A stretch of DNA of 44,127 nucleotides from assembly GCA_018435055.1 (NCBI GenBank), contig JAHDOA010000045.1, positions 1-44,127 on the forward strand, in the 5' to 3' direction. A program made the position numbers and the translations under genes. How positions within the stretch are numbered: the stretch's first letter is position 1; each line of letters starts with the position of its first letter. Below, piece by piece: positions 1-44,127 of the stretch. The DNA is from Pelotomaculum sp. (GTDB lineage: Bacteria; Bacillota; Desulfotomaculia; Desulfotomaculales; Pelotomaculaceae). A model generated the notes under the pieces. That model made no database searches, was not told the DNA's origin, and was given only the letters and a program-made list of their open reading frames with translations.

Positions 1-205
1 CTCCGTTAATATCTGAAAAGTTTAATTTTCTAGCTCTTCTTTTCGCTTGCTCGGAATTTACTGCTCGCTTCGGTCTCGTTTAAGACTTGACGAGTCATGT
101 GTTCTTTATACATCCATTCCACTGTTTAGTTTTCAAAGACCCTATTATATAAGCCGATGGGCTGATATAATCTTTTTTTACCGGCCGCTTTTTGGCGGCG
201 ACAAT
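1..205 (-). promoter_or_regulatory. Leader of an rRNA operon (16S gene expected left of base 1)
   Basis: Read on the minus strand, the segment contains GTCTTTGAAAACTAAACAGT (121-140), the boxA-like antitermination sequence usual in Firmicute rrn leaders. It then runs through a spacer typical of such leaders and ends at base 1 with TAACGGAG, the kind of sequence that directly precedes the AGTTTGATCCTGG start of 16S rRNA. The 16S gene itself is outside the window, so this is an inference from the leader. The open frames here are not genes. Confidence 0.7.
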
Positions 206-209
206 AACT

Positions 210-238
210 ATCTTATCTCTTTTTGCTGCCCCGGTCAA
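210..238 (-). promoter_or_regulatory. Proximal promoter of the rRNA operon
   Basis: On the minus strand, TTGACC (233-238) and TAAGAT (210-215) are separated by 17 bases, and transcription would start just before the boxA-containing leader. Good fit to a sigma-A promoter. Confidence 0.6.
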
Positions 239-288
239 CCGGTAATTTTTGGTTTTGTTATCTTTCAGGTAAGACAACAACGATATTT

Positions 289-318
289 AAACTATCATAT
301 ATGGTTATATTTTGTCAA
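289..318 (-). promoter_or_regulatory. Distal promoter of the rRNA operon
   Basis: A perfect TTGACA (313-318, minus strand) is followed after 18 bases by TAGTTT (289-294). It lies about 80 bases upstream of the second promoter. Tandem promoters are the rule for Firmicute rrn operons. The -10 box is imperfect. Confidence 0.5.
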
Positions 319-415
319 GCATCCTCGCGTAAAATATTATAAAATATTAAAATTATTTTATATTGTTTACTGCTTGCCGGGGATATTATTCATTAGCTTA
401 CAATAGAAAAATAGA

Positions 416-1078
416 TTATTTCAACAAACCACTGCTTAAAATGCCGCCCTGCACACTAACAAAAGTACTGGGAACGCCGCCTACTATTATACTCTCTACC
501 AGCGGCACCTGCATCCCCACTACTGCCTCACCTCCCTTGGAAGGAATAACAATGCGGATATTGGTATCAAAATTCAAATAGATCGAATGGCGGGTTTGAT
601 TGATCCCGGCCGCTTCAAATTTATCGACTACATTAACCCTGACTGCCCCGGCCGGCATAATGTTATATTTTAATCTGGGTCCCAGGTTGGCCAGCAGGGG
701 TACCCCCAGAATCTGCCCGAGCGGTATGCCGAATGACTGCCAGCGCAAATCCTCCAACGCCTTCTGTACCGCCAGAGTGGTAGCGGCGGCAAACTGATTC
801 ACCTTTACTGTGTTTGCCTGCATCAGCACAATATGCCCGTCGCTGTCTTTATGAATCAATACAAAGTCCTGGTATTGCAGGTTTTCATCCGTGACCTCCT
901 GCTGCAGGGCTGTATTAGCCGCCTCGGTAGCCAGCTGCACCGCCCTGATTTCGGCGATATTGAAAAAGGTGTCCCGCAAGGTCAGATCGGCAAGCAATAT
1001 TAAGCCGATAACTATTATATTTATGAAAGCAATACCATATGCAGTTTTTCTTTTTTTCCTGCGCCTGCTTTTAAACAA
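416..1078 (-). CDS. yunB: Sporulation protein YunB-like
   Basis: The product resembles YunB, a sporulation protein of Bacillus and Clostridia made in the mother cell. It has a basic N-terminus (several Arg/Lys), one transmembrane segment near residues 15-32, and an extracytoplasmic domain containing IGQILGVPLLANLGPRLKY and a Gly-rich, Val-rich C-terminal part, as in the family. Length about 220 residues is slightly short of the B. subtilis protein. The start is placed at TTG 1078 because GGGGGTGG lies just upstream; a GTG at 1108 has no ribosome site. It is read in the same direction as the rRNA operon to the left. Family assignment is from sequence resemblance; the exact function of YunB is unknown. 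Confidence 0.75.
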   Translation of the reverse strand: MFKSRRRKKRKTAYGIAFINIIVIGLILLADLTLRDTFFNIAEIRAVQLATEAANTALQQEVTDENLQYQDFVLIHKDSDGHIVLMQANTVKVNQFAAATTLAVQKALEDLRWQSFGIPLGQILGVPLLANLGPRLKYNIMPAGAVRVNVVDKFEAAGINQTRHSIYLNFDTNIRIVIPSKGGEAVVGMQVPLVESIIVGGVPSTFVSVQGGILSSGLLK

Positions 1079-1182
1079 ATCTGCCACCCCCTTTAATAAG
1101 CAGAGCACCAGAGTACCATCCAGGCAAATGTACCCGTTTATAATTTATGTTGCGTCCGGGCAAATGATAGCCGCTAAAAACA

Positions 1183-1206
1183 AAAAAAGCGCCGCAGCGC
1201 TTTTTT
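1183..1206 (-). terminator. Rho-independent terminator after tyrS
   Basis: AAAAAAGCGC and GCGCTTTTTT form a 10-bp perfect stem with a CGCA loop, so it can end transcription on both strands. It lies 13 bases past the tyrS stop. Confidence 0.85.
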
Positions 1207-1218
1207 GTATCCTAATAG

Positions 1219-2445
1219 TTATATAGCTATTTGAAAGAATTTTCTCTTGCCCACCTGGATGATCATACCGGCGGACAGCTTAATGTTGATATTGGGATCG
1301 TCAACTTTGATTCCGTCCACCTTTACCGCGCCCTGCTGGATTAAACGCCTGGCCTCGCTAGTGCTGCCGGCGCTGCCGGCAGCGGTCATCAGTTTCGGCA
1401 GCCAGACATTATCCCCCATGTCTGCCGCCGGCTTGAATGCGGGAATTTCATCCGGCAGATCCTTCCGCTGGAACATCCTGACAAACTCTTCTTCCGCAGC
1501 CCTGGCCTGTTCACTGCCGTAGTACTGGGTCACTATTTCCCTGGCCAGCCTCATCTTCACATCCCGCGGGTGCAGGTCGCCGTTATTCAGCCCAGTTTCA
1601 ATAGCGCGCAGATCCGCCAAAGGCACCGCCGTGACCAGCTCAAAATACCTGAGCATCATGTCGTCCGGCAGAGACATCGTTTTACCGTACATTTCACGCG
1701 GTGGTTCATCAATACCGATATAGTTGCCGAGGCTTTTACTCATTTTATTGACCCCGTCCAGCCCCTCCAAAATAGGCATCGTGATGGCAATCTGGGGCGC
1801 CTGGCCGTATTCCTTTTGCAATGTGCGGCCCATTAAAAGATTGAACTTCTGGTCAGTGCCGCCAATCTCTATGTCAGACTCAAGCTCTACCGAATCATAA
1901 CCCTGCATCAAGGGATAGAACAGTTCATGAATGCTGATCGGCAGGCCTTCCTTATAACGCCTGGCGAAATCATCGCGTTCCATCATCCTGGCTAAAGTAT
2001 ATTTAGCGGCGAGCTCAATAACCTGTGTGAAACTCAATGCGGAAAGCCACCGGCTATTAAACACCACACTGGTTTTTTCGGGATCGAGGATCTTGAATAT
2101 CTGCCTTTCATAAGTGCGGGCATTTTCCAATACCTGCTCTGCGGTGAGCTGTTTGCGTGTTTCCGATTTGCCGGTGGGATCACCAATCCGGGCTGTGAAA
2201 TCGCCGAGGATTAATACCACCTTGTGCCCGAGATCCTGGAACTGCCTGAGTTTTTGCAGTACTACCGTATGGCCGAGGTGAATATCCGGGGCGGTAGGGT
2301 CAAGGCCTAGCTTTACTGTGAGCGGCCTGCCGTTCTTAATAGAAGACCTTAGCTTGTCCGCCAACTCGTTCCCGGGAATAATTTCAATTGTGCCCCTTCT
2401 TATAATTTCCATCTGCTGCTCCAACTGCTGTTCCAAACCGGCCAT
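1219..2445 (-). CDS. tyrS: Tyrosyl-tRNA synthetase
   Basis: Class I aminoacyl-tRNA synthetase charging tRNA-Tyr with tyrosine. The HIGH-type motif is HLGH inside [17 protein letters not shown] and the KMSKS motif is [11 protein letters not shown]-terminal S4-like RNA-binding segment is seen ([13 protein letters not shown]). Length of 408 residues is normal for the bacterial TyrS group. The start is the ATG at 2445 because AAAGGGG sits seven bases upstream; an in-frame ATG at 2484 has no ribosome site. Only 109 bases separate it from the upstream gene, leaving no room for the T-box leader that often precedes tyrS in Firmicutes, so it may be read through from the peptidase gene. A terminator follows. 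Confidence 0.95.
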
Positions 2446-2554
2446 GCCAGTACCCCTTTCATAACGCTGCTGTAAAAATCCCATTAATTATACCAGCAAT
2501 GCGCTTGCCAGATCAACTATCACGGGCCACTAACCTGGATACCCGGTATCTGCC

Positions 2555-3367
2555 TCAGGTTGCTTTACTTACCCAGTTAACAAAAAGCGATATTACACTG
2601 ATGACCTCCGGCAGGGCGCCTGTATAATAGATTTCCCTGCCGCCGTTCCGGCGTACGCCCGGAATAAGGCTGAGCGCCTCCGCATAGCCCGGCCAGGTCA
2701 CTTCCAGGCGCAATACCACAGGCTCCTGCAGGCAATAAGGCTTAAACTCGCCCTTTATCCCCCGCCTGGCGGCATTTTCAGCCGCCTCAGTTATTTTTGA
2801 TTTGCATATTTCGGGGTGGAAATTAAGCGCGGCGCAGCTGCCTACGGCTTCTTTTACCACTACCGTCTCCAAACCTGGCAAACAGGACCGGATCTCATCT
2901 ATAAAAGCCCGGTCTCCCGAAGCCATACCCACAGGCACACCGAAATGGCCGGCGCAAACGGCGCTGATCAAAGCTTCGCCCGCGTCGACGCCATTTAATT
3001 GCAAGCCGGTGATCAACGTATTCATAGTGTGGGGCAAAACCGCACACGGTGAACCGCACCGGGCATGAAGGCCGATGAGAAAAACCAGATCGCATGCCTG
3101 CACAGTATCCATCCACATCCATCTTCTCTTTGTGCCGCTGATCAACGACGCCTGGTCAGGCAGCCGGCCATGATAAATATTTTGTTTCAGCATGTGCATA
3201 TCCGACACCACGATGTCTGTGGCGCCCCCAGCCAGCGCCCCCGCAATAGCCGCGTTTACCTCGGCAGTCATTTCTTCCCTGCGCAGGGCGTCCTCCGGCT
3301 GATTTTCTGCCCAATCAACATAACCACAGGTACCCTCTATGTCAGCAGCAATAAAAACCTTAAACAT
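2555..3367 (-). CDS. M55-family D-aminopeptidase (DppA-like)
   Basis: Zinc-dependent D-aminopeptidase of peptidase family M55, whose model is B. subtilis DppA, a decameric enzyme that releases D-amino acids from peptides such as D-Ala-D-Ala. The N-terminal metal motif is seen as FIAADIEGTCG (Asp8 and Glu10), followed by SDMHMLKQN and a LIGLHARCG His motif near residue 100, all expected metal or active-site regions. Length 270 is typical. The ribosome site AGGGGGG precedes the ATG. In Bacillus the gene lies in a dipeptide permease operon; here no transport genes adjoin it. A peptide-binding protein at 18,031 is the only related gene in view. Confidence 0.88.
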   Translation of the reverse strand: MFKVFIAADIEGTCGYVDWAENQPEDALRREEMTAEVNAAIAGALAGGATDIVVSDMHMLKQNIYHGRLPDQASLISGTKRRWMWMDTVQACDLVFLIGLHARCGSPCAVLPHTMNTLITGLQLNGVDAGEALISAVCAGHFGVPVGMASGDRAFIDEIRSCLPGLETVVVKEAVGSCAALNFHPEICKSKITEAAENAARRGIKGEFKPYCLQEPVVLRLEVTWPGYAEALSLIPGVRRNGGREIYYTGALPEVISVISLFVNWVSKAT

Positions 3368-3435
3368 ATATAAATCCCCCCTACAAAGGAATATACTGTT
3401 ACCTTTAAAAAAATACCATGATTGGCAGAGCCGGT

Positions 3436-3477
3436 AAAAAAGAAAAACCCGCAGAGGTCTACACCTCCACGGGTTTA
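3436..3477 (-). terminator. Terminator of the sdhCAB operon
   Basis: On the minus strand, AAACCCGTGGAGGT and ACCTCTGCGGGTTT pair around a GTAG loop, followed by TTCTTTTTT. It lies 14 bases after the sdhB stop codon. Confidence 0.9.
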
Positions 3478-3490
3478 AATTATGTTCAGG

Positions 3491-4252
3491 TTACGAGATC
3501 TTCACTCCCTGGAATGTCAGCTTCAGGCCGGCAGCCGCCATCTTGCGGCGTACATAAGCCAGGTTTTCCTGCAGCGGAATTTCCTTCGGGCACATGTCGT
3601 CGCAGGCCATCAGGCCGACGCAACCGAATGTGCCGTCTTCATTGCCGATTACTTCGTAGTACTCGGCATCCGTGCGCTCATCCCGCGGGTCAATAAGGAA
3701 GCGGTACAGCCTGTTGATCCCGGTAGAGCCTATGAAATCCGGCCGGATGTTGGCAGTGATGCAGTTAGCCACGCAGCAACCACACTCAATGCACTGCTCA
3801 GGATCGTAAATATCCTCAGCAATCTTATTATCCATCCTGACTTCCAGAGCGTTGAAATCAAATTTCTTATTAGTATGGATCCAGGCTTCAGCCCTAACTT
3901 GTAAATCCCTGAACCAGGTGCCGGTATCGACTGAGAGATCCCCGATCAGTTTAAACACCGGCAGCGGCATTACTGTAAATCTGCTCGGCAGCGTCCTGGT
4001 CATGGTCTTGCAGGCCAGCCTGGGCCTGCCGTTGATCAGCATGGCGCAGGAACCGCAGATAGCCGCCCGGCAAACGAAGTCAAACATTAATGTGGGATCA
4101 AGCTTTTCGCGAATATCATTTAGCGCCACAAATAAGGTCATGCCTTCGTATTCTTCTAGTTTGTAATCCTGCATCCGGGGCTTGTCGCCCGGGATGTTCG
4201 GGTTATAGCGAAAACAAGATATTGTTAACTGGCGTCCCATACTCTTCTTCAC
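3491..4252 (-). CDS. sdhB: Succinate dehydrogenase/fumarate reductase iron-sulfur subunit
   Basis: Electron-transfer subunit carrying electrons between the flavoprotein and the cytochrome b. A [2Fe-2S] site is formed by Cys61, Cys66, Cys69 and Cys81 (CRAAICGSC). The two C-terminal clusters are marked by CIECGCCVANC (Cys154, 157, 160, 164) and by Cys211, Cys217 and Cys221 before PKEIP. Length 253 fits. The chosen start is GTG 4252, three bases after AAGGAGGAGG; an in-frame ATG at 4240 is an equally good start. It is the last gene of sdhCAB, 18 bases after sdhA, and is followed by a strong terminator. Confidence 0.95.
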   Translation of the reverse strand: MKKSMGRQLTISCFRYNPNIPGDKPRMQDYKLEEYEGMTLFVALNDIREKLDPTLMFDFVCRAAICGSCAMLINGRPRLACKTMTRTLPSRFTVMPLPVFKLIGDLSVDTGTWFRDLQVRAEAWIHTNKKFDFNALEVRMDNKIAEDIYDPEQCIECGCCVANCITANIRPDFIGSTGINRLYRFLIDPRDERTDAEYYEVIGNEDGTFGCVGLMACDDMCPKEIPLQENLAYVRRKMAAAGLKLTFQGVKIS

Positions 4253-4270
4253 CCTCCTCCTTATACTATG

Positions 4271-6097
4271 TTATTTGCCTTTGGGTCCCGCGCTCGCTTC
4301 ACCATATCCGCGGTCGCCCGGAGGCAATATTGGACATGCGACAGGCTCGTAATCCAGCGTGGGCAGGTCGGCCCCTTCTTTCCAGTAGGCCAGTGTTCGT
4401 TTGAGCCAGTTCACGTCATCCCGTTTCGGATAGTCCTCCCGGAAGTGGCTGCCGCGGCTCTCAGTACGCGTTAACGCGCCATATGCTACGCACAGCGCCG
4501 TGCGGACCATACCAGGCATCCTGAGCGCCTGGGCCAGTTCCGGGTTAGCGCCCTGCCCGGAGGAACGGAGGCCGATTTTCAGTGAACGCCGATACAGTTC
4601 TTGCAGTTTTGCCACACCCTGCTCCAGCGATTTGCCGGTCCGGAAAATGTGGACGTGATCCATCATGGCTGTTCCCATAGCATCTCTGATTTCATACACG
4701 TTTTCCCTGCCGTTTTTGCCGGAAATAAGGTTTTTAATGCGCTCTTCTTCTTTCTTGACAAATCCTTCAACCATTTTCATGTTGAAATTCTGCGTCGCGC
4801 CAAGTGTGTATTTGGCCACTTGCTTGCCGCAAATATAGCCGGCTGTGACGGTCTCAGCGAGTGAGTTGCCGCCCAGACGGTTAAATCCGTGCAGGTCCCA
4901 GCAGGCTGCTTCGCCCATAGCAAATAACCCTTTCAGGCCATACGCGGCGCCGTCCTTGTTGGTGCGGATGCCGCCCATGGTATAGTGCTGGGTCGGGATA
5001 ACCGGCACCAGTTCCTTGGCCGGGTCGATGCCGTTGAAGTTGGTGGCGATAGTGGCAATCTCACGCAGGTTTTTCCAGACCCACTGGCGGCCTAGGTGGC
5101 GGATGTCCAGCCACAGGTGCTGCTGTGTCGAATATTTGCTCGTTACGCCGTAGCCGGCCCGGATATGCTGGACCATACGGCGGGAAACAACGTCACGCGA
5201 GGCCAGTTCTTTTTTCTTGGGCTCATAGTCGGGCATAAACCTGTGCATGTTCTTGTCCAGCAGGTAGCCGCCGTCACCACGGGCTCCTTCAGTCATCAGG
5301 ATATATACCGGGGGCATCCCTGTCGGGTGGAACTGGATCGCTTCCATATTGCCCAGGGGGACAACACCGGTAGCAAGCGCGATCGCGCCGCCTGTGCCTT
5401 CATTAATAACGGCGTTGGTGGATGCCGCGTAAATACGGCCCGCGCCGCCGGTACCGATAATGGTTGACTTAGCCAGGTAAACGTTCAGTTCGCCGTTACG
5501 CAGGTCCCTGGCCACGCAGCCGTAGCAGGTTTCGCCGTCATGGATCAGGGCGATGGCTTCCATCCTGTCGTGGACAGGAATCCCCAGCTTGCACACCTGA
5601 GTGTCAACAACGAACTGCACCGTGTGACCGGTACCGTCCGAGGTATAGCAGCAGCGCCATTTGGCCACGCCACCGAAGTCACGGGCGGTAATTAGTCCTT
5701 CTTTGTCCTTGGTATCTTCAGTTTCAATACCGCTGGCGTATTTCTTTTTGCCGGCGGTAACCCGGTTCCAGGGCACGCCCCAGAAATCAAGCTGTCTGAT
5801 CATCGAAGGAACGGTTTCACAGAACAGCTTGGCAACCTCCTGGTCGCAGCCCCAGTCCGAACCCTTTACGGTATCCGCGAAGTGGATCTCGGGGTTGTCG
5901 CCTTTGCCCATCGCAATGTTCCCCAGAGAGGCCTGCATGCCCCCCTGGGCGGCAGTACTGTGCGAACGGCGCGGCGGCACCAGGCTCAGGATGATCACGT
6001 TCAAACCAGCCGAGGCGCATTCAATAGCGGAACGCTCTGCGGCAAGACCTGCGCCGATTACTAAGACATCAGAAATGTGAGTATTTTTTGCGCTCAA
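4271..6097 (-). CDS. sdhA: Succinate dehydrogenase/fumarate reductase flavoprotein subunit
   Basis: Catalytic subunit interconverting succinate and fumarate. The N-terminal dinucleotide motif VLVIGAGLAAERSA is followed by SHSTAAQGGMQAS, in which His46 is the expected covalent FAD attachment site. Substrate and active-site regions are visible as HPTGMPP, TEGARGDGG, ASRDVVSRRM and HYTMGGI, and the C-terminal FAD-binding GFNRLGGNSLAE is intact. Length 608 is standard. Its start overlaps the sdhC stop by four bases. In a syntrophic or sulfate-reducing Firmicute it could work either way, using menaquinol; direction cannot be read from sequence. Confidence 0.96.
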   Translation of the reverse strand: MSAKNTHISDVLVIGAGLAAERSAIECASAGLNVIILSLVPPRRSHSTAAQGGMQASLGNIAMGKGDNPEIHFADTVKGSDWGCDQEVAKLFCETVPSMIRQLDFWGVPWNRVTAGKKKYASGIETEDTKDKEGLITARDFGGVAKWRCCYTSDGTGHTVQFVVDTQVCKLGIPVHDRMEAIALIHDGETCYGCVARDLRNGELNVYLAKSTIIGTGGAGRIYAASTNAVINEGTGGAIALATGVVPLGNMEAIQFHPTGMPPVYILMTEGARGDGGYLLDKNMHRFMPDYEPKKKELASRDVVSRRMVQHIRAGYGVTSKYSTQQHLWLDIRHLGRQWVWKNLREIATIATNFNGIDPAKELVPVIPTQHYTMGGIRTNKDGAAYGLKGLFAMGEAACWDLHGFNRLGGNSLAETVTAGYICGKQVAKYTLGATQNFNMKMVEGFVKKEEERIKNLISGKNGRENVYEIRDAMGTAMMDHVHIFRTGKSLEQGVAKLQELYRRSLKIGLRSSGQGANPELAQALRMPGMVRTALCVAYGALTRTESRGSHFREDYPKRDDVNWLKRTLAYWKEGADLPTLDYEPVACPILPPGDRGYGEASAGPKGK

Positions 6098-6810
6098 TGT
6101 ATGACACCTCCCGCCGGCAGACTAGCAGCAATTTGGGTAAATGTATATAAAGCTGCAATGCCAAGACCAACAATGATAACAGTTATACCTTTCAGTACCC
6201 AGCCCATTGTGTGACGCTCCCACCAGCCCCATTTAACAAGGATACGATAGAGGCCAAAACCGCCGTGGTATTCTCCGGCAATGAGGAATATCACGTAAAA
6301 CACAATGAAAAATGGGAAAGTGAAGGCGCCCCATGTTGCGTCGGCTGGTCCGGTAGAAGCTACACGCGCGGCGCTTGTCGCCGCCCTGAGGGGCCAGGCG
6401 CCTAAAATAATCCAGAGGTGGATACTCGCCATAACACCGACGAATAAAGCTGATACAACCTGTCCGACCCATACCCAGGTGTCGTAGTGGTTCATCATTT
6501 TTGCCATCCGGTACGTAATCCGCATATCACGCAACCGTACCGGCGCCCTGCGCAACGCCAAAAATATATGGACAATGATCAGCAGGATCGTCGCGGGAAT
6601 GCCAACCTGTGCAAGATAATACCTATCCAGGCCTTCAGATAATGTGTTAAAAAGTTCCGGGCTAACCACAATGGTAGCCACAAAAAGCATATGCATCCAT
6701 AGAAAACCAATAAGTAAAACTCCACTAATCGATTGTGCGAGATCGACGTAAAGGTCGGTTTTGCCATATGACCTGTTTATTGTCGTCTGCAAATTCTTTG
6801 CTAGTTCCAT
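6094..6810 (-). CDS. sdhC: Succinate dehydrogenase/fumarate reductase cytochrome b subunit
   Basis: Five-helix membrane anchor that exchanges electrons with menaquinone. Four histidines lie in transmembrane helices at residues 40, 81, 131 and 182 (LWMHM, IIVHIF, ASIHLW, EYHGG), the pattern of heme ligands in diheme cytochrome b of the Wolinella FrdC type. Length 238 fits that group. The ATG is preceded by AAAGGAG. First gene of sdhCAB; a 500-base untranslated stretch lies upstream. No fourth (sdhD) subunit is present, as expected for this type. Confidence 0.92.
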   Translation of the reverse strand: MELAKNLQTTINRSYGKTDLYVDLAQSISGVLLIGFLWMHMLFVATIVVSPELFNTLSEGLDRYYLAQVGIPATILLIIVHIFLALRRAPVRLRDMRITYRMAKMMNHYDTWVWVGQVVSALFVGVMASIHLWIILGAWPLRAATSAARVASTGPADATWGAFTFPFFIVFYVIFLIAGEYHGGFGLYRILVKWGWWERHTMGWVLKGITVIIVGLGIAALYTFTQIAASLPAGGVIH

Positions 6811-7318
6811 ATTACTCTCCTTTCCTGAGGGACTTTAAAAACCTAAAACCCCCTTACACCGGTCGATGAAAAACAACAACCATTAAATAGAAAAATCTTT
6901 GCGACTAGCGCTAATAACCCTAACCCCCCTACTTTCCCTCCCTCCGGTAAGGCCGGTATTTTTTTGTTCATTAATGTGTACCGGGCTTACTAAAAAATAA
7001 GCTATCTTCCCATACAAGATAGCAGCTAAAAAGTTGTATGTTCACATCCCCTCCTTCAAAAAAAATAAGTAAAACAGCCCTTATCTTTAATGCAAAAGGA
7101 TAACTGGCAGGGAGTATTACTCAATAATTTACTCCCCACACAATTATTAACATAAAAAATACGGTTTTGCTCTGTAAGTAGATTTTCGACACCCCTTCAA
7201 AAAATCCTTTTCAAAGTAATAATTTAAAACAACTTTTTATAAAAATTTTTCAATAATTATTCCGTGATAACCATTGATCTAATTTTACTGACATATCTAT
7301 GGCATTATTACAACTTAT
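6811..7318 (-). promoter_or_regulatory. Long leader region of sdhCAB with a hairpin and U-run
   Basis: About 500 bases with no convincing protein gene. On the minus strand, GCTATCTT and AAGATAGC (7001-7023) form an 8-bp stem with a 7-base loop, followed by TTATTTTTTAG, which looks like an intrinsic terminator upstream of sdhC. Just before it, AAGGAGG is followed by a GTG that could start a 24-codon leader peptide running through the hairpin (7049 down to 6975). This arrangement suggests attenuation but matches no riboswitch I recognise. No clear -10/-35 pair was found. Confidence 0.35.
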
Positions 7319-7369
7319 ATGATATTAATAATGTGCAATAAATTTTTCAATTCGGGAGTGTGTAAAAAG

Positions 7370-7678
7370 ATGCAATTTATATGTGAAACCTGTGGAAAAG
7401 AAGTAACCCCGGAAGAGGGAACGCTGTCCTGGGTGGACGAAGGAAATTCCCTGCGGGATTTTAAGATAACCCATAAATCCGATCAGGACCACAACTGCGA
7501 TCCGCGGTATGTGGGATATATTCACCTCTGGATTGTTACCGGGGTAACGGGGTTCACAAAATTTACCGAATTGCTGGCAGATTACTGGGTAAAGGGCTAC
7601 ACCCTTGACGACATCAAGGGGCTGAAAAGTGTTTTAAACCAAATCGGCATCTGCATTTGGGAAAAATGCAAAAAATAA
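7370..7678 (+). CDS. Small conserved-looking protein with a CxxC pair
   Basis: I do not recognise a family. The 102-residue product starts MQFICETCGKEV, with a CETC pair near the N-terminus that could be half of a zinc site; further Cys and His residues follow (HNCDP, GICIWEKC). The middle part is amphipathic. The ATG at 7370 is chosen because GGGAG lies 11 bases upstream and the Cys motif then sits at the start; an in-frame ATG at 7319 has no ribosome site. It converges on the histidine kinase gene, with only one base between the two stop codons. Confidence 0.6.
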   Translation: MQFICETCGKEVTPEEGTLSWVDEGNSLRDFKITHKSDQDHNCDPRYVGYIHLWIVTGVTGFTKFTELLADYWVKGYTLDDIKGLKSVLNQIGICIWEKCKK

Positions 7679-7679
7679 C

Positions 7680-8813
7680 TTAAATTTTCTGCTTAAACCG
7701 GACAAAAAAAGTTGTGCCCGCAGCGCCGGTTTCTACATTAATTTTAGCTCCGTGCCTTATAGCAATACTGTAGCATACGGCCAGCCCGAGACCCGTGCCG
7801 TTATCTTTGGTTGTAAAAAAAGGAGTGCCCAGTTTTTCCAGTATGTCGTCTGCTATACCGCCCCCCTGATCCCGCACCGAGAGGATGACCTCGTCATTTT
7901 CCGCATAAGTCCCGATGGAAAGCTCGCCTCCCGCAGCCATCGCTTCAAAACCGTTCCGGGCCAGGTTCAAAATGAGCTGGCAGATTTCTTTTTCGTCAAC
8001 CAGAATATCCGGGACTTCGGCCAAATTAATATTTATATTGATCCGGTTTTCATCGGCGTCCGCGCTGATTAAAGGCAAAATCGCCTCAATGATGCGGTTG
8101 ATATTATTCATTTTCAGCTTAATAACTCTGTCTTTATCCAGTGAAAGGAATTCGGTTATTATGGTATTTGCCCTGTCCAGTTCACCGATCATTAAGCTAA
8201 AAAACTCTTTGTACTGCAGGCAACTACTCTTCTCAGACAACAGCTGCAGAAAACCTCTCACGGTAGTGAGCGGGTTCCTTATTTCGTGTCCGAGTCCGGC
8301 CGCCATCTGCCCGATCAGGTTCAAACGATCCTGGCGGAACATTTCCGCTTCAAACTGCTTCCGCTCGCTGATGTCACGGAAGTAAAAAGACACGCCTACT
8401 TTAAAAGGATTAATGTTTATTTCAAGCCATTTATGCTTTTCCGGATAATACATCTCAAAATTTTCGGACGACTGGTTCAGCACGGCCTTTTGGAAGTATT
8501 TATAAAACGGCGGATAGACAGATCTCGGGAATTTTCCCCATATTGACGTTCCCAACAGGCTTTCCTTTTTTTCGGAGCAGAACCTCTCTGCTGCCGCATT
8601 CAGATAAATAAAGCGACATTTTTGATCAATGATAAAAAAGCCGTCAGACATATTCTCAAGAATAGAAGTAATTTTTTTATTCAGCATCCGCATATCGCGG
8701 TCCGACTTCAGCCGGTTATCATTCCTCCCATCCACAGGCTGCGCCGGCTCAGGCGCTATCCCATCTAATATTGTATCAATAGTCAGCTGTTCGGCATTAC
8801 TCAGTATTTCCAT
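7680..8813 (-). CDS. PAS-domain sensor histidine kinase, sporulation-kinase type
   Basis: Cytoplasmic histidine kinase. A PAS domain covers about residues 45-155 (DGFFIIDQKCRFIYLNAAAE is its start). The phosphoacceptor box is AAGLGHEIRNPLTTVRGFLQ with the His near 176, very like the B. subtilis KinA/KinE group that feeds Spo0A. The ATPase domain has NLARNGFEA (N box), VRDQGGGI (G1) and NGTGLGLA (G2). No membrane segment is seen. The start is taken as ATG 8813 because GGTTGGTGG lies six bases upstream. No response regulator gene adjoins it, as is usual for orphan phosphorelay kinases. The Spo0A role is inferred from the His-box resemblance. Confidence 0.88.
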   Translation of the reverse strand: MEILSNAEQLTIDTILDGIAPEPAQPVDGRNDNRLKSDRDMRMLNKKITSILENMSDGFFIIDQKCRFIYLNAAAERFCSEKKESLLGTSIWGKFPRSVYPPFYKYFQKAVLNQSSENFEMYYPEKHKWLEININPFKVGVSFYFRDISERKQFEAEMFRQDRLNLIGQMAAGLGHEIRNPLTTVRGFLQLLSEKSSCLQYKEFFSLMIGELDRANTIITEFLSLDKDRVIKLKMNNINRIIEAILPLISADADENRINININLAEVPDILVDEKEICQLILNLARNGFEAMAAGGELSIGTYAENDEVILSVRDQGGGIADDILEKLGTPFFTTKDNGTGLGLAVCYSIAIRHGAKINVETGAAGTTFFVRFKQKI

Positions 8814-8920
8814 AATTAACCACCAACCTACAAAATTCTGGTTTATATCGTTCAATAGACCTTGGCCATTTACCTTCAGACAATTTGTCGAATATTGACA
8901 TTTCTATCAAAAATTTATTT

Positions 8921-8967
8921 TAATAAAAATAAAAGACCGTCTCTATGCATTGCTGCATAAAAACGGT
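8921..8967 (-). terminator. Terminator after the SASP gene
   Basis: On the minus strand, ACCGT and ACGGT pair around an inner ATGCA/TGCAT hairpin and are followed by a U-rich tract (CTTTTATTTTTATTA). It lies 18 bases past the SASP stop. Confidence 0.6.
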
Positions 8968-8984
8968 TTATTTTGAGCTTGGGA

Positions 8985-9290
8985 TTAGTTTTGTCCGGTT
9001 TTATCGTCCAGCAGCAGCCGGTTTTTATAATTCCAGGCCAGGACCGCTTCAGCAAATTTGACCATTTTGCTGGTCATATTACCGCCTACGTTACCATTCG
9101 CCCTGGAAGGCAAATCACCCTTATCTATATATTCATAATCAGGCATGCCCAGTTCGGCGGCCATCTCATTTCTAAACTCTTCCATAGCCGGTGACACATA
9201 TGGTTCAAGTTCTTTTGGAATCATACCGGTAGATATATTTTTCATCAGATCGGGAGCGTCATTTTTTATTACTGTCAAATCCTTGATCAT
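8985..9290 (-). CDS. Alpha/beta-type small acid-soluble spore protein, divergent
   Basis: DNA-binding protein that coats and protects the chromosome in the spore. The C-terminal half carries the family pattern: EEFRNEMAAELGM, then SRANGNVGG and MTSKMVKFAEAVL, matching the conserved SR-NG-VGG-M-K-M-E positions of alpha/beta SASP. The first part matches the GPR protease cleavage region loosely. At 101 residues it is longer than usual (60-75) because of an N-terminal extension (MIKDLTVIKNDAP) and a polar C-terminal tail. No strong ribosome site is visible before the ATG, so the true start may be further in. Confidence 0.85.
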   Translation of the reverse strand: MIKDLTVIKNDAPDLMKNISTGMIPKELEPYVSPAMEEFRNEMAAELGMPDYEYIDKGDLPSRANGNVGGNMTSKMVKFAEAVLAWNYKNRLLLDDKTGQN

Positions 9291-9390
9291 CTGGCTGCCT
9301 GGTTTTCTAAACTTTTTTTTATTCTTTCAACCAGGAAACATTATTATGTTAGCAATATTAACAAAAACACAAGGAAGGCAGCTCTTAAAA

Positions 9391-10275
9391 TTATTGTTCC
9401 CTGCCTGCCCGCTTTTCCGCAATTACGGTATTTATTAATTCCTGCGCTTCGACTATGGCTACAGCAAGGCCCCTGCCCTTGTCGCTGTCGTCTTCTCCTC
9501 CCCGCAGGACGCCAAAAATTACACCGACAGCCTGTCCGCTCATATTATACACCGGGCTGCCGCTGTTACCCGGATAGATTGGCGCGTCGATGCTGAAGAT
9601 CCGGCCCTGCTTGTCCCTAATTTTCAGATACTGCTCAACTCTCCCACTGACCAGAATGTTATTCAATTCCAGCGGGTTTCCCACCACCCTGATTTTATCC
9701 CCGGGCGCCGGCAAAATTGAAAAATCAACGGGCGCCGCCGGCAGGTCCTCCGCTTGCAGGGCGATCACCGCCAGGTCGGCTTCCGGCCGGCTGGACCAAT
9801 ATACAGCCCGGCATACCTTCCCATCCGGGAAGGTTATGGACATGTTCAAAGCATCCTCGATGACGTGATAATTTGTGATAATCAACCCGCCGGGATCGAC
9901 ATTAAAACCTGTACCCAGCTTTCTTTCCGCCGCGATGGCGCCCGGCCGGCGGGTTACCACATCGATCAGGACAACTGCCGCAGTGAGTTTGCTATCAATG
10001 TTTTTCTTTAGTTGGAATGAATTTTGTATCAGTTCGATCAGTGACAGCCTGTCACGCGGAAACGCGGTTACAACAGCCAGGCCCAGGAATGCCAGGGCGG
10101 TGATCAAAGCCACCACGCGCAACAGCGCCGGGCGGGAAGCCGGTATTTCCTCAAATTCATCCTGCTGCCCGCTGTCATCGTCATCAGCATATTCGCAACC
10201 AGTTGGGGCTTTTAAATCATCATCTTCACTGCTAAATTCCTTTTTATCCGGCGCGATAATGTCATCACCACACAC
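9391..10275 (-). CDS. Membrane-anchored HtrA/S1C-like serine protease without PDZ domain
   Basis: Trypsin-like protease predicted to face outward. An acidic cytoplasmic N-terminus (about 45 residues, many Asp/Glu) precedes one membrane helix near residues 52-72. The catalytic triad is visible: His137 in ITNYHVIED, Asp167 in EADLAVIAL, and Ser238 in PGNSGSPV. Unlike DegP/HtrA it ends soon after the protease domain and has no PDZ domain. The start GTG 10275 lacks a ribosome site; a TATAAT lies only about 13 bases upstream of it on the coding strand, so either the mRNA is nearly leaderless or the start is misplaced. Single-gene unit, divergent from the next gene. Confidence 0.85.
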   Translation of the reverse strand: MCGDDIIAPDKKEFSSEDDDLKAPTGCEYADDDDSGQQDEFEEIPASRPALLRVVALITALAFLGLAVVTAFPRDRLSLIELIQNSFQLKKNIDSKLTAAVVLIDVVTRRPGAIAAERKLGTGFNVDPGGLIITNYHVIEDALNMSITFPDGKVCRAVYWSSRPEADLAVIALQAEDLPAAPVDFSILPAPGDKIRVVGNPLELNNILVSGRVEQYLKIRDKQGRIFSIDAPIYPGNSGSPVYNMSGQAVGVIFGVLRGGEDDSDKGRGLAVAIVEAQELINTVIAEKRAGREQ

Positions 10276-10410
10276 ACTTTTATTATACTAACATACCACA
10301 ATTTGTTTTCCATAAATATGGGCTGTATCTTTAATTGTATGATATTCTTCATGTTTAAACTATATAATAGTAGGTGGACAAAGCTTTTTTAAATGGTGTG
10401 AACATCCGCT

Positions 10411-10710
10411 ATGAATGATGACCACATCCAGGAAGAACAAACCTTAAAAAACGAAAAACCAACCGGCAGCCCCCGGCTAAGAAAAATCGGCCTCCTCTTG
10501 ATTATACTATCATTTGTATTTTACGGCGGGCTTTTACTTGTGCCCTTTACCCCCTATGCGGCAGGCACAAAAGCTGTGATATCATCAGCGCTGGTTGTAT
10601 CCGGAGAAGCCTCCTTCTGGCTGGGCGCCCTGATACTGGGGAAAGAATTAGTATCAAAATACAAAAGGTATCTTAACCCTGTCTGGTGGTTTAGAAAGCG
10701 GGACAACTAA
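10411..10710 (+). CDS. Small two-helix membrane protein (transporter suffix domain type)
   Basis: A 99-residue protein with a polar N-terminus, two membrane helices (about 26-46 and 55-78) and a basic C-terminal end. The stretch VVSGEASFWLGALILGKE followed by YLNPVWWFRK is typical of proteins called transporter suffix domain-containing, small membrane proteins of unknown role sometimes fused to transporters. Here it stands alone. The ribosome site is weak. No partner transporter is next to it. Confidence 0.7.
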   Translation: MNDDHIQEEQTLKNEKPTGSPRLRKIGLLLIILSFVFYGGLLLVPFTPYAAGTKAVISSALVVSGEASFWLGALILGKELVSKYKRYLNPVWWFRKRDN

Positions 10711-10779
10711 TGCGTGGCGCTGAAAATGACTGCGCGCGCGTCTGCAGTAATTTTTAGGTTAAAGGCGGCAATTCGCCAC

Positions 10780-10810
10780 TTGACATTTTTCCTAATTATT
10801 GCATTATAAT
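10780..10810 (+). promoter_or_regulatory. Promoter of htpX
   Basis: TTGACA (10780-10785) and TATAAT (10805-10810) are both consensus, but the 19-base spacer is longer than the usual 17. It lies about 90 bases before the htpX start. No CIRCE-type operator is seen. Confidence 0.6.
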
Positions 10811-10900
10811 AATAAGCATAAATGCGGGGTGATTCTGTGTAGTACCAAACCGGCAAGAGCTAAAAATGTTTAAATGTTTATATTATACGGAGGATAAACA

Positions 10901-11743
10901 ATGAACAATTTTAAAATATTTTTGTTAATGGGCATACTTTCCGTAATCCTGGTGCTGATCGGCGGAGCGGTAGGAGGAAACAACGGGGCAGCCCTGTTCT
11001 TCCTAATATCACTGGCCATGAACTTCTTCAGCTACTATTTCAGCGACAAGATTGCCATCAAAATGACGGGTTCCCAGCCGGTATCTAAGGAGGAAGCGCC
11101 GGAGTTATATAATATTGTGGGGGGATTGGCGAAGAGGGCCGGCCTGCCCATGCCGCGCCTCTATATCACTCCCTCAACGCAGCCGAACGCCTTCGCCACC
11201 GGCAGAAACCCGGAGCATGCAGCTGTGGCTGTAACTAAAGGACTCCTGCAGATATTAAACCGCAGTGAGCTGGAAGGTGTGCTGGCCCACGAACTGGCCC
11301 ACATAAAAAACCGGGACGTCCTGCTGGGTACCATCGCCGCTACTTTCGCCGGCGCAATTGCGATGATTGCCAATATCATTAAGTGGGGGGCTATCTTCGG
11401 CATGGGACGGGACGACAATGAAGGCGGCGGCAACTTTATCGGGGCAATTGCCCTGGCCATCATCGCCCCACTCGCGGCCATGATTATCCAAATGTCTATT
11501 TCCCGCTCGCGCGAATACCAGGCGGATGCTAGTGGAGCGCAATTTGCCGGCAGTGCCGGCGGCCTGGCAAACGCACTCCTGAAATTAGAGAACGCCGCCC
11601 GGCGTGTACCAATGCAAGTTAACCCGGCAACGTCACACCTTTTTATAGTAAACCCGTTGTCCGGCGCATCCGTGGCCAGGCTTTTCAGCACACACCCGCC
11701 CATTGAAGAAAGGGTTAAACGGCTTAGCAGCATGAAAATATAG
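10901..11743 (+). CDS. htpX: Membrane zinc metalloprotease HtpX
   Basis: M48-family protease that removes damaged membrane proteins. Two N-terminal membrane helices (residues 5-22 and 28-46) are followed by the zinc site HELAH at 130-134 (GVLAHELAHIKNRD), two further helices, and the third zinc ligand in SREYQADASG near residue 205. The C-terminal PLSGASVARLFSTHPPIEER is typical of the family. Length 280 is normal. An ideal TACGGAGG ribosome site lies before the ATG. Single-gene unit with its own promoter. Confidence 0.95.
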   Translation: MNNFKIFLLMGILSVILVLIGGAVGGNNGAALFFLISLAMNFFSYYFSDKIAIKMTGSQPVSKEEAPELYNIVGGLAKRAGLPMPRLYITPSTQPNAFATGRNPEHAAVAVTKGLLQILNRSELEGVLAHELAHIKNRDVLLGTIAATFAGAIAMIANIIKWGAIFGMGRDDNEGGGNFIGAIALAIIAPLAAMIIQMSISRSREYQADASGAQFAGSAGGLANALLKLENAARRVPMQVNPATSHLFIVNPLSGASVARLFSTHPPIEERVKRLSSMKI

Positions 11744-11779
11744 GTCTCGTAAATTTGGATTTGGCATCATAACCCTCGA

Positions 11780-11808
11780 TTGACATTGATTAACTATTAT
11801 ATTATAGT
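11780..11808 (+). promoter_or_regulatory. Promoter of the GreA/GreB-like gene
   Basis: TTGACA (11780-11785), a 17-base spacer and TATAGT (11803-11808): a near-consensus sigma-A promoter. Transcription should start near 11815, directly before a strong hairpin. Confidence 0.75.
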
Positions 11809-11820
11809 ATCAACAAATAA

Positions 11821-11850
11821 GGACATTTCGCCTTTGCCGGCGGGGTGTCC
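11821..11850 (+). promoter_or_regulatory. Hairpin at the very 5' end of the GreA/GreB-like mRNA
   Basis: GGACATTTCGCC and GGCGGGGTGTCC can pair over 12 positions (three of them G-U) around a 6-base loop. No U-run follows, so it is not a terminator; a 5' mRNA-stabilising or translation-controlling structure is possible. The ribosome site downstream (GGGGGG, far from the ATG) is poor. Confidence 0.45.
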
Positions 11851-11880
11851 AATGTTGTTATACGGGGGGTTTGACATTTA

Positions 11881-12324
11881 ATGTATAAATTCACATTGTC
11901 GAAACCTGTGTTTGAAAATTTATTAATGCACATAGTAAATATTGAACACGATAAAAACAACCTGGTTGACGAGTATTTCCCTGAAAAAACAAAAGAACGC
12001 CACAGGTTCAAAAACATGTTGGACAACTACATTGAAAAAATAGATTTTTTAATCGGGAACCATCTAAATGTTAGTGAAAATGCGGATAATAAATTACCTT
12101 TTGTGGTCATCAACAGCGTCGTTGATATCCTTGACATGAATACAAACGATATCTTTTGCCGCCGGATAGTGACACCTGAGAACAACAAGGAAACCGGCGA
12201 TGTGTCAATATTTTCACCGTTGGGGAAATCACTGCTGCTGAAAAAGGTTGGCGATGAGGTGATGGTTAACACACCGGCTGGTAAACGTAAATACAAGATA
12301 CAATCCGTAAGGTTGGACAATTAG
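11881..12324 (+). CDS. GreA/GreB-like transcription factor, divergent
   Basis: The C-terminal third carries the FKBP-like domain signature of GreA/GreB: FSPLGKSLLLKKVGDEV followed by VNTPAGKRKYKIQSV. Those factors bind RNA polymerase and rescue stalled complexes. The N-terminal part (residues 1-65, with EHDKNNLVDEYF) is helical and charged but does not show the usual GreA coiled coil with its acidic tip, so it may bind polymerase for a different task, as Rnk-type or other Gre-domain proteins do. 147 residues. It has its own strong promoter and a structured leader. Function beyond polymerase binding is inference. Confidence 0.75.
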   Translation: MYKFTLSKPVFENLLMHIVNIEHDKNNLVDEYFPEKTKERHRFKNMLDNYIEKIDFLIGNHLNVSENADNKLPFVVINSVVDILDMNTNDIFCRRIVTPENNKETGDVSIFSPLGKSLLLKKVGDEVMVNTPAGKRKYKIQSVRLDN

Positions 12325-12543
12325 CCGTGTGCTTTTGATGGCTCACAAACCTTATTCTCCCCGCAGAAGGCAAATAAGCGCGTCAGGGTTTGACGGGAAA
12401 TACCTGGCCGGGCATGTCTTCCTAATCTTGACAATTTCACAAGCTGGATATATTATTTACTTAAAGAGTTATCACCCCTTTGTTAGTGGGAATACTGAAA
12501 CTAAGGAACGGCGTGTGTGCCTCACTTCAACCGGGGCTTCAAG

Positions 12544-12576
12544 GTTTCCCGGGTTGTCGCAAGCAACCCGGGAAAC
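12544..12576. repeat. 13-bp perfect inverted repeat
   Basis: GTTTCCCGGGTTG and CAACCCGGGAAAC are separated by a 7-base loop. No U-run follows on either strand. It lies in the 330-base stretch (12,325-12,655) between the GreA-like gene and the tRNA pair, which otherwise holds nothing I can support. Confidence 0.8.
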
Positions 12577-12655
12577 GCTATTTAACCGCCAAGTTTACAA
12601 TGGACACCACGAGGGTTAGTCAACCTGTTTCTGCAGGCCATGGATAGGCGGCATT

Positions 12656-12689
12656 AAAGAAAAAAGCCCAGGATTCTAGGCCCCAGGCT
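12656..12689 (-). terminator. Terminator of the tRNA-Gly/tRNA-Cys unit
   Basis: On the minus strand, AGCCTGGG pairs with CCTGGGCT (two G-U pairs) and is followed by TTTTTCTTT. It is 14 bases past the tRNA-Cys 3' end. Confidence 0.7.
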
Positions 12690-12703
12690 TCCCCGGCTTT
12701 ACG

Positions 12704-12778
12704 TGGAGGCGACACCCGGATTTGAACCGGGGAATGGAGGATTTGCAGTCCTCTGCCTTACCACTTGGCTATGTCGCC
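12704..12778 (-). tRNA. tRNA-Cys (GCA)
   Basis: Complete cloverleaf of 75 bases with encoded CCA. Acceptor stem GGCGACA pairs with the 3' arm, the anticodon loop is CTGCAAA, and the T arm is GGTTCAAATCC. Second gene of a two-tRNA unit. Confidence 0.97.
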
Positions 12779-12786
12779 ACATAAAA

Positions 12787-12861
12787 TGGAGCGGAAGACG
12801 GGATTCGAACCCGCGACCCTCGCCTTGGCAAGGCGATGCTCTACCACTGAGCCACTTCCGC
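12787..12861 (-). tRNA. tRNA-Gly (GCC)
   Basis: 75-base cloverleaf with encoded CCA. Acceptor GCGGAAG, anticodon loop TTGCCAA, T arm GGGTTCGAATCCC. First gene of the unit; eight bases separate it from tRNA-Cys. Confidence 0.97.
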
Positions 12862-12903
12862 ATATTGTTATTGTATTATATTAAGTTTGTCTTGGCGAGT
12901 TAT

Positions 12904-12933
12904 AGATTAGCACATTTGGTGGCTACCTGTCAA
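12904..12933 (-). promoter_or_regulatory. Probable promoter of tRNA-Gly/tRNA-Cys
   Basis: On the minus strand TTGACA (12928-12933), an 18-base spacer and TAATCT (12904-12909), about 40 bases before tRNA-Gly. A nearby TATAAT closer to the tRNA has no matching -35. Confidence 0.45.
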
Positions 12934-12941
12934 CCTCGATT

Positions 12942-13091
12942 TTATTGGATTGAAAAAACTATAGCCCCGTAGATACCAGCTATAAGGGTAGCAATCCATC
13001 CAGCTTTGGGTTTTTTGTTTTTTACAGAAAAAAACAACCCGGCCAATGATGCTATAACCAGAATAACTGACAGCACAAAACGCCAGTCCAT
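12942..13091 (-). CDS. 49-residue membrane protein with two helices
   Basis: No family recognised. The product begins MDWRFVLSVILV and has two hydrophobic segments (about 4-22 and 32-47) joined by a basic loop rich in Lys (VKNKKPKAG), the layout of a small hairpin membrane protein. A clear GAGAGGAG ribosome site lies six bases before the ATG, which supports a real gene despite its size. It is upstream of the tRNA pair on the same strand. Confidence 0.65.
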   Translation of the reverse strand: MDWRFVLSVILVIASLAGLFFSVKNKKPKAGWIATLIAGIYGAIVFSIQ

Positions 13092-13258
13092 AAAAACACT
13101 CCTCTCAAAAATCTACATAGATATATTCGTTAAAAGTTAACATATCCCTTTTTTTAAACCTTAATTCCGGGCCGTCCGGCTGAATGGCGATAGCAGTATA
13201 TTGAACACATCGTCAGGGAATAATTACTATAGATTTTCGCACACAGGAGGCGCTTATT

Positions 13259-13420
13259 TTGTTTTTCGAACAATACACCGGTTTTGCCATTGCGGGGCTG
13301 TTTTTTGTAATCATTGTGTCAGTAGTCCTGTTTTTATACTATTTCCTGGCGAAAAGGCGGTTCGGCGGCACGATCAAGGTTGGCAGCAGGCCGGGCATCA
13401 AAGGACCGGAGGATGAGTAA
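13259..13420 (+). CDS. 53-residue single-helix membrane protein
   Basis: TTG start at 13259, exactly eight bases after a perfect AGGAGG. The product (MFFEQYTGFAIAG at the N-terminus) has one long membrane helix (about residues 8-30), then a basic segment AKRRFGG and a polar tail ending EDE. A possible promoter TTGAAC-18-TACTAT lies at 13201-13230. No family recognised. A longer open frame starting at 13201 in another phase is an artefact. Confidence 0.6.
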   Translation: MFFEQYTGFAIAGLFFVIIVSVVLFLYYFLAKRRFGGTIKVGSRPGIKGPEDE

Positions 13421-13468
13421 CAAGGAAAAACTGTTAGCGCTGGGCCGCGCTACATTCCCCGGGCGAAC

Positions 13469-13738
13469 CTATTGATTTGAATACTTAAGGTTCTCCCTGA
13501 TCTGGTCCCTGATTTTTTGTTGCTCAAGATAATCAGCAATTAACTGGTCAGCTGCCTTTTCTTCCTCGGCATGAATTATTTCACAGCGCTCAACGCCGCA
13601 TGCCTTTTGTCCGGTACACTCACTGAGTTCTATAATGTTATAACCACACCATCTTTCCGCCAGATGGACTAAAATCTTTACATCAACATCCTGCCTGATG
13701 TTATGGCAAAAAATTTTAAAGCATTTTTCTATTTTCAA
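13469..13738 (-). CDS. Hypothetical Cys-containing protein
   Basis: No family recognised. About 90 residues; cysteines are concentrated in the first two thirds (CFKIFCHN, RWCGYN, ECTGQKACGVERC), suggesting a metal or disulfide site, and the C-terminal third is a charged helix rich in Glu, Lys and Gln. The start is uncertain: TTG 13738 follows GGAAGG, while TTG 13777 has no ribosome site. Lies head-to-tail with the next small gene on the minus strand. Confidence 0.45.
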   Translation of the reverse strand: MKIEKCFKIFCHNIRQDVDVKILVHLAERWCGYNIIELSECTGQKACGVERCEIIHAEEEKAADQLIADYLEQQKIRDQIRENLKYSNQ

Positions 13739-13803
13739 GAGCGCACCTGCCTTCCACCTGCTCAATTGTTCCCGCAAAAAGGCGTTTCAGCGATTTTCTT
13801 ATC

Positions 13804-14001
13804 CTAAAAGAAACCCTTTTCCTTGGCCATCATAGCGCCCTTAAAAATCGCCTCATCATCGTTTTTTGCTTCATATCGCATAACCTGTTCCGTGCCGGCT
13901 GAGCCGGCGGCAAACAACAAGCCGTATAAATTATCCCCCGCTGTATATTTGACGATATCCAGGTATTCTGTAATAGCCGCAACTACCGTATAATCCCGCA
14001 A
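13804..14001 (-). CDS. Hypothetical 65-residue protein
   Basis: No family recognised. TTG start at 14001, eight bases after GGGAG; an upstream GTG at 14010 overlaps that site. The product is small and soluble, ending YEAKNDDEAIFKGAMMAKEK, a segment that looks like an amphipathic helix. Short and unsupported by neighbours, so only moderately likely. Confidence 0.4.
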   Translation of the reverse strand: MRDYTVVAAITEYLDIVKYTAGDNLYGLLFAAGSAGTEQVMRYEAKNDDEAIFKGAMMAKEKGFF

Positions 14002-14076
14002 ATACAACACTCCCTATAGAAAATATTACATGGCTTTATCTAATATTATAGCTGATGGCTGATTACATATAAATAG

Positions 14077-14472
14077 GTGACAGTCATAAGCCAAATATTA
14101 ACCATCATTCAAAAGGCCGCTGGTGACGGCAAAAGCATATCTATTTTATTGGCATACTTATTGAAGGAAAAATTCCTGCCTGACCGAATAATATCAAAAG
14201 AGAAAGAAGTAAGTAGGGGGTTTCATCTAATGATAAAAAAAGCGCCACCTTCTGTTGTTTATGATTTTGCACGTCAGGTCTGGCTGATTGTGAAGCCGAA
14301 AGAGGAGTGGATATACCACGGGGATTTGATGAATATAGTAAAACCAAAAGAAATAGTATGTAAATGCGCAGGGTTTGGTAAGGGGAAAATAGATTTATAC
14401 GAATTTGATCAGATGTATGGCGTAGGCCGGTGTATGGAGTGTTCTACTATGCATTGGTACAATTTAATTTAA
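14077..14472 (+). CDS. Hypothetical protein with a C-terminal Cys cluster
   Basis: No family recognised. The C-terminal half carries IVCKCAGFG and GRCMECSTMHW, two Cys pairs plus His that could bind zinc. Two starts are possible. GTG 14077 gives 131 residues including a helical N-terminal section (GDGKSISILLAYLLKEKF). ATG 14230 gives 80 residues and has the better ribosome site (TAGGGGG nine bases upstream). The base composition is more AT-rich than its neighbours. Confidence 0.5.
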   Translation: MTVISQILTIIQKAAGDGKSISILLAYLLKEKFLPDRIISKEKEVSRGFHLMIKKAPPSVVYDFARQVWLIVKPKEEWIYHGDLMNIVKPKEIVCKCAGFGKGKIDLYEFDQMYGVGRCMECSTMHWYNLI

Positions 14473-14621
14473 AAATAGAATTAATAAGGACCTCCGGGTC
14501 AAGTCCACGGTATTGAAAGTGGGAAGATAACGATCGTTTGTTTACAGTGGACCCATCTGATATTTGCCCATTTATTTTGCTTTTGTTTTATGGCAATATA
14601 TCTGAAGAGGGAGGAATGTTT

Positions 14622-14897
14622 ATGCCAAGCAGTGAGTTAAAGAATATGCTCCGCGCCGTCATCCAAGAGGAAATGCAAACGGTCGGGAAAGAGGTCCGGA
14701 TCATTGTCCAGGAAGAATTAAAGCCTGTCCACCAGGAATTACAGCAGGTTAATACGCGTCTTTATAAACTGGAGAAGGGCCAAAGAAAGCTTCAGCAGGA
14801 TGTGTCTACCATTAAGAAAGAAATCCATGCCGTTTGGGATGATATATTAAGGTTGGACAACCGTCTCATTGTTCAGGAGAAAAAAACGTCATTATAG
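14622..14897 (+). CDS. Small coiled-coil protein
   Basis: The 91-residue product starts MPSSELKNMLRAVIQEE and is almost entirely heptad-like helix (EELKPVHQELQQVNTRLYKL). Similar short coiled-coil proteins are common in Clostridia, without known function. The ATG at 14622 is chosen because GAGGGAGG lies seven bases upstream; the in-frame ATG at 14538 has none. It converges on the tRNA-Asp/tRNA-Phe unit. Confidence 0.65.
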   Translation: MPSSELKNMLRAVIQEEMQTVGKEVRIIVQEELKPVHQELQQVNTRLYKLEKGQRKLQQDVSTIKKEIHAVWDDILRLDNRLIVQEKKTSL

Positions 14898-14907
14898 ATT
14901 CTAAAGT

Positions 14908-14940
14908 AAAAAAACAAAAAACCCGCAAATCCTTGCGGGG
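14908..14940 (-). terminator. Terminator of the tRNA-Asp/tRNA-Phe unit
   Basis: On the minus strand CCCGCAA-GGAT-TTGCGGG is followed by TTTTTTGTTTTTTT. It is 15 bases past the tRNA-Phe 3' end. Confidence 0.9.
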
Positions 14941-14953
14941 TCAGCCCTAAAGC

Positions 14954-15029
<76 letters not shown>

Positions 15030-15036
15030 ATAAAAA

Positions 15037-15113
15037 TGGCGGAGCTGACGGGAGTCGAACCCGCGTTCTCCTGCGTGACAGGCAGGCATGTTAGGCCACT
15101 ACACCACAGCTCC
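15037..15113 (-). tRNA. tRNA-Asp (GTC)
   Basis: 77-base cloverleaf with encoded CCA. Acceptor GGAGCTG, anticodon loop CTGTCAC, T arm GGGTTCGACTCCC. First gene of the unit, seven bases before tRNA-Phe. Confidence 0.97.
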
Positions 15114-15168
15114 GTATTCATTATCCGCAATACCGTCTATTGCCAGGCATCCTTAGCGGACATTTATA

Positions 15169-15197
15169 AGTATAACTAATCCGGCGGATGAAGTCAA
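15169..15197 (-). promoter_or_regulatory. Promoter of tRNA-Asp/tRNA-Phe
   Basis: On the minus strand TTGACT (15192-15197), a 17-base spacer and TATACT (15169-15174), about 55 bases before tRNA-Asp. Confidence 0.65.
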
Positions 15198-15314
15198 ATG
15201 GAATCTTTGTCTTCGATTAAAAATTATAGAACCTTAGCGGTCAAGAGGTCTTTATATAATGATTTTACCCGCCAAGTAACGTAATAGCCTTCATTATACT
15301 GCGGCTTTGCCATA

Positions 15315-16193
15315 CTACGACTTTACCCTGCCGAATGACATGATCGCCTCGCGGATAAGTTTTGCCGCCAGCAGCGCCGTCCTATCGGAGGGATCATAAA
15401 GGGGGCTTACCTCCACCAGATCAAAGCCCACAATATCCAGTTCCCCGAGCAAATGAACAGCCATTATTATCTCCCTGGCTGAACACCCGCCCGGCTCAGG
15501 CGTGCCTGTGCCGGGGGCGAAAGACGGGTCGGCCACGTCAATATCCAGGGAAACATATACCGGCAGCCCCTTTAGGCGCGGCAGGTTTTCCATGAGCGGC
15601 TCCACAACCCTGTCAATAAAGGTGTTGGTGTTGGCGCGGGCGAAAACAAATTCCTCCCGCGTACCCGACCTGATCCCGAACTGGTACAGATTTTTACCGC
15701 CAACCGTTTCTACAACCCGGCGCATAACGGTGGCATGGGAAAAACGCTCGCCAAGAAACTCTTCCCGCAAATCGGCGTGGGCGTCGAAGTGGACCACCGT
15801 CAGCCCGGGGTAATTTTTCGCTACCTCTTGAATTACAGCGCAGGAAATTAAATGCTCGCCCCCGAGAACAAAAGGCGTCTTGCCGCCGCTAAGGATAGTA
15901 GCGGTGACAGCGCTGATACGGCGCAGGTTTTCTTTGACCGCCCCGAAGGGGAGCAGCACGTCCCCGGCATCGTAGTAGCTGTAATGCGCCAGATCCCGGT
16001 CCAGATCAACACTGTATTCCTCCAGGCCGTGCGAAGCCTGGCGTATAGCGTGCGGCCCCTGCCGCGTTCCCGGCCGGTAGCTGACTGTAAGGTCCATCGG
16101 CGCGCCGATAATCACTATCTCGGATTGTTCATAATTTTCGGCGCTGCCGATAAACCCCGGGCATCTCTCCGTATACTCAATCATCCGCGCCAC
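15315..16193 (-). CDS. speB: Agmatinase (arginase/ureohydrolase family)
   Basis: Binuclear manganese enzyme expected to hydrolyse agmatine to putrescine and urea. Metal motifs are visible: LGGEHL, HFDAHADLREE, and SLDIDVADPSFAPGTG near residue 215. Length 292 is usual. It lies about 100 bases after speE on the same strand, so the two form a polyamine operon: agmatinase supplies the putrescine that spermidine synthase uses. The pairing with speE favours agmatinase over arginase or formiminoglutamase, although sequence alone cannot fully separate them. Confidence 0.9.
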   Translation of the reverse strand: MARMIEYTERCPGFIGSAENYEQSEIVIIGAPMDLTVSYRPGTRQGPHAIRQASHGLEEYSVDLDRDLAHYSYYDAGDVLLPFGAVKENLRRISAVTATILSGGKTPFVLGGEHLISCAVIQEVAKNYPGLTVVHFDAHADLREEFLGERFSHATVMRRVVETVGGKNLYQFGIRSGTREEFVFARANTNTFIDRVVEPLMENLPRLKGLPVYVSLDIDVADPSFAPGTGTPEPGGCSAREIIMAVHLLGELDIVGFDLVEVSPLYDPSDRTALLAAKLIREAIMSFGRVKS

Positions 16194-16296
16194 CCCTTAA
16201 AAACATTGCTTTCAATCCTGAAAAACGTTCCGGGCTGCCTGAATATTGCAGGCGCTACTTTAGTCGCACAATTACACTGCTATCATTTTTATTTTT

Positions 16297-17181
16297 TTAA
16301 CCTTGCTGCACCAGCAGTTCCTTTACAAATGGGGGCAGGACAAAGCAAGCCCTGTGCATGTCCGGGCTATAATACTTTGTATCCAGCTGCGGTATCCCGG
16401 AGATATCCACTTCCAGAGGGTCATACTTTTTCGAGCCCATAGTAAAGGTCCACAAGCCTCCCGGGTAGGTGGGCACCACTGCCAGATAGAGGCGTGTCAC
16501 GGGAAATATCCCCGATATGTCCCGGTATAGCCCGGGGATCAGGTCCCGGTTAAAAAAAGGCGACTCGGTCTGCGCCACAAAAATGCCGTCCTCTTTTAAT
16601 GAAGCAAAAATATCCTTGTAAAAAGAGACGCTGAAAAGCCCTACGGCCGGACCGATGGGGTCGGGTGAATCCACCATGATTACATCATAGGTATTTTTGT
16701 TTTCCTGGACATGCTTGATACCGTCATCCACAATAATCTCCACCCTGGGGTCGTCCATGGCGCAGCTGATTTCCGGCAGGAACCGGCGCGAAGCCTCGAT
16801 CACCGCTCCGTCAATTTCACAGTGGACCGCTTTTTCCACGGACTGGTGTTTGATGATCTCCCGCACCGCGCCCCCGTCACCGCCGCCGATTACTAGCACT
16901 TTTTTCGGCGCGGCATGGGTATTCAGGGCTACATGGGTAATCATCTCGTGGTAAACAAACTCATCTTTTACTGTTGTCTGAATAATATTGTCCAGGGTCA
17001 GCATGCGGCCGAACTGCTCCGTATCCAGGACAGCCAGGCTCTGAAACGGCGTTAGTTCCTGGTGGAGAGTCTTTTTGACCCGGACGGAGATTTTCATGTC
17101 TTTTGTCTGCCGCTCTGTAAACCATAAATCAAGGTCTTTCTTCTGCTGCTCTGCAAACCATAAAGTCGTCTTCGGATCCAA
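16297..17181 (-). CDS. speE: Spermidine synthase
   Basis: Aminopropyltransferase moving the aminopropyl group of decarboxylated S-adenosylmethionine to putrescine. Motifs: [19 protein letters not shown] (substrate region), [15 protein letters not shown] (SAM-binding loop), [10 protein letters not shown], and [11 protein letters not shown] (catalytic Asp region). Length 294 is about 15 residues longer than usual because the normal N-terminal motif [10 protein letters not shown] is preceded by an extra, very similar copy [10 protein letters not shown]. The TTG start has GGAGG nine bases upstream, which includes the duplicated part in the protein. First gene of speE-speB. Confidence 0.94.
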
Positions 17182-17374
17182 TCTTCAAAACCTCCATATT
17201 TAAACTTATTTTTACTACCTGAGTGGGCAACATACAATATTATACCAAAACTAAAACATAAATTAATACTTATTATCCTTTCAAATAATTTATCTTTTAA
17301 TAACGGTCAGAATAAGAAATATGCAGCGGGGACAATATAAAAAAGAACCAAAAAATTACGAGGAGGATTGAACC

Positions 17375-17848
17375 TTGCTAAAAACTGTAATTGGTCTTTT
17401 TGACTCGCGGGATCAAGCAGAAAAGGCCGCGTCGGAACTGCGCGGCAGTGGATTCAAAGATGAAGTATCCATTCTTGCAGCAGATAAGGATAATGCCGGA
17501 AACAAAGCCCGTGAAGATGATGGCATGAATCTTACGTCCGGGGTAACCACCGGCGGGGTGCTGGGCGGACTGGCCGGCCTGGGATTGGGCGCCGGCGCAC
17601 TGGCTATCCCCGGTATCGGACCTATTATCGCCGCCGGTCCCATTGCCGGCATTGTATCCGGCGCCCTTACGGGCGGCGTGGCGGGGGGCCTGGTAGACTG
17701 GGGTATCCCTGCTGATCGGGGCCGGTTCTACGAGGATAAAGTAAAGGAAGGGAAAGTGCTGGCATCAGTCCGCACAGATGAAAATAAAATAAACAGCGCT
17801 GCAGATATCCTGCGCCGCAACGGCGCCCGCGACGTAGAAATCCACTAA
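17375..17848 (+). CDS. YflT-like general stress protein
   Basis: The N-terminal VIGLFDSRDQAEKAASELR matches the heat-induced stress protein YflT/general stress protein 17M type of domain. The middle (residues 55-110) is a Gly/Ala-rich hydrophobic hairpin (GGVLGGLAGLGLGAGALAIP) that probably enters the membrane, and the C-terminus repeats the beta-alpha pattern (VLASVRTDENK). TTG start with AGGAGG upstream. Single gene. Role is a general stress response by family resemblance only. Confidence 0.75.
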   Translation: MLKTVIGLFDSRDQAEKAASELRGSGFKDEVSILAADKDNAGNKAREDDGMNLTSGVTTGGVLGGLAGLGLGAGALAIPGIGPIIAAGPIAGIVSGALTGGVAGGLVDWGIPADRGRFYEDKVKEGKVLASVRTDENKINSAADILRRNGARDVEIH

Positions 17849-17868
17849 AATCTTACCTTAATTCCCAT

Positions 17869-17917
17869 AAGGGGACTGTCCGTCTACCTTCTGATCATAA
17901 AAGAGGACAGTCCCCTT
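17869..17917. repeat. 13-bp inverted repeat, GGGGAC family
   Basis: AAGGGGACTGTCC and GGACAGTCCCCTT are a perfect inverted repeat around 23 bases. No U-run follows, so it is a poor terminator. The GGGGAC-TGTCC core recurs at 22,525, 22,578 and, in a variant form, around the Wadjet operon. Confidence 0.8.
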
Positions 17918-18030
17918 CCCTGTTACCCCCCCTGTTTTTAACATTTCAACAATTTATTGCCTGCATTAAAAGGAAATAACAGTTTTTTCCAGAATAAAAG
18001 ATATAGCACATACAATATGGAGTGATTATT

Positions 18031-19614
18031 TTGCGCACACTAAAACTAATTACGATATTCCTCCTGCTGATCATGCCGTTTTTCCTCATGAGCCATACTG
18101 GTTTCGTGCCGGCTGCCGGCCGGTTTGCCGGCATAGTGAGCGGCCAATTGATTTATGGCCGGGGGCAGGACGCGGTGACGCTTGATCCGGCTTTTTCCCA
18201 GGACGACGAATCCAACAAAGTAATCGCCAATATTTTTGAAGGACTGGTCCGTTTTAAACCCGGCGCCGGTACGATTGAACCCTGCCTGGCAGAAGGCTGG
18301 CGCGTGTCTCCCAATGGCCGGGAATGGACATTTTTTTTAAGAAAGGGTGTAAAATTTCATGACGGGACACCGTTTAATTCCGATGCAGTCCGTTTCAGCA
18401 TAGAAAGACAGTTGCCTCCACAGCGCGATGAAAGCGCCGGTTATGCTTCTTTTACATTTGGCATGCTGGAAAGCATCAAGACACCTGATCTGTACACCGT
18501 GCAATTTATATTAAAATATCCCTATGCGCCTTTTTTAAATAATCTGGCCATGCCCGCAGCCGCGCCGATAGTAAGTCCCGCCGCCGCCACCGCCCTGGGC
18601 GGGGAGTTTGGCGACAAACCAGTCGGCACGGGACCTTATCGCTTCAGCAGCTGGCAAAAGGGTAAAAAAATAATCCTGAAAGAAAACCGTGATTACTGGA
18701 GTAAGCTGCCGGAATGCCCAACGCTGGTCTTCAGCGTAATCAAGAACAACAGGCTGCGCGCGCTGGCCCTGAAACTGGGATTTGTCGACATTGTCGACGG
18801 TCTGACCCCTGCTGACGCAAGGTATCTTGAACAAAAAGGGTTCCCGGTGATGCGGACGCCAGGCCTGGACCTTAATTACCTTGGTTTTTTTACCGACAAA
18901 GATCCTTTTGACGATCCCGCTGTCAGAAGGGCCGTCAGCATGCTGATTGACAGGAAGCATATTACCGAACTATACAAGGGCGCGGCAATAGAAGCCAACG
19001 GCCCGCTGCCGCCCGGCGTATTGGGATATGACGCCGGTTTAAATCCCATTCCCTACGATCCGCAGGGAGCCAAAGAACTGCTGGCCGGCGCCGGCTATGC
19101 TGAAGGCCTGCAGTTTGAAATGATCACCTACGCCAATCCAAGGCCATACAACCCCGCAGGCGGTGACACACTGGCCGCAGCCATCCAGAAGGAACTGGCT
19201 GATGCAGGTGTGGAAACGGTAATAAAATCGTACACCTGGGACCAGTACAAGGAGGCCCTGTTAAATAAGGAAGGAAACGCCTTCCTTTACGGCTGGATCA
19301 GCGACAACGGCGATCCGGACAACTTCCTTTATACCTTGTTCTCAACATCACAGATCGAAAACGGGCTAAATACCGCCCGTTACCGGAATAACGAGGTGGA
19401 TCGCCTGCTGGTAAAAGCACAGCTGGAAACTGAACCCGCCCTGCGGGAGCAAATCTACCGCGACGCTGTTGAGATCATCACGCAGGATGCGCCCTGGGTT
19501 TTTTTGAACCACAGCCTGGGGATTTACGCCACCTCAACAAAAACTACCGGCTTCACTCCCCATTTCGCGGGCTTTGCCCCGCTGCACACAATAAAAAACG
19601 ACCAGGAGTATTAA
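18031..19614 (+). CDS. Peptide/nickel-type ABC transporter substrate-binding protein
   Basis: Family 5 extracellular solute-binding protein (DppA/OppA type). After a hydrophobic signal segment (residues 5-24), the mature part shows LIYGRGQDAVTLDPAF, NIFEGLVRFKPG, the signature WTFFLRKGVKFHDGTPF and LNYLGFFTDKDPFDDPAVR, all typical. There is no lipobox cysteine, so it may be anchored by an uncleaved helix or released. TTG start at 18031 with GGAG eight bases upstream. No permease or ATPase genes adjoin it, so it must share a transporter encoded elsewhere. Substrate cannot be read from sequence. Confidence 0.9.
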   Translation: MRTLKLITIFLLLIMPFFLMSHTGFVPAAGRFAGIVSGQLIYGRGQDAVTLDPAFSQDDESNKVIANIFEGLVRFKPGAGTIEPCLAEGWRVSPNGREWTFFLRKGVKFHDGTPFNSDAVRFSIERQLPPQRDESAGYASFTFGMLESIKTPDLYTVQFILKYPYAPFLNNLAMPAAAPIVSPAAATALGGEFGDKPVGTGPYRFSSWQKGKKIILKENRDYWSKLPECPTLVFSVIKNNRLRALALKLGFVDIVDGLTPADARYLEQKGFPVMRTPGLDLNYLGFFTDKDPFDDPAVRRAVSMLIDRKHITELYKGAAIEANGPLPPGVLGYDAGLNPIPYDPQGAKELLAGAGYAEGLQFEMITYANPRPYNPAGGDTLAAAIQKELADAGVETVIKSYTWDQYKEALLNKEGNAFLYGWISDNGDPDNFLYTLFSTSQIENGLNTARYRNNEVDRLLVKAQLETEPALREQIYRDAVEIITQDAPWVFLNHSLGIYATSTKTTGFTPHFAGFAPLHTIKNDQEY

Positions 19615-19737
19615 AAATCTGAGATTATCGTTATATATTTCTAATTCCAATATTTCCCACTAATAACCTGCCAGGATCTGTAGAATAATATTTGCAAAAG
19701 GCTCAACAAAGCCTAAAACTAGCAAGGAGGAAAGATA

Positions 19738-20475
19738 ATGGATCAAATTTACCAGCTCCAGAGACAGATCCAGGAATTACGAAACGAAATTAACACCATC
19801 AGCCAGGTTGCCGGCCAACTGCAGCGCGCGGAGGCAAACAACGCCGCCCAGCTACAGAGGTTGCAGCAGAACGAGTCGGTTGCCACCCAGCAGCTTAACA
19901 CCATCCAGCAGCTGTGCCAACACCTGAGCCAGGATGTAAATGCTATCAGCAACGCAACCCAGCAGGTTACCCCACAAATGTTTAACAGGCCTTTGTCCAG
20001 TGGCCAGTTTAACACGCAAACCTTCAGCCAGCCCATGACTGGACAATATGGGTCATTTACACCGAATGTAACCAGTTTGCACAGCCCCACTCAGTTTGGG
20101 ACGTATGGCGCGCAGTTTTCACCTTACATGAGCACCGCCAGCCATATGGGGCAAAACTACGCACAGGACTTTAACTTAGCGCAAAAGTACACGACTCCTT
20201 TTGCCTCCGGCATGATGCCTGCCAGTACGATGCCTGCCGGTAACATGAACACACTGAAGACCAACATCAGCCCGATGACAGGCTACGGCAGCGTGACGCC
20301 GTCATATACCAGCCAGCAGCATTTTGGAGCAAGCGGTTTATCCAGCGGCCTGACCAGCAGCTCTTATATGCCATACGTGTCAAGCCAGATTAGTTCGATG
20401 CCCAGCACAAGTCTTCTGAGCAGCCAGGTACCACTGTCGACTCCTCAGAATATGTCATTCAGCAGCAGCTTCTAA
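19738..20475 (+). CDS. Low-complexity Ser/Gln/Met/Thr-rich protein with N-terminal coiled coil
   Basis: No family recognised. Residues 1-75 form a Gln/Asn-rich coiled coil (IYQLQRQIQELRNEINTI). Residues 80-245 are low-complexity, rich in Ser, Thr, Gln, Met, Tyr, Phe and Pro with almost no charge, with loosely repeated FxxPMT, QFGTYGAQFSP and SSxMP motifs. An ideal AAGGAGG ribosome site and a strong terminator show it is a real, probably well-expressed gene. In a spore former such composition is compatible with a spore coat or exosporium protein, which is only inference. Confidence 0.75.
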   Translation: MDQIYQLQRQIQELRNEINTISQVAGQLQRAEANNAAQLQRLQQNESVATQQLNTIQQLCQHLSQDVNAISNATQQVTPQMFNRPLSSGQFNTQTFSQPMTGQYGSFTPNVTSLHSPTQFGTYGAQFSPYMSTASHMGQNYAQDFNLAQKYTTPFASGMMPASTMPAGNMNTLKTNISPMTGYGSVTPSYTSQQHFGASGLSSGLTSSSYMPYVSSQISSMPSTSLLSSQVPLSTPQNMSFSSSF

Positions 20476-20506
20476 AAGAGGTTTGTCCCTCCTGGGCAAG
20501 ATCGGC

Positions 20507-20544
20507 AAAACCCCGCCAGGGTCCGGCTCTGGCGGGGTTTTCCT
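20507..20544 (+). terminator. Terminator of the low-complexity protein gene
   Basis: AAAACCCCGCCAG and CTGGCGGGGTTTT form a 13-bp stem, followed by CCTTTCC. Strong stem-loop 32 bases after the stop codon. Confidence 0.85.
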
Positions 20545-20660
20545 TTCCCCATTACTATTCGATTATTTTTCTAATAAAAAAACATTTACCACCCCTTAAC
20601 AAATATTAACATATTGTCTATAATTAACCTATATAATGGTGTTTGAGGGGGGTCAGCATT

Positions 20661-20906
20661 TTGGCAAAAATCTTACGGGAGGGCGCTTCTTATACCCAGC
20701 GGGACATAGTTGATATTTTGAGCGAATTCTCCGCATTTAAAGACAGGGTTATAAAAAAATTCAAAGATTTGTCCAGAGAACTGGAAGGCAAGGCAAATGA
20801 ACACGAGCTGTGGGTAAATGTTTATTTGATATCAAACGATTATGCGGAGGAGGTCACCGGTAAAAGGCTCAAGCTCCATGAACAAATGCAAAAAAACATA
20901 TCATGA
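20661..20906 (+). CDS. Hypothetical 81-residue helical protein
   Basis: No family recognised. TTG start at 20661, eight bases after AGGGGGG. The product is charged and helical (FKDRVIKKFKDLSRELEG) and ends in a Lys/Gln-rich tail. Own terminator downstream. The in-frame start at 20643 would place the ribosome site inside the gene. Confidence 0.55.
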   Translation: MAKILREGASYTQRDIVDILSEFSAFKDRVIKKFKDLSRELEGKANEHELWVNVYLISNDYAEEVTGKRLKLHEQMQKNIS

Positions 20907-20909
20907 CAT

Positions 20910-20942
20910 AAACCCCGTGGCCGTACCGCGGGGTTTGATTTC
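20910..20942 (+). terminator. Terminator after the 81-residue gene
   Basis: AAACCCCGTGG and CCGCGGGGTTT pair over 11 positions, followed by GATTT. Stem is strong, the U-run weak. Confidence 0.7.
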
Positions 20943-21026
20943 AGGCGCAGAACAATTGCTTATTAGCCTGCTTACCGCCTGGTTGACAATCAGCTGTATC
21001 GAGTTTGATTTTATACGCAGACTTTT

Positions 21027-21707
21027 TTACTCGCCCCTGGAAATAACCTCCGCCTCTATTGTTTCACCGTCCCATTTGTCCACATACGGGTTTTCAGCGT
21101 AATAGCTGATCACATAATCCCCAACCTTATTGCAGACATATTTGTTCACAGCGCCGGCGATAAACATGCCGATAACAGGTATAATACGGAGTAACGAGCG
21201 CTGTGACGCACGTATACCCAGAGCCAGCAACGCCTGCTCAATCAGGCGGTTGAACGCCTGTCCGGAGAGCCGCCTGGCTGTCATACCGGTAAGGCCTTTG
21301 CTGGCTACGCCTGCCCCCACCGCTGATACCAGCACCCAGACAGCCTCCCGCCTGGCGCCTTCCTTTCCCAGGTCGCGGTTGTGCGCTACCGCTACCTCCA
21401 GGATCATTTCGGTAATAAAGAAACCCATAGCGGTAATGTCAAGGAGGGTACCGAATATGACTGCAATCACAGTCCCCAGCACCGGAACGGCGCCGGGCAT
21501 AGCAGTCAAGGCCCCCGCCGCGGCACACCACCGGCTTTTTTTTCTAATCAACAGCCGGGATAATTCCTCATTGGTGAGGCGGCTTTTTTTTCTTCTTAAT
21601 TTCTCGACCCGCTTTTTAATATCTTCCTTGTTCACATGGTCGAACGGGTTAAAAATTAACACCGCTTCAGCTCCTAAGATGTAGTCCATGTAAGATGTAG
21701 GATTCAC
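21027..21707 (-). CDS. EcsC-like membrane-associated protein
   Basis: 226 residues with a basic N-terminal segment (KKRVEKLRRKKSR) and several Gly/Ala-rich hydrophobic stretches: GALTAMPGAVPVLGTVIAVI, then DITAMGFFITEMILEVAVAH, and near the C-terminus RIIPVIGMFIAGAVNK. This pattern resembles the EcsC/DUF697 group of membrane-interacting proteins of unknown biochemical role. GTG start with GGGAAG a few bases upstream. Single gene. Family assignment is by general pattern, not by a catalytic motif. Confidence 0.6.
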   Translation of the reverse strand: MNPTSYMDYILGAEAVLIFNPFDHVNKEDIKKRVEKLRRKKSRLTNEELSRLLIRKKSRWCAAAGALTAMPGAVPVLGTVIAVIFGTLLDITAMGFFITEMILEVAVAHNRDLGKEGARREAVWVLVSAVGAGVASKGLTGMTARRLSGQAFNRLIEQALLALGIRASQRSLLRIIPVIGMFIAGAVNKYVCNKVGDYVISYYAENPYVDKWDGETIEAEVISRGE

Positions 21708-21797
21708 CGCTTCCCGGCCAAAATCCTACCGCTATTATTCCGGAAACGGCGGTTTTTCTTTCCTTTTAATTTGATAGCTTCTTTGATAGCTTCTCCC

Positions 21798-21826
21798 TTG
21801 CATCCCCGGCATTGTTATGATAAGAT
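21798..21826 (+). promoter_or_regulatory. Promoter of tRNA-Ala
   Basis: TTGCAT (21798-21803), 17-base spacer, TAAGAT (21821-21826), about 29 bases before the tRNA. Just upstream TTTGATAGCTTC occurs twice in tandem (21,770-21,793). Confidence 0.5.
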
Positions 21827-21854
21827 TAAAGGCGCTTTAGAAATAAACACTCAT

Positions 21855-21930
21855 GGGCCTATAGCTCAGCTGGGAGAGCGCTTGGTTCGCATTCAAGAGG
21901 TCAGGGGTTCGAATCCCCTTAGGTCCACCA
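21855..21930 (+). tRNA. tRNA-Ala (CGC)
   Basis: 76-base cloverleaf with encoded CCA. Acceptor GGGCCTA pairs with TAGGTCC, giving the G3-U70 wobble pair that identifies alanine tRNAs. Anticodon loop TTCGCAT, T arm GGGTTCGAATCCC. Confidence 0.95.
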
Positions 21931-21934
21931 AAAA

Positions 21935-21966
21935 AACCCCGTCAGTACTGGATTCTGACGGGGTTC
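21935..21966 (+). terminator. Terminator of tRNA-Ala
   Basis: AACCCCGTCAG and CTGACGGGGTT pair over 11 positions, followed by CTGCTT. It starts four bases after the tRNA. Confidence 0.8.
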
Positions 21967-22144
21967 TGCTTATCCTTGTTTTGCAACAGCTATATTCGCC
22001 ATTGACACCAGCTTGCATTAAGATTTATATTGGAATTGGAAGAAGCCCTGGTTTCTGCCAGGCGCCTCCGGAGTTCCAGCGGGTTCGGAACCTGCTGCAG
22101 GGAAAAATAACATAGTCTAGTCTTATCATGAAAGGATGATTCAA

Positions 22145-22519
22145 ATGGCTAGCATGTTAACAATGGAAGGTGAATTAACAAAAAGGATTACGAAAGACTG
22201 CATAACTTTGGTTTATTGTGTTCCAGGCCATTCCGGACTAGCTTCTGCAACTATAGAGAAAATATGTGATGACGGTACATGGTTTTTCCCAAGACTATTT
22301 GTGCCAAAGAGTATAAGGAATCAAGGGATTGCTTCTTTATTAATGGATGAATTAATTAAGATACTTGATGATAACAAAATCACACTTATGGGTGGGATTT
22401 ACCCTACCGGCGATTTGGATTATGATCGGTTAACAACTTTTTATAGGAAATATGGATTTGAGGAATCAAAATATGAAACTGCTGCATTTATTAGATATCC
22501 GCAGGCATTAGTAAGTTAA
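22145..22519 (+). CDS. GNAT-family N-acetyltransferase
   Basis: Acetyl-CoA-dependent acetyltransferase of unknown substrate. Motif A is RNQGIASLLMDEL (acetyl-CoA pyrophosphate loop), preceded by FFPRLFVPKSI; the C-terminal FYRKYGFEES is the usual family end motif. At 124 residues it is short, close to a minimal GNAT fold. The ATG at 22145 is chosen because AAAGGA lies eight bases upstream. The gene is more AT-rich than its neighbours, which may indicate acquisition. Confidence 0.8.
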   Translation: MASMLTMEGELTKRITKDCITLVYCVPGHSGLASATIEKICDDGTWFFPRLFVPKSIRNQGIASLLMDELIKILDDNKITLMGGIYPTGDLDYDRLTTFYRKYGFEESKYETAAFIRYPQALVS

Positions 22520-22524
22520 TTTTT

Positions 22525-22558
22525 AAGGGGACAGTAATCAGGATACTGTCCCCTTTTT
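22525..22558 (+). terminator. Terminator of the GNAT gene, GGGGAC-type stem
   Basis: AAGGGGACAGTA and TACTGTCCCCTT form a 12-bp perfect stem with a 7-base loop, followed by TTT. Its arms match the GGGGAC repeat at 17,869; a third partial copy, GGACTGTCCCCCC, follows at 22,578. Confidence 0.75.
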
Positions 22559-22607
22559 GGCATATTATGTCAGGGTGGACTGTCCCCCCTCATCCTCCCC
22601 TCGACGG

Positions 22608-25600
22608 TTAAAATATGGTCATCTGTTCTGGTTCCACGTAGCGCAGGACGTCTTCGTCTTCTTCGCCGCGCACGTCCTTGACGACCACCCGGCGGCGGCC
22701 GTCCTGGAGGATGTCCTGGTTCAGGAGGTAGCTGACAGCGAACCTGGAGGTGATTTCCCGCGGGATGCGGTGTCCCGGAGCGATGAGCTGGATGTCATTT
22801 TGCTGTAGAATTTTAAACATGGGCTCCCAGAGATATACCGCCGAAGTGGCGCCAAAGGGGTTGTCGGCAATAATTACCTTCCTGGTGCGCACCGCGCTGT
22901 TTGTTATAGACAGCATGCGGATGAAGGAAATCAGGCAGGCGGCAAAAATGAAATAAAGGGAATTGTTCTGACCCTCGGAGCCGATGGCTTGTTCCCAGCG
23001 GTAGAACCGGGAGTTTTCCGGAATGCTTTCTACCTTGTACAGGCGCACGGCCGCCTTATCCATGTCAACTATCCGGGCCAGCAGTTCTTTGGTGGAGAGC
23101 CTGGCCGCAACCCGCTTGCGGTCGAATTGCCCTTCCTCGCTGATTTCCCTGACAATCCCGTTAATGTGTTCCCTCATGCGCATTTGCTTGTCCTTTTCCT
23201 CAAACTCATGCAGCCTCAGCTCAATCATATTGGTCCTCCGGCCATAGACCTCAATGCGTGACAGCGCCTCCAGCTTTCTAATATGACCCAGCGCCAGTTC
23301 GGCCCGCTGGGTGCAGCGGCGCGTGAAATCCTCCTGGTAGCTTTCCAGCCGGCTGATATCATTCGTGATCTTCTGCATTTGTTCTTCGATATTGACCTGG
23401 TATTCATGAAAGGCCGCTTTCCTATCCCGGCATTGGGCGGCGCTCACCGGCCTGGAGATTTTCGCCAGCTCCTCCAGCGGCTCGCGGATAACATAAGCCG
23501 CAGTCTCTACCTGAATGGTCTGGAGGCGCTCGTCCCATTTAGCATACAAACCCTGGATGGCATCCCGGCTGCGGCTGTATTCTTTTTCAAATTGCCAGTA
23601 ATCCTTAACCGCAACAGCCGTCTCTCCATCATTATCGATTGACTGCCGTTCCAGAAAAGCCTGGTAAGCCTCCTGCTGATGGCTCAACCTGTTGTTTTCT
23701 TTTTCCTTCCCGGCCAGTTCAACGTTGGCGCTGTTAATTTTCTGAGTATAGCTTTTGAACAACTGTTCGACCCGGCCAATTTCCTGCCGGTAACGGTTTT
23801 CATCCTCATAGCGGGGCATCGTTGACTGCTGATCAACAGTAAAATCCTTTAAAATTTCTTCCAGCTTGCCCTCCAGGCTTTTAATCCGTCCTGAAATTTC
23901 GATAATTTTACGGCCGACCTCCGCCAGGCGCTGCCCGTTAGCTTCCTTCGCCTGCCTGGCCTCTATGATCTGGTTTTGCGCAGGGATAATCACCAGCAGG
24001 CCGGCCAGCTCGCTTTTTTCAATTTCCGCCAAATCTTCCCCATAATCCCTCAGGGTTTTGGCATGCAGTTTAACAAGCTGGTCTTCGTTTTCCCGCAGTC
24101 GATTTCTCAGGTCACTCTCCTCGGCGATTCTCCCGCCGACAGCATCCTGCAGAGCTTTAAAAGAAGCGCGCGCCTGCGCCAGGGGCAGATCATTTTCAAT
24201 CATCGCAAAACCGGCCACCTGCTCAGCTTCCTGTTTGGCCGCAAAGCTCTCCTGAATCAGGCCGGCCAGCCGCTCTTCCTCCTCGCGGTACTTTTGTTTC
24301 AATTCAGCAGCTGCAGCAATAAGACCGGCAATACCTCTGCCCACATCCGCTTTCTCCCGCTTTTTGACCTGCGCCTGTCCCCTGATCCCGGTTAATTCTG
24401 TTTCTGTTTGCCTTTTCTCCGCAAACTTTTCTATTTTTTCCCGGCTCAGCGCCGCCAGCCCGGCCAGTTCCTCCAACCTGCGGCGGCAAAGCTCCCTTTC
24501 CTTTTCAAGCCGCTCTTGCCCGGCTTCCAGTTCCCGCCGGCGTTCTTGCCATTCCTCGATCTCTTTAGCCAGGACTGCAACCTCTTTTTCCCATTCGGCA
24601 ACCGCAGCCTGCGGGTATTTATCAATAAAAAGAGCCACTTCGGCTAAATCAGTGTCCAATTCTGCAATCCTGGCCTCCGCGGCAAGGATATCCCTGTCCC
24701 GGGCCTGTATTTTCTCCTCCAAACCCCTTATATACCGGTCGTACTCCCCCCTGTTCAACAGCAAGCCGGCAAAGCTGCAAATATAATAGGGGTTTTTTCC
24801 TTCTCCCGCCTCCCCTGGACCGCCCCGCAGCGACTCCAGATTAACCACCGGTACCGGGTAGTCCGAGGCAAAATCCGGCTTGATCCGGCCGTTCTGCAGC
24901 CTGGTAAAGGATTCCCCATCCACAATTACAGAAAATGGCAGGTAGGGCGCCTCCCACAAAATTTTTTCCTTTTCCCGGGCTTCCGCGCTGTCAATCCATT
25001 CAATACCTGTCTGCACAAAGGGGCATTTGGCCTTCAATTGCCCGGCCAGGGCAAATATCTCTTCGTTGGGCACATAAAAACCCTTGTCTGCGGAAAGCTG
25101 CTTTTTCTGCCGCATGCGTCCGGCTTCAATTTCTGTCTCCAGCTTGTGCAGGCTTTCCCGGCGCTGCGCCTGTTGCAGCGCGTCCCGATACGTTTCAATA
25201 CCGTCTTGCCCCCAGGCGCGGGCTTTATTTTCCAGGGCCGTCTGCTCCTGCCGGTAGCCCGTTAAGCAAGCCTCAACCCGCTCCCGGGCAGCGCGGCGCT
25301 GTTTGATTTCGTTTTCGATATGTATATATTCAAGCGCGGCATCTTGCAGTCCGGCTGCCAACTCGCCCAACCGCCCGTTCAGGGCAGTGGTTTCTGCCTG
25401 GCAGCCGTCTAAATCTGCCTGCAGCCGCTCCGCATATATGTCAGGTGAAAGCACAGCATCAAGCTCACCTAATTGCTGGAAGAAACCGCTCAGTTCCCGC
25501 AGCCTTCCCGCCAAAACCTTTTCTTGCTGTTCAAGATCATCCACAACTACCTTCAGGACGGCGGCATTTTTCTCTGCGGCAATCAGGTCCTGCTGCACAC

Positions 25601-26999
25601 CTTCCCGTTGCCCTTCCAAACTGTTTTTGACCTTTTGCGCCTCCGTCAGCGACAGGCGCAAATCCGCCAGACGCCTTTCCAACAAAAACCTCAGCTGTCC
25701 CCCGGCTTCATTGTATTCAGCCTGCAGGCTGTCCGCACCCGCCGCCAGTAACTCCAGGCGCCGGCTCAACTCAGATACCCTTTCCTTTACATCACGGTAC
25801 TCTCCGTATTCCTCCAGCGTCAGCTGGTGGTTGAGTTCTCGCTCCAGTTCTCTATGTCTTTCCGCCAGTTGGCTCCTTACATCTTCCTGCCGTTGTTCTT
25901 CGGCCTGCAGATTCTCTTTTTGCAGGTTTACCAGACCCGCCGCCAGCAATTTTTCTAACTGTCTGGCCTGCTCCCTGCCGGCGGCGTGCTCCGCCAGTCT
26001 AGTCTGAATTTCCGCCATTTCCCGCCCCAGCGTTTGCCGCTTGCAGACAATCAGGTTGTATATGGCTGCGGCCTGCCGTTTGCCTGACTCGAACTGTTGA
26101 AAAGCCGCCAGCAGCTCCTCATTCCTGCCGCCGAATTCACTGTAGTAGGTCTTGATTCGAGTGAATTCATTCAGGTGGCTTTTTAGCTTCAGGTACTCAT
26201 TAAGCCTGCCGCGGATCTCAATCAGGGTGTCAGCCAGCAGCAGGCTTTCATTCCTGTCCTTTTCCCCTCTATTTAAAGCCTCGACATCCTCCACTATTTT
26301 CACAAACAAGTTCTCAATGAGCTTCCTGGAGGTGGCGTTCTGCCTGAAATACGATTCAATATTATTTTCACCGCTGTTTATGCCCCTGATGATGTTCCAT
26401 TCGGCGGCAAGAAGGTGGTGGGCGGCGATATAATGCTGGTACTGGTCAATTCTATCGAAAATTTCCGCGGGCAACCCTTTCTGCTGCATTTGCTGGATAT
26501 ACCTTCTAACGTCGTCAAAACCGGCATACCTTTTATGCCCGCCCTCCAATCGCGCCAGGGGCACAGCGCGGCAACCGGTAATACGGTTGTCGTTATAAAA
26601 TACGAGCCAGTTGCGGTGCTCAATGTCGGCTGACTGCAAACCTTCCTCTTCTTCAGAATCGGAATCCGCCGCTTTGTTCAAGCCTCTGCGTTTCCTGGCG
26701 GAAAAACCGGTCAGCAAATATTTGTACCCGTATCCCTCTTCTAAAATCCACTCCACAGCCACGTGGGAAGTCCTGTCCTTGCCGCCCTGGAACAAAAGGC
26801 TCAAAGGTTTTTCCTTTCTTAAATACGTCTTCGGCAGGACAACCTGCAGGAGCATCATCAACAACAGGGACTTGCCGCCGCCGTTCTCCAGGTCGTAAGT
26901 GGTATTCCTGCCCGCCGGCTCCAGGTAAAAATCATCAAAGAGCTGGGTGGCGTTATTAAATTGGACGTTGACCAGCCTTATACTCTTGATGTGGGGCAT
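22608..26999 (-). CDS. jetC: Wadjet SMC-like ATPase JetC
   Basis: Motor subunit of the Wadjet anti-plasmid system, an SMC/MukB-type ATPase that with JetA and JetB forms a loop-extruding complex. The 1463-residue protein has an N-terminal Walker A variant (LENGGGKSLLL, residues 38-48), a long coiled coil from about 240 to 1200 broken by a globular hinge-like part (about 640-770, KGFYVPNEEIF to GLLLNRGEY), then the signature region GSEGQNNSLYF and Walker B VIIADNPFG near 1375. Its ATG shares one base with the jetB stop, so translation is coupled. It is the last gene of jetDABC. The strand opposite carries long open frames that are shadows. Confidence 0.92.
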   Translation of the reverse strand: MPHIKSIRLVNVQFNNATQLFDDFYLEPAGRNTTYDLENGGGKSLLLMMLLQVVLPKTYLRKEKPLSLLFQGGKDRTSHVAVEWILEEGYGYKYLLTGFSARKRRGLNKAADSDSEEEEGLQSADIEHRNWLVFYNDNRITGCRAVPLARLEGGHKRYAGFDDVRRYIQQMQQKGLPAEIFDRIDQYQHYIAAHHLLAAEWNIIRGINSGENNIESYFRQNATSRKLIENLFVKIVEDVEALNRGEKDRNESLLLADTLIEIRGRLNEYLKLKSHLNEFTRIKTYYSEFGGRNEELLAAFQQFESGKRQAAAIYNLIVCKRQTLGREMAEIQTRLAEHAAGREQARQLEKLLAAGLVNLQKENLQAEEQRQEDVRSQLAERHRELERELNHQLTLEEYGEYRDVKERVSELSRRLELLAAGADSLQAEYNEAGGQLRFLLERRLADLRLSLTEAQKVKNSLEGQREGVQQDLIAAEKNAAVLKVVVDDLEQQEKVLAGRLRELSGFFQQLGELDAVLSPDIYAERLQADLDGCQAETTALNGRLGELAAGLQDAALEYIHIENEIKQRRAARERVEACLTGYRQEQTALENKARAWGQDGIETYRDALQQAQRRESLHKLETEIEAGRMRQKKQLSADKGFYVPNEEIFALAGQLKAKCPFVQTGIEWIDSAEAREKEKILWEAPYLPFSVIVDGESFTRLQNGRIKPDFASDYPVPVVNLESLRGGPGEAGEGKNPYYICSFAGLLLNRGEYDRYIRGLEEKIQARDRDILAAEARIAELDTDLAEVALFIDKYPQAAVAEWEKEVAVLAKEIEEWQERRRELEAGQERLEKERELCRRRLEELAGLAALSREKIEKFAEKRQTETELTGIRGQAQVKKREKADVGRGIAGLIAAAAELKQKYREEEERLAGLIQESFAAKQEAEQVAGFAMIENDLPLAQARASFKALQDAVGGRIAEESDLRNRLRENEDQLVKLHAKTLRDYGEDLAEIEKSELAGLLVIIPAQNQIIEARQAKEANGQRLAEVGRKIIEISGRIKSLEGKLEEILKDFTVDQQSTMPRYEDENRYRQEIGRVEQLFKSYTQKINSANVELAGKEKENNRLSHQQEAYQAFLERQSIDNDGETAVAVKDYWQFEKEYSRSRDAIQGLYAKWDERLQTIQVETAAYVIREPLEELAKISRPVSAAQCRDRKAAFHEYQVNIEEQMQKITNDISRLESYQEDFTRRCTQRAELALGHIRKLEALSRIEVYGRRTNMIELRLHEFEEKDKQMRMREHINGIVREISEEGQFDRKRVAARLSTKELLARIVDMDKAAVRLYKVESIPENSRFYRWEQAIGSEGQNNSLYFIFAACLISFIRMLSITNSAVRTRKVIIADNPFGATSAVYLWEPMFKILQQNDIQLIAPGHRIPREITSRFAVSYLLNQDILQDGRRRVVVKDVRGEEDEDVLRYVEPEQMTIF

Positions 27000-27724
27000 C
27001 AGGCGCCTACCTCCAGGCTTTGGACAAAGGAAAGCAGGTCCTTCCTGTTGTCCCTGTCCTCATAATAATTCCAGATAATCGTCTTCAAACGGTCCGTGGG
27101 ATAAATGATCCGCCGGTCCATGTCCAGGACGATCAGTTTTTCGCTGCTTAAGAACCTGCAGATATTTTCCACAAAGGCCACCTTATCGTTCTTGCCCCCG
27201 GCCACCCCTTCCCGCGCGTCGGGGAGCCTTTGCCAGACCCGGCAGATTTCCACGAAGTCAAACTGGTTCTCACGGCCGGCTGCTTCCAGGTCCTCCATTT
27301 GCCACAGGGCCGCCAGGCGCCTGGTGACATTTTCCACCAGGTCGTTTATTTTGATGTAGGCTACCGGCGTGTCCGGATAAGCCTCCCGGTAAAACATGGT
27401 CACCAGCGTCATGATGATAAAGTAGCCGGTAAACAACTCGCTGTTGTTGGATATGTAACTGATCCTGCCCCGCAGTTCCTCGTTGGTCCACCCGAACAGC
27501 AGGCTGCCGGCCTCCGGGCAGACAAACAACCGGTCATGTCCCGCATATACCTTGAGTTCCAGTTTGCCGGCGATATGCTGCAGCATTTCTTCCACGTCGC
27601 TGCGATAATGATATTTTTCATACAACAGGGTATTTTTGCTTTTACTGACCTCTTCCCCCTGCAAAAGCGCCTTCAGAATATCCAGCGCCTCATCTAAAAC
27701 ATCGGTTATTCCTTGTCTCATCAT
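26999..27724 (-). CDS. jetB: Wadjet subunit JetB (DUF4194-like)
   Basis: MukE-like accessory subunit bridging JetA and JetC. 241 residues with no catalytic motif; the arrangement of helices, including DLVENVTRRLAALWQMED, and a C-terminal winged-helix-like part with SEKLIVLDMDRRIIYPTDR is as expected for the family. The start is placed at ATG 27724 after AGAGGGGG. A GTG at 27778 would add 18 residues encoded by an inserted repeat (27,743-27,769), so those residues are not part of the family. Preceded by jetA, followed by overlapping jetC. Confidence 0.88.
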   Translation of the reverse strand: MMRQGITDVLDEALDILKALLQGEEVSKSKNTLLYEKYHYRSDVEEMLQHIAGKLELKVYAGHDRLFVCPEAGSLLFGWTNEELRGRISYISNNSELFTGYFIIMTLVTMFYREAYPDTPVAYIKINDLVENVTRRLAALWQMEDLEAAGRENQFDFVEICRVWQRLPDAREGVAGGKNDKVAFVENICRFLSSEKLIVLDMDRRIIYPTDRLKTIIWNYYEDRDNRKDLLSFVQSLEVGA

Positions 27725-27742
27725 ACGCACCCCCTCTAGAGT

Positions 27743-27769
27743 GTGCCACGGGGACGGTTCTCTTGACAC
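27743..27769. repeat. 27-bp palindromic repeat between jetA and jetB
   Basis: GTGCCACGGGGACGGTTC continues to a TTGACAC end; outer ends GTG-CA and TG-CAC are inverted. A related 27-bp copy lies at 30,637-30,663 (20 of 27 positions equal when the latter is compared with the reverse complement). It begins one base after the jetA stop codon on the coding strand and ends before the jetB ribosome site. Confidence 0.7.
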
Positions 27770-27770
27770 G

Positions 27771-29393
27771 TTAGACACGCGCGCCTTTGAACAGCATGTC
27801 GGTTATTTTCAAACCCGGCAACAGCTCCACTTCCCGTTCAGGGAAGCTTTGCACCCGGACCTGGTTGATCCTTCCTTCCAGGCGGGCGGCCAGGGCTGCC
27901 CGGATAAAAACCTCTTCCATAGTTTTTAATTCTTCCTCCACCCGGATCCGGCCATCGGCAAAGGAGATGGTCCTGACGCGCTCGCCCGGGGGCTTGTCCC
28001 GGTTCATTTCCAAAAGAAAGCTCAGGAAATCCCCGTTATAGACACTGTCTTCCTTATAGCTGTCAATCAGGCTGCGGCAAAAGTCCTGCAGCGTGACCCG
28101 CCCCCCGCCCGTGTCCAGCGTTTCCAGCAACCTGGCCGCATAGAACAGGAAGTTCCTTCTAACCCGGCCGCTGGTAAGTTGGTCAATGGTTTCCCGCTCG
28201 ACCGGCGCCTCAGTCGCACCGCCCTCTTCCTCCTCCCGGCGGCTTTTCAACAGCCGCTGAGGCTCAAAGGCCCGCAGGATATTGAAACTCTTCTTGAGAT
28301 GGGGATTGAGCAACGGCTCAAACAAAAATTTAAGGACCCCCGGTTTCCCATTTTTATTAACCAGCTTTTCCAGTTCACCCTGAAAATTAAACCTTTCTGT
28401 AAAGATAGCTTTTCTACGCAGGCCAAGCGTCCGGTCGTACTCCTTGGTAAAGCCGGCGGCGTCCCTTAATAGTTCAGTGTGCAGGGTCTGGGCGCGGCCG
28501 ATTTCTTTCTCGATAATTTTTATTAAGGTAAAAACGCGTCTATCCTTCCCGGTCGCCTGACCGCTGTTAATTCTCTCCACATATTCGGCAAAGGCGCTTC
28601 TGACGTTTTTCAGCGCCGTATTAAACAACCCGGCTTCCTCCTGAAACTGCAGGGCAATGCTCCGGTGGTAACTGTTGTAAGCCTCGCCCAAATCCAGGCG
28701 GCCATACATCAGAGCCTCCAGCAGGGAATATTTGCGGTCCTTCTTCTTCTGCACCTCCATATTCAGCCTGCGCACTGTTTCATAGGCAAAACCAAAGGCG
28801 CCCTTTTCCATTTGTTTTTGGAAAAGCAATAGGTTCACGGTGATTTTGGTTTCCTCGGGAAACTCCTTGGTCCGCAGATAAAAGTCAACGCCCTGCTCCG
28901 TGACATAGTACTGCAGAGCGCCCTCACCGGCTTGCTTAATCTCCAGCAATTTGACGTATTTTTCCCGCAAGCCGCCACCTTTAAAGCTGAAGGCATGAAG
29001 CGTGAAATTACGTCCGCCGTTTTGCAGCCCGTCCAGGATTTCCGCAGTTAGATCACTTGCCTCCTGAGGTTCTATGCCGCGGGCCAGGATGCGGTTTAAA
29101 GCCTTGCCCAAAAAGGACTGCAGTTCCTTAAAAGTAATTCCCCTGTATTTCAGCTTTCCTTCAAAAATCAGATAAGATAGTATTAGAAAACACAGCTCAG
29201 GTACCAGCCTGGAAAGATCACCTTCGTTTTTTCGTTTCCTGAGCAGTTCCATAATTGGGCAGTACACTTTGACCTGATCCAGACGCAAGTCAAGCTCTGC
29301 CAGAAAGTCATCGACCAATGCCAGCTCCGGGTCTTTGCCGGCGGTGTTTTCCCGGATTATTTCCCTGGCCAGAAGGTCGTCCCGTTCCATCAT
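27771..29393 (-). CDS. jetA: Wadjet subunit JetA (kleisin-like)
   Basis: MukF/kleisin-like subunit that would connect the JetC head domains. 540 residues, without enzyme motifs: an N-terminal winged-helix-like part (LVPELCFLILSYLIFEGKL, TEQGVDFYLRTKEF), a helical middle (EKEIGRAQTLHTELLRDAAG) and a C-terminal domain with GRVRRNFLFYAARLLETLDT. Order and size fit the JetA of Wadjet operons in which jetD comes first (type III as I recall the classification). Its ATG overlaps the jetD stop by four bases. Identification rests mainly on context with the clear JetC and JetD. Confidence 0.88.
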   Translation of the reverse strand: MMERDDLLAREIIRENTAGKDPELALVDDFLAELDLRLDQVKVYCPIMELLRKRKNEGDLSRLVPELCFLILSYLIFEGKLKYRGITFKELQSFLGKALNRILARGIEPQEASDLTAEILDGLQNGGRNFTLHAFSFKGGGLREKYVKLLEIKQAGEGALQYYVTEQGVDFYLRTKEFPEETKITVNLLLFQKQMEKGAFGFAYETVRRLNMEVQKKKDRKYSLLEALMYGRLDLGEAYNSYHRSIALQFQEEAGLFNTALKNVRSAFAEYVERINSGQATGKDRRVFTLIKIIEKEIGRAQTLHTELLRDAAGFTKEYDRTLGLRRKAIFTERFNFQGELEKLVNKNGKPGVLKFLFEPLLNPHLKKSFNILRAFEPQRLLKSRREEEEGGATEAPVERETIDQLTSGRVRRNFLFYAARLLETLDTGGGRVTLQDFCRSLIDSYKEDSVYNGDFLSFLLEMNRDKPPGERVRTISFADGRIRVEEELKTMEEVFIRAALAARLEGRINQVRVQSFPEREVELLPGLKITDMLFKGARV

Positions 29394-30490
29394 TTGACGC
29401 CAAACCTTTCTCTCATTTCCTCAGCCGAAAGGGCCTCCTGGGGAATATAAAAGCCTTGTTCCAGGTGTTCTTTGATTTTTGCCGCCCAGGGCGGCGAAAA
29501 AGTGTGCAGGAACTGTTCCACATTTTCTTTTATTAATCTTTGTTCTTTAGGTGTTTTGACCGGCGCCTTATTCAGGCCAATCTCGAGAACGGCCTGGTAC
29601 CCGGCTACAAAAGGCTGGATGTCGTATTGGGGATATTCCGCTGATAGCAGGCAGTAAATATTGATGCCTTCCGGATCCAGATCGCCGAAGTAGTAAAACC
29701 GGTCTCTTTGCAAATTTACCGCGTATTCTTCCACGAACCGGAAACTGCTGATAATTTTCTTTCCTTCCCCGTAAATGATGAGGTCCGCTTTAATTCTCGC
29801 TGGTTTGTCCATGGTCTGCTCTTTGAAAGACCAGAAGGTATCTTTGTTTTCAATGATATAAATATCCCTGTTCGCCAGAGCGTGGAAGACCTTGCTCTGA
29901 AAACTAAAAAAAGGCTCAACCGTCTCCCGGCAGCCGATGTCGGCATAAACCAGGCCCAGCCGCCTGAGGACTGTTTCACCCCGGCTTCTGTTTTTACCTG
30001 CTCCTTTAAAAAACTTTTCATCGCCAAACAACTGGTAGGCCCGCTCATTTACCGTAAGCATACCGTGCTGCGGCTGGCGCAGAAAATTGCTGATTATGTC
30101 AATAATTGGCTGATCACGCTTGAAATCCTGCGGGTTCTTGAAATAATAGTCCAGCCCCGCCGGAGGGGCGATGCTGCGAATAATATCAGCAGCGCAGCCG
30201 GCATCAAAAATAACCGGGCTTTTTATGACCCTGTATTTCAGGTGCAGTCCCTGCGGCGTGGCCGGCTTTTTCCCTACGGGCGCCAGGATTTGTTCCGCAA
30301 CAAGCTGCCTTACGGCCTGCTGGAAGGCAGCCATCCCCGGCGGGCTTTGCAGGTAAGCCGGCATACCGCTGTTCAGCTCCTTCGCCCGTTCATGCAGCTG
30401 TTCCAGAAGAATAAACCTCCCCTTAAAAGTGCTGACGGCGATTTCCAGCCAATTATAAAGTTCACCGGTGTTAGGACAGGTATCGATCAT
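29390..30490 (-). CDS. jetD: Wadjet nuclease JetD (Toprim, DUF2220-like)
   Basis: Toprim-fold nuclease related to topoisomerase VI/Spo11 that cuts DNA captured by the JetABC complex. 366 residues. An N-terminal helical arm domain (residues 1-150) precedes the Toprim domain with Glu214 (YIIENKDTF) and the acidic loop YYFGDLDPEG (Asp270, Asp272, Glu274), the expected metal-binding residues, all intact. First gene of the operon; ATG preceded by AAGGTG. The upstream 200 bases hold two GGGGAC-type repeats and no clear promoter. Confidence 0.9.
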   Translation of the reverse strand: MIDTCPNTGELYNWLEIAVSTFKGRFILLEQLHERAKELNSGMPAYLQSPPGMAAFQQAVRQLVAEQILAPVGKKPATPQGLHLKYRVIKSPVIFDAGCAADIIRSIAPPAGLDYYFKNPQDFKRDQPIIDIISNFLRQPQHGMLTVNERAYQLFGDEKFFKGAGKNRSRGETVLRRLGLVYADIGCRETVEPFFSFQSKVFHALANRDIYIIENKDTFWSFKEQTMDKPARIKADLIIYGEGKKIISSFRFVEEYAVNLQRDRFYYFGDLDPEGINIYCLLSAEYPQYDIQPFVAGYQAVLEIGLNKAPVKTPKEQRLIKENVEQFLHTFSPPWAAKIKEHLEQGFYIPQEALSAEEMRERFGVK

Positions 30491-30636
30491 ATTAACACCT
30501 TGTCAGTTCCTCTGTTCATACTTCAATTCCTTCGGATTCAATGAATTTGCGCAAGGTATCGCTGCAGGACCGGTTGTACTAGTATTGACATGCTTTGGGC
30601 TTCACCAGTCCACCGGCAGCAGTTTTGCCGAAAAAG

Positions 30637-30663
30637 TTGTCAACAACCCCGTCCCCCTGACAC
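30637..30663. repeat. 27-bp palindromic repeat upstream of jetD
   Basis: TTGTCAACAACCCCGTCCCC with a CTGACAC end. Same family as the copy between jetA and jetB: ends TGTCAA and TG-CAC are inverted and the CCGTCCCC core is shared. Confidence 0.65.
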
Positions 30664-30695
30664 CTTCCGTACAGAACCACACTTTCAGATTCTAT

Positions 30696-31385
30696 TTAAA
30701 AGTGTGCTCGTGGCAGACAACTGTCCCCCTGTGCTCTCCCGTCCACAAGGTGTAACACCCTGCCGCAAGTTTCCGTCACCCGCTGGTCATGCCCGGCTAC
30801 CAGCACCGTTTTCCCCATCCCATGCAAATCCTTTAGTAGTTCGATGATGCCTTCACCGTTGACTGAATCCAGGTTTCCTGTGGGTTCATCCGCCAGGATG
30901 AGATCGGGATCCAACAGCAACGCCCGGGCAATGGCCACCCGCTGCTGCTCGCCGCCGGAGAGTTCACCAGGCAGGCGTTTTTCCGCCCCGGATAAGCCCA
31001 CCCGGCGCAACAAGTGCCTCGCGCGGTCATTTGTGCGCCGCCCTGCGCCTTGTGGTAAAGCCGGCGTCAGCACGTTCTGCAGAGCGCTCAGGGTGGGCAG
31101 CAGGCAGTAAGCTTGAAATATGAAGCCCACCTTTTCCCGCCGGTAACGGCAAAGCGCTCCCTCACCGAGAGCGGTTAATTCCCTTCCGTCAACCAGGATG
31201 CAACCGCTGCTGGGCTTGTCCAGGGCCCCCAGCAAATTTAAAAAAGTCGATTTGCCGCTCCCGGATGGCCCGGTCACTGCTACAAATTCCCCCCGATCAA
31301 TACGGAGCTTTTTAATATCCAGCGCCTTTACCGAGGAAGAACCTCGCCCGTAAACGCGCACTACGTTGTCAAAAGAAATTAGCAT
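30696..31385 (-). CDS. ABC transporter ATP-binding protein, MacB/LolD type
   Basis: ATPase subunit powering the FtsX-type permease encoded just upstream. Walker A GPSGSGKST, Q-loop region IFQAYCLLPTL, signature LSGGEQQRVAIARALL, Walker B LILADEPTGNLD, and the switch His in VAGHDQR are all present. 229 residues. The family normally ends soon after VLHLVDGR; here an extra 12 residues and the stop codon come from a GGGGAC-type repeat. Substrate unknown; such pairs export peptides or lipoproteins or act in mechanotransmission. Confidence 0.92.
   Translation of the reverse strand: MLISFDNVVRVYGRGSSSVKALDIKKLRIDRGEFVAVTGPSGSGKSTFLNLLGALDKPSSGCILVDGRELTALGEGALCRYRREKVGFIFQAYCLLPTLSALQNVLTPALPQGAGRRTNDRARHLLRRVGLSGAEKRLPGELSGGEQQRVAIARALLLDPDLILADEPTGNLDSVNGEGIIELLKDLHGMGKTVLVAGHDQRVTETCGRVLHLVDGRAQGDSCLPRAHF
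30710..30734. repeat. Degenerate GGGGAC-type repeat at the end of the ABC ATPase gene
   Basis: GTGGCAGACAACTGTCCCCC followed by TGTGC resembles the two 27-bp copies. It lies inside the last codons of the ABC ATPase gene and encodes its unusual C-terminal tail (AQGDSCLPRAHF). Confidence 0.5.
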
Positions 31386-31456
31386 TTCTAAAAACCAGAT
31401 ACTCCTTTCAATAGCGTAAGATTAATCTCAATTGGGGTATGTCCTTCTTTGGGGGG

Positions 31457-32638
31457 TTATACGCCACGCATGACTTCAGCCGGTGTAGCCCGGTTGGCCC
31501 GCCAGGCCGGGTAAACGCCCCCTGCCATACCGGCTAACGCCCCGCAGGCGACTACCATCGCGACTACAGTTAAACCCAGTGTTCCAATATCAATGGAGAG
31601 ATAACTCTTTACCGCAGTCAGGCCACCATAACCCAAAGCTACTCCAATCACCGCTCCGATTATGCTCAAAGTAATGGACTCCACCATGACCATAAAGGCT
31701 ATATTGTACGGCGTCCATCCCAGGGCTTTAAGGATACCGAATTCACATTGGCGTTCAATAACCGACAAAAGCATCACTACCATAATCAAAAGGCTGCCGG
31801 CTGCCACCGCCGCCAGCGAGATCGCCGCAAAAAATTGTTCCAATATGTGCAGGATGTTTTTTAACGGGAGCAGCAACTCCCGTGGTACCACCACCTGTAC
31901 CCCGGGCGTCCGTCTCTCCAGCCGCCGCTCAATTTCCTGGACGGCCTCCTCGATGTACTCCATACTACTGGCCTGGGCACTGATAGCGGACAACCTTCCC
32001 GGCTGCAAGTGTCCAATATCCCGCACCAGCCTTTCCGTAGCGACGGCGCTCCCATCCTGTAGTTCATTACCTGTACGGTAAATCCCCGTAACCTTGAGAA
32101 TCCGCGCTTCTGATGCGCCGCCGGGGACCTCGAAGGTATAGGCGCCGCCAATTTCATAAGAAATGCCGGTAGCAGCAAGGTATTCCCACAGGCTCTTGCC
32201 AATGACTATTTCATCATCATTTACAGGCGCGGCGCCCTCAATGATATTTTGAGAAGGAAATTTATTAGCCCCTGTTCCGCTTGTCTCGTAACCAAACAGC
32301 GGCGCCACCAGCGTTGCCCCCGCAGGGCGCAGGATCGCTGTGCACTGTCCGGCCACATTTTTTACATGCGGCACATCCTTAATAATATCGATATAAGATT
32401 CGGGAATGGAAGATGAACCAACACCCTGGAACAGGCCGCCAAACATCGAACCTTTTTGCGTGATCGTGATCTGGCCGGACAGGTTGTTGAACGTGCTCTC
32501 CGCACGTCTCTCCATCCCTACCGTAACGGAAAAAAGGAAAGTTACCAGAGCACAGCCAAAGGCCACCCCGAGCACCGCCAGGGCGGCCACAGTTTTCTTG
32601 CGAAATGAGTTTCGGATGGAAAATACCAGCAAAGACAT
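31457..32638 (-). CDS. ABC transporter permease, MacB/FtsX type
   Basis: Membrane subunit partnering the ATPase 71 bases downstream. N-terminal membrane helix (residues 9-31, TVAALAVLGVAFGCALVTFL), a large extracytoplasmic MacB-like core (about 40-260), and three C-terminal helices of the FtsX domain, including SLLIMVVMLLSVIERQCEFGILKALGW, quoted here by its ends only as SLLIMVV and GILKALGW. The start is ATG 32638 after GGGG; an upstream TTG-like extension has no ribosome site. A RAYT-type element (32,675-32,850) lies directly upstream, so the original promoter may be displaced. Confidence 0.9.
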   Translation of the reverse strand: MSLLVFSIRNSFRKKTVAALAVLGVAFGCALVTFLFSVTVGMERRAESTFNNLSGQITITQKGSMFGGLFQGVGSSSIPESYIDIIKDVPHVKNVAGQCTAILRPAGATLVAPLFGYETSGTGANKFPSQNIIEGAAPVNDDEIVIGKSLWEYLAATGISYEIGGAYTFEVPGGASEARILKVTGIYRTGNELQDGSAVATERLVRDIGHLQPGRLSAISAQASSMEYIEEAVQEIERRLERRTPGVQVVVPRELLLPLKNILHILEQFFAAISLAAVAAGSLLIMVVMLLSVIERQCEFGILKALGWTPYNIAFMVMVESITLSIIGAVIGVALGYGGLTAVKSYLSIDIGTLGLTVVAMVVACGALAGMAGGVYPAWRANRATPAEVMRGV

Positions 32639-32674
32639 AGGACACAACCCCATATTCAAAAAACATAACTGCAC

Positions 32675-32850
32675 AATATATATTACACTCTAGCAAATAT
32701 GTTAATGTTTTGCTATCATTATTATAAAAAAAACAATAATTGATACGTTGGTGTCAGGACCGTCAGGCAATATCTTTTTCAAAGGTCGTTTTCAAACAGC
32801 ATCAAATTGCTTGAATAATCAATAAGTTGATAAGTTGGTGTCAGGCACCG
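32675..32850. repeat. RAYT-associated element, copy A
   Basis: AT-rich element with TTGCTATCATTATT, TGATACGTTGGTGTCAGG, CCGTCAGGCAA, CAGCATCAAATTG and the end AAGTTGATAAGTTGGTGTCAGGCACC (given by parts: AAGTTGATAAG, then TTGGTGTCAGGCACC). The first ~110 bases align closely with copy C next to the RAYT gene, and the second half with copies B and D. It sits between the permease start and the divergent VanZ gene. Confidence 0.8.
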
Positions 32851-32867
32851 CTACCCGAATATAAGGC

Positions 32868-33287
32868 ATGAAGGCATTAAGAAATATCAAAATCATAAGC
32901 ATTATCATCATGATCCTGCCCCTGGCTTACATGGGTTTCATTTGGTACCTGTCAAGCAAACCCAGCGATGCTGTCATCAATACCGGCCTGCCTTTTGATA
33001 GATTATTAAAAGAGTGCCTTCACTTAATTGAGTTTGCGGTACTGTACTTACTGTGGGTTATTGCTTTCACAGCGGTGGGAAGGTTCAGCCGGCAGACCAA
33101 CAAGCTGTCTGCGGCGATATCTGTGCTGTATGCTTTTGCGGACGAACTCCATCAATACTTTATTCCCTGCCGGTCAGCCACAATCACCGACCTTTTGAAA
33201 GATACCGCAGGTGTAGTAATCGCTTATCTAATCATTAAGAACATCAGAAGCCGGAAGATAGCATCCGGTCCATCAAATACACATTGA
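32868..33287 (+). CDS. VanZ-family membrane protein
   Basis: 139 residues with four predicted helices. The VanZ pattern is visible: LLKECLHLIEFAVLYLL (His-x-x-Glu-Phe), then FADELHQYFIPCRSATITD (Asp-Glu-x-His-Gln, Phe-x-Pro-x-Arg) and DLLKDTAGV. VanZ proteins give low-level teicoplanin resistance in one case; most have unknown roles in the envelope. The ribosome site (AAGG next to ATG) is poor and element A ends 18 bases upstream, so the promoter region may have been replaced. Confidence 0.88.
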   Translation: MKALRNIKIISIIIMILPLAYMGFIWYLSSKPSDAVINTGLPFDRLLKECLHLIEFAVLYLLWVIAFTAVGRFSRQTNKLSAAISVLYAFADELHQYFIPCRSATITDLLKDTAGVVIAYLIIKNIRSRKIASGPSNTH

Positions 33288-33356
33288 CTACTCTGTAAAC
33301 AAATAATAAATTACCGATCTTCTCCTCTCCAATCCGTTCACCAACACTCCATCCAT

Positions 33357-33605
33357 CTAATTCCCCGGCAGCTCTCTTATGATCGTTTGCGCTGGTCCAG
33401 TAGCCGTCTCTGCGGTCATGAAAAACTCAGCTGCTGAAAAATCATCATCAAATTGACCCATTACATCCAAGATATCCATCCAATCATTGACAGTATCCAA
33501 CATAGCCTCGTCATCTAAATGAGCAAGGCTTTCTTCATAATCTTTTCCCCTAACATGTTTACACCTATTTTCTATCTTGAATCGGGGGTACCTATTATTC
33601 TTCAC
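33357..33605 (-). CDS. Hypothetical small acidic protein
   Basis: No family recognised. 82 residues, GTG start, overlapping the end of the upstream 208-residue gene by 11 bases, so the two are probably co-translated. The centre is acidic (AHLDDEAMLDTVNDWMDILD), the N-terminus basic. Confidence 0.5.
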   Translation of the reverse strand: MKNNRYPRFKIENRCKHVRGKDYEESLAHLDDEAMLDTVNDWMDILDVMGQFDDDFSAAEFFMTAETATGPAQTIIRELPGN

Positions 33606-34221
33606 TATCTCTATGTCCCGTCATTTCCTCGTCCACCCAATCTTCCTCAACGTACACCATACCGTTCCGGCCTTCGACTTTTCGATTAGGGCCAGCCTTA
33701 TATAATTTGCAGCTCAAAGGACCATAACAGAATGTTTCAAACCGGTACTTCCTCCGGCCCCCGGGGTTCCAGTTATCAACTATTATCTCCACCGGCATCC
33801 TGGCTCCCCACATGCAGCTGCTGCATTTAACATCATAAGTCCTGGCAGCCAGTCTCCGGTGTCCCCTTTCCCGATAAACCTCCAGCTCCGGAGGTTCCAA
33901 TTCCCAGGGTGTTGATATGCTTCCCTGCTCCCCTTGCGCTACCTTAGCTAACTTCGATACCTTATAATAATCCACCGGCTCCATGTCCGGATCCGGAACA
34001 GGAAGGCATTCGCCTGAGATAACATCGTTGACTTTGAAGTTGAATTTAGCTTGGGCTGCTTTCCCGATACCTATCGAAAAGGTGGTTTCTTCGGCTTCAA
34101 TAGTTCCGGCGATTTTAATGGCATAACCCAAATATGTATGAGAGGCTTCATCAAATGAACGGATTAGCCTTATTCGTGGTTGGATTGATGTGATGGCGCC
34201 TTTGAAGGATAGTTTGTTCAT
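33595..34221 (-). CDS. Hypothetical protein with a two-Cys WG-type zinc-like motif
   Basis: No family recognised. 208 residues. N-terminal half is beta-rich (IRLIRSFDEASHTYLGYAIK); the C-terminal half has KCSSCMWGARMPVEIIVDNW and FCYGPLSCKLYKAG, two Cys groups that could bind zinc. AAAGGA lies nine bases before the ATG. A decayed relative of residues about 25-60 lies 3 kb to the right (37,044-37,149), so the gene has been duplicated in this region. Co-oriented with the 82-residue gene and the gene remnant upstream. Confidence 0.6.
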   Translation of the reverse strand: MNKLSFKGAITSIQPRIRLIRSFDEASHTYLGYAIKIAGTIEAEETTFSIGIGKAAQAKFNFKVNDVISGECLPVPDPDMEPVDYYKVSKLAKVAQGEQGSISTPWELEPPELEVYRERGHRRLAARTYDVKCSSCMWGARMPVEIIVDNWNPGGRRKYRFETFCYGPLSCKLYKAGPNRKVEGRNGMVYVEEDWVDEEMTGHRDSEE

Positions 34222-34245
34222 CGATAAAATTCCTTTCTTCTTAAT

Positions 34246-34437
34246 TTAAATGTAATCAGGAAGTTTCGCATACTTAATGGAAGCCAGGATATTCATATAA
34301 TCCCTTGTCCAAAGATTTGAACAGCCTATCATTTTTCTTGGTTCATAATCTACAGCACCCGGAGAATCTTCATATTCTAATTGCATCCATGGTTCAAACA
34401 TCCCGGCTCCTCCAGGGATTGTCTTACGCTCTAATAT
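34246..34437 (-). pseudogene. C-terminal remnant of an unknown protein
   Basis: The last ~60 codons of an open frame read as a plausible protein end (GMFEPWMQLEYEDSPGAVDY, then RDYMNILASIKYAKLPDYI). Further upstream on this strand the same frame stays open to 34,839 but looks like the shadow of a plus-strand coding fragment, so the true gene is probably cut near 34,437. No family recognised. Confidence 0.4.
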
Positions 34438-34794
34438 GCAAAAACAGGCAAGCATTGGAACCGTAAGTTTATCCGTTCTGTTCAGGCAGTTCTCAACTCG
34501 ACGAAAGGAAAAATCGGCCGCGGAAAATCCTTCTTTGAAGAGGCCTTCGGAAAAGACATTGACGAGTTCCATAAAATCCTGTGGATGCCAGAAGCGTTCA
34601 TTATACATCGCTTTAAGTACAAAGAGAACCTGACTGCCGAGTGGTGGGAGAAATACGATCGCCTTAATGAGGTACAGCTGAACAGACTCAAGGAAATCGT
34701 GGCATTGAATCAGTTTTATGAGACTACAGCAACGGGCGATCCGGCTGTGGACGAGGTATTGGGGTATTATAAGGTAAGACGCGACCGTAATTAG
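34435..34794 (+). pseudogene. 5'-truncated coding fragment, unknown family
   Basis: The plus-strand frame is open from 34,435 (after a stop at 34,432) to a TAG at 34,794 and reads like a real protein: TGKHWNRKFIRSVQAV, GKSFFEEAFGKDIDEFHKIL, MPEAFIIHRFKYKENLTAEW, NRLKEIVALNQFYET. There is no start codon or ribosome site before an internal ATG at 34,585. I infer the C-terminal ~120 residues of a gene cut by recombination. I do not recognise the family. Confidence 0.45.
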
Positions 34795-34925
34795 GGCTTG
34801 CTGAATAGACAAAAACCCCAGCAATACCAAGGTGCCCACTACCGGAAACGTTTAAGACCAAAAGGTTATGAAGAAGATTAACACGTTGATCTGCCATAGC
34901 GCAAAACCCAAGGGACAAAAAGATA
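34795..34925. other. Possible insertion-sequence end remnant
   Basis: GGGCTTGCTGAATAGACAAA, directly after the fragment's stop codon, resembles the terminal repeat of several DDE insertion sequences. The following 100 bases carry no open gene. Weak evidence. Confidence 0.25.
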
Positions 34926-34929
34926 AATT

Positions 34930-35964
34930 TTAATTAAAAAGACCTTGATTATTCAGATGTTTCCAGGCAGATATGATGTGATTTTCTTTAAATAGCCTTT
35001 TCTTACATATGCTCCATTTTTGTACTGCTTCTACTACTTTATTATGGTCGTGGTTAATTTCTGAGTTATCCTTAATAACCCAATGTGTAGTGGCCAATAA
35101 TTCTAAGCCATATGGAGTTTCAAATCCCCTGATAATATTCGATACTTTACTGAGATGTTCTAATGAATCCTTTTTACTCGCCAAGTAATTATGAGCTTCC
35201 TCAGCTGCTTTTGGCTGCAGCCTAATCCGGGCCTCTCTGCTGCGATCGCCATATCCATGAATATAGTGTCCATCCATTCTTTGCAGTACATGATTAAGGT
35301 TTTCAGCGTAAGGTCCATAGAAATGCTTAGTAAAATTAAGACGCAATGGTTCACCGGTTTCTTGCAAGAAATAAGCAAGTTTTTGAATTTCTAATAATGA
35401 TAGTTTATAACCAGGCGCAGTATAATCATCCATCAATGCTAAAAATAGCGCACGGGATCTTGTAAGCCCGGGTTTTTCGGTGGCAATCCTTATTGAATCT
35501 GGCGCAGGTGCACCACCGGGAGGATAAACAAGAACTCGCACATCCGGTAATTCTGCAAAAGCCTTTTCTATATGTGGGCGGACTTTATCCCACTCTAAAC
35601 CACCATTACCACATCCAAGAGGGGGAATAGCTATCGATTTGATTTTTAAATTTTTGACTTCGTCGACAAGAGCCTTTAACCCTATTTCTATATATTCCAT
35701 CTTTGACTTGCTTTTCCAATGAACCTTAGTTGGAAAGTTAATGATATATTTAGGGTTGATTATACCCCTTAAATAAGTAAACATATTACCAACTTTGACT
35801 TCTTTAGAACGGCAAGCTTTCTGATATTCTTTGAAATTTTCGGGAAAAGCCTGTTTAAATTGAAGTGCAATACCCTTTCCCATTACCCCGACACAATTAA
35901 CGGTATTTACAATGGCTTCAACATCTGCTTCTAATAAGTTACCGTTTTTGTACTCAATCAACAT
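34930..35964 (-). CDS. darG: DarG: DNA ADP-ribosyl glycohydrolase antitoxin, orphan
   Basis: Antitoxin of DarTG systems; its macro domain removes ADP-ribose that the toxin DarT attaches to thymidine in single-stranded DNA. The macro domain is residues 1-150: NGNLLEADVEAIVNTVNC, GVMGKGIALQF, and IPPLGCGNGGLEW. The C-terminal DarG domain follows (LSLLEIQKLAYFLQETGEPL, FYGPYAENLNHVL, GHYIHGYGD), which in the family binds and blocks DarT. Length 344 fits full-length DarG. The start is ATG 35964 after AAGTAGG. DarT is normally encoded directly upstream; here that place is taken by a truncated radical SAM gene, and no DarT-like gene is visible anywhere in the window. Confidence 0.88.
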   Translation of the reverse strand: MLIEYKNGNLLEADVEAIVNTVNCVGVMGKGIALQFKQAFPENFKEYQKACRSKEVKVGNMFTYLRGIINPKYIINFPTKVHWKSKSKMEYIEIGLKALVDEVKNLKIKSIAIPPLGCGNGGLEWDKVRPHIEKAFAELPDVRVLVYPPGGAPAPDSIRIATEKPGLTRSRALFLALMDDYTAPGYKLSLLEIQKLAYFLQETGEPLRLNFTKHFYGPYAENLNHVLQRMDGHYIHGYGDRSREARIRLQPKAAEEAHNYLASKKDSLEHLSKVSNIIRGFETPYGLELLATTHWVIKDNSEINHDHNKVVEAVQKWSICKKRLFKENHIISAWKHLNNQGLFN

Positions 35965-36694
35965 TTCCACCTACTTAGTAAGTGTCCGGTTCCTCTAATT
36001 TTCGCATTGCTCAGTTCATCATAACCATCAATACTTACTTGCACTTCGGCAACTTTATTTGCTGTATATTCTATTAAGTCATCGGTCCACTCAGTTCCAT
36101 TGGTAAGCAAAGTGGTTGTTAGATGGAGCTCATTTGCGACTGAGATAATTTCTCTTAAATCTTTATGCACCGTTATTTCACCACCAGATAAGGTAAGATT
36201 ACATCCACCGTGCTGTTTAAATGCTCTCAGTAAAGCAAGTACTTCGCTTAATTGCAGTTCATTCTCCAGCGATTTGCCGGCAAACATATAGCAGTGTCTA
36301 CAGTAAAGATTGCACTATTCGTCAAATATAAATACAGACTTTTTAATCCTTGAGCCTTATATTTGCAGGACTCAAACTGCTTTGCTTCCAATTCAGTCAT
36401 TACATACAAAAGGTCGTCCAAACTCATGTCGGAATCTTTAAGTTGTGCCAGAACATCTTCAATAGAGAAAACCGTCAAAAGATCAAATATCTTTTCTTGC
36501 TCGTGATTATGCAGAAGTATCCAATTGGCCGAATCAACAGCAATAATTAAAATACCGTTCGGTAAATATTCGCGGCTTATATTACTCGGCATGTTGTATT
36601 TTTTTGTAACATCTACTTGTATCTCACGTTCATTCATCACGCATGTATACTCCCCTAAAATAAACGGATCTATAAAAATATACGATTTATTCAT
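35958..36694 (-). pseudogene. Radical SAM peptide maturase, frameshifted and truncated
   Basis: Start ATG 36694 (GGAGAG five bases upstream). The N-terminal ~130 residues resemble the PqqD/RRE-like leader-binding part of RiPP maturases (NGILIIAVDSANWILLHNHE). Near 36,315 the frame breaks by one base; in the next frame the coding continues as CNLYCRHCYMFAGKS, the CxxxCxxC cluster motif, and NLTLSGGEITVHKDLREI, the GGE SAM motif. After SNAKIRGTGH the similarity stops and the frame ends in the darG ribosome site, so the C-terminal half (SPASM region) is lost. A short Cys-containing peptide gene lies 58 bases upstream with a good promoter. Confidence 0.75.
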
Positions 36695-36752
36695 CAGCTC
36701 TCCAAGCGACAAATAAATCGTATTTCATATTACATCTTATACTGTACTAAAA

Positions 36753-36854
36753 CTAATTTTGGTTCTTCTCGCAGCTTTTAAAGCAATACATTGCGCTTGT
36801 TCTGGCACTGTCTTTAACCTTTGTCACTTTCCACTTTAAAGTAATCTTTTTCAT
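36753..36854 (-). CDS. Putative RiPP precursor peptide, 33 residues
   Basis: ATG at 36854 with AAAGG eight bases upstream and a near-consensus promoter in front. The peptide starts MKKITLKWKVTKVKDS, a basic leader-like stretch, and ends SAMYCFKSCEKNQN, with two cysteines three residues apart. It is followed 58 bases later by the radical SAM maturase gene. Size, Lys-rich N-terminus, terminal Cys residues and position fit a substrate of a Cys-modifying radical SAM enzyme; the CcpA/CcpM (CLI_3235) type is a candidate from memory. Not proven by sequence alone. Confidence 0.55.
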   Translation of the reverse strand: MKKITLKWKVTKVKDSARTSAMYCFKSCEKNQN

Positions 36855-36889
36855 CCTATCTACCTTTCTTTCGTTAATTTTCTAGGAAC

Positions 36890-36918
36890 ATTATACCACT
36901 AACCCCATAATAGTACAA
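36890..36918 (-). promoter_or_regulatory. Promoter of the precursor/radical SAM cassette
   Basis: On the minus strand TTGTAC (36913-36918), a 17-base spacer and TATAAT (36890-36895), about 36 bases before the peptide start. Confidence 0.65.
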
Positions 36919-37043
36919 TGATTTCCTGATAGAGCCATTTGTTACTCAAATAGAACCACTTTGGTCATGACGAGATCCACCTGTGTTTGTCAATCAAAAA
37001 GTGAACCATGTAGTCCATAAAAAAGGGAGCCCCCCGATGCAAT

Positions 37044-37149
37044 AAATTTAGCCTAAACTGCTTTGCCGATACCAATAGAAAAATTTCTTTCATCGAAATC
37101 AAAGTTACATACTATTTTCAGGGCATCCCGAATATGCATGAGAGGCTCC
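37044..37149 (-). pseudogene. Decayed second copy of the 208-residue hypothetical gene
   Basis: On the minus strand EASHAY is followed after a frame break by DALKIV, DFDERNFSIGIGKAV, a stop codon and AKF. This aligns with EASHTYLGYAIKIAG and TTFSIGIGKAAQAKF of the gene at 33,595. Both a frameshift and an in-frame stop are visible. The 36,919-37,043 stretch next to it has only GAACCAC/GTGAACCA-like motifs that may be a worn IS end. Confidence 0.7.
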
Positions 37150-37151
37150 AC

Positions 37152-37412
37152 CTACACCTCAAACTGCTCCCGCAGATAAACCAGTTTCAAATACTCTAAA
37201 GCCCCCTGCTTCAGGTCTTCCCGGCTCTGCCACCAAAGCCCGGCGTTAAAATCGTCATACTGAGTAGGACAGGATATGATCCGGACTTTCCTGCCCATAG
37301 AGCTCGCAGCCTTGACAAAAATCTTCTTCGCCCGCCCGGAATGTGATTTAGAAGTGGATAAAATGGTCAGTAATAAAACAGCCAGAATAATGGCTATGGT
37401 AATAAAAAGCTT
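37152..37412 (-). pseudogene. YdcF/DUF218-like C-terminal fragment
   Basis: An open frame without a start codon reads LFITIAIILAVLLLTILST, then SHSGRAKKIFVKAASSMGRK, RIISCPTQYDDFNAGLWWQ and EYLKLVYLREQFEV. The C-terminal part resembles YdcF/SanA-type DUF218 envelope proteins (His-x-x-Arg-Ala motif and the W-x-S-x-x-x-L end). The N-terminal catalytic part is missing. The frame is continuous with the epimerase fragment upstream through its TAA stop. Confidence 0.5.
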
Positions 37413-37664
37413 TTAGTATAAGTTCTCCCGATACCACTCTATCGCGGCCTTGATCCCCCGCTCGAAGCTCCATTCCGGCTCATACCCCAGCAGTTCTCTG
37501 GCCTTACTAATATCGGCATTACTATGCTTGATATCCCCCGAGCGTTCAGGTCCAAATATTGGCTCGCTCTCTTTATTCAGTGCCTGACACAATTTATAGT
37601 AGATGTCGATTATATACTCTCTGCCCCAGTAAGCGATATTAAACGACTGGCCGGCCACGCGCAA
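37413..37664 (-). pseudogene. C-terminal fragment of a nucleotide-sugar epimerase
   Basis: The fragment reads FNIAYWGREYIIDIYYKLCQ, EPIFGPERSGDIKHSNADIS, KARELLGYEPEW and AAIEWYRENLY, the last ~80 residues of an extended SDR epimerase (UDP-glucuronate/UDP-GlcNAc 4-epimerase type). The Rossmann and catalytic parts are absent. The break at about 37,665 is 17 bases from element copy B. Confidence 0.8.
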
Positions 37665-37681
37665 AGTCTATTCGCAGGGTC

Positions 37682-37810
37682 TTTTTTTCAAAGGTCAATT
37701 TCAAAAATTACAGGAATGCTATTTTTATTTATAACAGCAATAACAGCATCAAATTGTTTGAATAATCAATAAGATGATAAGTTGGTGTTGATAAGTTGGT
37801 GTCAGGCAAC
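37682..37810. repeat. RAYT-associated element, copy B
   Basis: Contains TCAAAGGTCAATTTCAAA, CAGCATCAAATTGTTTGAAT and the end GATAAGTTGGTG written twice, then TCAGGCAAC. The right end overlaps the dprA stop codon: the TGA of dprA is formed by the element's TGACACC (minus strand). The left half differs from copies A and C. Confidence 0.75.
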
Positions 37811-38944
37811 AGCCACAAACCTGCCTCCAGGACAAGTCCGTATCAAACCTTCTAGTTCCATCATGGAAAGAACCTGGATTAATTGTAGTTGGTCTATCTG
37901 GGTGTCCGCACCTAATTTTTCGATAGTCTTAGGAGCAAAAGAGAGGCTAAAGAGAATTTTTTCCTCCATATTGCTTAGTTGTCTATCACTCTTCCGGAGG
38001 TTTTCACTACTCAAGTCCAACCTGTCCCAGCTATGTATTTCTTCATTTTCAGCAGGACGGCTATTTATTGAAGCCACACCTGCATGCTCTAAATCAAGAT
38101 TTGGCATTAATTGTGACGGATGCAAATAGATATGGGCGCCTTGTGCAATCAGCCGGTTGCTTCCTTTTCCTGTTGGATTAAATATTTCATGGGGTAAAAC
38201 GTGGACTTCTTTTCCCTGGGCCATGGCAAAGCCTGCGGTAATCAAGGCTCCGCCGTTTTCACCCGCCTCAACCACAAATACTTTATGGCTCCAGCTGCTG
38301 ATGAGCTCATTCCTCTCCGGAAAGTATTCAGGACGGGGTCTGGTCCTTGGCGGGTACCCGGAAATAACAGCGCCGTTTTCGATTATGCCGGCCAATAACC
38401 CATCATGTTCCTTGGGATAACAAATGTCAACACCATTACCCAGAAAGGCAATGGTATATCCTCCAGCTTTTAAACACGCAGTATGGGCATAGCCATCAAT
38501 GCCCCTCGCCATCCCACTGATTACAGGAATATTGTTTTGGCCCAGATAGTATGCTGCTTCCACGGCCGCCTGTTTCCCATAATCCGTACACCGGCGGGAA
38601 CCAACAATCGCCACACCGGCGCTATTTTCTCTAATGATTCCTTTATAATATAAGAGAATTGGAGCCTGGGAAAATTTTTTAGCAAGAGCGGGATATAAAG
38701 GATCATGGTAGCTCAATAACTTTATATCCTGTCTCAAGGTCTCTTCTAAGAGGTTGCGGGCCTTATCTAAAGAACGATGCTGTCGTATCACTTTAGCTAA
38801 TGCAGGGCCTATTCCCTCCACCGACAACAACTCTTCTTCACATGCTTCATAAACAGCTTGCGGAGATTGGAAACGATCTAATAATCTTTTTTCCAAGATA
38901 GTCCCGATCCCGCTAATCTGTTTTAACCAGATCCAATACTCCAT
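37802..38944 (-). CDS. dprA: DNA processing protein DprA
   Basis: Loads RecA on incoming single-stranded DNA during natural transformation. An N-terminal HhH/SAM-like part (LLSVEGIGPALAKVIRQ), the Rossmann DNA-binding core (VAIVGSRRCTDYGKQAA, SGMARGIDGYAHTACLKAGG, FLGNGVDICYPKEH) and a C-terminal winged-helix domain (LIQVLSMMELEGLIRTCPGG) are present. 380 residues. ATG with TAGGAGG four bases upstream, nine bases after comM. The last codons and stop run into element copy B, so the native C-terminus may be slightly altered, but the family normally ends at about this point. Confidence 0.95.
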   Translation of the reverse strand: MEYWIWLKQISGIGTILEKRLLDRFQSPQAVYEACEEELLSVEGIGPALAKVIRQHRSLDKARNLLEETLRQDIKLLSYHDPLYPALAKKFSQAPILLYYKGIIRENSAGVAIVGSRRCTDYGKQAAVEAAYYLGQNNIPVISGMARGIDGYAHTACLKAGGYTIAFLGNGVDICYPKEHDGLLAGIIENGAVISGYPPRTRPRPEYFPERNELISSWSHKVFVVEAGENGGALITAGFAMAQGKEVHVLPHEIFNPTGKGSNRLIAQGAHIYLHPSQLMPNLDLEHAGVASINSRPAENEEIHSWDRLDLSSENLRKSDRQLSNMEEKILFSLSFAPKTIEKLGADTQIDQLQLIQVLSMMELEGLIRTCPGGRFVAVA

Positions 38945-38952
38945 GATTCCTC

Positions 38953-40491
38953 CTAAATGACCATCATGCCCGCCTTTTCCTTCTCCAGATCCCGGGCCAT
39001 CAGGGCTAACACCACATCCTTTTTGCGAATACCGGCGGCATCGTCCAAATCAGCAAGCGTTCTTGCCACCTTCAGATATTTATAATACGTTCTGGCGCTG
39101 TATTTGAATCGATCATGCGCGACCTGCAGCAAGCGTTGGCCTTCTGCATCCAGTTGACAAAATTCCTTAATCAAGGCAAATCCCATCTGGGCATTGCAGT
39201 TAATTCCTTCAATCTTTTTAAACCTCTTCTTCTGAATGCCTCTGGCAAATTCAACCCGTTCCCGAAGCTCTTTAGAACTTTTCCCCCAAGCGTACTCAGA
39301 TAGATTTATAAAGTTAACCGGCTGGACATATTTTTGTATATCCATCCGATCCATTATGGGGCCTGATAGCCGTTGTCTGTATTTGATTACCTCATAATCG
39401 CTGCACCGGCATTTTTCACTTCCATAATAACCACATGGACAGGGATTCATGGCTGCCACCAGCATGAAACTGGCCGGATAAGTGTTGCTGTACTTCACCC
39501 TGGAAATTGTAACCTCCTGATCTTCCATAGGCTGCCTTAATGCATCCAAGGTTTTCTTGCTGAACTCAGCAATTTCATCCAGAAACAATACCCCGTTATG
39601 GGCCAGGGATATCTCCCCGGGAATGGCATTTTTCCCTCCGCCAATTAGGGCATTAGTTGAAGCATTATGATGAGGCGCACGAAAGGGACGTTCCTTGATT
39701 AAATATCCTTTTCCCTTCAGCATACCTGCTACGCTGTAAATTTTTGTTGTTTCCAGGGCCTCTTGCTCTGTCAAGCTGGGAAGAATCGTAGGAATGCGTT
39801 TCGCAATCATGGATTTGCCGCAGCCCGGAGAGCCAATCATCAACAGATTATGTCCCCCTGCCGCCGCCACAACGATATATTCAAGTATGGCCTCCTGGCC
39901 TTGAACCTCATTAAAATCCAGCGAATAGGGATCCTCTGCGGGGGCATGAAAATTTATTTCCGGTTGAATAGTGTACTCTTTCTCCCCTTCCAGGAATTGG
40001 ACTACCTCTCTTAAATAATCAAACCCAACCACATTTATCCCCTGTACCAGCGAAGCTTCATGAATATTATCCCGGGGTACAATAATATTTTTGATCCCGG
40101 CCTGCTTGGCCGCAATCACCATGGGAAGAACGCCGGTGCAAGACCGCAGCCGCGCATTCAAGGATAATTCTCCAATACATCCAAAGTCCTGCCAGCGATT
40201 GACATGCAGCTGATCCGATTCCATTAAAAGCCCCAGGGCAATTGGCAAATCAAAATGAGAACCGCTTTTTTTCAAATCACCGGGCGCCAGGTTGATTACA
40301 ACCTTCATTTCCGGAAAACGAAAATGTCCATCCCGCAAAGCAGCCTCCACCCGTTCCCGGGCCTCTTTTACCGCCGTATCCCCCAACCCCACAATCGAAA
40401 TTAACGGCTGTCCCTCTATGGTTTTTGTTTCTACATCAACCGGATAACCGTCTACGCCCCAGATGGCAAAGCTTTTTACTATTGAAGCCAC
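38953..40491 (-). CDS. comM: ComM/YifB-type Mg-chelatase-like AAA+ ATPase
   Basis: Helicase-like AAA+ protein; ComM promotes branch migration during integration of transforming DNA. N-terminal Lon-like domain (GVDGYPVDVETKTIEGQPL), Walker A GSPGCGKSMIAKR, Walker B NGVLFLDEIAEF, and a C-terminal Mg-chelatase domain (SARTYYKYLKVARTLADLD). The start is GTG 40491 with GGGGAGG seven bases upstream; the ATG at 40515 adds residues the family lacks. Forms comM-dprA with the next gene. A RAYT gene ends 32 bases upstream and may carry their transcription. Confidence 0.94.
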   Translation of the reverse strand: MASIVKSFAIWGVDGYPVDVETKTIEGQPLISIVGLGDTAVKEARERVEAALRDGHFRFPEMKVVINLAPGDLKKSGSHFDLPIALGLLMESDQLHVNRWQDFGCIGELSLNARLRSCTGVLPMVIAAKQAGIKNIIVPRDNIHEASLVQGINVVGFDYLREVVQFLEGEKEYTIQPEINFHAPAEDPYSLDFNEVQGQEAILEYIVVAAAGGHNLLMIGSPGCGKSMIAKRIPTILPSLTEQEALETTKIYSVAGMLKGKGYLIKERPFRAPHHNASTNALIGGGKNAIPGEISLAHNGVLFLDEIAEFSKKTLDALRQPMEDQEVTISRVKYSNTYPASFMLVAAMNPCPCGYYGSEKCRCSDYEVIKYRQRLSGPIMDRMDIQKYVQPVNFINLSEYAWGKSSKELRERVEFARGIQKKRFKKIEGINCNAQMGFALIKEFCQLDAEGQRLLQVAHDRFKYSARTYYKYLKVARTLADLDDAAGIRKKDVVLALMARDLEKEKAGMMVI

Positions 40492-40523
40492 AGGATGTCC
40501 TCCCCGGCGATACATTCGCTGTT

Positions 40524-41366
40524 TTACTGAATAATCTTATTTACCGCTTCACCTGATACTCCAATGTTCGCACCGATTTCCTTAAATGTATATCCCTGCT
40601 CAGCCGCTAGTTTTACATAACAGACCTTATACTCCTTAAGTGACCGTTGCCGCGATCCTGCCTTAATCCTCTCAAATTCCTCCACAGTGGGTACCGCTCG
40701 TCTCAAGATTCTATCCAGGGTGTTATCCTCGTATTCCAGATTTAGGACAGGTTCGCCGTCGTCTTCCAATGCACCGATAACACCTACAGCTTCATATTCA
40801 TCGTAAGCATTTTTGTTGACTATAGGTTCATCCCCATCCATGAATCGCACATATTCTTCCAACGCAATTATCCGATCATCCGAAAACATATTGAGAATCT
40901 TATCCACACTCACCAGCCCGCTGATGTTTTTCCGGTAATAATGGTCACTGCTCCATTTATATTGATCAATTTTTTTGCAAACTTTTGCCCGCACCGGATT
41001 ATGGTGAATATAGCGAAGTAACGAAAAGAGATATTTGTCGTCAAGCACCAGAATAGCTTTGTATCTTCCCCCAAAGACATGATCCGATCGGTTATGCCTT
41101 TTGTTGTAGTCCTTGCTGAAGCGATTATTGACGACTTGCATGATTTTATTTAGAAGCTTGTCTTTTGTCTGTATGATCATATGATAGTGGTTATCCATGA
41201 TCACATAGCCCATCAGGTTAAACCCGCCGTCTTCTTTGGCATATGCGATATATCTCAGCAAAGATTCTTTATCTTCCCGTCCCTGAAAGATGTATTCCCG
41301 ATTATTACCCCGCTTAATGACGTGATAGATTGCTCCCTTAAATTCCACTCTCGGTTTTCTACCCAT
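40524..41366 (-). CDS. REP-associated tyrosine transposase (RAYT, Y1/HUH, IS200-like)
   Basis: Single-strand DNA transposase of the Y1 family. N-terminus PRVEFKGAIYHVIKRGNN and DREDKESLLRYI-type region are typical; the metal site is HYH (residues 60-62, MDNHYHMIIQ) and the catalytic Tyr is near 87 (FSKDYNKRHNRSDHVFGG). IHHNPVRAKV is a further family motif. A C-terminal extension ends with a helix-turn-helix (YTFKEIGANIGVSGEAVNKI). Full length 280 residues, no terminal IS structure; the upstream flank is a copy of a repeat also found at three other places, as expected of a RAYT and its REP/MITE-like substrate. Confidence 0.9.
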   Translation of the reverse strand: MGRKPRVEFKGAIYHVIKRGNNREYIFQGREDKESLLRYIAYAKEDGGFNLMGYVIMDNHYHMIIQTKDKLLNKIMQVVNNRFSKDYNKRHNRSDHVFGGRYKAILVLDDKYLFSLLRYIHHNPVRAKVCKKIDQYKWSSDHYYRKNISGLVSVDKILNMFSDDRIIALEEYVRFMDGDEPIVNKNAYDEYEAVGVIGALEDDGEPVLNLEYEDNTLDRILRRAVPTVEEFERIKAGSRQRSLKEYKVCYVKLAAEQGYTFKEIGANIGVSGEAVNKIIQ

Positions 41367-41390
41367 CACTGCCCTCGTTTACATTAAAAC

Positions 41391-41529
41391 TAAATATATA
41401 TTATACTTTAGCAAATTTGTTAATATTTTGCTATCATTATTTAAAAAAAAAACCATAATTGATACGTTGGTGACAGGCACTGTCAGGCAATTGGCCTGAA
41501 TAATAAATAAGTTGATAAGTTGGTGTCAG
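41391..41529. repeat. RAYT-associated element, copy C (next to the transposase)
   Basis: Begins 25 bases upstream of the RAYT start. Contains TTGCTATCATTATT, TGATACGTTGGTGACAGGCA, CTGTCAGGCAA and ends AAGTTGATAAG, TTGGTGTCAG. Its left ~110 bases match copy A with few changes; it lacks the CAGCATCAAATTG block of copies A, B and D. Confidence 0.8.
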
Positions 41530-41608
41530 CAAAATGCCAATTATTTTATAGCTAATATAGCTAATAGTAAAATGGGGATTATTGAACTATCGAAAATGCG
41601 ATAACTAA

Positions 41609-41713
41609 ATTTCAACCTATGTGCCCGCGCCCGTATGGGGCACGACACTGAGTGGCTCACATCCAAAACGCGGCAAAAGGTATTTCAATCCATGCTGCCT
41701 CATGGGGCGCGAC
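41609..41713 (-). CRISPR. Two-repeat remnant of a type I-C-like CRISPR array
   Basis: Repeat 2 (41,682-41,713, 32 bases) begins ATTTCAATCCATG and ends GGGGCGCGAC. Repeat 1 (41,609-41,646) begins ATTTCAACCTATG and ends GGGGCACGAC, with about six extra bases in the middle. Both follow the type I-C repeat plan ATTTCAATCCACGC...GCGAC with an inner G/C palindrome. The 35-base interval is normal spacer length for this type. No third repeat and no cas genes are in the window. Both repeats are degenerate, so the array is inactive if the reading is right. Confidence 0.5.
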
Positions 41714-41763
41714 TGTGGTTACTCAACTATCGGGCAGTAATGTTTAATTACTTAAATAATAAT

Positions 41764-41880
41764 GCGTTGTCGTCAGGCACCGTCAGGCAATATATCTTTT
41801 TCAGAGGTCCAAAGGTCGTTTTCGAACAGCATCAAATTTGTCTGAATATTCAATAAGTTGATAAGTTGGTGTCAGGCACC
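41764..41880. repeat. RAYT-associated element, copy D
   Basis: Contains CGTCAGGCACCGTCAGGCAA, AAAGGTCGTTTTCGAACAGC, ATCAAATTTGTCTGAATATT and the end AAGTTGATAAG, TTGGTGTCAGGCACC. The right end lies at the point where the galE reading breaks off. Confidence 0.8.
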
Positions 41881-42268
41881 GCCATGTCACTGTTGCCGAG
41901 GAACTGAACACAAACCGCTTCACTCCATATGTCTGACAGGCCTGGCAAAGAACCATGGTACTGACGGTGTTGTTATAATAATAGGCCAGCGGCTTTTCCA
42001 CTGATTCACCTACCGCCTTTAATCCTGCAAAGTGAATAATGCCATCTATAGAATGATTGGAAAAGATGGTGTCCACAGCTTTATCATCTGTTACATCTAT
42101 CTGATAGAAAGTAACTTTCTCATTGGTAATCTGTTCAATTCGATCTATAGTCTCAGCTTTACTGTTGCAAAGATTATCGGCAACAATCACTGTATGCCCT
42201 GCTTCCAGCAAAGCCACACAAGTATGTGAACCTATATATCCTGCACCACCGGTTACTAGTAAGTTCAT
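41881..42268 (-). pseudogene. galE: UDP-glucose 4-epimerase, truncated after about 128 residues
   Basis: The N-terminal NAD-binding part is intact: MNLLVTGGAGYIGSHTCVAL, then IIHFAGLKAVGESV and KRFVFSSSATV, which includes the first catalytic Ser region. After SSSATV, where a galE protein would continue with the YGxP/YxxxK segment, the frame enters element copy D and ends in unrelated codons. The C-terminal ~200 residues are missing, so the gene is inactive. It follows the nucleotidyltransferase gene in a polysaccharide cluster. Confidence 0.85.
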
Positions 42269-42316
42269 TTTTGGTTACGCACCTCCCCTTAATCTTATTG
42301 AAAGAATCTAATAATT

Positions 42317-42760
42317 TTACTTGGCAAGTTTTTGTTCATTTAGAACTCTTGTTAATACATCCCCAAGGATAGTTGATGAAGTTCCTTTTGTATATGGGAA
42401 GTAAACCATCTCTACTCCAACAGCACTAAATTTCTTCTCGATTTCCTCGTACATTTTAGAACCCTTCCAATCATCTCCATGAAAAATCGCATCAAATTTT
42501 AATTTTTCCCAAGCTTCAAACTTATCCATAGATTTCTGTGGAACAACTTCATCGACATATTTAACTGCTTCTACAATAGCAATTCTTTCTTCAAATGGAA
42601 TAATTGGTGTTTTCTTTTTATATCCTTGAACAACTTCATCAGTACTAACGCCAACAATTAAATAATCGCATTGCTCTTTTGCTTTTTTCAGTATATTTAA
42701 ATGCCCTATATGAAACAGATCAAACACACCTGTTGTATATCCTACTTTAAATTTCTTCAT
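42317..42760 (-). CDS. Cytidylyltransferase, TagD-like
   Basis: Nucleotidyltransferase of the glycerol-3-phosphate cytidylyltransferase group. The HxGH motif is in VFDLFHIGHLNILKKAKEQC, and the end motif is KGTSSTILGDVL in place of the usual RTEGISTT. 147 residues. ATG 42760 with GAGGAGG eight bases upstream. It may activate a polyol or glycerol phosphate for a surface polymer, since it lies between a HIT protein, a truncated galE and a polysaccharide-type gene. Confidence 0.88.
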   Translation of the reverse strand: MKKFKVGYTTGVFDLFHIGHLNILKKAKEQCDYLIVGVSTDEVVQGYKKKTPIIPFEERIAIVEAVKYVDEVVPQKSMDKFEAWEKLKFDAIFHGDDWKGSKMYEEIEKKFSAVGVEMVYFPYTKGTSSTILGDVLTRVLNEQKLAK

Positions 42761-42777
42761 AAACAAGTCCTCCTCAA

Positions 42778-43203
42778 TTAAATGTTATTTCTAATAAACG
42801 AAGTTATTTCATCCAATCTTTCTTGCGCAAGCGGCTTACCAATCAGTTTGGGAACTCCTGGCCAATTATCATCTTTCCATGTAACTTCTAGAAAATCAAC
42901 AGGGTTTTCATATCTAGGTAGTATATGATAATGAACATGCTTATCAAACATCATCAGCATTAAGTAATTAATAACGTCATAATTAAATGATTTTTTCAAA
43001 GCTGGCTCGATCACTTTAATAATCTTATTAAGATCTTTAAACTCATCTTCATTTAATTTAGAAAAAGAATGACATTCTCTTTTTAAAGAAAGTATACCAG
43101 CACCCAAAGTTGCTTGATGCGGTCTCAACGACCAACTCCAATATTTAGATTCATAAATTATGTTCTCATAGATTTTGAATTTCTCTTGGAAATCTCTCAA
43201 CAC
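42778..43203 (-). CDS. HIT-family protein
   Basis: Histidine-triad nucleotide hydrolase or transferase. The triad is DKHVHYHILPRY with His89, His91 and His93. The N-terminal half (YWSWSLRPHQATLGAGIL) lacks the usual first HIT helix motif but the general fold length, 141 residues, fits. GTG start with AAGGAG ten bases upstream, overlapping the end region of the previous gene. Cotranscribed with the cytidylyltransferase 11 bases downstream, so a role in surface sugar metabolism is possible. Confidence 0.8.
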   Translation of the reverse strand: MLRDFQEKFKIYENIIYESKYWSWSLRPHQATLGAGILSLKRECHSFSKLNEDEFKDLNKIIKVIEPALKKSFNYDVINYLMLMMFDKHVHYHILPRYENPVDFLEVTWKDDNWPGVPKLIGKPLAQERLDEITSFIRNNI

Positions 43204-43208
43204 AGAAA

Positions 43209-44003
43209 TTATTCTCCTTTCTCTTTAAATACTAGCTTTATAATGAAACCTTTTATACTTGGAGGCAACACTTTTGAAGCAATTCGTCTTATTATAGTAG
43301 GTTTTGGTATACAGTAATCAACCGCCAAATCAAATCGGCTTTTATTTAACAAATCGAAAAATTGTTCCCTCTTAGGATTTATTTCAGCAGGTCGATTTAA
43401 TTGAGCATTGCTTTGAATGACATAGTTAAGATCCACTTCGTTTAGCTCCATAATTTGATTAAGATCCTTTAAAAGTTTATTGCCTTTAAATGAATTTACA
43501 ATGAGTACCGATATTCCTTTATGTACATCTTTTTCAGGAAATAACTTCCTAACACCCCAAAAGTCAGCCAAGGTTAGATCCGATATTCGCTTAGGATTAG
43601 CATATTTACATTTATAGCAAGAAGGGCGGTAAAATAGTTCAGTGCGGAAACCCCTTAAATACTTGTCTTCATTTGCATTCATTATTAGCTCTCTTTCAGA
43701 TATTCTAATTTTCACATTTTTAGAACTCCACTTATCTTGCTTATTAATTATTTTGTGTCTAAAAGTAAAATCTGTGACTTTCCCTTTATACCTATTTTCT
43801 AAATATTGTATATATTTATCAAAAATCTTCTGACTAGGTACTCCATGGCACACCAAATCAACACAAAATAAATGTTCATATTCTTTCTTCAGGTACAATC
43901 TAAGACCTGCTATTTGACACGGAGTGCCTGTGAATAAAACCCTTTTTCCTAATTTTAGATATTCTTCAGCCTTTTTATATGAATCGTGGGTAATCTTGTC
44001 CAT
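43209..44003 (-). pseudogene. F420-hydrogenase beta-subunit-like polysaccharide protein, N-terminus lost
   Basis: The sequence from YKKAEEYLKLGKRVLFTGTP through CQIAGLRLYL, VDLVCHGVPSQKIF and SDLTLADFWGV is the C-terminal domain of the coenzyme F420 hydrogenase/dehydrogenase beta-subunit family, here of the kind found in exopolysaccharide clusters. The N-terminal ferredoxin-like domain that should come first is missing, because an IS21-like end begins at about 44,003. 264 residues remain. Whether the ATG at 44003 is used is unknown. Confidence 0.8.
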
Positions 44004-44127
44004 TTTGAGCCACCAGTCCGGCCAAAGTGAGCCAGCTTTCCGTTTTCGAATGAGCCACTATTCCGGATAAAGTGAGCCATTATCATATAATCCTTTATAA
44101 TGTATCCATGCATCTGAAATGATGTAA
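44000..44127. mobile_element. Left end of an IS21-like insertion sequence (continues outside)
   Basis: The plus strand carries four spaced TGAGCCA copies: TTGAGCCACC (44,006), AAGTGAGCCAGC (44,022), AATGAGCCACT (44,050) and AAGTGAGCCATT (44,070). Multiple terminal repeats of this kind are characteristic of IS21-family ends. A TATAAT-like promoter (TCATATAATCC) follows, as upstream of istA, which would start past the window. It interrupts the gene on its left. Confidence 0.65.

Follow-up and report, generated by a model that had tools for sequence, protein, structure and literature searches.

Which system is represented by a short cysteine-containing peptide gene followed by a broken radical SAM gene in a 44,127-nucleotide stretch of Pelotomaculum DNA (hereafter the window), and what would its product do in an intact relative? 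The first-pass annotation took the locus for a decayed RiPP cassette. The features on which the argument rests are listed below by position; G006 (a contig of Pelotomaculum sp. PtaB.Bin104), G058, G161 and G182 denote genomes with intact relatives.

22608-30490, minus strand: complete type III Wadjet system (JetA, B, C and D; PADLOC, up to 538 bits)
34930-35970, minus strand: intact, orphan DarG antitoxin gene (NF048014, 476 bits), adjoining the remnant and outside the module
35985-36314, minus strand: middle part of the maturase in a shifted frame, with the CNLYCRHC radical SAM core (PF04055) and running up to KIRGTG; 70% identity to residues 96-220 of the G006 maturase
36315-36637, minus strand: 5' part of the maturase, comprising a RiPP recognition element (RRE) and linker up to the frameshift; 73% identity to residues 1-109 of the intact G006 maturase; modelled with an RRE fold
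36674-36723, minus strand: terminator-like hairpin and T run between the peptide and maturase genes (-20.4 kcal/mol, z -5.6)
36753-36854, minus strand: intact gene of a Cys-containing precursor peptide of 33 aa, MKKITLKWKVTKVKDSARTSAMYCFKSCEKNQN, with homologues in G006, G058, G161 and G182
36890-36918, minus strand: sigma-70-like promoter TTGTAC-17-TATAAT, read directly from the sequence; aligned with, and mostly kept in, G006 and G058

An intact peptide gene beside a broken maturase

The 33-codon peptide gene opens with the ATG at 36854, preceded by the ribosome site AAAGG at 36867-36863, and its stop codon ends at 36753; promoter and ribosome site lie within the stretch that can be aligned to G006 and G058. 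It is the only ORF in the window that starts with ATG, encodes 25-60 aa behind a ribosome site, and has at least three Lys in its first 12 residues and at least two Cys in its last 15. This uniqueness, together with a 33-aa homologue in another genus (E = 2.5e-16), rules out a chance small ORF. The promoter, the tiny gene with its ribosome site, and the Lys-rich leader and Cys-containing end that had been proposed for this locus were all recovered. Separately, the motif FSIGIGKA in a 208-aa ORF (33595-34221, minus strand) recurs in a short fragment 5' of the peptide gene (37053-37151, minus strand), perhaps a broken duplicate.

The maturase start had been placed 58 bases beyond the peptide gene, near a TTG at 36712 that sits within the conserved hairpin; this placement is corrected by the starts of the homologues, which set the initiation codon at ATG 36637 (MNEREIQ; MNEREIQVDVTKKYNMP...), about 115 bases past the peptide stop. 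The N-terminal part runs to LYLTN, and alignment with two intact homologues reveals a one-base shift at about 36315-36317, just before the CxxxCxxC motif, after which the next frame resumes with CNLYCRHC (CNLYCRHCYMFAG...). Homology ends after KIRGTG at about 35985, with the 3' half lost; the DarG ORF starts 15 bp further, and a genome search at E <= 1e-40 found no copy of the missing 3' part elsewhere. The earlier description of a decayed radical SAM gene, frameshifted and cut short, is thus upheld apart from its start. With the genome assembled in 70 contigs, a misassembly might in principle account for the frameshift; the truncation is independent of that point.

Three relatives have a DarT-like ORF immediately 5' of DarG, in the place held here by the maturase stump, and a DarT family search of the 3.28-Mb assembly found no DarT upstream of DarG or elsewhere in the genome. 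On these grounds the simplest account is probably a deletion from mid-maturase through the helicase gene described below to the end of darT, with darG left behind. DarG marks the edge of the deletion and is no part of the module, which is dead in the window genome, its maturase being frameshifted and truncated and its helicase lost. The decay is young. Between the window and G006, dN and dS are 0.050 and 0.416 for the peptide gene and 0.12-0.15 and 0.6-1.0 for the maturase pieces; as the differences are mostly synonymous per site and the values lie near those of the intact G006-G058 pair, selection acted on the window module until recently.

Intact peptide-maturase pairs and the maturase family

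An intact maturase with a 33-aa peptide gene upstream was found in four genomes, the peptides being 91% (G006), 91% (G058, MKKITLKWKVAKIKDSARVSAMYCFKSCEKNQN), 64% (G161, MKEIKLTWVVKKVEDTSRVNAMYCFKSCSANQN) and 73% (G182, MKKVTVSWKVKKVKNSARINTMYCFKSCERNQN) identical to that of the window. The G006 maturase has 438 aa and that of G058 is 81% identical to it; G161 and G182, found in the phylum sample, are genomes of other classes in which the peptide likewise lies 5' of the maturase. The C-terminal MYCFKSCxxNQN is invariant in all five peptides, which also share W8, V10, K12 and R18. Treponema saccharophilum carries on its plasmid pTS1 two Cys peptides as candidate precursors, MVLTWNVAENELQNIKCFGCFNCCCVMANMGGGGPGSASENDNG and MKTLTLTWNVELIPEKVYTAASGGCYYTFKNCNECEKTVHKNS; each has a good ribosome site, is encoded 3' in the operon and is absent from the gene table. 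They possess an LTWNV leader and lack MYCFKSC; read as a short motif, LTWNV matches LKWKV, LTWVV and VSWKV of the Bacillota peptides and may correspond to an RRE-binding strand.

Each of the five Bacillota loci has a stable hairpin 3' of the peptide gene (z -3.4 to -8.0), nearly identical in sequence in the window, G006 and G058 and in the same position in G161 and G182. It would serve as a partial terminator, read-through yielding more peptide than enzyme and hence many peptides per enzyme.

The intact maturase contains radical SAM and SPASM domains (PF04055 and PF13186, both over cut-off), with cysteines in P0002 arranged as CNLRCKHC and CX10GX4C..CX2CX5CX3C..C. Its nearest NCBIfam model, StsB/GggB (NF045574), matches residues 12-398 at 106 bits, nearly the full length including the N-terminal domain. 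Scores of the maturases against this model are 106-142 bits, below the cut-off of 625, and against TIGR04403 88-93 bits, below the cut-off of 300, so they are neither of the StsB/streptosactin nor of the sporulation killing factor type. The best sequence match among solved structures is SkfB (PDB 6efn, 127 bits), and the nearest enzymes by fold are SuiB, SkfB and CteB. Non-peptide radical SAM types (viperin, MoaA, PqqE) were rejected on their lower or partial scores and the presence of the RRE.

Modelling of the whole maturase gave low confidence (pLDDT 55), and the N-terminal ~100 residues were therefore modelled alone from the window, G006 and Treponema sequences, giving three strands and three helices (beta-beta-beta-alpha-alpha-alpha, pLDDT 79). 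The top PDB neighbours of this model by Foldseek and VIA-align were RREs (TbiB1, lasso B1, CteB and MccB; Z 5-7), as were nearly all of the better-scoring ones; single Foldseek E-values are weak, and it is the consistency of the neighbour list that leads us to predict an RRE fold for this domain, in agreement with the RRE-like N-terminus suspected at first reading. The four conserved pairs and the RRE-fold domain support the RiPP layout of short peptide and radical SAM maturase proposed earlier, homologous short ORFs being present beside intact maturases whose closest relatives (StsB, SkfB, CteB and SuiB) argue against a non-peptide type.

The SNF2-linked maturases form no resolved clade in the tree, and relatives occur with other partners, which indicates that the partner of the maturase can change. 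In G427, a related maturase lies directly 5' of a FibroRumin-type maturase (TIGR04136, over cut-off; L024 7740-10492) and has a Cys peptide ORF, MTANKDNAKKMFGTNTSCSRTIGGRCVGNCRKTGTR, upstream (L018 2911-3021). The G1148 relative lies between a candidate precursor, MVIVYEVKDCDGQRGQGCYTQCCDYTDHGNTWYK, on its upstream side and the gene of a small Cys-rich protein (L047 9854-11881). In G1076, the genes next in line after the related maturase encode a methyltransferase and a UvrA-like ATPase of 717 aa (L048 4257-8461), a further DNA-directed partner within the group.

An SNF2 helicase as the third gene

Directly 3' of the maturase, an SNF2 helicase gene is present in all five intact loci (G006, G058, G161, G182 and T. 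saccharophilum pTS1), in the same order and on the same strand, with gaps that range from a few bases up to some tens. The helicases measure 819-891 aa in the four Bacillota genomes and 812 aa on pTS1. Two of these five loci come from close relatives, and the pTS1 locus, from the Spirochaetota, is distant from the other four; its row consists of an FRG-domain protein, the radical SAM enzyme, the SNF2 helicase, a methyltransferase and then the two Cys peptides (L010 4753-10746). The module helicases form one clade (support 100/99) against three plasmid SNF2 proteins without a radical SAM neighbor. Among the 398 genomes of the phylum sample, peptide and SNF2-type maturase coincide in three, and the peptide is absent from the single genome with a non-SNF2 relative of the maturase. 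The window genome yielded no orthologous SNF2 helicase, the only match elsewhere in it being one of 36% in the helicase core.

The helicases share their superfamily with DpdE, ZorD and DrmD of Dpd, Zorya and DISARM, with matches confined to the helicase half. Unlike those proteins, most of the N-terminal ~400 residues are unmatched and the partner genes of those systems are not seen at the loci. Membership was rejected on scores of 46, 213 and 94 bits for DpdE, ZorD and DrmD against NCBIfam cut-offs of 500, 1500 and 950, respectively. Neither NCBIfam nor PADLOC holds a specific family for the helicases, and in searches of NCBIfam, Pfam and PADLOC neither the peptide nor the maturase subgroup nor the trio found a model of its own. 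A combination of radical SAM enzyme, SNF2 protein and peptide is not described in the literature searched. The best reading is a patchily distributed peptide/radical SAM/SNF2 module absent from the family libraries and literature searched.

Among the genes neighboring the module, none for export, immunity or proteolysis is conserved from locus to locus. In G058, the gene adjoining the SNF2 gene on its 3' side encodes a tetratricopeptide-repeat protein for which membrane segments are predicted (L021 13631-14635); G006 has no counterpart directly behind its SNF2 gene. The module occurs in 3 of 113, 1 of 380 and 1 of 82 genomes; in the one other phylum sampled, the SNF2-linked maturase was seen only in T. 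saccharophilum, and a search of viral contigs, plasmids and phages found no close copy except that on pTS1. An integrase lies next to the G161 module. Genes associated with defence also occur nearby: the Wadjet III system ~5.5 kb from the remnant and DarG in the window, a GmrSD_N/NsnA-like gene and a methyltransferase gene near the G058 module, and the FRG protein gene adjoining the Treponema maturase-helicase operon. The patchy distribution, the integrase and these neighbors prompt us to propose that the module perhaps serves to defend the cell against foreign DNA, for which the defence neighbors constitute circumstantial support.

Proposed function and its alternatives

We think it reasonably probable that the window holds the remnant of a three-gene module of peptide, radical SAM/SPASM maturase and SNF2 ATPase, in which the modified peptide acts together with the SNF2 protein inside the cell. 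Such a module is supported at the level of sequence by the gene order, the peptide end, the RRE, radical SAM and SPASM parts of the maturase, the hairpin and the co-occurrence of the helicase. The leader, with its KxxLxWxV motif, would add a beta strand to the RRE of the maturase, and the radical SAM/SPASM enzyme would then cross-link Cys24 and/or Cys28 of MYCFKSCxxNQN to neighboring residues, the cross-link most likely being a thioether from Cys, judging solely by the nearest enzymes. The modified peptide would stay in the cell and act with or on the SNF2 motor, either as its activating ligand or cofactor or as a toxic peptide under its control. With an SNF2 protein as third member, an intracellular role becomes more likely than that of a secreted RiPP, a view based on the lack of a conserved exporter, immunity or protease gene, the invariant C-terminus and the constant DNA-motor partner.

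A precedent for radical SAM-modified peptides in conflict systems is provided by the FxSxx systems, in which a small peptide believed to work alongside NTPases is the substrate of a radical SAM/SPASM enzyme (PMC7159879). The likeness is one of enzyme class only: the module peptide ends in CxxNQN instead of FxSxx, the NTPase is SNF2, and vWA/MoxR, AP-ATPase and metallopeptidase components are lacking, no conserved metallopeptidase having been found at the module loci (an M42 peptidase gene lies upstream in G182 only). Tentatively, the module may form a new class among intracellular immune or DNA-conflict systems, with the cross-linked peptide as ligand, cofactor or released effector of the SNF2 translocase and MYCFKSCxxNQN kept constant across bacterial classes to fit that partner; we regard this extension as possible but doubtful.

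A bacteriocin or killing factor of the ordinary sactipeptide type, cross-linked and then trimmed and exported with the help of house-keeping proteins, and with the SNF2 protein as self-protection or unrelated passenger, would be in keeping with a small, basic, Cys-containing peptide and a maturase nearest to StsB and SkfB, which produce streptosactin and the sporulation killing factor, respectively. StsB/GggB resembles the module maturase in its radical SAM and SPASM domains, in a match that includes the N-terminal domain, and in a short Cys precursor (PMC8172795), but its score falls far short of the cut-off, and the module has an SNF2 helicase and no regulator or protease gene conserved alongside. 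SkfB has the same fold, but a twitch domain where the module maturase has SPASM, and TIGR04403 gives 93 bits against 300; export and protease genes are present in the skf cluster (PMC8172795), while exporter, immunity and protease genes are not conserved at the module loci. Moreover, bacteriocins usually diversify, whereas the C-terminus of this peptide does not vary from class to class, and the SNF2 partner is constant at five loci in two phyla. We consider a bacteriocin improbable.

A toxin-antitoxin-like or regulatory pair has somewhat better prospects, though we still deem it unlikely: here the modified peptide, a signal or toxin, would act on transcription or DNA of its own cell and a RapA-like SNF2 protein would clear it or respond, with no link to phage. 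RNA-polymerase-associated RapA and a pilus regulator are among the SNF2 proteins that score on the helicase core, and the methyltransferase and UvrA-like ATPase beside the G1076 maturase are DNA-directed too; the patchy distribution and defence neighbors nevertheless suit a mobile defence system better. Least plausible, indeed very improbable, is a module of peptide and maturase only with the helicase as incidental neighbor. Maturases related to those of the module do lack SNF2 in G427, G1148 and G1076, but all five loci of the subgroup have it, in Bacillota and Spirochaetota alike, with conserved order and strand, tiny gaps and a single helicase clade.

Radical SAM RiPPs studied so far are mostly secreted antibiotics, signals or enzyme cofactors. 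In the three-gene reading that we prefer, a cross-linked peptide paired with an SNF2 motor and with no exporter beside it points instead to DNA transactions in the producer's own cell, and the set of three genes is compact and open to direct testing.
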